49,552 nucleotides of DNA from Synechococcus sp. AG-679-C18 (lineage in GTDB: Bacteria; Cyanobacteriota; Cyanobacteriia; PCC-6307; Cyanobiaceae), in the NCBI GenBank assembly GCA_003210755.1, contig QCUL01000018.1, positions 1-49,552 of the forward strand, in the 5' to 3' direction. The translations under genes were made by a program, and so were the position numbers. Shown one piece after another: positions 1-49,552 of the stretch. The notes beneath the pieces were generated by a model. It saw only the letters and a program-made list of their open reading frames with translations. It was not told the origin of the DNA and searched no databases. Numbering within the stretch: position 1 is the stretch's first letter; each line of letters begins with the position of its first letter.

Positions 1-1185
1 GCGTACACAAAGACGATCACGTCACCACCACGGTCAAGGTCGAGACGGTTCGGACTCGATACTGCGGTCAGAGAATTTCTTGAATGGAAGAAGAAACAAG
101 CAGATCGAGGACAGATCAAGCAGCGATCAGTTCAGGCGTATGAGCAGAGGGTGTACCAGCGAATAATTCCTTATACAAGAGTTGTAGGTGTGACTTCGAT
201 TAGCGATATCGATAAAACATCTTTTGATGGTTATGCAGGTTATTACTTAGACATCAAGACAAAAGGAAAGTGGAAGTCTTCAGCGAATGGTCTGGCGGCA
301 TCTACGATCAATTCTGATTTAACAACTCTTCAGGAATTTTTGGACTGGATGGTTGATCAAGACCTTTTGGATCCTCGTAAGATCAAAAAGTTGTCAAAAA
401 TTAAGGATCGAAAGAACTATAGAGATGATGCAAATCCTGCACTCTTCCCGGAAGAATTTGATCAATTCAAAAAAGCACTCTATCTCTTAGAGGATGGTGT
501 AAAGGATTCCATTCAACTTTACAAGAGACGTTGGTTTATCCATTGGGTTCTGTTTATGTATCACGGTGGATTTAGGTGTCATGAGGCGAGGCAAATTCGA
601 CTTGGAGATATCGACATCCAAAAAAGACCAGACGGTAAACTGAAAGGTATTGTTCAGATTCGAGAAACCACTAAGACAGGTAAAAGAACTGTCATTATGA
701 ATGGAAATACTCTTCGCAAAGTCAGATCACATCTGAATAAAGGGTGGAAATTGCAGGCAGAGCAGATCGAGTTGCATAATCATCTGGTTGACTCTGGGAA
801 AATAAAAGAATTCAGATGGAGGTTTCAAGAAAGGAAGGAATCACCGGTACCGATTACAAAGGACACTTTCCTGTTGGCAAATCCTTTCTCTCAAAAGTTG
901 ATCCCCTATACAGATGAGCATATTCGGTCACAGTTCAACAAAGTCTTGTCAGCGTGTGATTTTGATAAGCGTTATACCTTGCATTCTTTAAGGTCTACTC
1001 ATGTAACCCATTCAATCTTAAAGGGAGTTAATATTAGAGTGATAGCGGATAATGTCGGAAATTCTCAGTCAGAAATTGAGTCTACGTATTATCGATTAAA
1101 TAATCTTCTGAATATAGATCAATTGGGATTTCATCAAGATGCATCATCGGATGAATCTGAGCAAGGAATTCACCTAGATGAGTGA
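1..1185 (+). CDS. Tyrosine recombinase / phage-type integrase, 5' end outside window
   Basis: The reading frame is open from base 1, so the N-terminus lies upstream; a GTG at 151 is only an internal candidate start. At least 394 residues are present. The N-terminal part resembles a SAM-like core-binding domain. The C-terminal catalytic domain shows the family signature: a first arginine box (GGFRCHEAR, about 565-595), a beta-hairpin lysine (TTKTGKRT, about 670-690), an HxLRxTH box (981-1001) and a terminal tyrosine (STYYRL, near 1087-1092). Enzymes of this family cut and rejoin DNA through a covalent 3'-phosphotyrosine, integrating or excising elements. It stands at one edge of an AT-rich island and probably moves that island. 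No tRNA or attachment-site duplication is visible in the window, so its target is unknown. Confidence 0.9.
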   Translation, partial: AYTKTITSPPRSRSRRFGLDTAVREFLEWKKKQADRGQIKQRSVQAYEQRVYQRIIPYTRVVGVTSISDIDKTSFDGYAGYYLDIKTKGKWKSSANGLAASTINSDLTTLQEFLDWMVDQDLLDPRKIKKLSKIKDRKNYRDDANPALFPEEFDQFKKALYLLEDGVKDSIQLYKRRWFIHWVLFMYHGGFRCHEARQIRLGDIDIQKRPDGKLKGIVQIRETTKTGKRTVIMNGNTLRKVRSHLNKGWKLQAEQIELHNHLVDSGKIKEFRWRFQERKESPVPITKDTFLLANPFSQKLIPYTDEHIRSQFNKVLSACDFDKRYTLHSLRSTHVTHSILKGVNIRVIADNVGNSQSEIESTYYRLNNLLNIDQLGFHQDASSDESEQGIHLDE

Positions 1186-1235
1186 TTTTTGTCAATATGA
1201 AAACTGTTTGATGGAGAGGAGTCCCTATCGCGACC

Positions 1236-1436
1236 GTGTGCAACAACTGCGATACGAGCATCCAGTACGTCCAGGAGCACTACTTCCACTACGACGCAAA
1301 GAGAGCGACTGATGCACTCGCAACTGGTCGTGGACAACTCAAAGGAGCGACTGGGACCGAATGGATGCGAGACCCATGCGTCCACGATTCGCAGGAGAGA
1401 TATTACTTAAACCTGGCAAATAATCGACGATGGTAG
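1236..1436 (+). CDS. Possible small CxxC protein (66 aa), repeated at 2518-2633
   Basis: GTG-started frame of 66 residues beginning with a CNNC pair, suggestive of half a zinc knuckle, followed by a polar stretch with the core QYVQEHYFHYDA. A purine-rich GGAGAGGAG lies about 14 bases upstream, rather far for a ribosome binding site. A diverged copy at 2518-2633 encodes a similar peptide (EYVRQHHFHYEA). Many of the differences between the copies are third-position changes on the plus strand, which supports real coding on this strand. Function unknown. The tail after about residue 40 has no counterpart in the second copy. It may be a single small regulatory or structural protein of the island. 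Confidence 0.4.
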   Translation: MCNNCDTSIQYVQEHYFHYDAKRATDALATGRGQLKGATGTEWMRDPCVHDSQERYYLNLANNRRW

Positions 1437-1514
1437 CGCTAATAAAGCGCCTTGCTGATTAATACTAGCGCGCAAGGGGTATACAGAATGGATCAGAAGT
1501 CCTTGCTCAAAGAC
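1437..1514. other. Short gap with small inverted repeats
   Basis: This gap between the small CxxC frame and the 3' end of the sulfotransferase-like gene holds GCGCT-aataa-AGCGC near 1437-1452 and a CCTTGC / GCAAGG pair around 1450-1477. These could form weak hairpins between converging genes, but there is no T-run to call a terminator. Confidence 0.3.
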
Positions 1515-2249
1515 TTAACCTAATTCATTCGCGGTATTTGCACGAACATATCCACCAAGGTCAAACCACTTAGAGTATCTTTTATTTACGATTTCAAGGG
1601 TTTCATTCGTGAAATAGTCGGATAATTGCAATGGCGATTCGGACCTGGAGGTTTTCTTGAATGTAGGAATATTTTCGACAATTAAACCATGAAGATCACT
1701 TGGGACACCGATTTTCTTCAGAACAGAACTGAGATCGCCAACCATTTCCTCCATTCTCACAAAATGATCGATGACCATTTCAGAGTCACAAAAGAAATGC
1801 TTATACCCGCTGTATTTTGCAGAAGGATGATTCTCTATATACACCATAAAGTTATCCTTAATCACACTAATATTACCATTTTTCTTCATCTCAACGTACT
1901 CACGGAGTTTTTGCTTGCCCAAGTGATGGAAGGCGGACACAACCCGTTCGTAGGGGTTTCGAATGCTTGATATCTTGAGTGCAGAATTAAAGAGTTCCTC
2001 TCCTACAAGAATCTTAATTTCTTTGAGACCTGCATGATTTTGAGAGAATCTTTGTGTGTTGAAATTTGGATCTTCTTTGGGATTAATGCCGCGATAACCA
2101 ATCCTTGAACCATCTTCATACAGCAATGAATTGGTGAAGTGAGGAGCGAAATCTCCACGTAGTAGATATTCAAGCGCCGCTTCAGTTGAAGTTGACGCTG
2201 TTTTGATAGATTTTGAATAGATGAAGTTGTACTTAGCGCTGTATAGCAT
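1515..2249 (-). CDS. Sulfotransferase-family protein
   Basis: 244 residues. The N-terminal motif YSKSIKTASTS (residues 11-21) matches the 5'-phosphosulfate-binding loop of PAPS-dependent sulfotransferases (PKTGSTS type). SIRNPYERVVSAFH (95-108) matches the 3'-phosphate-binding loop (RDPYERxxSxF). The family moves a sulfuryl group from PAPS to carbohydrate, lipid or small-molecule acceptors; the acceptor cannot be deduced here. There is no signal peptide or membrane segment, so it is probably cytosolic. It lies in the AT-rich island, 30 bases downstream of a tiny ribbon-helix-helix-like gene on the same strand. In an island, a plausible role is modification of cell-surface glycans, which is inference. 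Confidence 0.75.
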   Translation of the reverse strand: MLYSAKYNFIYSKSIKTASTSTEAALEYLLRGDFAPHFTNSLLYEDGSRIGYRGINPKEDPNFNTQRFSQNHAGLKEIKILVGEELFNSALKISSIRNPYERVVSAFHHLGKQKLREYVEMKKNGNISVIKDNFMVYIENHPSAKYSGYKHFFCDSEMVIDHFVRMEEMVGDLSSVLKKIGVPSDLHGLIVENIPTFKKTSRSESPLQLSDYFTNETLEIVNKRYSKWFDLGGYVRANTANELG

Positions 2250-2279
2250 GACGCTATTTTTTTCTTCACCACCCTAATA

Positions 2280-2414
2280 CTAGCACTGCTTGTGGTCATA
2301 CATAAGGTCAGATTTGACCTTAACCTCTAATCCCTTCTTGTATCTATTGTCTTTCTTCTGAAGTTCCTTGAGCATCTCAACCTCAACCTTGGTCAGTCGA
2401 ATGGTGATATTCAT
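2280..2414 (-). CDS. Tiny ribbon-helix-helix-like protein (44 aa)
   Basis: A 44-residue frame starting MNITIRLTKVEVEMLKEL. Its ATG overlaps the TGA of the upstream relic frame as ATGA, a translational-coupling arrangement. The pattern of a short beta-strand (NITIRL) followed by a helix (EVEMLKELQKK) resembles ribbon-helix-helix DNA-binding proteins or small antitoxins. The C-terminus (YDHKQC) departs from that fold. A second small gene at 4522-4650 has the same position behind the same 87-bp repeat and shares the EML-E-KK pattern. It is likely a DNA-binding regulator of the element, but the length is minimal and the assignment is by pattern only. Confidence 0.5.
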   Translation of the reverse strand: MNITIRLTKVEVEMLKELQKKDNRYKKGLEVKVKSDLMYDHKQC

Positions 2415-2497
2415 CTGACCACCTCACTACGGTTGTTCTGGAACTATTCATAGTGCGTGATCAGGTAATCAAGTGTTCCTGTCCTGGATCGTCTGAG
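2411..2497 (-). pseudogene. Relic copy of the 3' part of the small gene at 4647-4832
   Basis: 80 of 87 bases match 4647-4733. Read on the minus strand, the copy encodes LRRSRTGTLDYLITHYE, then TAG where the other copy has TGG (Trp), then FQNNRSEVVR and a stop. Of the seven differences, four are synonymous, two give conservative changes (H/N, I/V) and one is this nonsense codon (2444-2446). The frame upstream has no start codon before its next stop, so this copy looks broken, although its stop still overlaps the downstream ATG. Confidence 0.65.
2411..2497. repeat. 87-bp direct repeat, copy 1
   Basis: Direct repeat partner of 4647-4733, with 7 mismatches counted by eye. It covers the 3' end of a small frame and the first bases of the following ribbon-helix-helix-like gene. 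Confidence 0.9.
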
Positions 2498-2517
2498 GAG
2501 GAAGTCTTGTCGCGACG

Positions 2518-2633
2518 GTGCACAATAACTGTCGACCTCAATTGAATATGTCCGACAGCACCACTTCCACTATGAAGCAACAAGAACACTAGCACCAGTA
2601 AGAAAGGATCTGAAAACAATCGGAATTAAATAA
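2518..2633 (+). pseudogene. Diverged, frameshifted copy of the small CxxC gene at 1236
   Basis: It begins GTG CAC AAT AAC TGT, equivalent to the VCNNC start of the first copy. One base is missing around 2531-2537, and the frame then continues as SIEYVRQHHFHYEATR to TAA at 2631. The peptide matches SIQYVQEHYFHYDAKR of the first copy. Both copies also share the upstream GAG-rich stretch and TCGCGAC. The single-base loss suggests decay, or else a different start is used here. Confidence 0.45.
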
Positions 2634-2680
2634 TCGTGACCAAGAGTGCATTCCTACAGCATGAAACCAGTGCATATGGA

Positions 2681-4018
2681 TCATTCAGCGGCATAGAAAT
2701 TCCCACTCTTAGGTTGCAAATCATTTGAGATCCCTTGAATAAAATCGATCCATTTGAGACTAGGGACAACGGGATTAACATCAGAAGGAACTTCAACAGC
2801 AGCGTCAAGAAAAAGGTTGCGCACCTTAATTAATGCATCGTGCGAATTCTGTTCTCCAGATTCCAAGAATTCATTTTTAATACGTCGTACTTCATGGTTC
2901 ACCTTGGCAGCATCGGCATAAATATAGACCTTCTTGTTATCGAGCATAGTCATCCACAGGACAACACCATTTTCCTTATAACAACCCTGAAAATCCTCAA
3001 TGTTTTTTATGGAACGTCTTTTACAACTCAGTAGATTTGAGGCGATATCCTTGGACGATGCAATTTGGTATCGGTCGATAATGAGATCCGCCGGCAAGAG
3101 ATTTAGTTCACTTTCACCCTTGATAAAATTAAAACCCTTGATTTGTTTGGGATCGACCAGAAACTTGCATACGATAGGTTTTTTCCTCGATTCATCTATC
3201 CTCTTGGATAATATACGAGAGTTATATAAAATAAACTCATCTTCGGTCCACAGGGGAAAAGGAACTGTTTCAAAAGGGTCCTCGATTGTTTGGCGGGAGG
3301 CAACTTTAATCTCAGTTTCCGAAGTATCACCAAATACGAGTCCCCAGTAACAGAAGTAATAAGCGACATCCTCGCGCAATGCGTAAGAGACACCCATCCC
3401 AGCAGATTGTCTGAAATAATCGAGACCGTCTATTTTTTTCCCTTTGCGGACATACTCATCCTCGTCAATCAGAAAACCTCGAAAGACATAAAATGGATCT
3501 CCCTTCTCAACAAGATTACAAAGAGAAATTCTATCCTCGGTACCAAAATGTTGAATAAGTGGAGGCAAACCAGCAGACTTATAACTCGGTTCGATCTTTA
3601 ACATTTCAAGAATATTCGCATATTCAAGTTTTTCAAAGCACAGTTTTGATAACCGTATCCCGTACTCACTATGGAGTTCATTGGACTCGTAATAGCATTG
3701 ATGTAGAAGGCGAGTGCGCGTAACTTTTTCTAGCGGCAGCAAATGCAGTTGAGATACCGCATGAAACTGGACCTCAAGATTAAAAAAGGTAATTAAGTCG
3801 AGGAAGTCTCTAGCAAGACCTTCCCTGCGTTCATTCGCATCAGATACCCCAAGTTCGATAGATCTATCGACGAGGCAGAGATCGTGGATATTGCGAACAA
3901 ATTTGTCATGGAGATCCTGGTAAAGCGAAACAAGTTTTTTCTCACCCCTTTCATAGAGTTCCCGCATTGACTCCATAATGCTTGGATTAGTATTGGCAAG
4001 AAGTGCAAGTGGTGACAT
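2681..4018 (-). CDS. Unknown 445-aa protein
   Basis: I do not recognise this family. The protein is soluble, with no signal or membrane segment, a largely helical N-terminal half and a mixed C-terminal half. A central block (FYVFRGFLIDEDEYVRKG, followed by SYALREDVAYYFCYW) faintly recalls the R-G and S/A-F segments of ADP-ribosyltransferase-like folds. This is only a visual resemblance, and a full R-S-E triad was not established. The start is uncertain. The frame stays open for about 33 codons upstream of this ATG, in sequence that reads like protein (SSYEDIFARISPLHDVL), but with no ATG, GTG or TTG before the stop. The gene may therefore be truncated at its 5' end or use a rare start. AT-rich island context. 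Confidence 0.6.
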   Translation of the reverse strand: MSPLALLANTNPSIMESMRELYERGEKKLVSLYQDLHDKFVRNIHDLCLVDRSIELGVSDANERREGLARDFLDLITFFNLEVQFHAVSQLHLLPLEKVTRTRLLHQCYYESNELHSEYGIRLSKLCFEKLEYANILEMLKIEPSYKSAGLPPLIQHFGTEDRISLCNLVEKGDPFYVFRGFLIDEDEYVRKGKKIDGLDYFRQSAGMGVSYALREDVAYYFCYWGLVFGDTSETEIKVASRQTIEDPFETVPFPLWTEDEFILYNSRILSKRIDESRKKPIVCKFLVDPKQIKGFNFIKGESELNLLPADLIIDRYQIASSKDIASNLLSCKRRSIKNIEDFQGCYKENGVVLWMTMLDNKKVYIYADAAKVNHEVRRIKNEFLESGEQNSHDALIKVRNLFLDAAVEVPSDVNPVVPSLKWIDFIQGISNDLQPKSGNFYAAE

Positions 4019-4521
4019 ATCCCCAGAAAGAACATCATGAAGCGGAGATATCCTGGCAAAGATATCCTCATACGATGAAAGTTCTAGTTCAACAGACTTG
4101 TAGATCTCTTTCTTCTTCTTTTAGAGTTCTTTAAATAGTTTTCTTTCCATAACTAGAAATTCTACCTATATTGAATATATCAGAATTTTGCAGAGAAAAA
4201 ACACCTGCAGAAGATAACTGCAAATGGATCCTCCTAGAAGTCTTTGGATGCGAAGGAGACCCTATGTCTCCTGGCGGTAGGTGAGGGTATTTCACTAGTT
4301 CTGGGAACAATTTTTGAGATCTATAAACCACATTGGAGGATATTGACGTACCTCTATAGAAGCAAAGACTCAAGAAATGGGTTGAAGAAGTCAACGGACT
4401 GAAGAAAGAAAAGAGTTTGACGTCACAGTTGTTGATGCAATTCTCTTTGTTTTTTCTTTGCAGAGGAAATTACGAGACTCTCAAACGAGAGAAACATTAC
4501 CCAGTTACAATCAAAACTAGA
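4019..4521. other. Gap with one possible decayed plus-strand frame
   Basis: On the plus strand, a frame open from 4360 reads LKKWVEEVNGLKKEKSLTSQ and then QFSLFFLCRGNYETLKREKH to about 4500, before running into sequence antisense to the small minus-strand genes. The composition is protein-like but there is no start codon near its beginning, and a TAG precedes it at 4357-4359. It may be the relic of a small gene. Nothing else was recognised between 4019 and 4340. Confidence 0.3.
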
Positions 4522-4650
4522 TCACCCATAAATCTTTACGTACTCATTTTTAACCAATGTCGCAATGAAGGAATCTATAGTGACCTTCTTTTTCTTAGTA
4601 ATCTCTACAAGCATCTCGTAGACCACAGGACTAACTTTGATCTGTTTCAT
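4522..4650 (-). CDS. Tiny ribbon-helix-helix-like protein (42 aa)
   Basis: A 42-residue frame, MKQIKVSPVVYEMLVEIT followed by KKKKVTIDSFIATLVKNEY. The order beta-strand (QIKVSP), helix (VVYEMLVEITKKKK), short turn (VT) and second helix (IDSFIATLVKNEY) fits a ribbon-helix-helix unit such as CopG/Arc-type repressors. Its ATG (4648-4650) overlaps the TGA of the upstream small gene as ATGA, so the two are probably translated together. It is the third frame of an apparent operon with the Rep-like gene. Copy-number or transfer control of the element is a reasonable guess. Confidence 0.6.
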   Translation of the reverse strand: MKQIKVSPVVYEMLVEITKKKKVTIDSFIATLVKNEYVKIYG

Positions 4651-4733
4651 CTGATCACCTCACTACGGTGGTTCTGGAACCATTCATAGTGAGTGATTAG
4701 GTAATCCAGGGTTCCTGTCCTGGATCGTCTGAG
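4647..4733. repeat. 87-bp direct repeat, copy 2
   Basis: Partner of 2411-2497 (80 of 87 identical). This copy encodes an uninterrupted C-terminus. Confidence 0.9.
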
Positions 4734-4832
4734 TTGATGGGATAAAGAATCAAACTTTTGCAGAGTGGTCTGATTCCTTTTCCCAAAGAACAAATTGATA
4801 TTCCTTTGATCTTGGTTCTGGATGGTGTTCAT
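4647..4832 (-). CDS. Small basic protein (61 aa) coupled to RHH-like gene
   Basis: 61 residues, with a polar N-terminus and a conserved C-terminal core LRRSRTGTLDYLITHYEWF. Comparison with the relic copy at 2411-2497 shows mostly synonymous differences, good evidence that this frame is or was a selected protein. Its stop overlaps the start of the 42-aa gene (ATGA). It begins 38 bases after the end of the Rep-like gene on the same strand. Function unknown. The basic character (RRSR) could suit nucleic-acid contact. Confidence 0.55.
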   Translation of the reverse strand: MNTIQNQDQRNINLFFGKRNQTTLQKFDSLSHQLRRSRTGTLDYLITHYEWFQNHRSEVIR

Positions 4833-4870
4833 AGAGATGTATTTGTAGGAGTCATCTCTATTTATTCTGT

Positions 4871-5620
4871 TTAGAACACCAGATCAGAATTCTGGTAATC
4901 CAAAACTAAATCGGGATCCTGTTGACGTTGATAGGAGTAGTAGTCCTTCAGGTTGTAGAATGCATGATGGTCCCAGACCCATGGTTTGATCACCACTCCC
5001 CTGTTCCCCTCTGTTGTGGTCTTGAGGAGTTTCTGGACCCTTCGAGAGACCTTCTTATGAATCAGGTGGTCTAAGTACCAGAGGTGGTTCAGAGGTTCAG
5101 GTAGAGCACCCAGATGAACATGGGTGTGAAATGCAGTGATTTCTCGTCCTCTAATGATGACTGATTTCCGTTCATGAAAGAAAACCAGATGAGGTCTAAA
5201 GGGTGGTTCAGGAAGTTTCTTTAGGGGTTGGTTCAAGAGCGAGGTCAAAAACACATTCCTGAAGTGTTTGGAGTGACTGATGACGGTTCCAGATCGAGTC
5301 GGGAGATCATTCCAGAGCAATGTGATGAACCACTGGGGTCGGAAGTTGTTCTCCCATTGATCTGTGATTAGTTCCTGGAGAACCTTTGGATGCGATCTGG
5401 TCCTTTGATGAATCCTTTGGAGTTTCTGATTCAGAAGTGACCTTGAGGGTCTTGACTGATTCACTCCCGTTGGTCGTGAATGAACCTCTCTGCGTTCGGT
5501 TCTTCTTTGGTGATTTGTTTTAGTTGATTTGGGGTCACTCATTGGTATAACTGGTCTTATGGAATAGTTCTGAGATTTAAGGGTTATCTCTGGGTACACC
5601 GAGTCCCTTATGAAATCCAT
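4871..5620 (-). CDS. HUH-endonuclease / rolling-circle Rep-like protein
   Basis: 249 residues. Three motifs occur in the order and rough spacing of rolling-circle Rep proteins: a hydrophobic strand FITLLWND (98-105, motif I), FHTHVHLG (164-171) containing an HxH metal-binding motif (motif II), and FYNLKDYYSY (221-230) with a YxxK pattern (Y222, K225; motif III, nicking tyrosine). Such enzymes nick one DNA strand at an origin or hairpin and stay covalently bound. The N-terminal 80 residues are basic and low in hydrophobics, possibly a DNA-binding tail. An internal Met27 is an alternative start. The upstream gap carries tandem and inverted repeats suitable for an origin. I infer the assignment from motifs only; overall family membership is unverified. 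Confidence 0.55.
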   Translation of the reverse strand: MDFIRDSVYPEITLKSQNYSIRPVIPMSDPKSTKTNHQRRTERREVHSRPTGVNQSRPSRSLLNQKLQRIHQRTRSHPKVLQELITDQWENNFRPQWFITLLWNDLPTRSGTVISHSKHFRNVFLTSLLNQPLKKLPEPPFRPHLVFFHERKSVIIRGREITAFHTHVHLGALPEPLNHLWYLDHLIHKKVSRRVQKLLKTTTEGNRGVVIKPWVWDHHAFYNLKDYYSYQRQQDPDLVLDYQNSDLVF

Positions 5621-5683
5621 CTGATTTCAAAGACTCTTAAAAGCAAAGTTGGACGATCTCTACCTCTGTAAAGGGTCTAAATA

Positions 5684-5701
5684 TCTTTGTCTTTGTCTTT
5701 G
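5684..5701. repeat. Three tandem copies of TCTTTG
   Basis: Exact 6-bp unit repeated three times in the AT-rich gap upstream of the Rep-like gene. It could be a short iteron-like array or simple slippage. Confidence 0.7.
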
Positions 5702-5795
5702 TGTTCAGTAATTATATAGGCAATGTGTATTTAAGTCAAGGATTCTTGGGTGTATGCAGGGCAAGACTGCGTGAGATGTTAAAGGCAATCATGTT

Positions 5796-5854
5796 TATAA
5801 AGACATTCCGGCAAATAGGATCCCTATGCAGTCTTTATAGATTAAATAATCTAT
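5796..5854. repeat. Nested inverted repeats between Rep-like and resolvase units
   Basis: TATAAAGAC (5796-5804) pairs with GTCTTTATA (5831-5839). Inside lies ATAGG-atc-CCTAT (5815-5827). Overlapping the right arm is a second perfect repeat, ATAGATTA-aa-TAATCTAT (5837-5854). The structure is AT-rich, lacks a T-run and lies between the 57-aa gene and the Rep-like gene. It may be a nicking or replication origin, a recombination site or an operator. Confidence 0.55.
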
Positions 5855-5861
5855 TTTCTAT

Positions 5862-6035
5862 TCAAGGATTGATCAAATCAAGCAGGGTTCCGTCTTGATC
5901 AATCAGTCGATGTCTTTTCCCCGTTGATCTTGCGCGGTTAGCAGCAGATCGATGCGCATCACCTTCGTTGTGTTTGGTCTGGAGGTGTCTCCATTTACCG
6001 AATTGGTCTTGATACTGAATATCGATCTTGGTCAT
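5862..6035 (-). CDS. Small basic protein (57 aa) coupled to resolvase
   Basis: 57 residues starting MTKIDIQYQDQFGKWRHL, with a central basic block (HRSAANRARSTGKRHR) and ending DGTLLDLINP. The ATG overlaps the resolvase TGA (ATGA at 6032-6035), a strong sign of translational coupling and of a real gene. The fold may be a small beta-rich unit (IQYQDQFGKW, HRLIDQDGTLLDL) around a basic helix, suggesting nucleic-acid binding. Function unknown. It could be an accessory factor for the resolvase. Confidence 0.65.
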   Translation of the reverse strand: MTKIDIQYQDQFGKWRHLQTKHNEGDAHRSAANRARSTGKRHRLIDQDGTLLDLINP

Positions 6036-6610
6036 AAAGCGACCTCTTGGTTCTGGAGGATTCGTTGAATCGTGGAGACAGAGATACCTGTCTGATCTCG
6101 GATTGACCTGTAGGAGTCACCTTCTGATCTCAAACGCAGCACAAGGCGTTCTTTCTTCTCTGATGTCTTTGGTCTTCCTCCAAGGTTCCCTCCCGTCTTC
6201 CTGCGGTGTTCAACGGACTCTCGTGTGCGTTCTTGAATCAATGACCTCTCAACCTCAGCAAGACCCGTCAGCAGTCCAATCACCAAGGGCGCAAGTCGTC
6301 CGAGTCCTCTGGTATTGATCAGACCGTCCAGGGTCCTGATCTGGATTCCTTTCTCCTGCAGATCAGCAAGGCGATTGATCACTTCCGCCTGAGACCGTCC
6401 CAGGCGGTCGAGTTTGGAGACCACCAGTTCATCCCCCATCTGCAGCGTCTCCAGGCATGCACGCAACTGGTGGCGTTTATCCAGAGGTGCACGAGAAGAC
6501 ACCTTCTCGGCGAACACCTCCACGCATCCAGCACTCTTCAGTTCACTGGTCTGAGCAGCGGTGTCTTGGTGAGTGGTGGAACAGCGGGCGTACCCGATTG
6601 ATCGAGGCAT
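6032..6610 (-). CDS. Serine recombinase, resolvase/invertase family
   Basis: 192 residues from the ATG at 6608-6610. The frame extends upstream, but the family N-terminus (GYARCST) begins here. The catalytic serine is Ser11 in YARCS. Further landmarks are the KLDRLGRS and GLAEVERSLIQERT segments of the catalytic domain and E-helix, a GRP linker (GGNLGGRPK), and a C-terminal helix-turn-helix (SYRSIRDQTGISVSTIQRIL). The length suits Tn3-type resolvases and Hin-type invertases. These enzymes resolve cointegrates or invert DNA by double-strand cleavage via 5'-phosphoserine. It sits at the right edge of the island, next to pdhC, with palindromes just upstream that could be its sites. Confidence 0.9.
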   Translation of the reverse strand: MPRSIGYARCSTTHQDTAAQTSELKSAGCVEVFAEKVSSRAPLDKRHQLRACLETLQMGDELVVSKLDRLGRSQAEVINRLADLQEKGIQIRTLDGLINTRGLGRLAPLVIGLLTGLAEVERSLIQERTRESVEHRRKTGGNLGGRPKTSEKKERLVLRLRSEGDSYRSIRDQTGISVSTIQRILQNQEVAL

Positions 6611-6614
6611 GGTC

Positions 6615-6631
6615 AAAACCCACTGGGTTTT
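6615..6631. promoter_or_regulatory. Perfect palindrome AAAACCCA-C-TGGGTTTT
   Basis: 8-bp arms around one base, four bases upstream of the resolvase start codon. A related shorter palindrome AACCC-tt-GGGTT lies at 6706-6717, about 88 bp centre to centre. They are candidates for a resolvase crossover or binding site, or for an operator. Confidence 0.45.
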
Positions 6632-6862
6632 CAGCACATGGCAACCATACAGAGTTTTGAACACGGCAAAACACCAGTTGTGACGGCAGTTTTTGGCGTC
6701 CTGGCAACCCTTGGGTTTTGGTTCAGGTGGGCAGCGGAGGGAGGCGTTGTGAGGAGGTTGGTTTTTGGGGGTGAATTGGAGGTCTAAAGTTGATAGATGA
6801 GTTGGACCAAGGTTTGACACTTGGTTCGACACCACTCCCAAACCCCTTTACCTGACTGATAT

Positions 6863-8197
6863 ATGGCAACCCACGACATTTTTATGCCTGCCCTCAGCTC
6901 CACCATGACGGAGGGCAAAATCGTGGAGTGGCTGAAACAGCCTGGAGAGAAGGTGGCACGGGGCGAATCTGTTCTCGTTGTTGAGTCGGATAAAGCCGAT
7001 ATGGATGTGGAGTCTTTTCAAGATGGCTTTCTGGCTGCGGTATTGATGCCAGCGGGAAGCACGGCGCCAGTGGGTGAAACCATTGGTTTGATCGTTGAAA
7101 CGGAAGCTGAGATCGCTGAAGCGAAGGCCAAAGCTCCCTCCGCTCCTGCCGCCGCCGCAGCCCTACCCACTCCTGCGGCGGTGCCAGTTCCGGCTGCATC
7201 GGCTGCTCCCCAGCCAGTTGCTCCTGCGCCAGCTCAGGTGCCAGCTCCAGTAATAGTTGCCGCTCCAGTTGCCGCAGCAGTCAGCAACGGGCGTTTGATC
7301 GTGAGTCCCCGCGCCCGCAAATTGGCCTCCCAGATGGGAATTGATCTTGCCGGGTTGCGCGGTAGCGGTCCCAATGGCCGCATTCAGGCTGAAGACGTTG
7401 AAAAAGCGGCTGGACGTCCGGTCACCCCACTTCGAGTGGGAGAAGGAACATCTGCTGCTGTTGTTGCCGGTGCCATCCCAAGTGCTGCTCCATCAGCTCC
7501 CTCTGGCAACAGTTTTGGTTCACGAGGTGACACTGTGGCCTTCAACACGCTTCAGGCGGCGGTGAATCGCAACATGGAGGCCAGCCTTGCTGTGCCCTGC
7601 TTTCGTGTTGGCTACACAGTCACAACAGATGGACTCGATACTTTTTACAAGCAGGTGAAGCCCAAAGGCGTCACGATGACTGCTCTTCTGGCGAAAGCCG
7701 TGGCAGTGACCTTGGCGCGTCATCCCCAGGTCAATGCTGCTACGACAACTTCTGGAATGAGTTACCCCGCAGAGGTGAATGTGGCCGTCGCTGTTGCGAT
7801 GGAAGATGGCGGGTTGATCACGCCTGTGTTGCGCAATGCTGATTGCACGGATCTCTATGAGTTGTCGCGTCAATGGGCCGATTTGGTGAAGCGTTCCCGT
7901 AGCAAGCAACTGCAGCCTGAGGAATACAGCACAGGCACCTTCACTTTGTCCAACCTTGGAATGTTTGGTGTTGACCGTTTTGATGCCATTCTTCCGCCAG
8001 GCACCGGCGCGATCTTGGCTGTCGCTGCGTCTCGTCCCACAGTGGTGGCTGGAAAAGATGGCTCCATTGCTGTGAAGCGTCAGATGCAGGTGAATCTCAC
8101 AGCCGATCACCGCGTGATTTATGGCGCTGATGGTGCTGCCTTCCTCAAGGATCTTTCTGAGTTGATCGAAACGCGTCCGGAAAGCTTGGCCCTTTGA
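6863..8197 (+). CDS. pdhC: Pyruvate dehydrogenase E2, dihydrolipoamide acetyltransferase
   Basis: 444 residues. An N-terminal lipoyl domain (1-80) carries its lipoyl lysine in ESDKADM (Lys44). An Ala/Pro-rich flexible linker (about 95-140) follows, then an E3/E1-binding domain (VSPRARKLASQMGID, about 147-185) and the C-terminal acyltransferase catalytic domain with the DHR motif (His416). The enzyme transfers acetyl from lipoyl to CoA in the pyruvate dehydrogenase complex, supplying acetyl-CoA for fatty acids. The usual DHRxxDG motif reads DHRVIYGA here, with Tyr in place of Asp. First core gene right of the island and transcribed away from it. Confidence 0.95.
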   Translation: MATHDIFMPALSSTMTEGKIVEWLKQPGEKVARGESVLVVESDKADMDVESFQDGFLAAVLMPAGSTAPVGETIGLIVETEAEIAEAKAKAPSAPAAAAALPTPAAVPVPAASAAPQPVAPAPAQVPAPVIVAAPVAAAVSNGRLIVSPRARKLASQMGIDLAGLRGSGPNGRIQAEDVEKAAGRPVTPLRVGEGTSAAVVAGAIPSAAPSAPSGNSFGSRGDTVAFNTLQAAVNRNMEASLAVPCFRVGYTVTTDGLDTFYKQVKPKGVTMTALLAKAVAVTLARHPQVNAATTTSGMSYPAEVNVAVAVAMEDGGLITPVLRNADCTDLYELSRQWADLVKRSRSKQLQPEEYSTGTFTLSNLGMFGVDRFDAILPPGTGAILAVAASRPTVVAGKDGSIAVKRQMQVNLTADHRVIYGADGAAFLKDLSELIETRPESLAL

Positions 8198-8297
8198 TAA
8201 TTGGGTTCTCCGACGTTGTGATCTGCCTCGATGTTCGCGGCTGTAGCTGTCAATCCGTGCTGCTTTGGCCAGGCTGAAACTCAATTGGCTTTGAGCT

Positions 8298-10220
8298 TTG
8301 TCATCCGTTTCATTGTTCTCACGCTTGATCGGTCGAGCCTTGCCTCGAGCAAGTGCGGCCCAAGAACGGTTGCCTAAATATCAGGCTTTGCCAATCCTGT
8401 CTTCCGATGCGCTGTCTTCCGTGGCTTACGCCACGGAAGCAGCACTCGGAGTCTTGGTACTTGCGGGCAGTGGTGCCCTGAAACAATCACTTCCGATCAC
8501 GTTGGCGATCATCGCTTTGATCGTGATTGTGGTTCTCTCCTACCGGCAGGCGATTTCCGCTTACCCCAATGGTGGTGGCTCTTACGTGGTTGCACGGGAG
8601 AACTTGGGGCGCAACGTCAGCCTGGTTGCAGCGGCTGCACTTTTGATCGACTACACCCTTACGGCTGCCGTGAGCCTGATGGCCGGGACTCAAGCCTTGT
8701 CTTCGCTGATTCCCTCCCTACTCCCCCATGAGTTGTTGTTGTCATTGTTGCTGCTGGCCTTGGTGGGCTGGGCGAATTTACGAGGGATACGAGAGGCAGG
8801 GCGGGTCTTCTCGATTCCTACTTATGCCTTCGTGGTGATGATCCTGGTCCTGACTCTTGGCGGGTTATGGAATCTCAGCTTTCAGCACGGCTGGACCCCC
8901 GAGACACCTCCAGTAGAGGCCGTGTTGCAGCCCTTGGGTCTATTCCTGGTTTTGCGAGCATTCAGTTCTGGTTGTTCTGCAATGACAGGGATTGAAGCCA
9001 TCTCCAACGGAGTGAAAGTCTTTCGCGAACCTTCGGCCCGGAATGCTCAAGAGACTCTCCTTGTGATGGGTGGCTTGCTGTCGGCAATGCTCTTGGCCGT
9101 GACTGGTTTGGGCTTCATGTATGGCATAGCTCCTGACGCCAAAGTCACCGTTTTGGCCCAGATCGGGATGCGCGTGTTTGGTAACGGCAGCGTTCTCTTT
9201 TGGATGCTGCAGCTCTCCACATTGCTGATTCTTGTGTTGGCGGCTAATACCGCGTTTGCTGGGTTCCCTCTCTTGGCCGCGATGCTGGCGGAGGACCGCT
9301 GTTTGCCTCCGCAGATGCGTTGGCTGGGAGACCGCCTTGTCTACCAAAACGGTATTGGCGTTCTGCTTGCGGTTTCAGCATTCATTATCTGGATCTGCCA
9401 CGGAGATACCACCGTGGCCGTCAATCTTTATGCGCTTGGGGTGTTTACGGCATTCACGCTTTCCCAGCTTGGTTTGGTGTTGCACTGGTGGCGATTGCGT
9501 GGGCCAGGCTGGCAGGGGCGAATCGCGCTTAATGCGCTCGGATCTCTGACCACCTTCATGGTGTTGGTGGTGATCGTTATCAGCAAATTCGCAGAAGGTG
9601 CTTGGACGGTGGTGATCGCGATTCCTCTTTTGGTCTGGGGACTCGCCACAATCCGCCGGCGCTATCGAGAAGTGCAAAGGTCGTTGGCACCCAACCCGCA
9701 AATGAAGCCTCTGTTTCTTGAGGGGAAGGATCATTCGCCCGAGCATCACGCGATTGTTTGGATTGCTGGTCTCAACGAACCATCCTTTGAGGCGGTGCGT
9801 TATGCCTGCTCGATCGCAGACAGGGTCACGGCTCTGATGGTGGTGGATGATCAAGACGATGCTGGTCAGATCAGTCAGGACTGGGATCGTCTGGTGGGGG
9901 ACAACACAGGTGCACTGGAGTTCAAATTGCTTGAGAGTCCTTTCAGCTCGCTGGTGCAGCCTTTTTGCGAATTTGTTGTTGAGCAAGAACGGCACAATCC
10001 TGGGCAATTCACAACCGTTGTGATGCCTGTTGCCGTTCCTAGAGATCGTCTGGATGGAACCCTTCTTAATCAGAGAGCATTGAATTTATTTGCAGCTCTC
10101 TCTGCAGGCGGAAGCCGAGTTTTCTCAATCGTGCGTTACTACATTCCACCTGCAGGAGAGGGGCGTGATGGTGCCTTGGCAGCATGGACTGAGGGTGTGA
10201 TGGAGCCAGACCATGCCTGA
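8298..10220 (+). CDS. APC-superfamily transporter, KimA (YdaO)-like
   Basis: 640 residues from a TTG start (a start further in would lose conserved sequence). About twelve membrane helices occupy residues 30-450, followed by a soluble C-terminal domain of about 170 residues. The segments [33 protein letters not shown] and ENLGRN closely recall Bacillus KimA/YdaO, a high-affinity K+/H+ symporter controlled by c-di-AMP. Annotation pipelines usually call such proteins amino acid permeases. Potassium uptake is inferred from that resemblance, and an amino-acid substrate remains possible. Its end overlaps the start of queA by 8 bases, so the two are likely cotranscribed. Confidence 0.8.
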
Positions 10221-11325
10221 CTCACGCGATCTCCTGCTCAGTTCGTATGACTACGGTCTGCCAGAAGAAAGAATTGCTCAGGCCCCGGTGGAGCCGCGAC
10301 ATGATGCACGCCTGCTGGTCGTTCCCCCTGTGGATCGCCCCCTGACTGCTCTGCGGCATCAAAGAGTTTGGGACTGGCAACAGGAATTGCAACCGGGTGA
10401 TCTGTTGGTCGTCAATGACACAAGAGTGCTCAAGGCGCGCCTTCGTGTGCGTCGAAGTGGTGGAGGTTTGGGAGAATTGCTCGTGCTGGAGCCACGCGGT
10501 GAGGGGAGATGGCTCTGCCTCGCTAGGCCTGGCAAAAAGTTGCGGCCTGGAGATGGACTTTGGCTTGAGGCCTTGGAGCAGGAACCGATTTCCCTGACCG
10601 TTCTGGCGAGTGACATGGCAAGCGGAGGACGGGTCGTGCAGTTCCCGTCGGATTACGTTGATGCTCTTGCGCTTGAAGGATTGCTGGAGCGTTACGGGGA
10701 GGTTCCTCTCCCTCCCTACATCACTCGGCAGGACAGCTCTGATCAGGAGCGTTATCAGACGCGCTACGCCACACGCCCAGGAGCCGTCGCGGCTCCGACG
10801 GCAGGACTGCATCTCAGTGATGAGCTGCTCGCTTCGATTGCTAAGCGAGGGGTTGGTCTCGTGCATGTCACCCTGCATGTGGGGTTGGGCACTTTTAGGC
10901 CAGTTGAAACAGAGGATCTCAGCGAACTAACCCTGCACAGTGAATGGGTGGAGGTGCGGCCTGAAGTTGTGGAAGCGGTGTCGGAGTGTCGTGCTCGAGG
11001 CGGCCGGGTGATTGCGGTGGGAACGACGAGTGTGCGTGCATTGGAAGCTGCTGCGGCTGCGGGGCATGGGAATTTGCAGCCTTTGAAGGGGCCTGTGGAT
11101 CTTGTGATTCAGCCCGGTTTTCGCTTCAAGGTTGTGCAGGGATTACTGACGAATTTTCACTTGCCTAAGAGCTCGCTGTTACTCCTAGTGAGCGCAATGA
11201 TCGGGCGCGACCCGTTGATGCAGCTTTACAGCAAGGCCATAGAGGAAAGGTATCGCTTTTACTCCTATGGCGATGCCATGTGGATTGCTCCTGAATCTGT
11301 GCTCCTCAATGCCAGACCTGGTTGA
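10213..11325 (+). CDS. queA: S-adenosylmethionine:tRNA ribosyltransferase-isomerase
   Basis: 370 residues, usual size. Conserved blocks include [14 protein letters not shown] at the start, [27 protein letters not shown] and [18 protein letters not shown]. QueA transfers the ribosyl moiety of SAM to 7-aminomethyl-7-deazaguanine in tRNA, making epoxyqueuosine at the wobble position of GUN anticodons. The start overlaps the preceding transporter gene. The gene converges on cysK, with a terminator in the gap that serves cysK. Confidence 0.97.
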
Positions 11326-11379
11326 TTCTGATGAGGGTTTTAATAACGATCCTGCCAGTAGAGCAACCGATTGTTTTGC

Positions 11380-11405
11380 AAAAAAAACCCCGTTTTTAGA
11401 CGGGG
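11380..11405 (-). terminator. Rho-independent terminator of cysK
   Basis: Stem CCCCGT / ACGGGG with a six-base loop. On the minus strand it is followed by a run of eight T, placed about 30 bases after the cysK stop codon. Confidence 0.85.
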
Positions 11406-11435
11406 CCTTGGAACGTTCATTCCAGATGTTGTTGG

Positions 11436-12422
11436 TCAGACAGGAACGGGTTGCTCAATGATTCCAGTTGGTACCTCTGCAAACATCACTGAGGACAGAT
11501 AGCGCTCGGCCAAGTCAGGCAGGACCACCACGATTGTTTTACCGGCAAATTCATCTTGCTTGGCAAGACGAATTGCGGCAGCGGCGGCGGCACCACAAGA
11601 GATTCCTACGAGGAGACCTTCTTCCTGGGCCAGGCGTAACGCCATCTCAATCGATTCCTCGTTGGTGACTTGCTCAACGCGATCGACCATCGAGAGATCG
11701 AGGTTTTTGGGGATGAAGCCGGCGCCAATGCCTTGGATTTTGTGTGGTCCTGGTTTGACTTCTTCCCCATTCATGGTTTGGGTGATCACCGGGCTGTGGC
11801 TTGGTTCCACTGCAACTGAGGTGATGGCCTTGCCCTTTTCTTTCTTGATGTAACGCGAAACACCGGTGATTGTGCCGCCGGTGCCAACGCCGGCGACAAA
11901 GACATCAATCGCGCCATCGCAGTCATTCCAGATCTCGGGACCTGTGGTTTTCTCGTGGATCTCTGGGTTGGCTGGATTCTCGAACTGACCAGGCATGAAG
12001 TACTTGGCTGGATCGCTATCTGCGATTTCCTTTGCCTTGGCAATTGCGCCAGGCATCCCTTTGGCTGCTTCGGTGAGTATGAGTTCAGCACCAAGGACCG
12101 CCATGACACGTCGACGTTCGATCGACATGGATTCCGGCATGGTGAGAATCAGCTTGTAACCTCTTGCCGCAGCACTGAAGGCGAGGGCGATTCCCGTATT
12201 CCCTGATGTGGGTTCCACGATGGTTTTCCCATCGGTCAAAACCCCACGCTTTTCAGCGTCCCAAATCATGTTGGCGCCAATTCGGCATTTAACGCTGTAA
12301 GCAGGGTTGCGGCCTTCGATCTTGGCCAGCACTGTGGCTTTGCAGCCTTTAGTGACGTGGTTGAGGCGTACGAGCGGAGTGTTGCCGATGGCTTGACTGT
12401 TGTCGGCGTAGACGCGGGACAT
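11436..12422 (-). CDS. cysK: Cysteine synthase A (O-acetylserine sulfhydrylase)
   Basis: 328 residues from the ATG at 12420-12422. An upstream ATG at 12467 would add a non-conserved tail. PLP lysine in [11 protein letters not shown], substrate loop [11 protein letters not shown], phosphate-binding [10 protein letters not shown] and the C-terminal [11 protein letters not shown] are all present. The enzyme makes cysteine from O-acetylserine and sulfide. Two PLP enzymes of the transsulfuration family lie nearby, giving a small sulfur-amino-acid neighbourhood. It has its own terminator. Confidence 0.96.
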
Positions 12423-12554
12423 GAGGCTGGGTTTATTTTCTAGAAATTTAATTGCCAGCACTAGCACTTGATTCCACCTTCAGGCCTTATTAAGACTTCG
12501 ATGTCTGTTGATGTGGTTTTGGCTCAGCCAACTCGATCAATTTTTTGGTTTCGT

Positions 12555-13337
12555 ATGAAAACTTGCTACACGTCGCTTTTGACGTGCGCTTTGATTGGAA
12601 TCTCCACGGCTGCTGTTCGAACAGAAGCTCAGGAGCAGGAGCGTGGCCCATACCTGCGACTCGGTGCCGGGGTGCAATGGCCGGAGACAAGTGCCCTTGA
12701 GGATCAGAATTGCTCCAGCAAGAAACCGCCAGCACTGTTTGGGTGTGAACTAGGAAATGATGGAAGGCGATTGGGGGCTTACGGCGGATTTGAGCAAACC
12801 CCGGTTTTGGATGCCGCTTTTGGTTACCGCTGGGCTCCCTGGCTACGGACAGAAGCTCTGCTCAACTGGTCGCCCCAGCTCAGCTTGTCCAGCACTAGCA
12901 ATTTTCTCAGTGGGGGCTCCAACCAGCCGGTGAGCGCTTCTGGGAATGCCTTTGCGGGGTTTGCAGTGCTGTACGTGGATGGACCTGAACTTGCAACGAT
13001 CCGTCCTTTCATCGGTGCAGGACTCGGTGCTGCTCGGACATCTCTTTCTGACGTCACCTATCGCTTTCCAGCGATTTCGGGTGATGCGGTCACTGTGAGC
13101 CAAGGAGGGAGCAGTGCATCATTTGCCTATCTGCTGACAGCTGGGGTGAGCATCCCTGTCAGCGAGAGAATTGATCTTGACCTGGCCTATCGCTGGACCG
13201 ACCTGGGCACAGTTAAAACCAATTCAGGTTCAGCAAGAATTGTGCGGCCGGCAGGCCAATTCAACCTCGATATTGCTGGCACTCAGATTGATTTGAAGTC
13301 TCAATCCCTACTAGCAAGTTTAAGGTTTCGTTTTTAA
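12555..13337 (+). CDS. Outer-membrane beta-barrel protein
   Basis: 260 residues from the ATG at 12555, chosen because it yields a clean signal peptide (MKTCYTSLLTCALIGISTAA, then a likely cleavage near EAQ). The mature part shows alternating strands (YLRLGAGVQWP, FGYRWAPWLRTE, LAYRWTDLGTV) and ends in LLASLRFRF, with the terminal aromatic residue typical of barrel assembly signals. It probably folds as an 8-stranded OmpA/OmpW-like barrel with unknown cargo. It is divergent from cysK, and its stop overlaps the stop of the next gene on the opposite strand. Confidence 0.75.
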   Translation: MKTCYTSLLTCALIGISTAAVRTEAQEQERGPYLRLGAGVQWPETSALEDQNCSSKKPPALFGCELGNDGRRLGAYGGFEQTPVLDAAFGYRWAPWLRTEALLNWSPQLSLSSTSNFLSGGSNQPVSASGNAFAGFAVLYVDGPELATIRPFIGAGLGAARTSLSDVTYRFPAISGDAVTVSQGGSSASFAYLLTAGVSIPVSERIDLDLAYRWTDLGTVKTNSGSARIVRPAGQFNLDIAGTQIDLKSQSLLASLRFRF

Positions 13338-14812
13338 CCGCTCGAGTGAGACAACGCCTTTTCAAACCGTTGCCAGAGCTCCTCTGGATCTTCGAGCCCT
13401 ACCGAAACGCGAAGCAGGTGAGAGGGAACGCCGCAGGCTTCGGCCCAAAGAAGTTCTTCGTAGTGAGCAAGGAGTACATAAGGGCAGACCAACGTGAAAG
13501 GTGTGCCCAGGCTTGGTCCCTTGCAGACCGATAAAGCGTCGTACACCTTTTGAGCTTGATTGCTACCTCCTTTGAGATCAAACGACAGCAGGCAGCCATG
13601 TCCAGCGCCGGGGCGCAATAAGGCGCGGAAGTTTGAGCATTGATCCGGGTAGTAAACGCGTGCTACTGCGGGATGGTCTTGAAGCCGCTTGGCTAGCGCA
13701 TGGGCATTGGTGTTTAGTTGGGGAATGCGTGCCATAAAGTCTCGGCTCCCTTGCTCCAAGGCCATCGCATCGGCATCTCCAAGGTCGGTGAATTCCGCCG
13801 TTGATCGCTGCTTTTGAAAGGTTTGGTTCCAGCGGGATTGGGGATTCACAACCAGTGCTCCAGACAGCACATCACCACGACCGGCAAAACTTTTGGTGAG
13901 CGAACTAAAAATCAGGTCCGCATGCGAAAAGAGATCGATGTTCAGGCAAGAGCCGATCGTGTCGTCAGCGATGAGGGGAATACCTCTCTCGTGAGCCAAG
14001 CGAGCCAGAGTTGCTAGATCTACGCATTGAAGAAGTGGATTGCTGGGTATCTCCACAATCACAGCTGAGGGCGTGAAGCGATCGAGCGCGGCTTCAACGG
14101 CTTCTCTGCTGCTGTCGAGGAGGAGCTCGCTGCCAGAAAAGATCACCTGGGGCAGTTTCAGCACATCCACATAGGGAAAGCCGATTTGCAGGGTTGGGCG
14201 TTCGGGGCGTAGCGCCGTCACCAATTGGAGAGCACTGTGCAGAGCTGCCATTCCGGAGGGATGCAGGCTCAATTGTTGGGGACTACACCCATAAATGAAG
14301 GCCAGTCTGTCGATGACTTGGGCCTTGGCTTCATCGCCGGCAGCCATGGAGGGTGCTGGTTCTTTTTTCAAACTGATGGCAGCACTTCGGGATGAGGCCC
14401 CCAATCCCGCGTGTTGCCAAAAGGCCTTGGCATGGGGACTCGCGTCAGCATCGGCTATCAACACATCGAGGCTGTTTTGATGAATGATTTGGGTTGCAGC
14501 GTCTGGCGACTGACGACTGCAGTGTTGTTGAGCTAGTTGGGCGGTGGAAACGCTGGGGTAGGGCCAGGCACTCAATCCAAAAGGGGCCTTCGCTAAGGCG
14601 TTTTGAGCAACAGTTTCGACCAGTGGATGGAGTGCAAAGCGTGGATAAAACGCTTGCAACTGAGCTCGGCACTGTGGATCACTCTCCTCGTAAGCGATGA
14701 CATCACGCCAACGCGGGAGGGCTACCGAGACGGCATGGGTGCTGTCTGGCAGGGGATGGCCGAGGTCCTTTCCCTGCCAGCAGGGATTGCTTAGTAGATC
14801 GCGGGGACTCAC
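13334..14812 (-). CDS. Cystathionine gamma-synthase-like PLP enzyme with N-terminal extension
   Basis: 492 residues, about 110 more than a standard family member. The C-terminal two thirds is a Cys/Met-metabolism PLP domain: PSGMAALHSALQ, IPLIADDTIGS and SSLTKSFAGRGD with the PLP lysine, and SVGLEDPEELW near the end. The N-terminal region (HAVSVALPRWRDVIAYEE, then YPRFALHPLV) resembles the N-terminus of fungal cystathionine gamma-synthases (Str2 type), from memory of that family. It starts on an ATGA overlap with the upstream paralogue, so the pair forms an operon. The exact substrate is uncertain. Confidence 0.75.
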   Translation of the reverse strand: MSPRDLLSNPCWQGKDLGHPLPDSTHAVSVALPRWRDVIAYEESDPQCRAQLQAFYPRFALHPLVETVAQNALAKAPFGLSAWPYPSVSTAQLAQQHCSRQSPDAATQIIHQNSLDVLIADADASPHAKAFWQHAGLGASSRSAAISLKKEPAPSMAAGDEAKAQVIDRLAFIYGCSPQQLSLHPSGMAALHSALQLVTALRPERPTLQIGFPYVDVLKLPQVIFSGSELLLDSSREAVEAALDRFTPSAVIVEIPSNPLLQCVDLATLARLAHERGIPLIADDTIGSCLNIDLFSHADLIFSSLTKSFAGRGDVLSGALVVNPQSRWNQTFQKQRSTAEFTDLGDADAMALEQGSRDFMARIPQLNTNAHALAKRLQDHPAVARVYYPDQCSNFRALLRPGAGHGCLLSFDLKGGSNQAQKVYDALSVCKGPSLGTPFTLVCPYVLLAHYEELLWAEACGVPSHLLRVSVGLEDPEELWQRFEKALSHSSG

Positions 14813-15954
14813 GGAAGCAGGGTGAGAGCGTGATCGAGATCCGCCAACAGGTCCGCAATGTCTTCGCAGCCCAGGGAAAGGCGGACGAGGCCGTCGCTGA
14901 TGCCCAGTGATTCTTTGACGTCAGCAGAGACGGCGGCGTGGGTCATGGTCGCTGGATGACAGATCAAGCTCTCAACTCCGCCAAGACTTTCTGCCATCGT
15001 GAACCAACGCAAGGCTTTACAGAAGGCATAAGCCTGTTCACGGTTCGCATCTAATCCAATCGTCACGATGGCCCCGCCGCCCTTCATTTGCTTTAGAGCA
15101 ACGGCCTGTTGAGGATGATCATGGCGTCCGGGGTAGCGCACCCATGACACTGCTGGATGACAACCCAGATGATCAGCGACAACGGCTGCATTGGCTATTT
15201 GTTGCTTGAGTCGAAGGGGCAGCGTTTTGATCCCTCGGGTGATCAACCAGCAGTCGAACGGTGAGGGCATCAGCCCTAAGGCTTTTTGGGCGAACACCAT
15301 TTTTTGATGCCAGCTGGAATCATCCGTACTGACAGCACCTCCAAGGGCATCGGAATGCCCATTGATGTATTTGGTGGTGCTAGTCAGTGAGAGCGTGGCG
15401 CCAAGTTTCAGTGGACGTTGCACCAAGGCCGTGGCGAAGGTGTTGTCGACCACCACGGGGACTTTGCTGGAGCGAGCAGCGTTGCAAACCGCCTCAAGAT
15501 CAATCACCTTCAGAAGTGGATTGGTGGGGCTTTCCAGCCAGACCATTGCTGGTTTGTGCTTATGAATGCTTGCCAGAGAGGCGGATTTGGTGAAATCAAC
15601 CCATTCGGTTCGCACCCCGAACTTTGCAAATACTTGTTCAAAGAGCCGAACGGTGCAGCCGTAGAGGTTCTCTTCGCAGAGCACCAAATCACCTTGATGG
15701 AGGGTGGAGGCAATCGCGGTGATGGCACTCACTCCAGAACCAAACACCGTTGCATGAGCACAGTCTTCAACGGAGGCCAGCACGCCTTCAAGGATGCTGA
15801 AGTTGGGGTTTCCGGAGCGGGTGTAGTCGAAACCACCTGGGTTGCCATGGGCAAAGGTGGATGTGGCATAAATCGGCGGCATGACGGTGCCTGTCTCTGC
15901 CGCAAAGCTTTCACCGTGGTGAATGGCCCTAGTGGCTGCGGCAGGCTTGTCCAC
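14809..15954 (-). CDS. metB: Cystathionine gamma-synthase (or gamma-lyase)
   Basis: 381 residues, the standard length for the family. Landmarks are the N-terminal TRAIHHGES, YTRSGNPNFSILEGVLASVE, FGSGVSAITAI, SPTNPLLKVIDL, VVDNTFATAL and TSTTKYINGHSDALGG (PLP lysine), ending LSLGCEDIADLLADLDHAL. The family covers gamma-synthase (homoserine ester plus cysteine) and gamma-lyase (cystathionine to cysteine), and sequence alone does not separate them safely. First gene of an operon with an extended paralogue, close to cysK. Confidence 0.85.
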   Translation of the reverse strand: MDKPAAATRAIHHGESFAAETGTVMPPIYATSTFAHGNPGGFDYTRSGNPNFSILEGVLASVEDCAHATVFGSGVSAITAIASTLHQGDLVLCEENLYGCTVRLFEQVFAKFGVRTEWVDFTKSASLASIHKHKPAMVWLESPTNPLLKVIDLEAVCNAARSSKVPVVVDNTFATALVQRPLKLGATLSLTSTTKYINGHSDALGGAVSTDDSSWHQKMVFAQKALGLMPSPFDCWLITRGIKTLPLRLKQQIANAAVVADHLGCHPAVSWVRYPGRHDHPQQAVALKQMKGGGAIVTIGLDANREQAYAFCKALRWFTMAESLGGVESLICHPATMTHAAVSADVKESLGISDGLVRLSLGCEDIADLLADLDHALTLLP

Positions 15955-16031
15955 GTTGCTGAAAAATTGAAGTTACAGGCTAGGCAATCACCTTCTTTGC
16001 TCATTAAGGTTTTAAAAAGTTGGTAGGCGTG

Positions 16032-16289
16032 ATGAAAGAAAATCCTGTGCAGCAAAGCGATAAGGATGAATGGCGCGATCACGTGCTCCAGGAAATTGTT
16101 GACTTCTTAAGTAAAAACAAAGAAGAAATTCATCATCGCTACTTGGATCAACGGCGTGGTCAACTTCCCCGGGATTTCATCGAAGAGAGGGGATTGATGG
16201 ATTTCGAGCTAGCGATTACTTTTTTGGAAGATAAGCCCAAAGGTATGGGGCTTGGTCTGGGCTTTTTCAAGGCGAACCTGATTCGCTAA
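16032..16289 (+). CDS. Conserved-looking hypothetical protein (85 aa)
   Basis: 85 residues from the ATG at 16032; a TTG four codons earlier is also possible. Charged and helical: DEWRDHVLQEIVDFLSKNKEE, then RYLDQRRGQLPRDFIEERGL, and a glycine-rich KGMGLGLGFF near the end. No motif identifies a function. Divergent from metB, with an intergenic gap of 77 bases. Confidence 0.6.
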   Translation: MKENPVQQSDKDEWRDHVLQEIVDFLSKNKEEIHHRYLDQRRGQLPRDFIEERGLMDFELAITFLEDKPKGMGLGLGFFKANLIR

Positions 16290-16338
16290 AAGTCTCCGAG
16301 TTTTTGTTGATGGGGGATCAAGGTCGCTTTTTGCGCAT

Positions 16339-16542
16339 TTGAGGATTGCTTGCCAGAATGCCCATGAATGGTTGATTGCAATGGGCCTGCGGAATTCCTT
16401 TAAGAAAACAATGACTTACTTGCTAGGTGTGGTTGATGAGTATTGGGCTATGAGAGAACCTAGCCAGTACGGCAAGAAGGATCCTGAATGTTCAATCGCT
16501 GCCAAGAGTGAGGTTTGTGTTGGCGAGAGCGCTTCTCACTAA
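16339..16542 (+). CDS. Hypothetical small protein
   Basis: 67 residues if it starts at TTG 16339, or 53 from the ATG at 16381. The segment MGLRNSFKKTMTYLLGVVDEYW is helical and could be weakly membrane-associated. The C-terminal half is polar with two cysteines. There is no clear ribosome binding site for either start. Function unknown. Confidence 0.4.
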   Translation: MRIACQNAHEWLIAMGLRNSFKKTMTYLLGVVDEYWAMREPSQYGKKDPECSIAAKSEVCVGESASH

Positions 16543-16956
16543 ATAAAAGAAAAGATCGCTTTACTTACTTTAATCAACTTGGATATAAAAATACTTCCAC
16601 TTAGCCTGCTTCGATGTAAGCATTCTAATTTTTATTTGAAATCAACTTAATCTCATCGAATTCTAATTTTTGTTTGTTTCTGACCTCGTGAGGTTTGATA
16701 TCTCTTGGTGCTAGGCAATTCTTTGTGTGTTCCCGAATCAGTAGGGACCCGACCGATCAATCAAGATTGTTCTTTATAGGCAGCGTATAGCTCAACAATG
16801 TATTGCATGAAAAAGGGATTCCATGCCATTTCCTAGCTGCCACAGTAACCAAGGCAAACAGCGCAAAGGAGAGGATTTAAAACCTTTTTTTGATCACTTA
16901 AGATGCATTTTGCAAAAAGTTGTCTAGACTTGCTGCTGATATCTAATGATTTTAGA
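16543..16956. other. AT-rich intergenic region
   Basis: More than 350 bases without a convincing gene. It contains two copies of ATTCTAATTTTT (around 16622 and 16660) and a small CCTCGTGAGG hairpin near 16685. A purine-rich GGAGAGGA near 16868 precedes the frame of the binding protein. Probably the regulatory region of the downstream sensor operon. Confidence 0.4.
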
Positions 16957-17868
16957 ATGATAAAAGCGATGCATCGGCAACTATATCTCTTATCCTTGCC
17001 AATGTGTGCAATTGTCTTAAGCAGTTGCTCAAGTAATAAAATAGAAGAAGGCAGTAAAGCGAATCAATCCAGCATTCAAAAATCTCAAGTAAGAGATTGC
17101 GCAGGTGATCAGCGCGATTCAGCCACAAAGAGAACGGTGTCTGTTGTGCCGCAGCTCCCTCAGTCCAAAATTTATGCCTATTACTGGCCACTCCTTGAAA
17201 ACATTGGGAAGCAAACCGATATTTGTTTTAAATTAAAATTAGCAGTTGATATTCCTGAATTTGAAAAACTTCTTGAAAGCTCTGAGGTGGACTATGCCTT
17301 TATGAATCCTTATCATCTGGTTATTAATAAAGAGCGCTATACTCCATTGATCAGAGATTCAAACAAGCTTCTGACAGGAATTATTGTGACTTCAAAAGTA
17401 TCTTCTATTCAAAATATACAAGATATTGATGGTCAGGAGCTTTACCTACCTGCTCCCAATGCCTTTGGGGCTTCATTGCTTGTAAGATCTTATCTTTCGT
17501 CACAGGGGATAAAACCGATTGTGAAATATGTGAAAACTCATAGTAATGTATATAGAAACAGCATCATGAATCCAGACGGTGTAGGCGGTGGCGTGAACAA
17601 TACGTTAAGGAGAGAAAATCCTGGAGTTCGTCAACAAATTCGAATCATCAAGGAAACGAAAGGCTATCCTGCTCATCCATTTTCATCCAAATCAATATTG
17701 CCTAGCAACGAACAAATTAAAGTTCAAAATGCATGGCTAATACTTGGCGAAAATAAAGCCAACTTTCAGCTTTTGAATAAGGCACAAATACCAACACCAA
17801 TGAAAGCAGATTACAAAAAAGATTATCAACAACTTGAATCATTGGGCCTTGAGAGGTACGTGCAATGA
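16957..17868 (+). CDS. PhnD-like periplasmic binding lipoprotein
   Basis: The likely start is ATG 16957 (MIKAMHRQLYLL) or 16969, because these give a lipoprotein signal ending in the lipobox LSSC; the frame is open upstream to 16903. The mature part has the fold pattern of phosphate/phosphonate-type binding proteins (family of PhnD): KLAVDIPEFEKLLES, VDYAFMNPYHLVI, ITGIIVTSK, DGQELYLPAPNAFGASLL. No permease or ATPase is adjacent. Instead it lies 12 bases upstream of a hybrid histidine kinase, so it probably acts as that kinase's external ligand sensor. The ligand is unknown. Confidence 0.75.
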   Translation: MIKAMHRQLYLLSLPMCAIVLSSCSSNKIEEGSKANQSSIQKSQVRDCAGDQRDSATKRTVSVVPQLPQSKIYAYYWPLLENIGKQTDICFKLKLAVDIPEFEKLLESSEVDYAFMNPYHLVINKERYTPLIRDSNKLLTGIIVTSKVSSIQNIQDIDGQELYLPAPNAFGASLLVRSYLSSQGIKPIVKYVKTHSNVYRNSIMNPDGVGGGVNNTLRRENPGVRQQIRIIKETKGYPAHPFSSKSILPSNEQIKVQNAWLILGENKANFQLLNKAQIPTPMKADYKKDYQQLESLGLERYVQ

Positions 17869-17880
17869 CGTGCAAAATTC

Positions 17881-20502
17881 ATGAAAAATAATCACTCTAA
17901 ATATCAATGGGAATTAAGGCCTAGTCTCGTAATTGCTACCACCGTTGCAGTTTTTATTGGGATTAACGCATGGGTTCAACAGAAAACGACTGCTGAGCTT
18001 CAGCAAATCCAGAATCAAGCACTGACAGATACAGCAGATGCACTAGCCAAGAATCTGACAAACTCTCTTGTGATCGATGATTACGCCAATGTAGAGAAGA
18101 GAATCGAAGATGTGATCAATGAAAAGGATTATATTCAATCGATTGTGCTTTCAAGACCAAATGGAGTTGATACTTTGCGTCTAAGCCGCCCCAAACCTGG
18201 GGGTGCAATCTTGATTGAATTTGCAGGATTAGGACGAATTAATCGTAGAGACGATCCTCAGGAAAGTCAAAATAAGCTTGTCACCTTTAGTAAAAGAGTT
18301 CCTATTAACGCAGGGCCAGCAAATCTTGGTTCGTTGCAAATTTTTTCATGGAAATCAAATATCGAAAACCGCGCTGAACTGATACAAAGGACGATCTTTC
18401 TGAGTTCAACATTCTCCTTATTGCCAGCCTTTATTGCCATTTTTTATGTTGTTCTAAATCGAAATAGAGCTAAAGTTCATATGATCACAGAAGAAAAAAA
18501 TAAACAATTAATCAAAGCGAATATTCTTGCAGAAAGTGCGAGTACAGCAAAAACAGAGTTCCTATCACGAATGACCCATGAGCTTCGAACGCCTATGAAT
18601 GCAGTGCTTGGGATTACGCATCTTGCCATGCAAGCGGAACCTGAGAATAGTCAGCTTAATTACCTTAAAAAAATCGAAATGTCTGGTAATCATCTGCTTT
18701 CAATTATAAATGATATTCTCGACTTCAGCAAGATCGAATCTGGCAAGCTAGTCCTTAATGAATCCGTATTCTCGCTTGAAGATGTTGTCGATGAAGTTAT
18801 TAATTTAGTTGCATATTCTATTTTCAAAAAAGGAATTGAATTTGTAGTTATTCTAGATCCTTCAATTCCTAAAATGCTTTGGGGAGATTCTCATCGTCTT
18901 ACGCAAATTTTGGTCAATTTGCTTTCAAATGCGTCTAAATTTACAGAGCATGGAACGATCAGCATGCACGCATCAGTTGTTGCTATTGATTCTGAGAAAG
19001 CAACCCTTCAATTCGCCATTCAGGACAGTGGTATCGGCATAGCAAATGATCAGATTCAGCACCTGTTTCAAGACTTTCACCAAGCAGAGCCATCAACAAC
19101 CCGGCGATTTGGTGGCACTGGGCTAGGCCTCAGTATCTGCAAACATCTTGTGGAGCTGATGCAAGGAAGGATTGATGTCAAGAGCACTCTCGAAGAGGGT
19201 TCCTGCTTCGTTGTGCAAGTGCCAATCGGGGTGCATCGATCTGTAGCAGAAACACAGTCAGGCGAGATCTTCAAATATAAAAATTGCTTGATTGTTGCGG
19301 AGAATGCTTTGGTTAGAGATGTGGTTCAGGGGATGTGTATGCAATTAAATATCAAGTCTCAAACGGCACAGGATATAGATGAGCTGATAACCAAACTCTC
19401 AATATCACGTGAGCAAGCTCAATGCTTTGATCTTATTATGTTGGATAATTCGCTATTTAATGAGGCTGAAGATTTACTCTGTCATCAAGGTTCCCAAGAC
19501 AAAAATTTGGATTCCAATCCAAGCATTGTCCTGATGACAGTTCCAGCCAAGGATAGCGGTTTAGATCAGCAAGTTTCGAGCCTTATTAAAGCTTCTATCT
19601 GCAAGCCAATTCGACTGGAATTGATGAAAGCCTGCCTGAGAGAAACTGACCTTATTTCTGTCAAGACTGAGATTGCACCAGGATATCTAGAAGATACTGT
19701 TAGGCCAATATGGAAATTCAATCAATTACGAGTTCTTCTTGTTGAAGATAATTCAATCAATGAAGAAATCTGTCGTGAGCTTTTAATGAACGTTGGAATT
19801 CAAGTTTATAGTGCCAATCACGGAGTAGAGGCACTTCAGTGGCTCAAATTAAATACACCTAGAAGTAACGGTGATGGTGACTATGCCATGCCTTGTGATG
19901 TGATTCTTATGGACTTAGATATGCCAATTATGAATGGATGGGAATGCACTCAACAAATTCGCAATAATCATGGTTGGTCAGATATACCGGTTCTTGCGAT
20001 GTCAGCACATGCGATGGATCAGGAGAAACGCCGGTCAATGGCGATGGGTTTTCAAGATTACATTACAAAACCCTTTCACCCCGATTATCTTTATGAGCGC
20101 CTTCAATATTGGAGCAAAAAAAAGACTATTACCGTTGGAACTAGAAGCATGGTTTCTGATCAAGAACTATTCATCTCTGGGATCAACACTCAAGAGGCGC
20201 TGAAAAGACTTGGAGGGAGGCAAAAGCTCTATTTAAGAATGTTGAGGGCATTTGTTCAAACTGAGAGGCAAAGTGGTGAGACTCTGTCAAAGCATCTTCA
20301 AAATAATGAATGGGAAGAGGCTAGGCGGCTTGTCCATACGGTAAAAGGGGTCAGCCTGACGCTAGGGATGACCGCTCTTGCAGATATTTCAGTCAAACTT
20401 GAAAAACAATTAAACGAATACCAAAGCCCAAATGATCTCATTGAAAAATTTAATCAGGAAATTGCTCAATCAGTGAGAGCTATAGAAGAGTCGCTCGGAT
20501 GA
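17881..20502 (+). CDS. Hybrid sensor histidine kinase (HK-REC-REC-HPt)
   Basis: 873 residues. Membrane segment about 15-32, periplasmic sensor region about 33-168, second membrane segment about 170-192, then HisKA with phospho-accepting His233 in MTHELRTPMN. The ATPase domain has the N box LVNLLSNASKF (Asn350), DSGIGI and GGTGLGLS. A first receiver-like domain (about 467-590) is degenerate: LIVAENAL replaces the usual acidic pair. The second receiver (615-745) is intact, with Asp678 in LMDLDMP and Lys730. A C-terminal HPt domain carries His819 in RLVHTVKG. It is an inner-membrane phosphorelay kinase, probably informed by the preceding lipoprotein. No output regulator is fused. Confidence 0.92.
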   Translation: MKNNHSKYQWELRPSLVIATTVAVFIGINAWVQQKTTAELQQIQNQALTDTADALAKNLTNSLVIDDYANVEKRIEDVINEKDYIQSIVLSRPNGVDTLRLSRPKPGGAILIEFAGLGRINRRDDPQESQNKLVTFSKRVPINAGPANLGSLQIFSWKSNIENRAELIQRTIFLSSTFSLLPAFIAIFYVVLNRNRAKVHMITEEKNKQLIKANILAESASTAKTEFLSRMTHELRTPMNAVLGITHLAMQAEPENSQLNYLKKIEMSGNHLLSIINDILDFSKIESGKLVLNESVFSLEDVVDEVINLVAYSIFKKGIEFVVILDPSIPKMLWGDSHRLTQILVNLLSNASKFTEHGTISMHASVVAIDSEKATLQFAIQDSGIGIANDQIQHLFQDFHQAEPSTTRRFGGTGLGLSICKHLVELMQGRIDVKSTLEEGSCFVVQVPIGVHRSVAETQSGEIFKYKNCLIVAENALVRDVVQGMCMQLNIKSQTAQDIDELITKLSISREQAQCFDLIMLDNSLFNEAEDLLCHQGSQDKNLDSNPSIVLMTVPAKDSGLDQQVSSLIKASICKPIRLELMKACLRETDLISVKTEIAPGYLEDTVRPIWKFNQLRVLLVEDNSINEEICRELLMNVGIQVYSANHGVEALQWLKLNTPRSNGDGDYAMPCDVILMDLDMPIMNGWECTQQIRNNHGWSDIPVLAMSAHAMDQEKRRSMAMGFQDYITKPFHPDYLYERLQYWSKKKTITVGTRSMVSDQELFISGINTQEALKRLGGRQKLYLRMLRAFVQTERQSGETLSKHLQNNEWEEARRLVHTVKGVSLTLGMTALADISVKLEKQLNEYQSPNDLIEKFNQEIAQSVRAIEESLG

Positions 20503-20529
20503 TTTTGAAATGATTTTGAAATGATTTTA
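20499..20529. repeat. Tandem 11-bp repeat ATGATTTTGAA
   Basis: Two exact copies and a partial third, starting two codons' length before the kinase stop codon and overlapping it. Probably slippage; no function evident. Confidence 0.8.
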
Positions 20530-20555
20530 TGAATTCATCTCTATTTTGTAAAGTA

Positions 20556-20954
20556 TTAATATTTACACCAACGTTTGAGGCAATGTTCTAACTCAACTTC
20601 GCCAACAGGTTTGATAAGAACCTCAACCATCCCAGCGTCGAGACAATGTGGTAGTACATCATCAGCACCTGTAATTCCTACAATGGGTAATTGTTCAAGC
20701 CCTATTTGTTTTTTAATTAGTCTAGTTGCTTCAATGCCATTGATTCCAGGCATTATTATATCCATCAAAATGATGTCCCAGTGATCCTTTGAGGCTGCTT
20801 CAACAGCGGACTTCCCGTTATTAACAATTGAGACCTGACAGTTGAGGTCTTGGAGTATCTCTGCCGTCAACTCAGACAAAATGGCATTGTCTTCTACAAG
20901 GAGCACTCGATAGCGCTGACCACTTTGTGTGGTAGAGCGCAGAGAATCCACCAT
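20556..20954 (-). CDS. Single-domain response regulator (REC)
   Basis: 132 residues, receiver domain only. VLLVEDNAIL carries the acidic pair (Glu21, Asp22), the phospho-acceptor is Asp65 in ILMDIIMPG, and LIKPVGEVE holds the conserved lysine. There is no DNA-binding or enzymatic output, so it works through protein contact or as a phosphate carrier. It converges on the hybrid kinase gene with a 53-base gap and is a plausible partner for the kinase HPt domain. Confidence 0.9.
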   Translation of the reverse strand: MVDSLRSTTQSGQRYRVLLVEDNAILSELTAEILQDLNCQVSIVNNGKSAVEAASKDHWDIILMDIIMPGINGIEATRLIKKQIGLEQLPIVGITGADDVLPHCLDAGMVEVLIKPVGEVELEHCLKRWCKY

Positions 20955-21382
20955 TAAGAGGCAATCAACAAGAGTATGTCTTGATTCTGCACGGAATTAC
21001 AACTTTCTGTGGCTGCGCGTTGTGAGATTCAAGAATCAGCATGGATCTTCAAGATTGATACATCGCTTGTGGCAACTAATGGTAAGGGGTCATTCAGAGA
21101 GACGTTGAGTAGAGAAGTCTCGGTCTAAAGATGATCTTTCTGTCAAGAAGACACGACAGATCTGTGCCTGAGTTAAATCGTCTCTGGGGTGAACCTCTAT
21201 CGGAAAGTAATGTAGTGGTTTTGTTGTTGCGCATGGCATATTCTTCCTTTCATGCTAATGATGATTGGTGCTTAGAGCATTTTGGCAAGAGTGCGCCGCG
21301 ATCAATATGAGAAGGTTGATTTCGAATGATGTTGGGAACAATGTTGCGCTTGAAGGCCTGAGGTAAAAGCACTAGGATTACA
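20955..21382. other. Intergenic region holding one small frame
   Basis: About 430 bases between the receiver gene and a small membrane-protein gene. It contains a 59-codon frame at 21131-21310, listed separately. I see no terminator or repeat of note. Confidence 0.4.
21131..21310 (+). CDS. Possible small protein (59 aa)
   Basis: ATG-started frame of 59 residues, MIFLSRRHDRSVPELNRLWG, then a hydrophobic NVVVLLLRMAYSSF and an acidic-aromatic DDWCLEHFG. The composition is protein-like and the frame fills an otherwise empty gap. There is no clear ribosome binding site. Function unknown. Confidence 0.35.
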   Translation: MIFLSRRHDRSVPELNRLWGEPLSESNVVVLLLRMAYSSFHANDDWCLEHFGKSAPRSI

Positions 21383-21667
21383 TTGCAACGAGATGTTCTT
21401 TTGAACCAATCTAGTATCCGTCGTTTTATATTTACTCTGATTACAGGCTACCTAGCAATTTTTGGTGTTCAGCAAATTCCCTATGAGTTCCCCAACCAAT
21501 GGGCCGTACTTATTCCAGTTTTAATCGTCGTTTATATCGTCACGGTATGGTTGGATGGTGTGTTTTTTAAAGACGAGGAGCCTCCAGAAAAGATTTCTCC
21601 CGGTCCGAAGAAGAAAAAGAATAAATCGCTTAGAAAATCTCAGGGTTTTGGCGACAATCAGCTATAA
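21383..21667 (+). CDS. Small membrane protein (about 94 aa)
   Basis: TTG-started frame with AGGA upstream. Two membrane segments (FIFTLITGYLAIFGVQQI and WAVLIPVLIVVYIVTVWLDG) are followed by a basic, lysine-rich tail (GPKKKKNKSLRK). Such small two-helix proteins are common in cyanobacteria. I do not recognise the family. The exact start is uncertain. Confidence 0.55.
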   Translation: MQRDVLLNQSSIRRFIFTLITGYLAIFGVQQIPYEFPNQWAVLIPVLIVVYIVTVWLDGVFFKDEEPPEKISPGPKKKKNKSLRKSQGFGDNQL

Positions 21668-21860
21668 AAATAACAATGTTGGCAAGAATTATTGCTAATG
21701 CGTTTTTTGACAAAATACGCCTAATTATGTCGTGAAGAAAGCATTTTCAATTGGATTGTTTATGGTTGTTTTCCCTTGAAGCAATGAATAAACTTTTCCT
21801 TGTGGTGTAGCACGATTGAAATGCATTTATTTGTTGCTCATCCAGCGGTGCTGTATTCGT

Positions 21861-21897
21861 AAAAAAACCTTGCTCTCTTGGTGAAAAGAGAGCAAGG
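21861..21897 (-). terminator. Rho-independent terminator of rpsD
   Basis: Perfect 12-bp stem CCTTGCTCTCTT / AAGAGAGCAAGG with a six-base loop. On the minus strand it is followed by seven T. It lies about 50 bases beyond the rpsD stop. Confidence 0.9.
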
Positions 21898-21949
21898 TCC
21901 TGAAGTAAGCAAAGGAAAACGTTGTTTTGATTCCTTTGAAAAAATGAAT

Positions 21950-22558
21950 TTAGACTTTTCTTGAGTAGTACTCCACCACCAATAGTTCGTTGATCTCAAG
22001 AGCTACCCATTCGCGTTCAGCGCGGCCAATGACTTTGGCACTGAGTTTGGGTTTATCGAGTTCAAGATGAGGAGGAACGTTGGCCAATCCTGGAAATTGG
22101 AGGTTGGCTTCAGCAAGGAGCTTGCTGCACTTGCGTTCGCGAATTGCGATCACATCACCAGCCTTGCACTGATAGCTGGCAATGTCGGTGACGCGTCCAT
22201 TCACAGTGACGTGACCGTGGTTCACCAATTGACGTGCACCGGGCACGGTTGGTCCAAATCCAATACGGAAGCAAACGTTGTCGAGTCGATTCTCGAGAAG
22301 TTTGAGCAGGTTGGTTCCAGTTGAACCTTCCTGAGCGCGCGCTTTCTTCACATAGCGCACGAGTTGGCGTTCTGAAACACCGTAATTGAAGCGAAGCTTT
22401 TGCTTTTCTTCTAAGCGGATTGCGTATTCGGAGCGCTTGCGACGGGCCTGGCCGTGCTGACCGGGTGGATAGGACCGCTTTGCGGCCTTCCGGGTGAGAC
22501 CAGGAAGGTCTCCCAAGCGCCGCGTGATCCTCAGGCGAGGGCCGCGGTATCTGGACAT
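21950..22558 (-). CDS. rpsD: 30S ribosomal protein S4
   Basis: 202 residues. The N-terminus [20 protein letters not shown] is the cyanobacterial/plastid form of S4. An S4 RNA-binding domain spans about residues 90-150 ([31 protein letters not shown]), and it ends [13 protein letters not shown]. It nucleates assembly of the 30S subunit by binding 16S rRNA. Monocistronic, with its own terminator. Confidence 0.98.
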
Positions 22559-22671
22559 AGGAAAGTGATGAATGGAATGGGTTCGCGCTAGGGCGAGGAT
22601 CCGTCATGCTGGTCGTGTGGCCTGCACTGCGGAATCGCATGCACGAATCAATCATCTTATCGGGCGACAGC

Positions 22672-22905
22672 ATGAACTCCATCAATCGTGCCCTAAGCAC
22701 CGTGTTGCTTGCGCTCATTGGCTTTTATCGCCAATGGATTTCTCCTCTTATCGGTCCCCGGTGTCGATTCATTCCCAGCTGCAGTGCCTACGGGGTCGAG
22801 GCGATAGAGCGCCATGGTCCATGGCGCGGTGGTTGGTTGACGTTCCGCCGGGTTTTGCGTTGTCATCCCTTTACCCCCTGTGGCTGTGACCCTGTCCCAG
22901 ATTGA
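22672..22905 (+). CDS. yidD: Membrane protein insertion efficiency factor
   Basis: 77 residues from the ATG at 22672, which matches the family start; an earlier in-frame ATG at 22606 adds a non-conserved tail. Conserved motifs are [33 protein letters not shown] and RVLRCHPF. YidD assists YidC in inserting membrane proteins and is peripheral at the inner membrane. Divergent from rpsD; overlaps the next gene by 26 bases. Confidence 0.95.
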
Positions 22906-23194
22906 TTCTGATCGCTTGATCCTGTACAGCCGTGCTGGTTGTTGTCTTTGTGAGGGGCTCGAACAAAAGCTGCGTGCTCTCAACCTTGAGCAGTTAAAGC
23001 GTCCCTTGCGGCTTGTTGTGATCGATATCGATGCTCCTGGTTGCTCCCCGGCATTGAAAGCGCGATATGACATGCAGGTGCCTGTGTTGGCTGTTGAAGG
23101 AACTGAGCTCCCCAGGGTGTCACCCCGTTTAAGTGGCGATGGACTCTTCCGATGGTTGCAACGGGTTTGCGACAGTGCGACAGGTTCGGATTAG
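22880..23194 (+). CDS. Glutaredoxin-like (DUF836-type) thioredoxin-fold protein
   Basis: 104 residues from a GTG start inside the 3' end of yid[20 protein letters not shown] gives a thioredoxin-fold beta-strand followed by a CCLC site (Cys21, Cys22, Cys24). [26 protein letters not shown] contains the cis-proline (VPV). Likely a small thiol-disulfide protein of the cytosol with unknown partner. Its overlap with yidD suggests cotranscription, and murE follows after 27 bases. Confidence 0.8.
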
Positions 23195-23221
23195 AACTGC
23201 CTCATCTGTGGTGGCCCAGCG

Positions 23222-24733
23222 ATGACCCAGACCCTCCACGCCTTGCTTCAGTCGGTGGGTTTGCCTGTGCCTCATGGCTTGGTGAATCCAGTGATCGAAT
23301 CATTGACCTGTGATTCCCGCAATGCTGGACCTGGGAGTTTGTTTGTTGGTCTTCCAGGTGAACGGGTGGATGGTGGCAGCTTCTGGCCACAAGTTGTGGC
23401 TGCTGGTGCTGCAGCGGTCCTGATCGGATCAAAAGCTGCTGCAGCGCAGCCTCCCGATCAGGATGACGCTGTTCTTGTGGTGCCAGATCCTGTGGCTTAC
23501 TGGGCTGGGGAGTTGGCAGCGGCTTATTGGAATCACCCCAGCGATCGAATCGGTTTAATAGGGGTAACGGGAACCAACGGCAAAACCACCACAACACACC
23601 TCATTGAGCATTTGAGTTCGAGTTGTGGACGCCCTACCGCTTTGTTCGGGACTCTTCTGAATCGCTGGCCTGGTCACAGCGTGACGGCGACCCACACCAC
23701 AGCGATGGCGGATCGGCTGCAGGCTCAGCTCGCTGAGGCCTGTGCGGCTGGCACGCAGTTGACGGCCATGGAAGTGAGCTCTCATGCACTCGATCAGCAT
23801 CGGGTGGCTGGATGCCGCTTCTCGGGTGCTGTCTTCACCAATCTCACTCAGGACCATCTGGATTACCACGAGACGATGGCGTCTTATTTCGAGGCCAAGG
23901 CTCGTTTGTTTTCCCCACCTCTTGTCACTGGTGTAAGCCCCCAATGTGTGGTCAATGTTGACGATCCCTGGGGGGAAGAACTTGCTCGGAGTTTGGGGCA
24001 ACGTTGCTGGAGGAGCTCTTTGTCTGAGGCCTCAAAAGAGGTGGAGCTCACGATGAAAGATGTTGTGATGGGCTCCTCTGGTGTCGAAGGCCGACTGTGC
24101 AGTCCACTTGGAGAGGGGGCCTTTCACTCTCCACTGCTTGGTCGTTTCAATCTGATGAATGTGCTGCAAGCTGTAGGCGTGCTGCTTCAGCAAGGCCTGC
24201 CCTTAGAGGCGCTGTTAGAGGCGATTAGGACCTTCGGGGGGGTCCCTGGTCGTATGGAACGGGTGCTCTTGACCTCTTCAACGCAACCAATCCCAACGGT
24301 CTTGGTTGATTACGCCCACACCCCTGATGGTCTTAAAAATGCACTGAAAGCTTGTCGCCCGTTTGTACAAGGCAAACTCATTTGTGTGTTTGGGTGTGGA
24401 GGTGATAGGGATCGCGGCAAACGTCCTCAGATGGCTGCAATTGCTGCTGAACTGGCCGATTCCGTGGTGGTGACGTCTGATAATCCGCGGACAGAAAATC
24501 CTCAACAAATTCTTGATGATGTTGTTACTGGAATTCCAGATGGCACCGTTTTATCAGTTGATCTAGAGCGTGATAAGGCGATTGCTCAAGCGATTGATCA
24601 AGCAGAATCAGGCGATTTTGTTTTGATCGCAGGTAAAGGTCATGAGGATTATCAAATCCTCGGTACACAGAAAATCCATTTTGACGACCGAGAACAAGCT
24701 AAGAGAGCTCTGGAAAAAAAAGTAGCCAGCTGA
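23222..24733 (+). CDS. murE: UDP-N-acetylmuramoyl-tripeptide synthetase
   Basis: 503 residues. ATP-binding P-loop GTNGKTT (117-123), central Mur-ligase signature ([24 protein letters not shown]), and the C-terminal SDNPRTENP. The DNPR motif marks enzymes adding meso-diaminopimelate. It ends with the conserved AGKGHEDYQ block. MurE adds the third residue of the peptidoglycan stem peptide. It converges on the antiporter gene with a four-base gap. Confidence 0.97.
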
Positions 24734-24737
24734 TTAA

Positions 24738-25883
24738 TTAGCTTGGATAATAGAAAAAAGCTGCTCCAAAGATTGAAAACATTCCTAGAAGTAAAACCCC
24801 TTCTAGCCAATTAGATTGTGCGTCCATATTGACTAAATTTACTATTAGGACACTAAACAAGAGAGCGATGACTTCAAAAGCTGTAAAATCTAGATTCATT
24901 GGCTGGCCGATAAAGGAACCAATGATGATGAGTGCAGGGGCAATTAAAAGTGCAACAAGCAGGCTTGATCCCATTGCGAGTGAAATTGGAAGATCCATTT
25001 GGTTTTTCCATGCCCCTTTGACTGCTGGGACATATTCTGAAAACCCACCAATAATGGGAATAATGATAATTCCAGTGAATAAAGCACTGAAACCTAGCTC
25101 TTCGGTAGCGGGCTCAAGAAAATGGACAAAGCTTTCTGACTGATAAGCCAGAAGGGCAGTGCTTATGATTAATTGAACGATCCAAGGTGTTAAATTAGTA
25201 GGCTCTTTTGTTTCAGAAGGTGAAATTGTTTCATCTTCTTTAAGGATATGAGGATCAAAAAGATGGCTATGTGTTGCTAGGGAAAAGATGAGCGTCATGA
25301 AATAAATGATCACTAGGATGACCGCCACTGTCATCGAGAGCCCATGAATCGCAATTGGATCATCGATGCCAGATGTGCTGATGAGAGATGCCGGTAGTGC
25401 CATCGCCATGACAGCTAAGGTCATCGCAGCACCATTGGTACGAACCATGGTGGCTTGAAAGCTTTGTTCGCTATATCTCAGGCCTCCAACAAGCATTGCG
25501 ACGCCTGTAACAAGCAGAAGATCAGATAAGATCGCGCCAGTAATACTTGCTTTGACAACATCAATCAGGCCAAGCCGCAGTGCTGACAAAGCAATAATAA
25601 ATTCAGCACAATTACCGAAGACTGCTGTGCAGATTGCTCCGATTGTTGGACCACTATGTTCTGAGATTTCTTCTGTAGCGTCGCTGAGTAAAAGAGCGAT
25701 CGGAATGATTCCAGCTGCTGAAAAAATAAAACAAACAATCGTGGGCCAGCCCTGACTGGCGGCTACTTGCGTCAGCAGAAGCATGATGATGGCTGGAATC
25801 AACTTCCAGCGACCAGATTGCACAAATGAATGATGTGAATCTGATGCCTTCCTCTTTTCAGATGTGATGTTGTCTGTCAGCAT
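24738..25883 (-). CDS. Ca2+/H+ antiporter, CAX family
   Basis: 381 residues, about eleven membrane helices in two halves separated by an acidic loop (LKEDETISPSETKE). The first alpha repeat contains the family motif FGNCAEFIIALSAL with its key Glu. The second repeat reads IIGGFSEYVPAVKGAW, where GN-AEH is usual, so it is a divergent version that keeps the Glu. The family exchanges Ca2+ or other cations for protons across the inner membrane. Function in cation efflux is likely; the specific ion is inferred. Confidence 0.88.
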   Translation of the reverse strand: MLTDNITSEKRKASDSHHSFVQSGRWKLIPAIIMLLLTQVAASQGWPTIVCFIFSAAGIIPIALLLSDATEEISEHSGPTIGAICTAVFGNCAEFIIALSALRLGLIDVVKASITGAILSDLLLVTGVAMLVGGLRYSEQSFQATMVRTNGAAMTLAVMAMALPASLISTSGIDDPIAIHGLSMTVAVILVIIYFMTLIFSLATHSHLFDPHILKEDETISPSETKEPTNLTPWIVQLIISTALLAYQSESFVHFLEPATEELGFSALFTGIIIIPIIGGFSEYVPAVKGAWKNQMDLPISLAMGSSLLVALLIAPALIIIGSFIGQPMNLDFTAFEVIALLFSVLIVNLVNMDAQSNWLEGVLLLGMFSIFGAAFFYYPS

Positions 25884-25941
25884 TTAATTGTTGGTGTTGT
25901 TTTGATTGAAATATAAGAATGAGCTTGGATTTTAAAATAGA

Positions 25942-27150
25942 TTATGGTTCCCATTGTTGAGCCCCGAAAAAGGTGAGTTCAACATAATCACTTGCTTGCT
26001 GTTTGTTGGAAGAGAAGTCAAGCTTGAATCCCCCTAAGTCTACTTTTTGAATCGATTTTAGGGTTGTGATTAGCTTTTCTCTGGTCAGTGGACCCGGGAC
26101 TCGCTTTAAGCCTTCTGTCAATAATCTGGCAGCCATAAATCCTTCTAGGCTTGTGAAGCCAAACCGTGCGGAAGGGTTGTTGACGCGCATGAGTCGTTGA
26201 TAGTCTGCGACAACCGGAATCCAGCGATCCCATGGAAATGGAACAACTTGACTGACGCCAATGCCATTGGCTTGCCCCACAGGAAGAGAATTCTCGAGAG
26301 CCCTGGTGCCAACAAAAGAGACGTTCATAATCCGAGCTTTAATATTTTGTTGCAGCAAGGCCTTACTCAGTGCTGCTGAACTTACATAGGTGGAAATAAT
26401 AATAACGGCATTTGGCTGAGCCTTCTCAAGAACTCTTAATGCGGGGTTGATTTGCGCAGAATTCCTTTGAACTGTTGCTATTGCTACAGGCTTAAGACCA
26501 TGTTGTTTTAGAGCTGCTTCGGCTGAACGTAGACCATCTTTCCCGAAAGCATCATCTTGATAGATGACAGCAATTTTTTGACGGGCACCACGTATAAGGC
26601 TATTAACGATTTTGTCGATTTCCATTCTGTAGCTAGCTCTTAGATTCACTACCATTTTGAGATCGTTTTTACGCAGAAGAGACGCGCCAGTTAGAGGAGC
26701 AATAAGTGGAACTTTTTTCTTTTCAATTAAAGGGAGTATTTCCTTCGTTGTTGGAGTCCCTACATATCCAAATAATGCTAATAAATTTGGTTTTGCAAGA
26801 AGAGCCTTTGTATTCGTAACAGTCAGGTCTGGTTCGTATTGATCATCCAGGCTGATTAATTTTATTTTTCTCCCTTTAATGCCTCCTTCTCGATTGACTT
26901 CGTCAAACCATGCATTGGCTCCAGCTCGATATTTTTGCCCTATTTGAGCGGATGGCCCACTGAGTGGAAGGGATTGACCAAGAAGGATATTATTCTTATT
27001 TTCGAATGGTGTACGCGCATTTTGCTGTTGAGCGGTAGCTGGCATTACCGCTAAAATGATTCCAAAGGCGATGGATGTATTGCTTGGAATTAATTTGCGC
27101 ATGCGCTTATATAATGAACTCATAATTTGATTAGGTACTTTCGTTTTCAT
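25942..27150 (-). CDS. LivJ-like periplasmic binding protein (type I)
   Basis: Up to 402 residues. The signal-peptide-like segment MRKLIPSNTSIAFGIILAVM begins at internal Met17 (27100-27102), so the true start may be there or at Met10 rather than at 27150. The mature part follows branched-chain amino acid/amide binding proteins: ILLGQSLPLSGPSAQIGQ, GGIKGRKIKLISLDDQYEP, LFGYVGTPTTKEILPLIE, IAVIYQDDAFGKDG, FGFTSLEGFMAARLL. No ABC permease or ATPase is adjacent. Its neighbour is a ligand-gated ion channel homologue, with overlapping start codons (CATG at 27148-27151). Confidence 0.85.
   Translation of the reverse strand: MKTKVPNQIMSSLYKRMRKLIPSNTSIAFGIILAVMPATAQQQNARTPFENKNNILLGQSLPLSGPSAQIGQKYRAGANAWFDEVNREGGIKGRKIKLISLDDQYEPDLTVTNTKALLAKPNLLALFGYVGTPTTKEILPLIEKKKVPLIAPLTGASLLRKNDLKMVVNLRASYRMEIDKIVNSLIRGARQKIAVIYQDDAFGKDGLRSAEAALKQHGLKPVAIATVQRNSAQINPALRVLEKAQPNAVIIISTYVSSAALSKALLQQNIKARIMNVSFVGTRALENSLPVGQANGIGVSQVVPFPWDRWIPVVADYQRLMRVNNPSARFGFTSLEGFMAARLLTEGLKRVPGPLTREKLITTLKSIQKVDLGGFKLDFSSNKQQASDYVELTFFGAQQWEP
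27110..27115 (+). promoter_or_regulatory. Candidate -10 box for the channel gene
   Basis: TATAAT about 33 bases upstream of the channel start codon, with an imperfect TTGGAA some 20 bases before it. It would lie inside the binding-protein gene unless that gene starts at 27102. Confidence 0.3.
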
Positions 27151-28387
27151 GACGAAGATTCGACGACGGAGGAAATGGAATTTCTTAGCAATCGCGTCAG
27201 TCTTGCTGGCAGCTCTGCTTCTGATTGTTGGAATAACAAGTTTAGATGTGGATCAAGTGCCGGGTCGTGATTCCTTGCGCCTTTCTTCAGCTTCTCGCGC
27301 TTTAAATACGTCTTTGGACCGTTTGCCTCGTGATGGCTGGAGCTCACAAAGAGGTGAGTCTCTGAGTGGTAGTGAAATCCGGGCAGATCTTGATGCTTTG
27401 GATAATGCTAAGTACCACGTGAAACTTGGGATGTATTCCAATAGTACCTATGATCTTGATCTAAGTGTTCCCAGCTTTTCGTCTAGTGGATATGTTTGGT
27501 TACGGTGGGAGCAGCCGCTTCAGGATTATTTAGAGGCAAATGATAATTCCTTAGAAGAACATATTCTGCTTTTAAATGCTCTTTTGTCTGATGCGGAACC
27601 CGTTTTGCATCCTGTTCAGGATAAGCCTGCAATTTTGTCTGATGGTACTTACTATCAGCTCTATACGTATGTGGGTCGATTTTTTATTGATAAAACAAGC
27701 TTCAGGAGCTTCCCCTTCCTCACGATTGGCCTGCCAATTGCTATTGAGGCAGATGATGTTGAGGGTGGTCTTGGTTACTCGAGCCTTCGTTTTGAGCCCG
27801 ATATTCGTAATAGTGGGATGGGATTATATGCTGGAACTGGAATCATTGGTTGGTTGAATCGTGGTTGGTCAATTGCTGAATATCGTCATAACTATGCGAC
27901 GAACTTTGGCTTGGGTGGATTGGATAGAGATTATAGTTTAATTGTTTATGATATTACATTTGGTACTTCCGCTTGGTCAGCATTCTGGCGCTTGATGTTA
28001 CCTCTTCTTGTTGTGATGGTGATGGTGCTACTTGTGTTTAAGATCCGTCCCGATGAACAAGATGCTCGGGCAGGAATTCCTGTAACTGTCTTGTTAACCT
28101 TGGTATTTTTGCAGCAGGTGTATCGAGGTGAGCTCCCTGATCTCCCCTTCCTTACATTCTTAGATCAGGTCTATGTGATTGCTTATGTCATCACATTGTT
28201 TGCGTTCATCTTGTTGGTCTGGATTGGACGCCGCTATGCTGATATGGAAAATATGCCTCTAGGGGAAAGTCGAGACAAGCTTTCCCATCGGCTTGAAACT
28301 CTTGATGAGGTTTGGCCTCTCATGATGGTGTTATTTTGTTCGATTGCAGTGTTTACTGCCTGGTATCTGATTCCCTCAGGTACCTGA
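27149..28387 (+). CDS. Cys-loop-type pentameric ligand-gated ion channel homologue
   Basis: 412 residues. After an N-terminal hydrophobic segment (11-30) comes a beta-rich extracellular domain of about 240 residues, then four membrane helices: M1 280-298, M2 306-325 (GIPVTVLLTLVFLQQ), M3 337-360 and M4 389-408. Hallmarks of the family are GYVWLRWEQP in the extracellular domain, the Cys-loop equivalent DKTSFRSFPFLTIGLPIAIE (181-200, FPF without the cysteines, as in bacterial members), and M2 close to M3 with a short LPDLPFLTFLDQ linker as in GLIC. Probably an inner-membrane ion channel with its sensor in the periplasm. It is divergently paired with a binding protein, which may present its ligand. 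Ion selectivity cannot be read. Confidence 0.75.
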   Translation: MTKIRRRRKWNFLAIASVLLAALLLIVGITSLDVDQVPGRDSLRLSSASRALNTSLDRLPRDGWSSQRGESLSGSEIRADLDALDNAKYHVKLGMYSNSTYDLDLSVPSFSSSGYVWLRWEQPLQDYLEANDNSLEEHILLLNALLSDAEPVLHPVQDKPAILSDGTYYQLYTYVGRFFIDKTSFRSFPFLTIGLPIAIEADDVEGGLGYSSLRFEPDIRNSGMGLYAGTGIIGWLNRGWSIAEYRHNYATNFGLGGLDRDYSLIVYDITFGTSAWSAFWRLMLPLLVVMVMVLLVFKIRPDEQDARAGIPVTVLLTLVFLQQVYRGELPDLPFLTFLDQVYVIAYVITLFAFILLVWIGRRYADMENMPLGESRDKLSHRLETLDEVWPLMMVLFCSIAVFTAWYLIPSGT

Positions 28388-29629
28388 AGAGGCGGTCGTT
28401 GTGAGTTCTCTAAGAGCATTGATTAGTTGAGAAAGCTCTTGTTCTTCAGTGGTGATATGGGTACAGGCTCTTAGACATATTGGCTCTTCCAGATTGCGGA
28501 TCCAGATTCCCTTGCTTCCGAGGATTTCTACAATTTCGGCGGTGCTTCGCGTGCTCTCGCTACTCAGTTTGAAACTAACTAAGCCTGCAGGAGGTTCTCC
28601 TGCAAGCAATGGAGTGGTGCCTGGAAGCTCATTGAGTTGTCTCCACAGTTGATTGCTTAAGCGTTGGATTGTCTGCAGTCGCTCTTCAGCCCTGCCCTCG
28701 TCCGCTAATAAATTTAAGGATTGCCGCAGCCCTGCCATCAGCGGCACACAGCTTGTTGCTATTTCAAAGCGACGGCTGTCGTGGTGGAAAGGATCCGGAT
28801 CATTCAGGATTGCGCGCGTTTCATCGCGAAGGCTTCGCCAGCCGATCATGGTTGGATTGGCTTCATTCAGGATGCGATCTGATAACGCCACTCCTCCAAG
28901 TCCTTCGGGTCCGCAGGCCCATTTGTGTCCAGTGAAGGCATAGATGTCAGCGGCTTGTGCTGCCTCTTTCACAGGGATCTGACCCATGGTTTGCGCTGCA
29001 TCCACGAGCAGATAAGGATGCTGAGGATGGTCACGAAGATGATCTGCAACAGCGGCGATAGGCATGAGTTGCCCTGTATTCCAAAGCAGATGGGAGAGCA
29101 CCACCAATTTCGTGCGGGGCTGGAGTGATCGATCAAGAGCCCTGATCACGTTTGCGTCCGTGTCGCTTTGTTCTTCACAGCCTCGTCTGAGCTCTTGCAC
29201 AGGGAGGTTGTCGATGGCCAGTTGTTCTCGCCTGGCTAATTCATGACAAGCGGCGACCACCCCTGGGTGCTCGCAATCACTAATCAGGATGCGATCACCA
29301 GCTTTGAAGGGAAGTCCCCAAAGAGGAAGCACGCATCCGCTGGTGACATTTTCGCTGAGTGCTAGGCGATGGGGAGCTACACCGCAAAGGCGGGCTAATA
29401 ATCCACGGGTGTGATTTGTTTCGCTACTGATGAAGGGCCACACGTCTGTGGTGAAAGGTCCTAATTCCTGGATGCGATGCCAGCTTTTGACCATGGCCTC
29501 TAAAGAAGGCGTTGGTAGCGGTCCCTGGCCGCCGAAATTGAAGTAGGTCTTGTTGGCCAGTGCTGGGCAATAATCTTTGAATGACACAAAAATGTTAACG
29601 AAGGGCTTCTGCTTTTTGACTTTATTCAA
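28376..29629 (-). CDS. Class V aminotransferase-fold enzyme, cysteine/cystine lyase-like
   Basis: 417 residues; the first 15 are not family-like, and a GTG at FVSFKDYCPAL may be the true start. Landmarks are NFGGQGPLPTPSLEAM, NVTSGCVLPLWGLPF, DCEHPGVVAACHEL, LVDAAQTMGQIPV (PLP-binding Asp) and YAFTGHKWACGPEGLGGVA (PLP lysine). This pattern fits SufS-like enzymes and especially the cyanobacterial L-cysteine/cystine C-S lyase (C-DES) group, which releases sulfane sulfur for Fe-S assembly. An Nfu-type scaffold lies nearby. The 3' end overlaps the channel gene by 12 bases, convergently. Confidence 0.8.
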   Translation of the reverse strand: MNKVKKQKPFVNIFVSFKDYCPALANKTYFNFGGQGPLPTPSLEAMVKSWHRIQELGPFTTDVWPFISSETNHTRGLLARLCGVAPHRLALSENVTSGCVLPLWGLPFKAGDRILISDCEHPGVVAACHELARREQLAIDNLPVQELRRGCEEQSDTDANVIRALDRSLQPRTKLVVLSHLLWNTGQLMPIAAVADHLRDHPQHPYLLVDAAQTMGQIPVKEAAQAADIYAFTGHKWACGPEGLGGVALSDRILNEANPTMIGWRSLRDETRAILNDPDPFHHDSRRFEIATSCVPLMAGLRQSLNLLADEGRAEERLQTIQRLSNQLWRQLNELPGTTPLLAGEPPAGLVSFKLSSESTRSTAEIVEILGSKGIWIRNLEEPICLRACTHITTEEQELSQLINALRELTTTASSGT

Positions 29630-29763
29630 TATGACAGGATATTAGTTTAGCAGTTTGAGTAAAGTTCTGGATTCAGCTATTATATTCTTCTCTCCCAAAT
29701 TGTTATCGATCATCTTTTGAAGGAGATAGAGCTTATGTGAATACAGATATCGATTATACTGTT

Positions 29764-29790
29764 TGCTTTGGCGCTTCATTCGTCAAAGCA
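29764..29790. other. Hairpin in the gap before the DUF4079 gene
   Basis: TGCTTTGGCG and CGTCAAAGCA can pair over 10 bp (one G-U) around a seven-base loop. There is no T-run on either side. It lies about 95 bases upstream of the next gene, so it may sit in that gene's leader. Confidence 0.4.
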
Positions 29791-29884
29791 GTGGTTTGAA
29801 TGTCATTGATGATGAATAACTCCATTGTTTGTTTCTACTTCGCTTCACACCATGGCTACGTTTTGAGTCGATGCTTGGTTTGCA

Positions 29885-30583
29885 ATGGCCGCAGTTGATT
29901 GGTTGATGATCCTGCATCCTTTTCTTGCTGTGGTGTTGGTGTATCCACTGATTGGTGTGGTGGTACGTCTGGCGGTTCAGACGCGTGCCCGTCGCGTTCA
30001 AAAGGTGAAGCTCCCTCCAACGGTGGGCCGAGACCACAGCGATCTGGGGAGTTGGTTGGCTGCCGGTGTCGTGGTGCTGGTGTTGATCGCCCTCTTCGTT
30101 GTGATCGCGACAAAGACTCCCTTCGCTGAATTTGAGGGGGGCGTTGCTCGTGCAATGCAGCTGCTGCTTGTGTTGTGCGGAACAAGTGTGAGTCTTCTTG
30201 CTCTTTGGCGTTGCAAATTGCCCATTCTGCGGCTCGCGTTTTCTCTGATCACCTGGGCTGGGGTGTTGGGACTAGGCGCTCAGCCAGAGGTTTGGCGGCT
30301 CTCAGATAACCCATTTACGCCTGCTTTTTGGCAGTCTCATTACTGGGCTGGTGTCGGTGTAACCGGCTTGATGTTGTTTTCTCTTGGGGCTCGCGCTGAG
30401 ATCTTCCGCGATATTCGCATTCGGCGTTTGCATGTGACAGCCAATGTATTAGCCGCCCTGCTGTTCTTAACTCAAGGCCTTACGGGTACACGCGATCTTC
30501 TGGAAATTCCTCTGAGTTGGCAGAAATCCACTATTTATCAGTGTGACTTTGATGCGATGACTTGCCCTTCTGATTCTAACTGA
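29885..30583 (+). CDS. DUF4079-type integral membrane protein
   Basis: 232 residues with about six hydrophobic segments. It starts MAAVDWLMILHPFLAVVLVYP, with later segments LGSWLAAGVVVLVLIALFVV, AMQLLLVLCGTSVSLLALW, WAGVGVTGLMLFSLGARAEI and HVTANVLAALLFLTQGLTGTRDLLEIPLSW (in two blocks). The H and GTRDLLE elements recall cytochrome-b561-like cyanobacterial and plastid membrane proteins. The function is unproven. Single gene between two regions without genes. Confidence 0.75.
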   Translation: MAAVDWLMILHPFLAVVLVYPLIGVVVRLAVQTRARRVQKVKLPPTVGRDHSDLGSWLAAGVVVLVLIALFVVIATKTPFAEFEGGVARAMQLLLVLCGTSVSLLALWRCKLPILRLAFSLITWAGVLGLGAQPEVWRLSDNPFTPAFWQSHYWAGVGVTGLMLFSLGARAEIFRDIRIRRLHVTANVLAALLFLTQGLTGTRDLLEIPLSWQKSTIYQCDFDAMTCPSDSN

Positions 30584-30730
30584 GTTCACGCAAATTTTAG
30601 CTTAATTTACTGCATTTTGCAGCTGTGGTGATATACGTAAAACAAATTATTCAAAATAATTAATAGCAATTTGCATAAAATAATTCTGACTCAGAATTTA
30701 TGAGATAAAAGTAAATTTTAAATTAAATGC

Positions 30731-30746
30731 AAAATATTAATATTTT
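30731..30746. repeat. 16-bp perfect AT palindrome
   Basis: AAAATATTAATATTTT inside a 240-base AT-rich gap between a DUF4079 gene and the Nfu gene. Nothing else recognised in that gap. Confidence 0.7.
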
Positions 30747-30823
30747 ATATAAAAATAAAAGAAATTATCTTCAAGTATTTCGTAGAAGTCGTGATTGGTG
30801 GTGCTATTTCTAGAGCTAGATCC

Positions 30824-31072
30824 TTAAAGAACCTGCACAACTTCGCTAACTTCAGGGATGCATTCGCGCATTTTGCGCTCGATACCCATTTTTAAGGTCA
30901 TCGTGCTGCTTGGGCAGCTGCCACACGCGCCTTGCAGGCGAACTTTAACGACCGGGCCATCGATCTCTACAACTTCTACGTTTCCGCCATCTGCCATCAG
31001 AAATGGACGAAGTTCATCAAGCACCTTTTCCACGTTCTCATTTGTGAGGGCCATGGTTTCAGTAGCGCTCAT
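30824..31072 (-). CDS. Nfu-type Fe-S cluster scaffold (NifU C-terminal domain)
   Basis: 82 residues, a single Nfu domain: [20 protein letters not shown], then [20 protein letters not shown] with the cluster-binding CxxC (Cys50, Cys53). It assembles and delivers [Fe-S] clusters. This short form is the essential NfuA/CnfU scaffold of cyanobacteria and chloroplasts, supporting photosystem I. Divergent from mqo. Confidence 0.95.
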
Positions 31073-31157
31073 GGATCAAATCAACACTGTTTTTTCAGTT
31101 TAGGCATTTTTGTCGACACTTGGCCTCATAACCTATTGAGAGAGATTTGTTCGCGCC

Positions 31158-32627
31158 TTGGACCGCTACGACGTTGTGCTCGTGGGTGCAGGGATCATGA
31201 GCGCCACATTGGCAACCCTGTTGCATGAGCTCGACCCTGAGCTGCGTTTGTTGTGCATTGAACGCTTAGAGGCAGCTGCATTAGAGAGCAGTGCCGCAGT
31301 GAATAACGCTGGCACTGGCCACGCCGCTAACTGTGAGCTCAATTACACCCCAATTCAGGCTGATGGCACGGTTTCCGCCGACAAGCCGCTTGCGATTAAT
31401 GCAAGTTTTGAGCGCAGCCTTGAATTTTGGGCGTCGCTTCGCGAGAGGGGGCGTTTAGATCCCAACTTGTTTCTGCACCGCGTCCCCCACATCAGTTTTG
31501 TGTGGGGTGAGGGTGCTGTGGCTTACCTGCGCCAGCGCTATGAGCAATTGAAGGTTTTTCCTGCTTTCTCTGCCATGCAATGGAGCAGCGACGATGCCGA
31601 ACTGGCGTCTTGGATGCCACTTGTGATGGCGGGGCGTGATGCTCAGATGCCCGTTGCTGCGACCAAGGTTGACCGAGGCACTGATGTGGATTTTGGCGCT
31701 CTGTCTCGTGCTCTTTTTGCACCGCTTCAAGGCTCAGGTGCCCTTGACGTGATTTTCGGTACTTCGGTGACCAATCTGAAGAGAAGTGCTGATGGCTGGG
31801 AGCTTCAACTTCGTTCTCCTTCAGGACGCAGAGTTGTCACAACTTCGTTTGTCTTCCTTGGCGCTGGTGGTGGTGCTCTGCCCCTGCTGCAACGATCCAG
31901 GATTCCCGAAGCTGCGGATTACGCCGGTTTCCCCGTGAGTGGGCAATGGCTGGTCTGCAATGACCCGGTGTTGTCGGAGCATCACTTCGCCAAGGTCTAT
32001 GGCAAAGCAAAAGTGGGGGCTCCTCCGATGTCGGTTCCCCATCTCGACACGCGTTGGATTGATGGTCGTCGTTCTTTGCTGTTTGGGCCCTATGCCGGCT
32101 TCAGTAGCAAGTTTTTGAAACAGGGGTCACTGCTGGATCTACCCCGATCTGTGCGCTCTTCCAACGTGTTGCCGATGCTTCAGGTTGGTTTGAACAACGT
32201 TTCTCTGGTTCGTTATCTCGTCAATCAGCTGCGCCAGAGCGATGAGGATCGGATGGAGGCGCTAAGAGCGTTTCTGCCTGCAGCCCGGGATCAGGATTGG
32301 ACGTTGTCTGTGGCTGGTCAACGCGTTCAGATCATTAAACGCACGCCAACTGGCGGTCGTTTGCAGTTGGGAACTGAAGTCGTGGCGTCAGCAGATGGTT
32401 CACTGTCGGCACTTCTTGGAGCGTCTCCTGGGGCAAGCACCTCAGTGACGATCATGTTGGAAGTTCTGCAACGCTGCTTCCCGGCACGTTTGGCAACAGA
32501 GGAGTGGCAGCAGCGATTGCAAGCCTTGATACCAAGCTATGGACAAGACATTTCCGTGAATGCGGAGTTACTAAAGCGAAGCCGCCAACGCAGTGATGCG
32601 CTGCTAGGGCTTGAGGTCAAGAGCTGA
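31158..32627 (+). CDS. mqo: Malate:quinone oxidoreductase
   Basis: 489 residues from a TTG start directly before the FAD-binding DRYDVVLVGAGIMSATLATL. Later family blocks are SSAAVNNAGTGHAANCELNY, DGTVSADKPLAINASFE, VDRGTDVDFGALSRAL, FLGAGGGALPLLQ and LLFGPYAGFSSKFLK. Peripheral membrane flavoprotein oxidising malate to oxaloacetate and passing electrons to quinone. The end is 7 bases from a convergent gene. Confidence 0.96.
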   Translation: MDRYDVVLVGAGIMSATLATLLHELDPELRLLCIERLEAAALESSAAVNNAGTGHAANCELNYTPIQADGTVSADKPLAINASFERSLEFWASLRERGRLDPNLFLHRVPHISFVWGEGAVAYLRQRYEQLKVFPAFSAMQWSSDDAELASWMPLVMAGRDAQMPVAATKVDRGTDVDFGALSRALFAPLQGSGALDVIFGTSVTNLKRSADGWELQLRSPSGRRVVTTSFVFLGAGGGALPLLQRSRIPEAADYAGFPVSGQWLVCNDPVLSEHHFAKVYGKAKVGAPPMSVPHLDTRWIDGRRSLLFGPYAGFSSKFLKQGSLLDLPRSVRSSNVLPMLQVGLNNVSLVRYLVNQLRQSDEDRMEALRAFLPAARDQDWTLSVAGQRVQIIKRTPTGGRLQLGTEVVASADGSLSALLGASPGASTSVTIMLEVLQRCFPARLATEEWQQRLQALIPSYGQDISVNAELLKRSRQRSDALLGLEVKS

Positions 32628-32634
32628 TCAAGGC

Positions 32635-33372
32635 TTACAGCGCATTGCTGCTTAATAGTTTTGGTTTTTCGCTGCGAAAATCCACCCAAGGGTTGGTACC
32701 AAGAACTGGATTCAGTGCAAGCTCCGGGGCCTCGTAACACATGTTCCAGGTGGCAGGGCCGCAGATGCTTGCGATGCATAAGCCCCTTTCCGGATCCATG
32801 AAAGCTCCATGGGGGCCTAGGCCCGGGTAGCTGATGCTCCACCCCTCAATCTCACTTTTGGATGCTTTCGGTGCAGGGATGGCGCTCAAGCTGAGTTTCG
32901 CCACGTTGTGATTGGAAAACGCAAAAAACCAGGTCCATGGGCCTCCTGACACCAGGGCCATGTATTCATCAACCCCGCCATGCTCACTTTTGTTGACGTG
33001 AAGCCGTCCGAATTTTTGTTCGGCAGCGTTGTGAGCGGCTTCATTCATCGCTTGCATGTCGTAGACCTTTGGATAAGGCGGTACACCCACCTCAGCTGTG
33101 CTCATAGACCCTCCATTGGCCTCCACGGGGTCTCGCCCAGCGAGGCGAATGCTCTCCAGCCACTGAGCCCGAGAGAGTGTGAAGGTCTCTATCAGTTGCT
33201 GTTGCTCTGCTGGGTTGGTTGCTCTGGTCTGCGCTGCTTCAAGAATGGGAAAGACGCTTGCGGATATGGGTAGTGAGCTGACGCGGACCCCAATTTTGAG
33301 GAGCTGTTCATTCACCGCCTCCAGCCCATGCCTGGAGGGGGACTGATCGGAAAACTCAATGGTGATGTTCAT
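32635..33372 (-). CDS. Hypothetical protein beside gldA-like gene
   Basis: 245 residues, no signal or membrane segment. A central block (WTWFFAFSNHNVAKLSLSAI, then GWSISYPGLGPHGAFMDPE) and GPATWNMCYEAPE are aromatic-rich and look like a compact globular domain. I do not recognise the family. It lies six bases downstream of the alcohol-dehydrogenase-like gene on the same strand, so the two probably share a transcript and perhaps a pathway. Confidence 0.65.
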   Translation of the reverse strand: MNITIEFSDQSPSRHGLEAVNEQLLKIGVRVSSLPISASVFPILEAAQTRATNPAEQQQLIETFTLSRAQWLESIRLAGRDPVEANGGSMSTAEVGVPPYPKVYDMQAMNEAAHNAAEQKFGRLHVNKSEHGGVDEYMALVSGGPWTWFFAFSNHNVAKLSLSAIPAPKASKSEIEGWSISYPGLGPHGAFMDPERGLCIASICGPATWNMCYEAPELALNPVLGTNPWVDFRSEKPKLLSSNAL

Positions 33373-33378
33373 GAGGGT

Positions 33379-34518
33379 TTAATTCAGGTATGCCCGGCCT
33401 TGCTGATCTGCGGCCTTAAGCGCACACGCCACGGCAGCCGCCTTGACCTCAAAAGGTTCGTTGTGGATTGTTTCTCCGGAAATTACAGACCGTTCAGCAA
33501 TTTGTTGAATCTGATCGTCGCTTTCGGGGTTGACTCCCAGCTGGGCCAAGGTGGTGGGGAGCCCCACGCATCGGCAGTACTCAAAAATCTCTTGGATTTC
33601 TGATTGAGGCTGTCCCTCCAGGACAAGCTGAGTGTGGAGGCCCATGGCCACCTTCTCTCCGTGGAGCATGCCGTGGCTGCCGGCAATCACGCTGAAGCCG
33701 TTGGCAACCGAATGGGCTGCAGCCAGTCCGCCGTTTTCAAACCCAAGGCCTGAAAGCAGGTTGTTTGCTTCAACGATTCGTTCAAGCGCTGGAGTGGGAA
33801 CACCGGCATCCACGGCTGCGCATGCTCCAGGGCCATCGGCTAGAAGGATGTCGTGACAAAGTTTTGCGAGGGCTGTTCCCGATGTAGTGGGCTTGCCCCC
33901 TAACTGATTGTTCACGTGACTCTGGAGCACCGTTCGAGCTTCAAACCAGGTGGCAAGCGCATCGCCCAAACCTGCTACGAGTTGTCGTTTTGGGGCTTGA
34001 GCGATGACAGTCGTGTCAACCAGCACCAGCTGAGGATGGCGGGTATAAAAGCGATAACTCAGCATCTCCCCTTGCTCTGAATACAGCACTGAAAGCGCGC
34101 TGCAAGGGGAATCGGTGCTGGCCAGGGTGGGGGTGATCACCACTGGCAATTCCAGCTCATTCGCTACGGCGCGCGCGGTGTCGGAAGCTTTGCCACCCCC
34201 GGCGCCTACGACTGCAGTGAACGTATGGGTTTTGGCAAGTTCTACAAGACGATTAATCTCCGCTTCGCTGCATTCACCCCCAAAGGCTTCAATTACAGGG
34301 GTGAGGCCTAGGGGTGGCAGCTCTGCTTGCCAGATGGGAGCCAGGCGGCGCTGCGCTGTTCCGCCAGCAATGAACAGCACGGAATTAGCTAGCCCTAATC
34401 GTTTTAATTCTCGACCAAGTTCATTCGTTGCCCCTGGGCCCTGCACGTAGCGACCAGGGGAAGCCAAGACGGCTAGCGGACGCTTGTGAATGCAGCCCTG
34501 TTCAAGTGGATAGGCCAT
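33379..34518 (-). CDS. gldA: Iron-type alcohol dehydrogenase, glycerol dehydrogenase-like
   Basis: 379 residues. NAD-binding GAGGGKASDTARAVA, then PTLASTDSPCSALSV typical of glycerol dehydrogenase. Metal ligands are an Asp in VAGLGDALATWFEAR and His in AAHSVANGF and GSHGMLHGEKVAMGL. The family oxidises glycerol to dihydroxyacetone with NAD. Related members act on other polyols, so the substrate is inferred. Upstream partner of a hypothetical gene in a two-gene operon. Confidence 0.88.
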   Translation of the reverse strand: MAYPLEQGCIHKRPLAVLASPGRYVQGPGATNELGRELKRLGLANSVLFIAGGTAQRRLAPIWQAELPPLGLTPVIEAFGGECSEAEINRLVELAKTHTFTAVVGAGGGKASDTARAVANELELPVVITPTLASTDSPCSALSVLYSEQGEMLSYRFYTRHPQLVLVDTTVIAQAPKRQLVAGLGDALATWFEARTVLQSHVNNQLGGKPTTSGTALAKLCHDILLADGPGACAAVDAGVPTPALERIVEANNLLSGLGFENGGLAAAHSVANGFSVIAGSHGMLHGEKVAMGLHTQLVLEGQPQSEIQEIFEYCRCVGLPTTLAQLGVNPESDDQIQQIAERSVISGETIHNEPFEVKAAAVACALKAADQQGRAYLN

Positions 34519-34694
34519 GGCCTGAAATGACGAAATGCCATGGCTTATCCCTAGCCACTGTTTGTTTCGTTAGTTTCCTTGACTTGATTTCTCTTCATCG
34601 AGAGAAACTTGGCAGCTTTGGATCTCGATTGAGTCCTCAATCAATTCTGATATGTATTTTTTGGGCTGAGGCAACTTGCCGCCACATTGGGGCT

Positions 34695-35030
34695 TCAGGG
34701 GTGGTCACCAGTCAGATTGACGATGACCACCCCTGCGGTGATCAGGGCGATTCCCACCACCTGACCAGGCGTAGGCACCTGCCTGTAAGCAAAAAATCCG
34801 ATCAAGAGGATGGCCACAATGCCAACCCCACTCCAAAGGGCGTAAGTGATGCCCAGGGGAATGGTTTGCACCACCTTCGAAAGTAGGAGCATGGAGGTTG
34901 CGTAGGCGCAGAGCACGATGAGCGCGGGTACAGGTTTGCTGAAACCCTCCGAGAGCTTGAGGAAGGACGTGCCAATGACTTCTGCGCTGATGGCAAGCAA
35001 TAACAGGATCCAGGGGGTTGGCATGGCCAT
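34695..35030 (-). CDS. Small multidrug resistance (SMR) family transporter
   Basis: 111 residues, four membrane helices. The essential Glu is Glu17 in LAISAEVIGTSFLK. TYALWSGVGIVAILLIGFFAYRQ is the family's third-helix signature, and it ends GVVIVNLTGD. The protein dimerises and exchanges protons for cationic compounds or guanidinium-like or quaternary substrates. EmrE-type rather than SugE/Gdx is suggested by the TYALWSGVG block, with moderate certainty. Divergent from lepA. Confidence 0.92.
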   Translation of the reverse strand: MAMPTPWILLLLAISAEVIGTSFLKLSEGFSKPVPALIVLCAYATSMLLLSKVVQTIPLGITYALWSGVGIVAILLIGFFAYRQVPTPGQVVGIALITAGVVIVNLTGDHP

Positions 35031-35109
35031 AACTCTCAGGGAACTGATGATGGCTCCTTAGGATCGTTGTACTGCCTTCAGAAGCCCGAGCCGGGATTTC
35101 GCCAACCGC

Positions 35110-36924
35110 ATGACCGACGCTCCCGTCAAAAGGATTCGCAATTTTTGCATCATTGCCCATATCGACCATGGCAAGTCGACCCTGGCTGATCGATTGCTGC
35201 AAGACACCGGCACGGTGGCGAATCGGGATATGCAAGAACAGTTTCTCGACAACATGGAGCTGGAGCGGGAACGGGGGATCACGATCAAGCTTCAAGCTGC
35301 TCGCATGAATTACCAGGCAGCGGATGGTGAGGAATACGTTCTCAATTTGATTGATACCCCTGGGCATGTGGATTTTTCCTATGAGGTGAGTCGCAGTCTT
35401 CAGGCTTGTGAAGGGGCTTTGCTTGTGGTGGACGCGAGCCAAGGGGTAGAAGCACAGACGTTGGCCAACGTGTACATGGCGCTGGAGAACGATCTAGAGA
35501 TCATTCCTGTGCTGAACAAAATTGATTTGCCAGGTGCTGATCCGGATCGGATCAAGGAGGAGATCGAGGCGATCATTGGTTTGGATTGTTCAAATGCGAT
35601 TCCCTGTTCCGCCAAAACAGGCATGGGAGTCCCTGAAATTCTTCAAGCCGTGGTGGATCGTGTTCCACCCCCAGCTGACACGGTGAAGGACCCCACCAAA
35701 GCCCTGATCTTTGATTCCTATTACGACCCCTACCGAGGCGTGATCGTTTATTTCCGTGTGATGAGCGGAAGGATTAGTCGGAAAGACAAGGTGTTGTTGA
35801 TGGCGAGCAACAAGACCTATGAACTCGATGAAGTTGGGATCATGGCCCCGGATGAGAAAAAGGTGGACGAGCTTCATGCCGGTGAGGTGGGATATCTCGC
35901 CGCTTCCATCAAGGCGGTAGCCGATGCACGGGTGGGTGACACGATCACTTTGTTGAACGAACCTGCTGATGCACCGCTTCCCGGTTATGCGGAAGCAAAG
36001 CCAATGGTGTTTTGTGGCTTGTTCCCAACCGAGGCCGATCAATACCCTGATTTACGTGAAGCACTTCATAAGTTGCAGCTTTCTGATGCGGCCCTTCAAT
36101 TCGAACCTGAAACCAGTAGTGCGATGGGGTTTGGATTCCGATGTGGTTTTCTCGGCCTTCTACACATGGAAATTGTGCAAGAACGCCTGGAGCGTGAATA
36201 CAACCTTGATCTGATTGTTACTGCTCCATCGGTGATCTACACCGTGAATTTGATTGATGGGGAGCAAGAGATGATTGATAATCCGGCCACTCTTCCAGAT
36301 CCACAAAAACGTGAATCGATCGAGGAGCCTTATGTGCGGATGGAGATCTATGCACCCAATGAATTTAATGGAGCCTTGATGGGGTTGTGTCAGGAACGCA
36401 GGGGTGAATATGTTGATATGAAGTACATCACCAAAGAACGGGTGACTCTTATTTATGAATTGCCATTGGCCGAAGTTGTGACTGACTTCTTTGATCAGAT
36501 GAAGACCCGCACCCAGGGTTATGCCTCTATGGAGTATCACTTAATCGGGTACCGCAAGAATGAGCTTGTTCGTCTTGATGTGTTGATTAATGCGGAAAGA
36601 GCTGATCCCCTCACCACGATTGTTCACCGCGACAAGGCGTACAACGTGGGCAAGGGCTTGGTAGAAAAACTCAAGGAATTGATTCCGCGCCAACAATTCA
36701 AAATCCCCTTGCAGGCATCAATTGGCAGCCGAATCATTGCTAGTACGAGCATTAGCGCTATCCGAAAAGATGTGCTGGCCAAGTGCTATGGCGGTGACAT
36801 CTCAAGGAAGAAAAAATTACTCAAGAAGCAGGCTAAAGGTAAAAAACGTATGAAAGCTATGGGCAAGGTTGATGTTCCCCAAGAGGCTTTCATGGCAGTA
36901 TTAAAATTAAATCAAACTCCTTAA
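35110..36924 (+). CDS. lepA: Elongation factor 4 (ribosomal back-translocase)
   Basis: 604 residues, standard length. GTPase motifs are [14 protein letters not shown] (G1), RGITIK (G2), DTPGHVDF (G3), NKIDLPGAD (G4) and PCSAKTG (G5). The C-terminal domain ends [20 protein letters not shown], specific to LepA. It binds stalled or mistranslocated ribosomes. Converges on the pilin gene with a three-base gap. Confidence 0.98.
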
Positions 36925-36927
36925 TAT

Positions 36928-38517
36928 TTATTGCTGGGCAACAGTGACATAACTTTTGTCGATCATTAAATAGTCTCCTGTGCTGCGATCCGCCAATTCA
37001 TTCATCCATTTTGAATCGAGTCCGAGCGCTGTCGTATTGATGGTAATTTTTTGACTGCGCTGATCATTCTTGGCAACGTAGCTATCAACAGTTGAGGTGA
37101 AATCCTTCTTTGACCATTTGCCTCCTCGTGGATCTGTCGATGGTTCTCCATCAGAAAGAAAATATAGGGTGTCTGTCTCTTGATCATTGAGTGCCGTATT
37201 TAAGCCATCCCATGGATGAGTGCCGCCCCAGCGTGTGACATTGCCATCATTGAGTGAATTGACAAAAGAAATCGCAGATTGACGGGTACTGTCATCGTCT
37301 AGAGAAATAAGGCCGTTGTTCGATGGCTTCCAGCCTCGGTGATTGAGATATCCTCTAGAGCTAAAAGATTCAATATTGATCATCGTGTCAGGAGTTAATT
37401 CGTTGATAATGGCAATTAATTCGTTTTGCAGAGATTCCATGCGTGTAAGTGCACAGATCTTTCGCGATGAGATGTAGCGCTTGCCCGTCCAATACGTGCG
37501 CCTTTGACCGCGGCCACTTCCCCAGAGAATACAGGCACTCATGGAGCCTGATCCATCCACTAAGAAGCGCACTCGTTTTGAGCGGATGTTGCGAAAAAAC
37601 GCTCCGTTCAGTACCCCACTTTGCTCTCTGGAGTCCGTGTCTTCAATCTTGGATGCACGTGAATACGCTGCAAAATGAAGATCCTGGCGGCTAATACTGC
37701 GTAAGCTATTTTTAATTTCCAAATAACTTGGGTTGTCTTGAGCTTGTTGAGTGCTCGGAGCAACAATTTTGATGAGTTTGCGAGCAGCGTCGGTTTCGAT
37801 TGCGAACGCCGGCTCTTTTATGACTCGAGTTGGAGTGCGTTCACCATGGTTGGCGATCACTGCAAAATCAAGATCAAGCTGCTTGATGATCTGATTGAGC
37901 GACTGTTCAGTCCCATCAGGATTGGTGGATGTATCACAAGTATCGGGGTTGCCTTGGCAAGGCAGAACGCCAATATCTTCGAGAATTGAACTGATATACG
38001 TCTCGGCAACTTCGCCATAGCGCCCATCCATGGTGAGGGGTGCTCCACAGCGCTCAAGAGCGTAGCCGTTGCCGCGGGTACTGGTACTCAATCCATAGAG
38101 AACTGGGCTGTCAAGTTCGGCCATGCGGATACCAAAAGCTGGACGGAACGGCCGGTTACGTGCCACTGCGAGGGTCTCACACTCCTGCAAGGAAGATGCA
38201 TATTGCGGATTCTTCAAATCTGTGTGGGCCAGCTCAGCATTCTGTGCGTCTTTTGTACTGATCAATAAGTGCAAGCTCCTTTGAACTTCTGAGCCAAGCA
38301 AGCGCAAGCCGTTCGATGCGTTCTGACGGAGAGATGTTTTTTCTTCTGTATTGCTGATGAGGGACCCGGTTGTTGATAGGGCTGCAGCAGAGGCGCTGAC
38401 GAGAAGAGCACTCGCGCCTAGGGAGATCACCGCTTCTGCCATGCCGAATCCATTCCGGCGTGAACGATCTCTCTGAGAATTGGCTGATTTCTGAGCAAGG
38501 GTCTTGCGCAAAAGCAT
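36928..38517 (-). CDS. Pilin-like protein fused to a von Willebrand A domain (operon A)
   Basis: 529 residues. A type III (prepilin) signal, RNGFGMAEAVISLG with the cleavage glycine at 23, precedes a hydrophobic helix (24-50). A middle region of about 250 residues follows. The vWA domain begins VRFLVDGSGSMS (Asp321, DxSxS metal site) and continues with WGGTHPWDGL and YFLSDGEPSTD, completing a metal-ion-dependent adhesion site. Such fusions act as tip adhesins or minor pilins, comparable in idea to PilY1. Last gene of a five-gene minor-pilin operon. A paralogue lies at 44511-46130. Confidence 0.85.
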   Translation of the reverse strand: MLLRKTLAQKSANSQRDRSRRNGFGMAEAVISLGASALLVSASAAALSTTGSLISNTEEKTSLRQNASNGLRLLGSEVQRSLHLLISTKDAQNAELAHTDLKNPQYASSLQECETLAVARNRPFRPAFGIRMAELDSPVLYGLSTSTRGNGYALERCGAPLTMDGRYGEVAETYISSILEDIGVLPCQGNPDTCDTSTNPDGTEQSLNQIIKQLDLDFAVIANHGERTPTRVIKEPAFAIETDAARKLIKIVAPSTQQAQDNPSYLEIKNSLRSISRQDLHFAAYSRASKIEDTDSREQSGVLNGAFFRNIRSKRVRFLVDGSGSMSACILWGSGRGQRRTYWTGKRYISSRKICALTRMESLQNELIAIINELTPDTMINIESFSSRGYLNHRGWKPSNNGLISLDDDSTRQSAISFVNSLNDGNVTRWGGTHPWDGLNTALNDQETDTLYFLSDGEPSTDPRGGKWSKKDFTSTVDSYVAKNDQRSQKITINTTALGLDSKWMNELADRSTGDYLMIDKSYVTVAQQ

Positions 38518-38614
38518 GGGATGAGTTACCGCGCAAAGCCGTCAATTTATTCATAGGCAGATTGCACAAATGTGGGAATGTTCGGCCAGCTTTTTGGTGA
38601 CAGTTCTGTAGGTG

Positions 38615-39187
38615 TCATCCCCATTTGGGTTGGCATATCTTCGCTGATGGCTCCCAGGTGCCTCTGATCAGGTAGCCGTTGCCATTCATATGGAGACATC
38701 GCACCAAGAGTCTTGGATCTGAATTACCTTTCAGTGATTTCAGCAGAAGTGTGAATGTCTTAGGGGTGGCGCTTGTCCCCGGTGGACTGATGCAAAATTT
38801 TGGTTCCAGTGCCATGGCTTGTACTTGTCTGCTCACTCGGCTTCCCTCGAGATTCATCACCCGCAGACGTCTGGAAGGGTCTTCTTCGCTGCAATTAGGC
38901 ATCGCCTCGGCTTGACCTCCGTCAGGTCGTTGTCGTTCCAATCCCATTGATGATGGAAGCGCCCAGCTGTTGGCTTCAAAGCAGATGCAGTGTGAGAGGC
39001 GTTCTTCACGCAGTCGCGTTCGGAGGTTAAAAAGGCCTACTTCGACTAAGCGAGAATACTGATCAACCTCTCCCTGCAGGAGTTGGCGACGAAAAGTAGG
39101 CAGCACCCAGCTTGCGATGAGCGCGGCAATGGTTGTGACGATCAGGATTTCCAGCAGGGTGAAGCCGCGTTCATCAGAGGGTCTCAT
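38615..39187 (-). CDS. GspH/FimT-like minor pilin (operon A)
   Basis: 190 residues. Prepilin cleavage motif ERG/FTLLEILIVTTIAALIAS with Glu5 of the mature protein, then QLLQGEVDQYSRLVEVGLFNLRTRL typical of the GspH group, and a cysteine-containing C-terminal domain. The start overlaps the preceding gene as ATGA. Probably part of the initiating or tip complex of a type IV pilus. Confidence 0.85.
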   Translation of the reverse strand: MRPSDERGFTLLEILIVTTIAALIASWVLPTFRRQLLQGEVDQYSRLVEVGLFNLRTRLREERLSHCICFEANSWALPSSMGLERQRPDGGQAEAMPNCSEEDPSRRLRVMNLEGSRVSRQVQAMALEPKFCISPPGTSATPKTFTLLLKSLKGNSDPRLLVRCLHMNGNGYLIRGTWEPSAKICQPKWG

Positions 39188-39669
39188 GGACAGCGGGGAG
39201 CAAAGGTTGGATGAAGTTCAATCATTCTCTGTTCTGTGCTGATGGCCTGTTCCGGTGCTTGAAATCTGTAGGCGGCTTCAATCACTTCCCAGCCATTGCC
39301 TAGAGACGTGATCGTGAGGTCTCGCACGGCCATCGTTGGCTGAGGAACATGTTGAATGGTGCTTGCTTGATTGATGCGGGAAATTAAATAGGCCTCTGGC
39401 GCAGAGCAGGCTAGATCGCGATCGGTTAGTGGAATGGATTCCAGGGTGAGACGTCTATTTGCCTGTTGAATCAGCTGTATGTTGTTGTTGATCTCAGCCT
39501 CAATACGACTGCGCTTCTTTTCAATGCTGCTTCCAGTCAGTGCAGAAATTGAGACCCGGCTAATGCCAACCATCACGCCCGCCAGGATTAATGCACCGAT
39601 CAACACCTCTAAAAGTGTGAATCCGTCGCAGGATTGACGACATTGAGATTGACGTAGTTTCTTTTTCAT
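39184..39669 (-). CDS. PilV-like minor pilin (operon A)
   Basis: 161 residues from the ATG at 39667-39669, two bases after the PilX-like stop; a GTG three codons earlier also exists. Prepilin motif CDG/FTLLEVLIGALILAGVMVG, followed by a helix and a globular part ending in a cysteine-proline. Overlaps the GspH-like gene by four bases. Confidence 0.82.
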   Translation of the reverse strand: MKKKLRQSQCRQSCDGFTLLEVLIGALILAGVMVGISRVSISALTGSSIEKKRSRIEAEINNNIQLIQQANRRLTLESIPLTDRDLACSAPEAYLISRINQASTIQHVPQPTMAVRDLTITSLGNGWEVIEAAYRFQAPEQAISTEQRMIELHPTFAPRCP

Positions 39670-39671
39670 CA

Positions 39672-41300
39672 CTACCACTGGCGGAATGTATCAAGACCAG
39701 TGCCGAGAATTCCTCTGTTAACGGTTCGTCCAATTCCGTTGAAGCCAATGCTTTGCCATTGCCAGAGTTCTCCTGCTGGCTCACTCAGATGCTGGTTGGT
39801 GTTCGCGTCTGTGGTGGTGAGGGTGAGCTGATATCCATTCGCACAAAAGGACTTTGCCCAGATCATTCCCCTCAATTCCGTGTCCCCTTCTAGTTGAATG
39901 CTGCCTCGGGGTAGTGCCACCATGGCAGCAGGAAGACTCTGACCCTCAATCTTCAGCTGTTGTTGTGATGGTTGGCAGTCTTGCGGAGAACTCCCAGAGG
40001 TGGCAGTGATCACTAAGCGTTCAGCTTGGTGATTACAACGATTGGATCCGGCATTAACGCCGCAGATTTCAGCGCCGTTTCTGAGTTGAATACCGCCACT
40101 CATTCCGTTGGGAGAGGGAGATGCACCCTGGGGTAATTCCATATGCAATACAACAGGCCGGTTGTCATTTTCGATCAGCAACCGTGAACCGTTCTGCAAA
40201 TTGATGTGTTCGATATAGACATGGCAGTCTCCACTGTGACCAGGGCAGATTGTTGTGTTTGGAATGCGTACTGTGTTGCCATTTTTCACCACACCTTCTG
40301 CCGCTCTTCGACTACGGCCTGTTTTGGTCCGAGTGCAGATAGCGGATCGTCTCCTTCTTGGTCCGCATGGATTAGCCGTGTCATCAAAACTCCAAATATG
40401 CTCATCTATCTTGGGCTTAAATGAATAAAGGTTGCTTTGAGGAAGTGTCCGATTGAGGACCGGCCAAATGCGAGATCCCAATTGGTTGTCGTTATCGCTT
40501 TTTCCATTCGTTTGTTGTAGGCGTACCTCATTGGAGCACCCTTCTTGTTTTTGATAAGGCTGATCGTTGTTGATCAAATGGAGAATGCGGCCTGGCCCAT
40601 TGATTCGGGCGGGACCCAGGACAAGATGTTGCGCTGTCAAAACACCCCAATCATCTGTACTTGATATCACTCCATTCACATATAGAGAGCGGGTGAGGAG
40701 TGTTCGGGCCAGCAACTGCTCTTTGCCAGAGTTGTTGATCCGCTTGACGACTCCCTCCACCTCGAACACACCTTCACCAACGCCTGTTTTGCTGGGGCTG
40801 GAGTAGCCACGCAAGCGATAGAAGGCCTGGATTGTTCCTTTTGGATCCTCACGAAACATTCTGCTGTCACTGGTATGGAACGGAACTTCGTCTACCGGCC
40901 AAACGTTGGATTCAATGGGATGCTTGGGCATTCCAATACTGGTGTCTGTGCAGATTTCCTCTAGGTTGAGTTCCTGATTGTTTTTGAGATTCAACCAGGA
41001 ATATCCGTTGTTTGGTGCTGAAGTATTTTCCTGATTGTCGAGAGTAAACAGAAATCCGCGGTAGGTCTCTTTATTTTGGCTGTTGAGAAGCGCCAAAATT
41101 CGATTGAATCCATTGATTGCTGCTGCCTCAGATATTTGTTGATAGCTCTCTGAACTACTTAATCGTTTTGCATACAACTGGTTAATCAGTAATGCACTCG
41201 CCCCTGCGCTAAGCACAAGACCCATCATCAAGGCTAAAAGTACAGCGATACCGCTTTCGTCAGGCCGTATGTTTCTGCGTTTGAGTGCGTTCAGCTTCAT
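39672..41300 (-). CDS. PilX-like large minor pilin (operon A)
   Basis: 542 residues from the ATG overlapping the upstream stop (TGATG). The N-terminal hydrophobic helix is preceded by DESG/IAVLLALMMGLVLSAGASALL, a class K / PilX-type signal lacking the usual Phe. Then YQQISEAAAINGFNRILALL, and a large beta-rich body with several cysteines (CTDTSIG, CGPRRRRSAICTR, CPGHSGDCHVYIEHI). The position between pilin and PilV-like genes matches the second operon. It would be an unusually large pilus subunit, perhaps at the tip. Confidence 0.75.
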   Translation of the reverse strand: MKLNALKRRNIRPDESGIAVLLALMMGLVLSAGASALLINQLYAKRLSSSESYQQISEAAAINGFNRILALLNSQNKETYRGFLFTLDNQENTSAPNNGYSWLNLKNNQELNLEEICTDTSIGMPKHPIESNVWPVDEVPFHTSDSRMFREDPKGTIQAFYRLRGYSSPSKTGVGEGVFEVEGVVKRINNSGKEQLLARTLLTRSLYVNGVISSTDDWGVLTAQHLVLGPARINGPGRILHLINNDQPYQKQEGCSNEVRLQQTNGKSDNDNQLGSRIWPVLNRTLPQSNLYSFKPKIDEHIWSFDDTANPCGPRRRRSAICTRTKTGRSRRAAEGVVKNGNTVRIPNTTICPGHSGDCHVYIEHINLQNGSRLLIENDNRPVVLHMELPQGASPSPNGMSGGIQLRNGAEICGVNAGSNRCNHQAERLVITATSGSSPQDCQPSQQQLKIEGQSLPAAMVALPRGSIQLEGDTELRGMIWAKSFCANGYQLTLTTTDANTNQHLSEPAGELWQWQSIGFNGIGRTVNRGILGTGLDTFRQW

Positions 41301-41830
41301 CAGCTGCTGCCACGGCAAGTTAATGAACTTGTTTCCGCGACCGCTCCATTGCGACCAATAATCTGATGACTTGCCCCAGTTTTAAGATCAACGCAGGCAA
41401 TCACGTTGAAATCTGCACTGGCTGTATTTGTGGATGTGGCTTCAAATACAAAGTAATTTTCAACACCTCCATTATTCTTTCGAACCAATTGATAACGATC
41501 TCCAGGCAAGGTGATGGCGGTTGTTAAATTTCCGTCGTTTGTAGTTGCAGGGCCTTGATTTGTCATCAATGTTGTCATGGTGTTGAGATCAGCCCATTGC
41601 TCTGGCAGGGTTCCAAACTCATCAACAAAAGCAGCAACTGTTGCCAACATCTGCGACATGGTTGCGTTGGCTTCCGCCTGATGCGTCCTCTGTGTTTGCC
41701 GAAAATAATTTGGTAGTGCGATGGAGCTCAAAATGCCAACAATTCCAACGGTGATCATCACCTCAGCCAATGTGAAGCCTCTCGCCCCTCTAGGCCGGAT
41801 GCCACTACTGCTTTTGGGTCTGGAAGGCAC
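41300..41830 (-). CDS. Type IV pilin (operon A, first gene)
   Basis: 176 residues. Leader then GARG/FTLAEVMITVGIVGILSSIALPNYF, the canonical type IVa pilin N-terminus with Glu5. The C-terminal part includes ACVDLKTGASHQIIG and ends LTCRGSS, with two cysteines for the D-loop disulfide. Heads the operon. Its counterpart in operon B is at the window's right edge. Confidence 0.88.
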   Translation of the reverse strand: MPSRPKSSSGIRPRGARGFTLAEVMITVGIVGILSSIALPNYFRQTQRTHQAEANATMSQMLATVAAFVDEFGTLPEQWADLNTMTTLMTNQGPATTNDGNLTTAITLPGDRYQLVRKNNGGVENYFVFEATSTNTASADFNVIACVDLKTGASHQIIGRNGAVAETSSLTCRGSS

Positions 41831-42246
41831 GTACTCTCATATTCTTCTCAGGCAAAGCTAAGGAGGAATTTAAAAAAAAGCTAGTGGCATGCAAATTAAA
41901 TCGTCTTTTACTTGGTCAGGTGTCTGGAAACGATGGATAGGGTTGACTCGACAAGGATCTAAAATTCCTATCAGTTTGCTGGTTTTGTGAAAATAGAAGT
42001 TTCTGTGATAACAGAACCAGGTCTTATTTCATCTAATCATTATGTGAGAAATTATTGCATTAACTAGCGTTCAAAAAAAATTGAACCTTAATTCGAAAAG
42101 ATTCAGTCGTTCAATCTATTTCTTGCAAGCCTTTTAATTGTTGATGACAGCTGTTTCTGATATGCAGGGATGTTAAATAATGATTTCAAATTTAGATGCA
42201 AAACAATTATTCCCTTGTTTCTCTTCTTGCTTAATACTATGCACGT

Positions 42247-42290
42247 AAAAAGTCACCAAGATGGTTGTAATACCATCTTGGTGACTTTTT
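42247..42290 (-). terminator. Perfect 19-bp stem terminator after major pilin
   Basis: AAAAAGTCACCAAGATGGT and its exact complement flank a six-base loop, with T-runs in both directions. It lies immediately after the pilin stop at 42296. It ends the pilin transcript and would also stop plus-strand transcription. Confidence 0.92.
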
Positions 42291-42295
42291 ACAGA

Positions 42296-42790
42296 TCACA
42301 GACAAGTTGGAGCTGTACTTGTGAAGGAACTGCTTATCTCTACTTTCCCTGTATTGAGCTCAACGCAACCCCTAATTGGATTCCCGCCAGCAGCGGAAGC
42401 CAGACTTCCATCACCTCCAGCCGCTTCTGAATTGGCTGATGCCGTCACGTCAATGATATTGGTGCCATTAGCTAATGCAGCGTAAGTGAAGTTATCTGAG
42501 TCATTCTGTGCGGCTTGCGCTGCAGCTGCGGTTGCTGCAGTAGATACTTTGCCATCAAGTTGATACTCTGCATGAGCTTCCTTTAAGATTGCAGACATCT
42601 TTGTTTTGGCTTCAGTTGCTTTCGCCTTTGTGGTGTTGTTAAGGAAATTAGGTAGGGCAATCGCGCTTAAAATCCCAACAATCACGATCACAATCATCAG
42701 CTCCACCAAGGTGAAGCCTTTCTCGAGAGCATTCTTTGGTGCTCTGCTGATGGACACAGTCATGGAGCGCTTGCTTTTGAGGTTGGTCAT
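42296..42790 (-). CDS. pilA: Major type IV pilin (PilA-like)
   Basis: 164 residues from the ATG at 42788-42790, with a leader of about 24 residues ending KNALEKG. The mature start FTLVELMIVIVIVGILSAIA is a canonical type IVa pilin helix with Glu5. A low-complexity Ala-rich middle (AATAAAAQAAQ) and a C-terminal cysteine pair (GCVELNTG, PTCL) follow. Own terminator and long structured leader suggest high, separately controlled expression, as for a major subunit. The frame is also open to an upstream ATG at 42943, but that leader would be too long. Confidence 0.9.
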   Translation of the reverse strand: MTNLKSKRSMTVSISRAPKNALEKGFTLVELMIVIVIVGILSAIALPNFLNNTTKAKATEAKTKMSAILKEAHAEYQLDGKVSTAATAAAAQAAQNDSDNFTYAALANGTNIIDVTASANSEAAGGDGSLASAAGGNPIRGCVELNTGKVEISSSFTSTAPTCL

Positions 42791-43125
42791 GTTGGAGGGG
42801 GGCTTCTGTTTTCCCCGTAAGGTTCCCAGCCATGATTCCGTAGATCTGGGATTAGGGAAGGGGTTTCTGAGAATTTCCTTAAAGAGCCTCAGAATCCTTC
42901 TCAAAACCATGGCCCTACCTAGGGCCTTTTCCCTTTTTGGCATCTCACGAAATCCAGTGATGCCTGAATGATTTGGTCCCTTTGGCCTCCACTTGCGGTT
43001 CTCCTCTCGCCGATGAGCTCCTGCTCAAAATGTTCTTTAGAACATTTCTCGCTAAGTATTTATACGGATTTTTTATTGGCCTCGAGTTGGTTGAGAGCGT
43101 GCTTTCTAGGCAGAGAGGCAACTCC
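42791..43125. promoter_or_regulatory. Structured leader region of the major pilin gene
   Basis: More than 300 bases without a gene. It contains GGCCCTA-cc-TAGGGCC (42911-42926) and a 7-bp pair TTCTGAG / CTCAGAA (42865-42894), both upstream of the pilin start and likely transcribed with it. No typical ribosome binding site precedes the chosen start codon; the bases there are pyrimidine-rich. Confidence 0.4.
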
Positions 43126-44166
43126 TTATGCAGAAAACTTTTGAATCAATGAGAAATACAGGGGAATTCCAACGATGATATTGAATGGAAAGGTAACCCC
43201 CAGCGCTGCAGAAAGGTAAAGGCTCGGGTTTGCATTGGGTAAAGCACTGCGCATTGCAGCGGGAACAGCGATGTAAGACGCGCTGGCGCAAAGAATAACA
43301 AATAAGAGTGCATTTCCAGGTTCCAGTTTAAAGAATGAAGCCAAGGCGATTGCAACGAATGCATTCAGGAGTGGGAACAAGATCGAAAAAGCGATCAGGA
43401 ATAGTCCACTCTTTCTTAATTCGTTGATCCGTGAAGCGGCAGATAGTCCCATCTCCAGAAGGAAGAGACATAGCACTCCATAAAAGATCTGGTTGGTAAA
43501 TGGTGCAATCTTTTCAACACCAGAGTGATCAAAGAATTCGGAGAGTGCACCAACTGCAAGGGCACCTAGAAGTAAGAAAACTGAGGTATTTAAAATCGAA
43601 GTTTGAATAATGCTGCTCAGTTGCGTTTTCTGTTTTAACTCATCGCTCGAGGTTCGCTTCGATTTCCCATGCAGGATTAAACCCATCACAATCGCAGGAG
43701 ACTCCATGAGTGCGAGTGCTGCGATCATGAATCCGGAGTGCTCAACCTTGATCTCGTTGAGAAATGAACTGGCGGTGATGAATGTTACAGCGCTGATCGA
43801 ACCAAATGAAGCAGCCAGAGCAGCTGAATCGCCCGGTTCAAACCGTTGTCTGAGGATTGGGAATGCATACACTGGCACCACCACGGCCATGACAAAACAG
43901 AGCAAAAGTACTTTGAGTACTGAACCACTTAGGCCGCTGAGTACTAGCTCCACACCTCCTTTGAATCCGATTGCAATTAATAGATAAATTGATAATAACT
44001 TCGAAACTGGTTGCGGTATCTCCAGATTGATCTTTAGGAAAACGGCTAGTCCTCCCATAAAAAAGAATAAAACAGCTGGTGAGAATATGTTTTCTAAGAT
44101 TAGGCTTTGGTTCAACTGTTGATACGTAACTCTTGAGACGGTAACGGCTGATGTGAATGGGTGCAA
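43126..44166 (-). CDS. sbtA: Sodium-dependent bicarbonate transporter, SbtA family
   Basis: 346 residues with about ten membrane helices. Hallmark segments are IFSPAVLFFFMGGLAVFLK near the start, GFKGGVEL, GSISAVTFITASSF, ALMESPAIVMGL, CASASYIAVPAAMRSALP and LGVTFPFNIIVGIPLY. SbtA imports bicarbonate with Na+ for the CO2-concentrating mechanism. The PII-like partner gene sbtB, often adjacent, is not visible on either side here. The gene stands alone between the two pilin operons. Confidence 0.9.
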   Translation of the reverse strand: MHPFTSAVTVSRVTYQQLNQSLILENIFSPAVLFFFMGGLAVFLKINLEIPQPVSKLLSIYLLIAIGFKGGVELVLSGLSGSVLKVLLLCFVMAVVVPVYAFPILRQRFEPGDSAALAASFGSISAVTFITASSFLNEIKVEHSGFMIAALALMESPAIVMGLILHGKSKRTSSDELKQKTQLSSIIQTSILNTSVFLLLGALAVGALSEFFDHSGVEKIAPFTNQIFYGVLCLFLLEMGLSAASRINELRKSGLFLIAFSILFPLLNAFVAIALASFFKLEPGNALLFVILCASASYIAVPAAMRSALPNANPSLYLSAALGVTFPFNIIVGIPLYFSLIQKFSA

Positions 44167-44510
44167 GTTTTTTTAGGAATTCTTTTATTGTGCAAATTTT
44201 CTCTGCAATGTATTGCAATTGATCGGGTCTTTCTTTTTAAGGCATGAGATACCTGGTCAGGTTGACCTAAGTACTCGCATATTCTCTGTCGATCAAATTA
44301 TTTGACAATGTAGTATTGCTTTACATGCAAATAGTTTTATTTTGCTTGAGCCAGGACTTACGTCAGTTAAGTGTTAAGGTAGGATTAAGATTATGATCAG
44401 GGAAATTATTATTTGAAGACATTTGATTTTTTCTTTTGTATGGCTTGATGGATTCCATGAGTTGCGAGTTGGTCTATTTGACGTGACCGGAAGATAAATC
44501 TAGTTGAAAC
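44167..44510. other. Upstream region of sbtA-like gene
   Basis: About 340 bases without a gene. It holds an inverted repeat TGCAAT-gt-ATTGCA at 44204-44217, roughly 40 bases upstream of the transporter start, a possible operator for a regulator such as a LysR-type CO2-response factor. The rest is AT-rich and unremarkable. Confidence 0.35.
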
Positions 44511-46130
44511 TTAAATATCATCTATTTTGATGTATTCTCCTGATGTTCGACTGGACAATATTTGCATCCACTCAGATTCAAGTCCAAGGCTTGTAGAGTT
44601 TATTGCGATTGAATCATTATTATTTGTGACTCTTGTAGCATTTAGATCTTCATAGGTTTTAGCAATCTTTTCATAGTCATCAACGTTCCAAGAGTTATTG
44701 TTTGGATCGAAGTTTGGTTTGCCATCGGAGAGAAAATAGATCGTGTCTGTATTCCCATCAGCGAATGCTTGATCAAGGCTACTCCAGGGCATCGTTCCAC
44801 CCCAGTATTTTGGATTGCTATTGCTGAGGCTCAGCACAAAGTTAATCGCTGACTGGCGTACTTCTGAATTAATTGGACCAAGTTCCACCAGATTTAATTT
44901 GCTTTTTTCCCAGTTTTTGTTGTTGCGATTACCCTCCGTACTGAATGCCGCAAGCCCGATTTTTGTGTAATCCGGTAAATTTTGTATTATATCAATCATT
45001 TCATTTTGCAATGCTTCCATTCGAGTGAAGCTGCATATCCTCTTAGTTTTGTAATATCCCGTTTGTGGATCATAAAAGCGCCTTTTTGTATTACCAATCT
45101 CTCCGCTCCATGCAACACAAGCACTCATTGAGCCCGACCCATCAAGGATGAAGCGTACATTGCTGCTGGTGATGTTCTGGAAGAATGCACCACCGCTGTA
45201 ACCTTGTCCTTCCCCACTATTTGTGGCGTTGTAACCGAATCGAACCCTTTTGTCTGCTCTGGCAAACGCAGCAAAATAAAGTTCTTGGGTAGTTTGTGAT
45301 TTTGTTCTTGATGTTTTTTCGAGGTAACTAGCTGATATTTGGTACGGGTCATTATCTTTGTTGTCATCAAGTTCGTAAGGATCTATAAACTTTACAAGCT
45401 TGGTGTTTAGATCTGTCTGAATTCTTAAAGCAGGTTCTTGATTGGTGCGTGCTGGTGTTTTTCCCTCTTTGAAATGAAAGTCTATTTCATTTAATACAGT
45501 ATTTAAATTTCTAGTCTGAGGACAGTTTTTATCTTCTGCAAGGTCACTGACCTTGCAAGGTATTGTGCCAATATCATCAAGAATTTGACTTACAAATTTT
45601 TCAGACTGATATTCTTCATCCCCATTATTTTGTTGTGAATTCTGGCTGTCTGAGTAGGTTCCATCCATATTGAGAGACACACCACATCGGAGTATTGCGT
45701 AGCCTCGTCCATTGCTACTGAGGCTTACGCCGTAGACCACTGGATCTTCTAATTCCACCATATTGATACCAAAGAGTGGTTTGAAACCCTTATTTCCAGA
45801 AAGTTCATTGCATTGATTGACCACTTCGGCGTGATTGCTCATTAGATCTGTATCCTCCTCACCTTCCTTTAGAGTTTCAGTCCTTGTGATGAGTAGATTC
45901 ATACTCCGCTCAATTTCTGAGCGCATTAACCGTAGACCATTTGTGGTGTTCTGACGAAGTGTCGCTTTCCCTTGCGATTCAGAAACCATCCTTTCTGTAA
46001 AGCGCAATCCTGTGGCTGAGGCACCCATAATTAAGCCTCCTGCAGCTACGCTGACTAACAATTCAGTGGCAGTGAAGCCATTGCGCCTTTTGAGGCGTGA
46101 TGATGCTTTACGTTGAATGACTTCAAACAT
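44511..46130 (-). CDS. Pilin-like protein fused to a von Willebrand A domain (operon B)
   Basis: 539 residues, a clear paralogue of 36928-38517. Prepilin motif RRNG/FTATELLVSVAAGGLIMGA, middle region with the same landmarks (LRQNTTNGLRLMRSEIERSM, NMVELEDPVVYGVSLSSNGRGYA in part), then VRFILDGSGSMSACVAW, WGGTMPWSSL and YFLSDGKPNFDP forming the metal site. This copy keeps a more standard prepilin N-terminus than the operon A copy. Last gene of operon B. Confidence 0.85.
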   Translation of the reverse strand: MFEVIQRKASSRLKRRNGFTATELLVSVAAGGLIMGASATGLRFTERMVSESQGKATLRQNTTNGLRLMRSEIERSMNLLITRTETLKEGEEDTDLMSNHAEVVNQCNELSGNKGFKPLFGINMVELEDPVVYGVSLSSNGRGYAILRCGVSLNMDGTYSDSQNSQQNNGDEEYQSEKFVSQILDDIGTIPCKVSDLAEDKNCPQTRNLNTVLNEIDFHFKEGKTPARTNQEPALRIQTDLNTKLVKFIDPYELDDNKDNDPYQISASYLEKTSRTKSQTTQELYFAAFARADKRVRFGYNATNSGEGQGYSGGAFFQNITSSNVRFILDGSGSMSACVAWSGEIGNTKRRFYDPQTGYYKTKRICSFTRMEALQNEMIDIIQNLPDYTKIGLAAFSTEGNRNNKNWEKSKLNLVELGPINSEVRQSAINFVLSLSNSNPKYWGGTMPWSSLDQAFADGNTDTIYFLSDGKPNFDPNNNSWNVDDYEKIAKTYEDLNATRVTNNNDSIAINSTSLGLESEWMQILSSRTSGEYIKIDDI

Positions 46131-46228
46131 TTTGCCGTACCCACCCTTTCTCTTACTTATTTATTCTTGCAAGGATGGGTTGTTTAATTGTCAATTGGTG
46201 GTGAATATAAACTGAGAATCCTATGATT

Positions 46229-46909
46229 TTAGCGTGATATATTGCATGATCCCGTACTGACAGGTGAGGAAGAAGTTGTTACCTGCCATGTACCATTTGC
46301 GATCGCTCCAGTCCCATCGATCTGAACGCAACGCATGTTTATTCTGTTTTGTTTCGGTAGGCAATTATTTCCAGATATGGATCTGTTATGGCAGATGAGA
46401 AAGGTGAGTGTTCCTGAGTTGGCAGTCATTCCCGGAGGTGTAAATCCGAAATCTTTGTTGCTTGTTGCGACAACAACAGCTCTGCTTGCGGGTGTGGATT
46501 CGATCTGAGCAAGTCGTAAGTTATCGCGAGCTCTGCCTGTTAAATTGCTGATTTGATCTCCTGCATAGCCATTTTCACAGTCGGGGTCTGATGTGAGTTC
46601 ACTGATGACAGAATCGCAGCACATAAATTTAGTGCTGTTATTAGCACTATTCTGATTGAACTCGACTACGTCTTCTGGAGGAAAGAATTTAAATGCCGCT
46701 GGAAAATCTATTTTGCAACTTGTTTTGTTTGTAGCTAACTTTGCTCGTAATTGATAGAGACCTGACTCCAATAGCAAGGCATAGCGATCAACCTCTCCTT
46801 GCCAGCGACTGCGGCTGATGATTGGCGCCGTTGTTGTAGTAACAACTCCTAGGACAGCCAGGGCTACGAGCATCTCAATTAAAGTGAATCCGCTTTCTTT
46901 ATTTTTCAT
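46229..46909 (-). CDS. GspH/FimT-like minor pilin (operon B)
   Basis: 226 residues. ESG/FTLIEMLVALAVLGVVTTTTA, then WQGEVDRYALLLESGLYQLRAKL matching the operon A paralogue. A cysteine-rich globular part (MCCDSV, CENGYAG, CHNRS) follows. Start overlaps the PilV-like gene as ATGA, the same junction as in operon A. Confidence 0.85.
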   Translation of the reverse strand: MKNKESGFTLIEMLVALAVLGVVTTTTAPIISRSRWQGEVDRYALLLESGLYQLRAKLATNKTSCKIDFPAAFKFFPPEDVVEFNQNSANNSTKFMCCDSVISELTSDPDCENGYAGDQISNLTGRARDNLRLAQIESTPASRAVVVATSNKDFGFTPPGMTANSGTLTFLICHNRSISGNNCLPKQNRINMRCVQIDGTGAIANGTWQVTTSSSPVSTGSCNISR

Positions 46910-47412
46910 TGTGTGTCATAACATTGTGATGAGAAATTTGGATTGATTTCCGCAATTCGTTTTTCAATCCCGATTGATGATTCAGGCGCTTCAAAGCTGT
47001 AGGTGAGAATCAGGAGTGAGGGATTGTTGGCATTCCAGTCCATAGTTATTGCTTTGTTCTTTGGTTCACCGGCTATCTCTCCTTTCTTCAAGTGAACCAT
47101 TAAAAAGTCGCTTGGATTTTGACAGGCTGCTGATAGATTGATATTTAAGCCTGCTGGATCACGTATTGCTTCAGGTGTGAGATAGGAATCCTGCATCTGT
47201 ATGAGCTGAAGATGATCATTGATGGCTGCCTCAATCGTGTTCCTACTCGATTGCTTACTACTTGTTGCCATTGCTGTCATGCTTAGGCGGCCAACACTTG
47301 TCATCACTGCGGCAATGATCAGGCCAGCAATCAGCGTTTCAAGCACTGTGAATCCTGCTACCAAACGATTTGCTTTTAGCTTCTTAGGATGTGAGAGTGA
47401 GTGGCGATTCAT
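46906..47412 (-). CDS. PilV-like minor pilin (operon B)
   Basis: 168 residues. VAG/FTVLETLIAGLIIAAVMTSVG followed by AINDHLQLIQMQDSYLTPEAI and YSFEAPESSIGIEKRIAEI, closely matching the operon A copy. Ends on an ATGA overlap with the GspH-like gene. About 200 bases separate it from the upstream PilX-like gene, unlike the tight junction in operon A. Confidence 0.83.
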   Translation of the reverse strand: MNRHSLSHPKKLKANRLVAGFTVLETLIAGLIIAAVMTSVGRLSMTAMATSSKQSSRNTIEAAINDHLQLIQMQDSYLTPEAIRDPAGLNINLSAACQNPSDFLMVHLKKGEIAGEPKNKAITMDWNANNPSLLILTYSFEAPESSIGIEKRIAEINPNFSSQCYDTQ

Positions 47413-47609
47413 GGCAGGCCATACAGATTCATAAGAATCAGCGGGAGAGTGTACTTACGAATAATGCAATGTCAAAAATTTGTGCTTTACTTCTTTAGTA
47501 TCGGATTACTAAACCCCGCGAAGATGACTGAATTCCTGGTATGTAGTGATAATTTTTGTTGGATTGACTGAGGCTTTACTGAGAGCTTAATTCCATTCCA
47601 AATTCTTAT

Positions 47610-49394
47610 TTACCAACGTTCAAAAGTATCTAAACTTGTTCCTCGTATTGCTCGTGTCACCATTCGACCATAGCCAGGGTAATTGAATCGAGATAGCCAG
47701 CCCCAGTTATCATTAGCTCTTTGAACAATAGGAGTGTTATTTGTTTCAGTGTTTAATGTGAAATTAGAGGCTTGTCCACTGTCGTCCAAAACACAGATAC
47801 TGCTAGCCCAGGCGAGACCACTAAGAGTTGCATTGTCCGGGCGAATTGTTCCTGTTGGCAGATACAAAAGTGCGTAAGGAAGATTGTTGTCTTTGAAACT
47901 TACGGATCTCGCTAATGTGTTGCAGGCTTCAGTTGGAGCGGAGCCGGTGGTACCAACGATGACTAGTTGCTCTGGATTTTCATTGCAAACTGAGTCTGTA
48001 TTGTTAACGCCGCAAAGCTCAGATGTTCCATCCAGCTTGATTGCTCTAGAAAGATTGAGATCATTTGGGTAGGCTATCGGTTGTTCTAAATGCAGCACAA
48101 CAGAGCGTGTATCTGTCGTTTGTATATGCAGCTTTGTTTGACTCAGATTGATATGGTCGATGTAGACATGGCAGTCGAACTTGTCTGAATTTTTGCAAAG
48201 AATATCTGTGCTTAGGGTGATTGTTGAACCCCCTATTGCCTGATTACTTCCAAGCTCCTCATTGAGTGTTCTGAAATCTGAAGCATTGGTTTTGTCTGCG
48301 TCACGCACGCATATCACTTCAGCGCAGGGCAGTGCAGAATACAGCTTTTCGGTTATTCCATCAGTCTCTAAATCATTGATTCCATCCTGATTGCGATCGT
48401 CAGGAGCAGGTGCGCTGTCATCAAAACTCCACATCCGGATTGTTTCACCATCACTAGTTTGTGTGGTGTCGTTTATTGGATCTTTTTTGAATAGTTTTAT
48501 TGGTGGCATCCCGCTAACACCACGCTTTGCTTCGTTGATATTAATTGGCCATACTTGATTTGAGCGATCCTTACCGGCCAGGTTTGAATTCGTTGCACTC
48601 ACATTTTCCAAAAGAGCATTATCGCTACAGCTACTTGCATATTGTTGTGCTGAATAAGCATCTGGTAAGTTTGTGAGATAAAAAATATTTCCTGGGCCAG
48701 TAATTGTTGTATTGTTCATTCGTAAGTTATGACCACTCATGACCGCCCAGTCTCCAGCGCCAGCAACATTTGAGCTAATATATAGAGACCGTTTTAGAAG
48801 TGCACGGGCAAGAACAAATGTTCCTCTTTGGACGATTCCTTCCACGTAAAATGTTCCTTCTCCATTTCCATTATTGGCTGTTGTGTTGTAACTGCGCAGA
48901 CGGTACCCGATTTGAATTGGTTTCTGGTTGCCCTGTGAATCGCTTATTCCATCTGATCGCATTGATCCGCTATTGATGATAATTCTGGGTGATTCTGACT
49001 CTGTACCAACTGGATAGGCATTGATGTGTTTTGTTGTTGGTGTACAGAGCTCTACCAATTGGAATCCTTCCGAATTAGGTGTTGCCCAGCCCCTTTTGCC
49101 TTGATCATTGTTTAGTGAAAGTAGGAAACCTGTGTACTGATTCCTGTTGTCAAGGTTTAGATCGCTGAGGATACGGTTGAGTCCGTTTAATGCCGCTGAT
49201 TCAGCCATTTGTTGATAGCTTTCTGAGGCGCCTAATTTTCGTGCGATCAATTGGCGCATCATGAGGCCAGTTGCGCCTGCTAGTAAGACAAGTCCCATTA
49301 AAAGAGCGATGACGATGGTCATGCCTTCTTCTGTTTTGGGCGCTTCTCGTAGACTCTTTGTCTTTGCTATGACTGTTTTTTTATGTTTGGTCAT
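47610..49394 (-). CDS. PilX-like large minor pilin (operon B)
   Basis: 594 residues. TEEG/MTIVIALLMGLVLLAGATGLM, then YQQMAESAALNGLNRILSDL, paralogous to 39672-41300. A large beta-rich body contains DCHVYIDHINLSQTKLHI and a SWAS-SIC region shared with the other copy (LSGLAWASSICVLDD). Also holds a short calcium-loop-like DRNQDGINDLETDG. Both copies end near identically (RAIRGTSLDTFERW here, RGILGTGLDTFRQW in operon A). Confidence 0.78.
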   Translation of the reverse strand: MTKHKKTVIAKTKSLREAPKTEEGMTIVIALLMGLVLLAGATGLMMRQLIARKLGASESYQQMAESAALNGLNRILSDLNLDNRNQYTGFLLSLNNDQGKRGWATPNSEGFQLVELCTPTTKHINAYPVGTESESPRIIINSGSMRSDGISDSQGNQKPIQIGYRLRSYNTTANNGNGEGTFYVEGIVQRGTFVLARALLKRSLYISSNVAGAGDWAVMSGHNLRMNNTTITGPGNIFYLTNLPDAYSAQQYASSCSDNALLENVSATNSNLAGKDRSNQVWPININEAKRGVSGMPPIKLFKKDPINDTTQTSDGETIRMWSFDDSAPAPDDRNQDGINDLETDGITEKLYSALPCAEVICVRDADKTNASDFRTLNEELGSNQAIGGSTITLSTDILCKNSDKFDCHVYIDHINLSQTKLHIQTTDTRSVVLHLEQPIAYPNDLNLSRAIKLDGTSELCGVNNTDSVCNENPEQLVIVGTTGSAPTEACNTLARSVSFKDNNLPYALLYLPTGTIRPDNATLSGLAWASSICVLDDSGQASNFTLNTETNNTPIVQRANDNWGWLSRFNYPGYGRMVTRAIRGTSLDTFERW

Positions 49395-49397
49395 GAG

Positions 49398-49552
49398 TTA
49401 GGCGCAATTGGGCGTACCGGCGGCGGTAGTGTCATCTCCCGTTGTTAAATCACTTGCACCATTGCTGATGTTGATGCAAGCTTGAATATCTCTTTTTGAC
49501 GTTGTATTTGTTGGCTCCGCTTTAATTAAATAGATGGAACTACTTTCTGTCG
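49398..49552 (-). CDS. Type IV pilin, C-terminal part (operon B, first visible gene)
   Basis: The frame ends with TAA at 49398-49400, three bases before the PilX-like ATG, and runs off the right edge of the window. The visible peptide (SSIYLIKAEPTNTTSKRDI, then QACINISNGASDLTTGDD and a final NCA) aligns with the C-terminus of the operon A pilin (YFVFEATSTNTASADFN, then ACVDLKTGAS), including both cysteines. The N-terminal helix lies outside. Confidence 0.75.
   Translation of the reverse strand, partial: TESSSIYLIKAEPTNTTSKRDIQACINISNGASDLTTGDDTTAAGTPNCA

Follow-up and report, generated by a model that had tools for sequence, protein, structure and literature searches.

A pentameric ligand-gated ion channel gene paired head-to-head with a periplasmic binding protein gene in marine Synechococcus: a possible two-gene receptor

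Little is known of the natural ligands of bacterial pentameric ligand-gated ion channels (pLGICs, or Pro-loop receptors) or of their physiological roles. GLIC from Gloeobacter and ELIC from Erwinia function without a periplasmic binding protein (PBP). In the passages cited here, Tasneem et al. (2004) described type I PBP (PBP-I) domains fused to pLGICs in Magnetospirillum and Bradyrhizobium as well as stand-alone PBP-II genes beside pLGICs, proposed chemoreceptors and a cooperation between PBP-II and channel, and assigned cyanobacterial pLGICs a simple architecture (PMC549065). The relevant passages of Jaiteh et al. (2016) place Prochlorococcus and Synechococcus among the holders of pLGICs and treat pLGIC domain associations as known at the genome level only (PMC4795631). 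A third point of comparison is DeCLIC, which as described in excerpt resembles the system reported here in having a periplasmic accessory module with a pLGIC, though its jelly-roll domains are fused in cis whereas the PBP studied here is supplied in trans (PMC9897478). Within the open-licence PubMed Central literature, we found no prior description of a PBP-channel pairing in picocyanobacteria.

Here we analyzed a 49,552-nucleotide stretch of DNA from Synechococcus sp. AG-679-C18 (contig QCUL01000018.1; hereafter the window), in which the channel gene (27149..28387, plus strand) encodes a pLGIC subunit of 412 residues and the PBP gene (25942..27150, minus strand) a type I PBP of 402 residues with the LivJ-like Peripla_BP_6 fold. 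Like the Alphaproteobacterial fusions, this locus brings a pLGIC together with a type I PBP, but here a picocyanobacterium exports the PBP-I as a protein of its own from a head-to-head gene, so that two genes on opposite strands replace the single polypeptide outlined in those passages (PMC549065). On the same strand, 58 bp downstream of the PBP gene, lies a gene for a CAX Ca2+/H+ exchanger (24738..25883, minus; TIGR00378 326.5 bits, cut-off 211.15). On the other side, the 3′ ends of the channel gene and of a convergent class V aminotransferase gene (28376-29629, minus) overlap by 12 bp (28376-28387).

The ATG start codons of the PBP and channel genes have CATG in common (27148..27151), which bears out in the sequence the overlapping divergent starts proposed in an earlier note on this DNA. 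With channel starts assigned by rule as the nearest ATG no more than 15 codons before a conserved WN, the shared CATG recurs in 23 of the 49 divergent pairs examined, spread over six genera; since CATG is palindromic, sharing by chance would be expected about once in 12 when the frames agree, a rough estimate in which relatedness is uncounted. In five loci the ATG of the shared CATG is the sole PBP start codon within the stretch examined, while among the 14 pairs with a GTG channel start, four (L085, L086, L057 and L087) have a PBP start that is preceded by AGGAGG and lies 16 nt away. Because the starts overlap, the 5′ signals of each gene must lie in or beside the other gene, and expression of the PBP and the channel is therefore probably coupled. 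A promoter scan gave no support, finding 4 promoter-like sites where shuffled sequence predicts 5.2. Such coupling could itself be the reason that the genes stay together. A divergent pair may persist for co-regulation alone, in which case both proteins would serve the same pathway without contact, the PBP acting elsewhere and the channel being gated by protons, amines or calcium on its own, as the self-sufficiency of GLIC and ELIC would allow. We consider this explanation unlikely but worth carrying forward, and return to it below with the gene orders seen in other channel clades.

The channel itself shows the β-sandwich extracellular domain and M1–M4 helices of the pLGIC/Pro-loop superfamily by fold match and profile, in a model of moderate confidence (pLDDT 71.8, pTM 0.62). 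A clear pentameric-channel fold match was the test that the earlier note had set in advance for its Cys-loop-family assignment, which it passed. At the N-terminus, residues 8-37 (27170..27259, plus) form a hydrophobic segment (hydropathy up to 2.78; model helix 3-30) that may be an uncleaved anchor, and no A-x-A motif was seen in it by eye. The beta-rich, periplasmic extracellular domain follows at residues 85-273 (27401..27967, plus; model and fold match). Within it, the motif FRSFPF at residues 185-190 (27701..27718, plus) supplies the Cys-loop equivalent that had been read as FPF, with F185, P189 and F190 invariant in 75/75 aligned sequences; P189 is the conserved proline of the β6-β7 loop, the most conserved pLGIC position according to the portion of Jaiteh et al. 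consulted (PMC4795631). The cysteine pair of animal Cys-loop receptors is missing, as there is no Cys around residues 170-200. In the membrane domain, M1 (27971..28042, plus) carries Pro285, present in 75/75, and the M2 pore helix (28058..28132, plus) has conserved D-2′, R0′, T6′, L9′, F13′ and Q15′ in the 75-sequence alignment, where an acidic -2′, R0′, T6′ and L9′ each occur in 75/75, so that the hydrophobic 9′ and polar 6′ residues required for pLGIC membership are both present. M3 (28157..28249, plus) and M4 (28265..28366, plus) were located from the model.

GLIC and ELIC are alike with the window channel in the extracellular and four-helix fold and in the Pro-loop, and ELIC also in R0′, T6′, L9′ and an LPxLPYxT-type M2-M3 linker, the alignment with ELIC being gapless from R0′ through M2-M3. 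Identity to either is only 15–19%, however, and the window channel differs from both in residues 1-84, a hydrophobic N-terminal segment plus linker that falls outside the match, and in its conserved PBP gene partner. The Pfam model Neur_chan_memb scores the channel at 19.7 bits, under the gathering threshold of 28.1, and at E 0.01 matches only 27/75 of its relatives; the shortfall is a matter of detection threshold and not a structural feature. One could still imagine that the protein conducts no ions and is a signalling receptor whose pLGIC fold serves only to relay the state of the PBP across the membrane, given that the Asp after the Pro-loop PF, found in ELIC and in most members of a third channel clade described below (clade C), is missing in the window's own clade (clade A). 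This is very improbable, as the pore positions -2′, 0′, 6′, 9′, 13′ and 15′ are invariant or nearly so in the 75 sequences, and dN/dS for the channel is ∼0.05 in three comparisons (0.05-0.08 over both genes), values that with saturated dS, and no dS from L039, are a rough sign of purifying selection only. The channel is probably cation-selective.

The PBP begins with a signal peptide with a long n-region (residues 1-40; 27031..27150, minus), for which we read an ATA/QQ cleavage site by eye, and no Cys lipobox was seen in the window's copy. Profile score and fold both assign the protein to Peripla_BP_6, and an alignment of 36 close relatives shows no variation at its residues G131-T134 (GTPT) and V277-G281. 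In agreement with the LivJ-like identity first suggested for it, its best sequence and fold relatives are LivJ-type PBPs, among them 4kv7 and 3lop, which share the fold and are ∼30% identical to it along most of its mature chain; our search found no relevant paper on the ligand of either. Where a database name is given, it is ABC transporter substrate-binding protein. That name raises the prospect that the PBP does nothing more unusual than bind amino acids or amides for an ABC importer in trans, and a single pair of LIV-type permeases was indeed found in the genome (93.67% complete). These permeases, however, adjoin a PBP of their own (G000:C20), an UrtA-like protein 47% identical to, and a different copy from, the UrtA-like PBP of L109 discussed below. 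In the window, the genes next to the PBP include no ABC permease or ATPase, and the locus does not qualify as that of a LIV-type ABC importer; nor does one occur among the few annotated neighbours in the window, in L041 and in the Bestrophin operons considered below, where most neighbours are unannotated. The absence of an ABC partner noticed at the outset has thus held up, and since the PBP also tracks the channel across genomes (below), service to an importer in trans appears quite unlikely.

The pairing was then expected, if meaningful, to be conserved side by side in other picocyanobacteria, and it is; the other refuting outcome named in the earlier note, homologues that never adjoin a binding-protein gene, did not occur. 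Bacterial channels of this family had been thought few, which does not describe the Cyanobiaceae: channel relatives were found in 124 of the 400 family genomes and in 19 of 59 genera, all clades pooled. In a tree of 89 channels, from which channels under 280 residues were left out, clade A comprises 54 rows, of which L077, truncated at a contig end, was excluded; of the 53 channels that could be evaluated, 49, from 11 genera, have a divergent PBP gene. This is the stand-alone arrangement of PBP and channel genes outlined for PBP-II in the passages of Tasneem et al., with a type I PBP in its place (PMC549065). The 49 include L034, a contig labelled as a Phycisphaerae MAG that has Synechococcus gene order and a channel 87% identical to that of the window, and is probably misbinned; they do not include L065:10248, which is divergent with a Peripla_BP_6 PBP and falls outside clade A in the tree. 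In L086 and L094, two divergent pairs of different subclades share one contig, ∼4 kb apart.

Four clade A channels have no PBP (L058, L060, L083 and L093), and the first three form one clade. L093 has kept the gene found after the PBP in the sister locus L092, which fits a local loss of the PBP. Beside two of these channels are proteins 49% identical over 165 residues, L058:8807-9682 (minus) and L083:7010-7639 (plus), which differ in orientation and of which the L058 copy has no Pfam match. Across ∼400 genomes (entered as 401), at an identity cut that we set ourselves, both genes occur together in 50, the channel only in 5 and the PBP only in 1, counts for which the printed test ignores relatedness.

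Since clade A pairs may share one ancestral arrangement, the 49 loci are not independent, and the two genes might be neighbours by descent with no functional tie. The flanks, however, change between genera while the pair stays, in at least six gene contexts by our own reading, and the genes have also disappeared together. In G123, only the C-terminal ends of both (34 residues of the PBP and 28 of the channel) are left between the CAX and aminotransferase genes, and in G289 a 20-residue channel end (E 0.004) is left, with no PBP match in the ∼185 bases between it and CAX (remnants at L207:6758-6957 and L208:3181-3240). Neither genome has a PBP match elsewhere at E 1e-10, and both genes of the pair are gone in G123 and G289. 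Together with the pairing of other channel clades with PBPs in other orientations, this leaves passive linkage already disfavoured, and we regard it as having very little chance of being correct. The pair had no match among 50,697 phage records, so we saw no sign of phage carriage in that set.

The CAX exchanger was considered as an obligatory third part of the system and rejected: at ≥70% identity it occurs in 9/31 genomes of the window's genus, flanking the PBP-channel pair in seven, yet it did not turn up in the loci fetched from other genera, and it persists in G123 and G289, where the pair has been lost. It is a local companion of the pair in the window's genus only. A link to an Orn/Lys/Arg decarboxylase-like gene (tested in L041 only) was also set aside, since its relatives lie close to the pair at many loci in other genera and are absent from the window.

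If coupled expression from overlapping starts were all that held the pair together, PBP genes should not adjoin channels where a shared start region is absent, and it is here that the other clades are informative. In a second channel clade of the same genus (clade B; 38–40% identity to the window channel), the channel is convergent with a PBP (40–42% identity) in 6/6 tree loci; the count is 6 and not 7 as the PBP of the L066 row, which was dropped, belongs to a neighbouring clade A pair. G317 (L040) holds a second, broken clade-B-like channel in two pieces near a contig end, with no Peripla_BP_6 neighbour seen. In the third clade of the genus, clade C (27–30% identity to the window channel), the channel is in tandem with an UrtA-like PBP, at L109:5989-8381 (minus) and further in L039, L040, L110, L111, L112, L130, L132, L133 and L211. 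At ≥67% identity this PBP occurs in 10/31 genomes of the genus, and a clade C channel is its tandem neighbour in 10/10, with the caveat that the UrtA-like profile was built from six of the loci later tested with it. Only the L109 copy was compared with Pfam and NCBIfam, and it scores 440.8 bits against TIGR03407, below the cut-off of 492.75. In another genus, L181 has a relative of clade C that is convergent with an UrtA-like PBP. Divergent, convergent and tandem cases together mean that the link between PBP and channel recurs in all three orders, and its pairing is conserved in three channel clades. Two proteins named as Pseudomonadales proteins (P0212 and P0225) are ∼50% identical to the L109 channel, so clade C reaches beyond cyanobacteria.

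These UrtA-like genes recall the orphan urtA genes of marine Synechococcus, which the part of a 2021 review of picocyanobacterial binding proteins consulted gives as having unresolved partners and likewise no ABC subunits (PMC8786288). That text places them near phage genes, whereas the UrtA-like genes of the window's genus stand in tandem with a clade C pLGIC, 10/10 (PMC8786288). Clade C tandems may explain some orphan urtA genes, provided that the two sets of genes are the same.

Outside these clades the PBP is mostly missing, which fits persistence for shared expression and weighs against a two-part receptor. Among 34 further family channel loci from other genera outside clades A and B (L065:3803, L095, L104-L107, L113, L180-L186 and L187-L206), one has a PBP, the UrtA-like one of L181; this survey used two PBP profiles only, included four loci with <1 kb on one side (L191, L195, L197 and L204), and drew mostly on channels that are not in the tree. 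With PBPs of the tested kinds, no neighbour was found for the distant L103 and L108 of the window's genus or for the second L093 channel, and none adjoins any of 13 cyanobacterial channel loci from outside the family (L167-L179). A related, decarboxylase-linked channel clade (10 rows, other genera) likewise has no PBP of its own, and a decarboxylase is present in 8/10 of its rows. In this cluster (L066:2254-7935, minus; also L071, L072, L074, L079, L096, L100 and L102), the channel gene comes last, and the other members are histidine decarboxylase, a protein that has no Pfam match and looks on inspection like a Cache-type sensor anchored in the membrane, and an MFS transporter, for which L096 has no call. 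The cluster places a biogenic-amine enzyme beside a receptor-channel. The L066 histidine decarboxylase, the sole copy tested, scores 393.3 bits against NF002748 (cut-off 305).

A further point against shared expression as the whole explanation comes from the PBP family itself, which also precedes another presumed channel. We fetched 13 PBP-family relatives with no pLGIC in view (L118-L126, L128 and L212-L214), leaving out matches near 22–27% identity, which we took as other PBPs. In 11/13 the next gene after the PBP is Bestrophin-like: four were tested with Pfam and match PF14023 (L118, L120, L123 and L125), and seven were assigned by sequence similarity (L119, L121, L122, L124, L126, L212 and L213); Bestrophin-like is the PF14023 family name, and its being a channel is presumed here. 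The PBP is whole in eight of these loci (L118-L125), in pieces in L126 and L212, and cut by the contig end in L213. The two exceptions are L128, whose contig breaks off at the expected channel position, and L214, which is a remnant of 78 residues. PBP_like_2 genes or their relatives follow in L118, L119, L122-L125, L212 and L213, and eight of the Bestrophin-link genomes also have a pLGIC pair (G231, G195, G106, G143, G051, G279, G203 and G087). Resolution at the base of the PBP tree is poor, and the tree therefore gives no order in time for the pLGIC and Bestrophin links. The occurrence of one PBP family with two unrelated presumed channels gives, among the evidence from gene context, the strongest hint that the family serves channels.

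We therefore return to the reading of the pair as a two-gene receptor, in which the soluble PBP would sense a ligand for a probably cation-selective channel by a contact and gating that are presumed, and to which we assign a probability of roughly 0.6, with the four PBP-less clade A channels, the 1/34 and 0/13 counts at other loci, and the decarboxylase-linked clade weighed against it. On this reading the channel subunits would assemble as a homopentamer of the Pro-loop receptor type, set in the inner membrane with the extracellular domain in the periplasm, and the PBP, exported to the same compartment, would catch a small solute, amino-acid-like to judge by its fold. Once loaded, the PBP would modulate or open the channel, either by docking on the extracellular domain or by handing over its ligand. 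The channel's pentameric state, conductance, ion selectivity, ligand, contact with the PBP and direction of regulation are all points that we infer. In the window's genus, a CAX exchanger beside the pair would fit calcium entry followed by extrusion, which is speculation. The conserved pairing across relatives suggests that the PBP is a detachable sensor of the channel, in support of the two-part receptor put forward in the earlier note. The principle was already predicted; within the open-licence literature, the separate PBP-I partner, the orientations, the joint loss and the Bestrophin link appear to be new.

More tentatively, picocyanobacteria might hold a general class of binding-protein-coupled ion channels, with detachable type I PBPs serving unrelated channels, both pLGICs of three clades and Bestrophin-like proteins, as interchangeable ligand sensors, and with ABC-type PBPs recruited several times as soluble receptors in ion signalling. 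The host organisms are abundant ocean phototrophs, and in this marine cyanobacterium a relative of the ion channels of animal nerve receptors is encoded head-to-head with a soluble nutrient-binding protein. Animal NMDA-type receptors hold ligand sensor and channel in one chain, and the pair may show a two-piece form of this design. The pairing also hints at a site of action for some of the orphan PBPs in marine Synechococcus, left unresolved in the review text cited (PMC8786288). Above all, a conserved soluble partner would offer a direct route to the ligand of the channel, through what the PBP binds.
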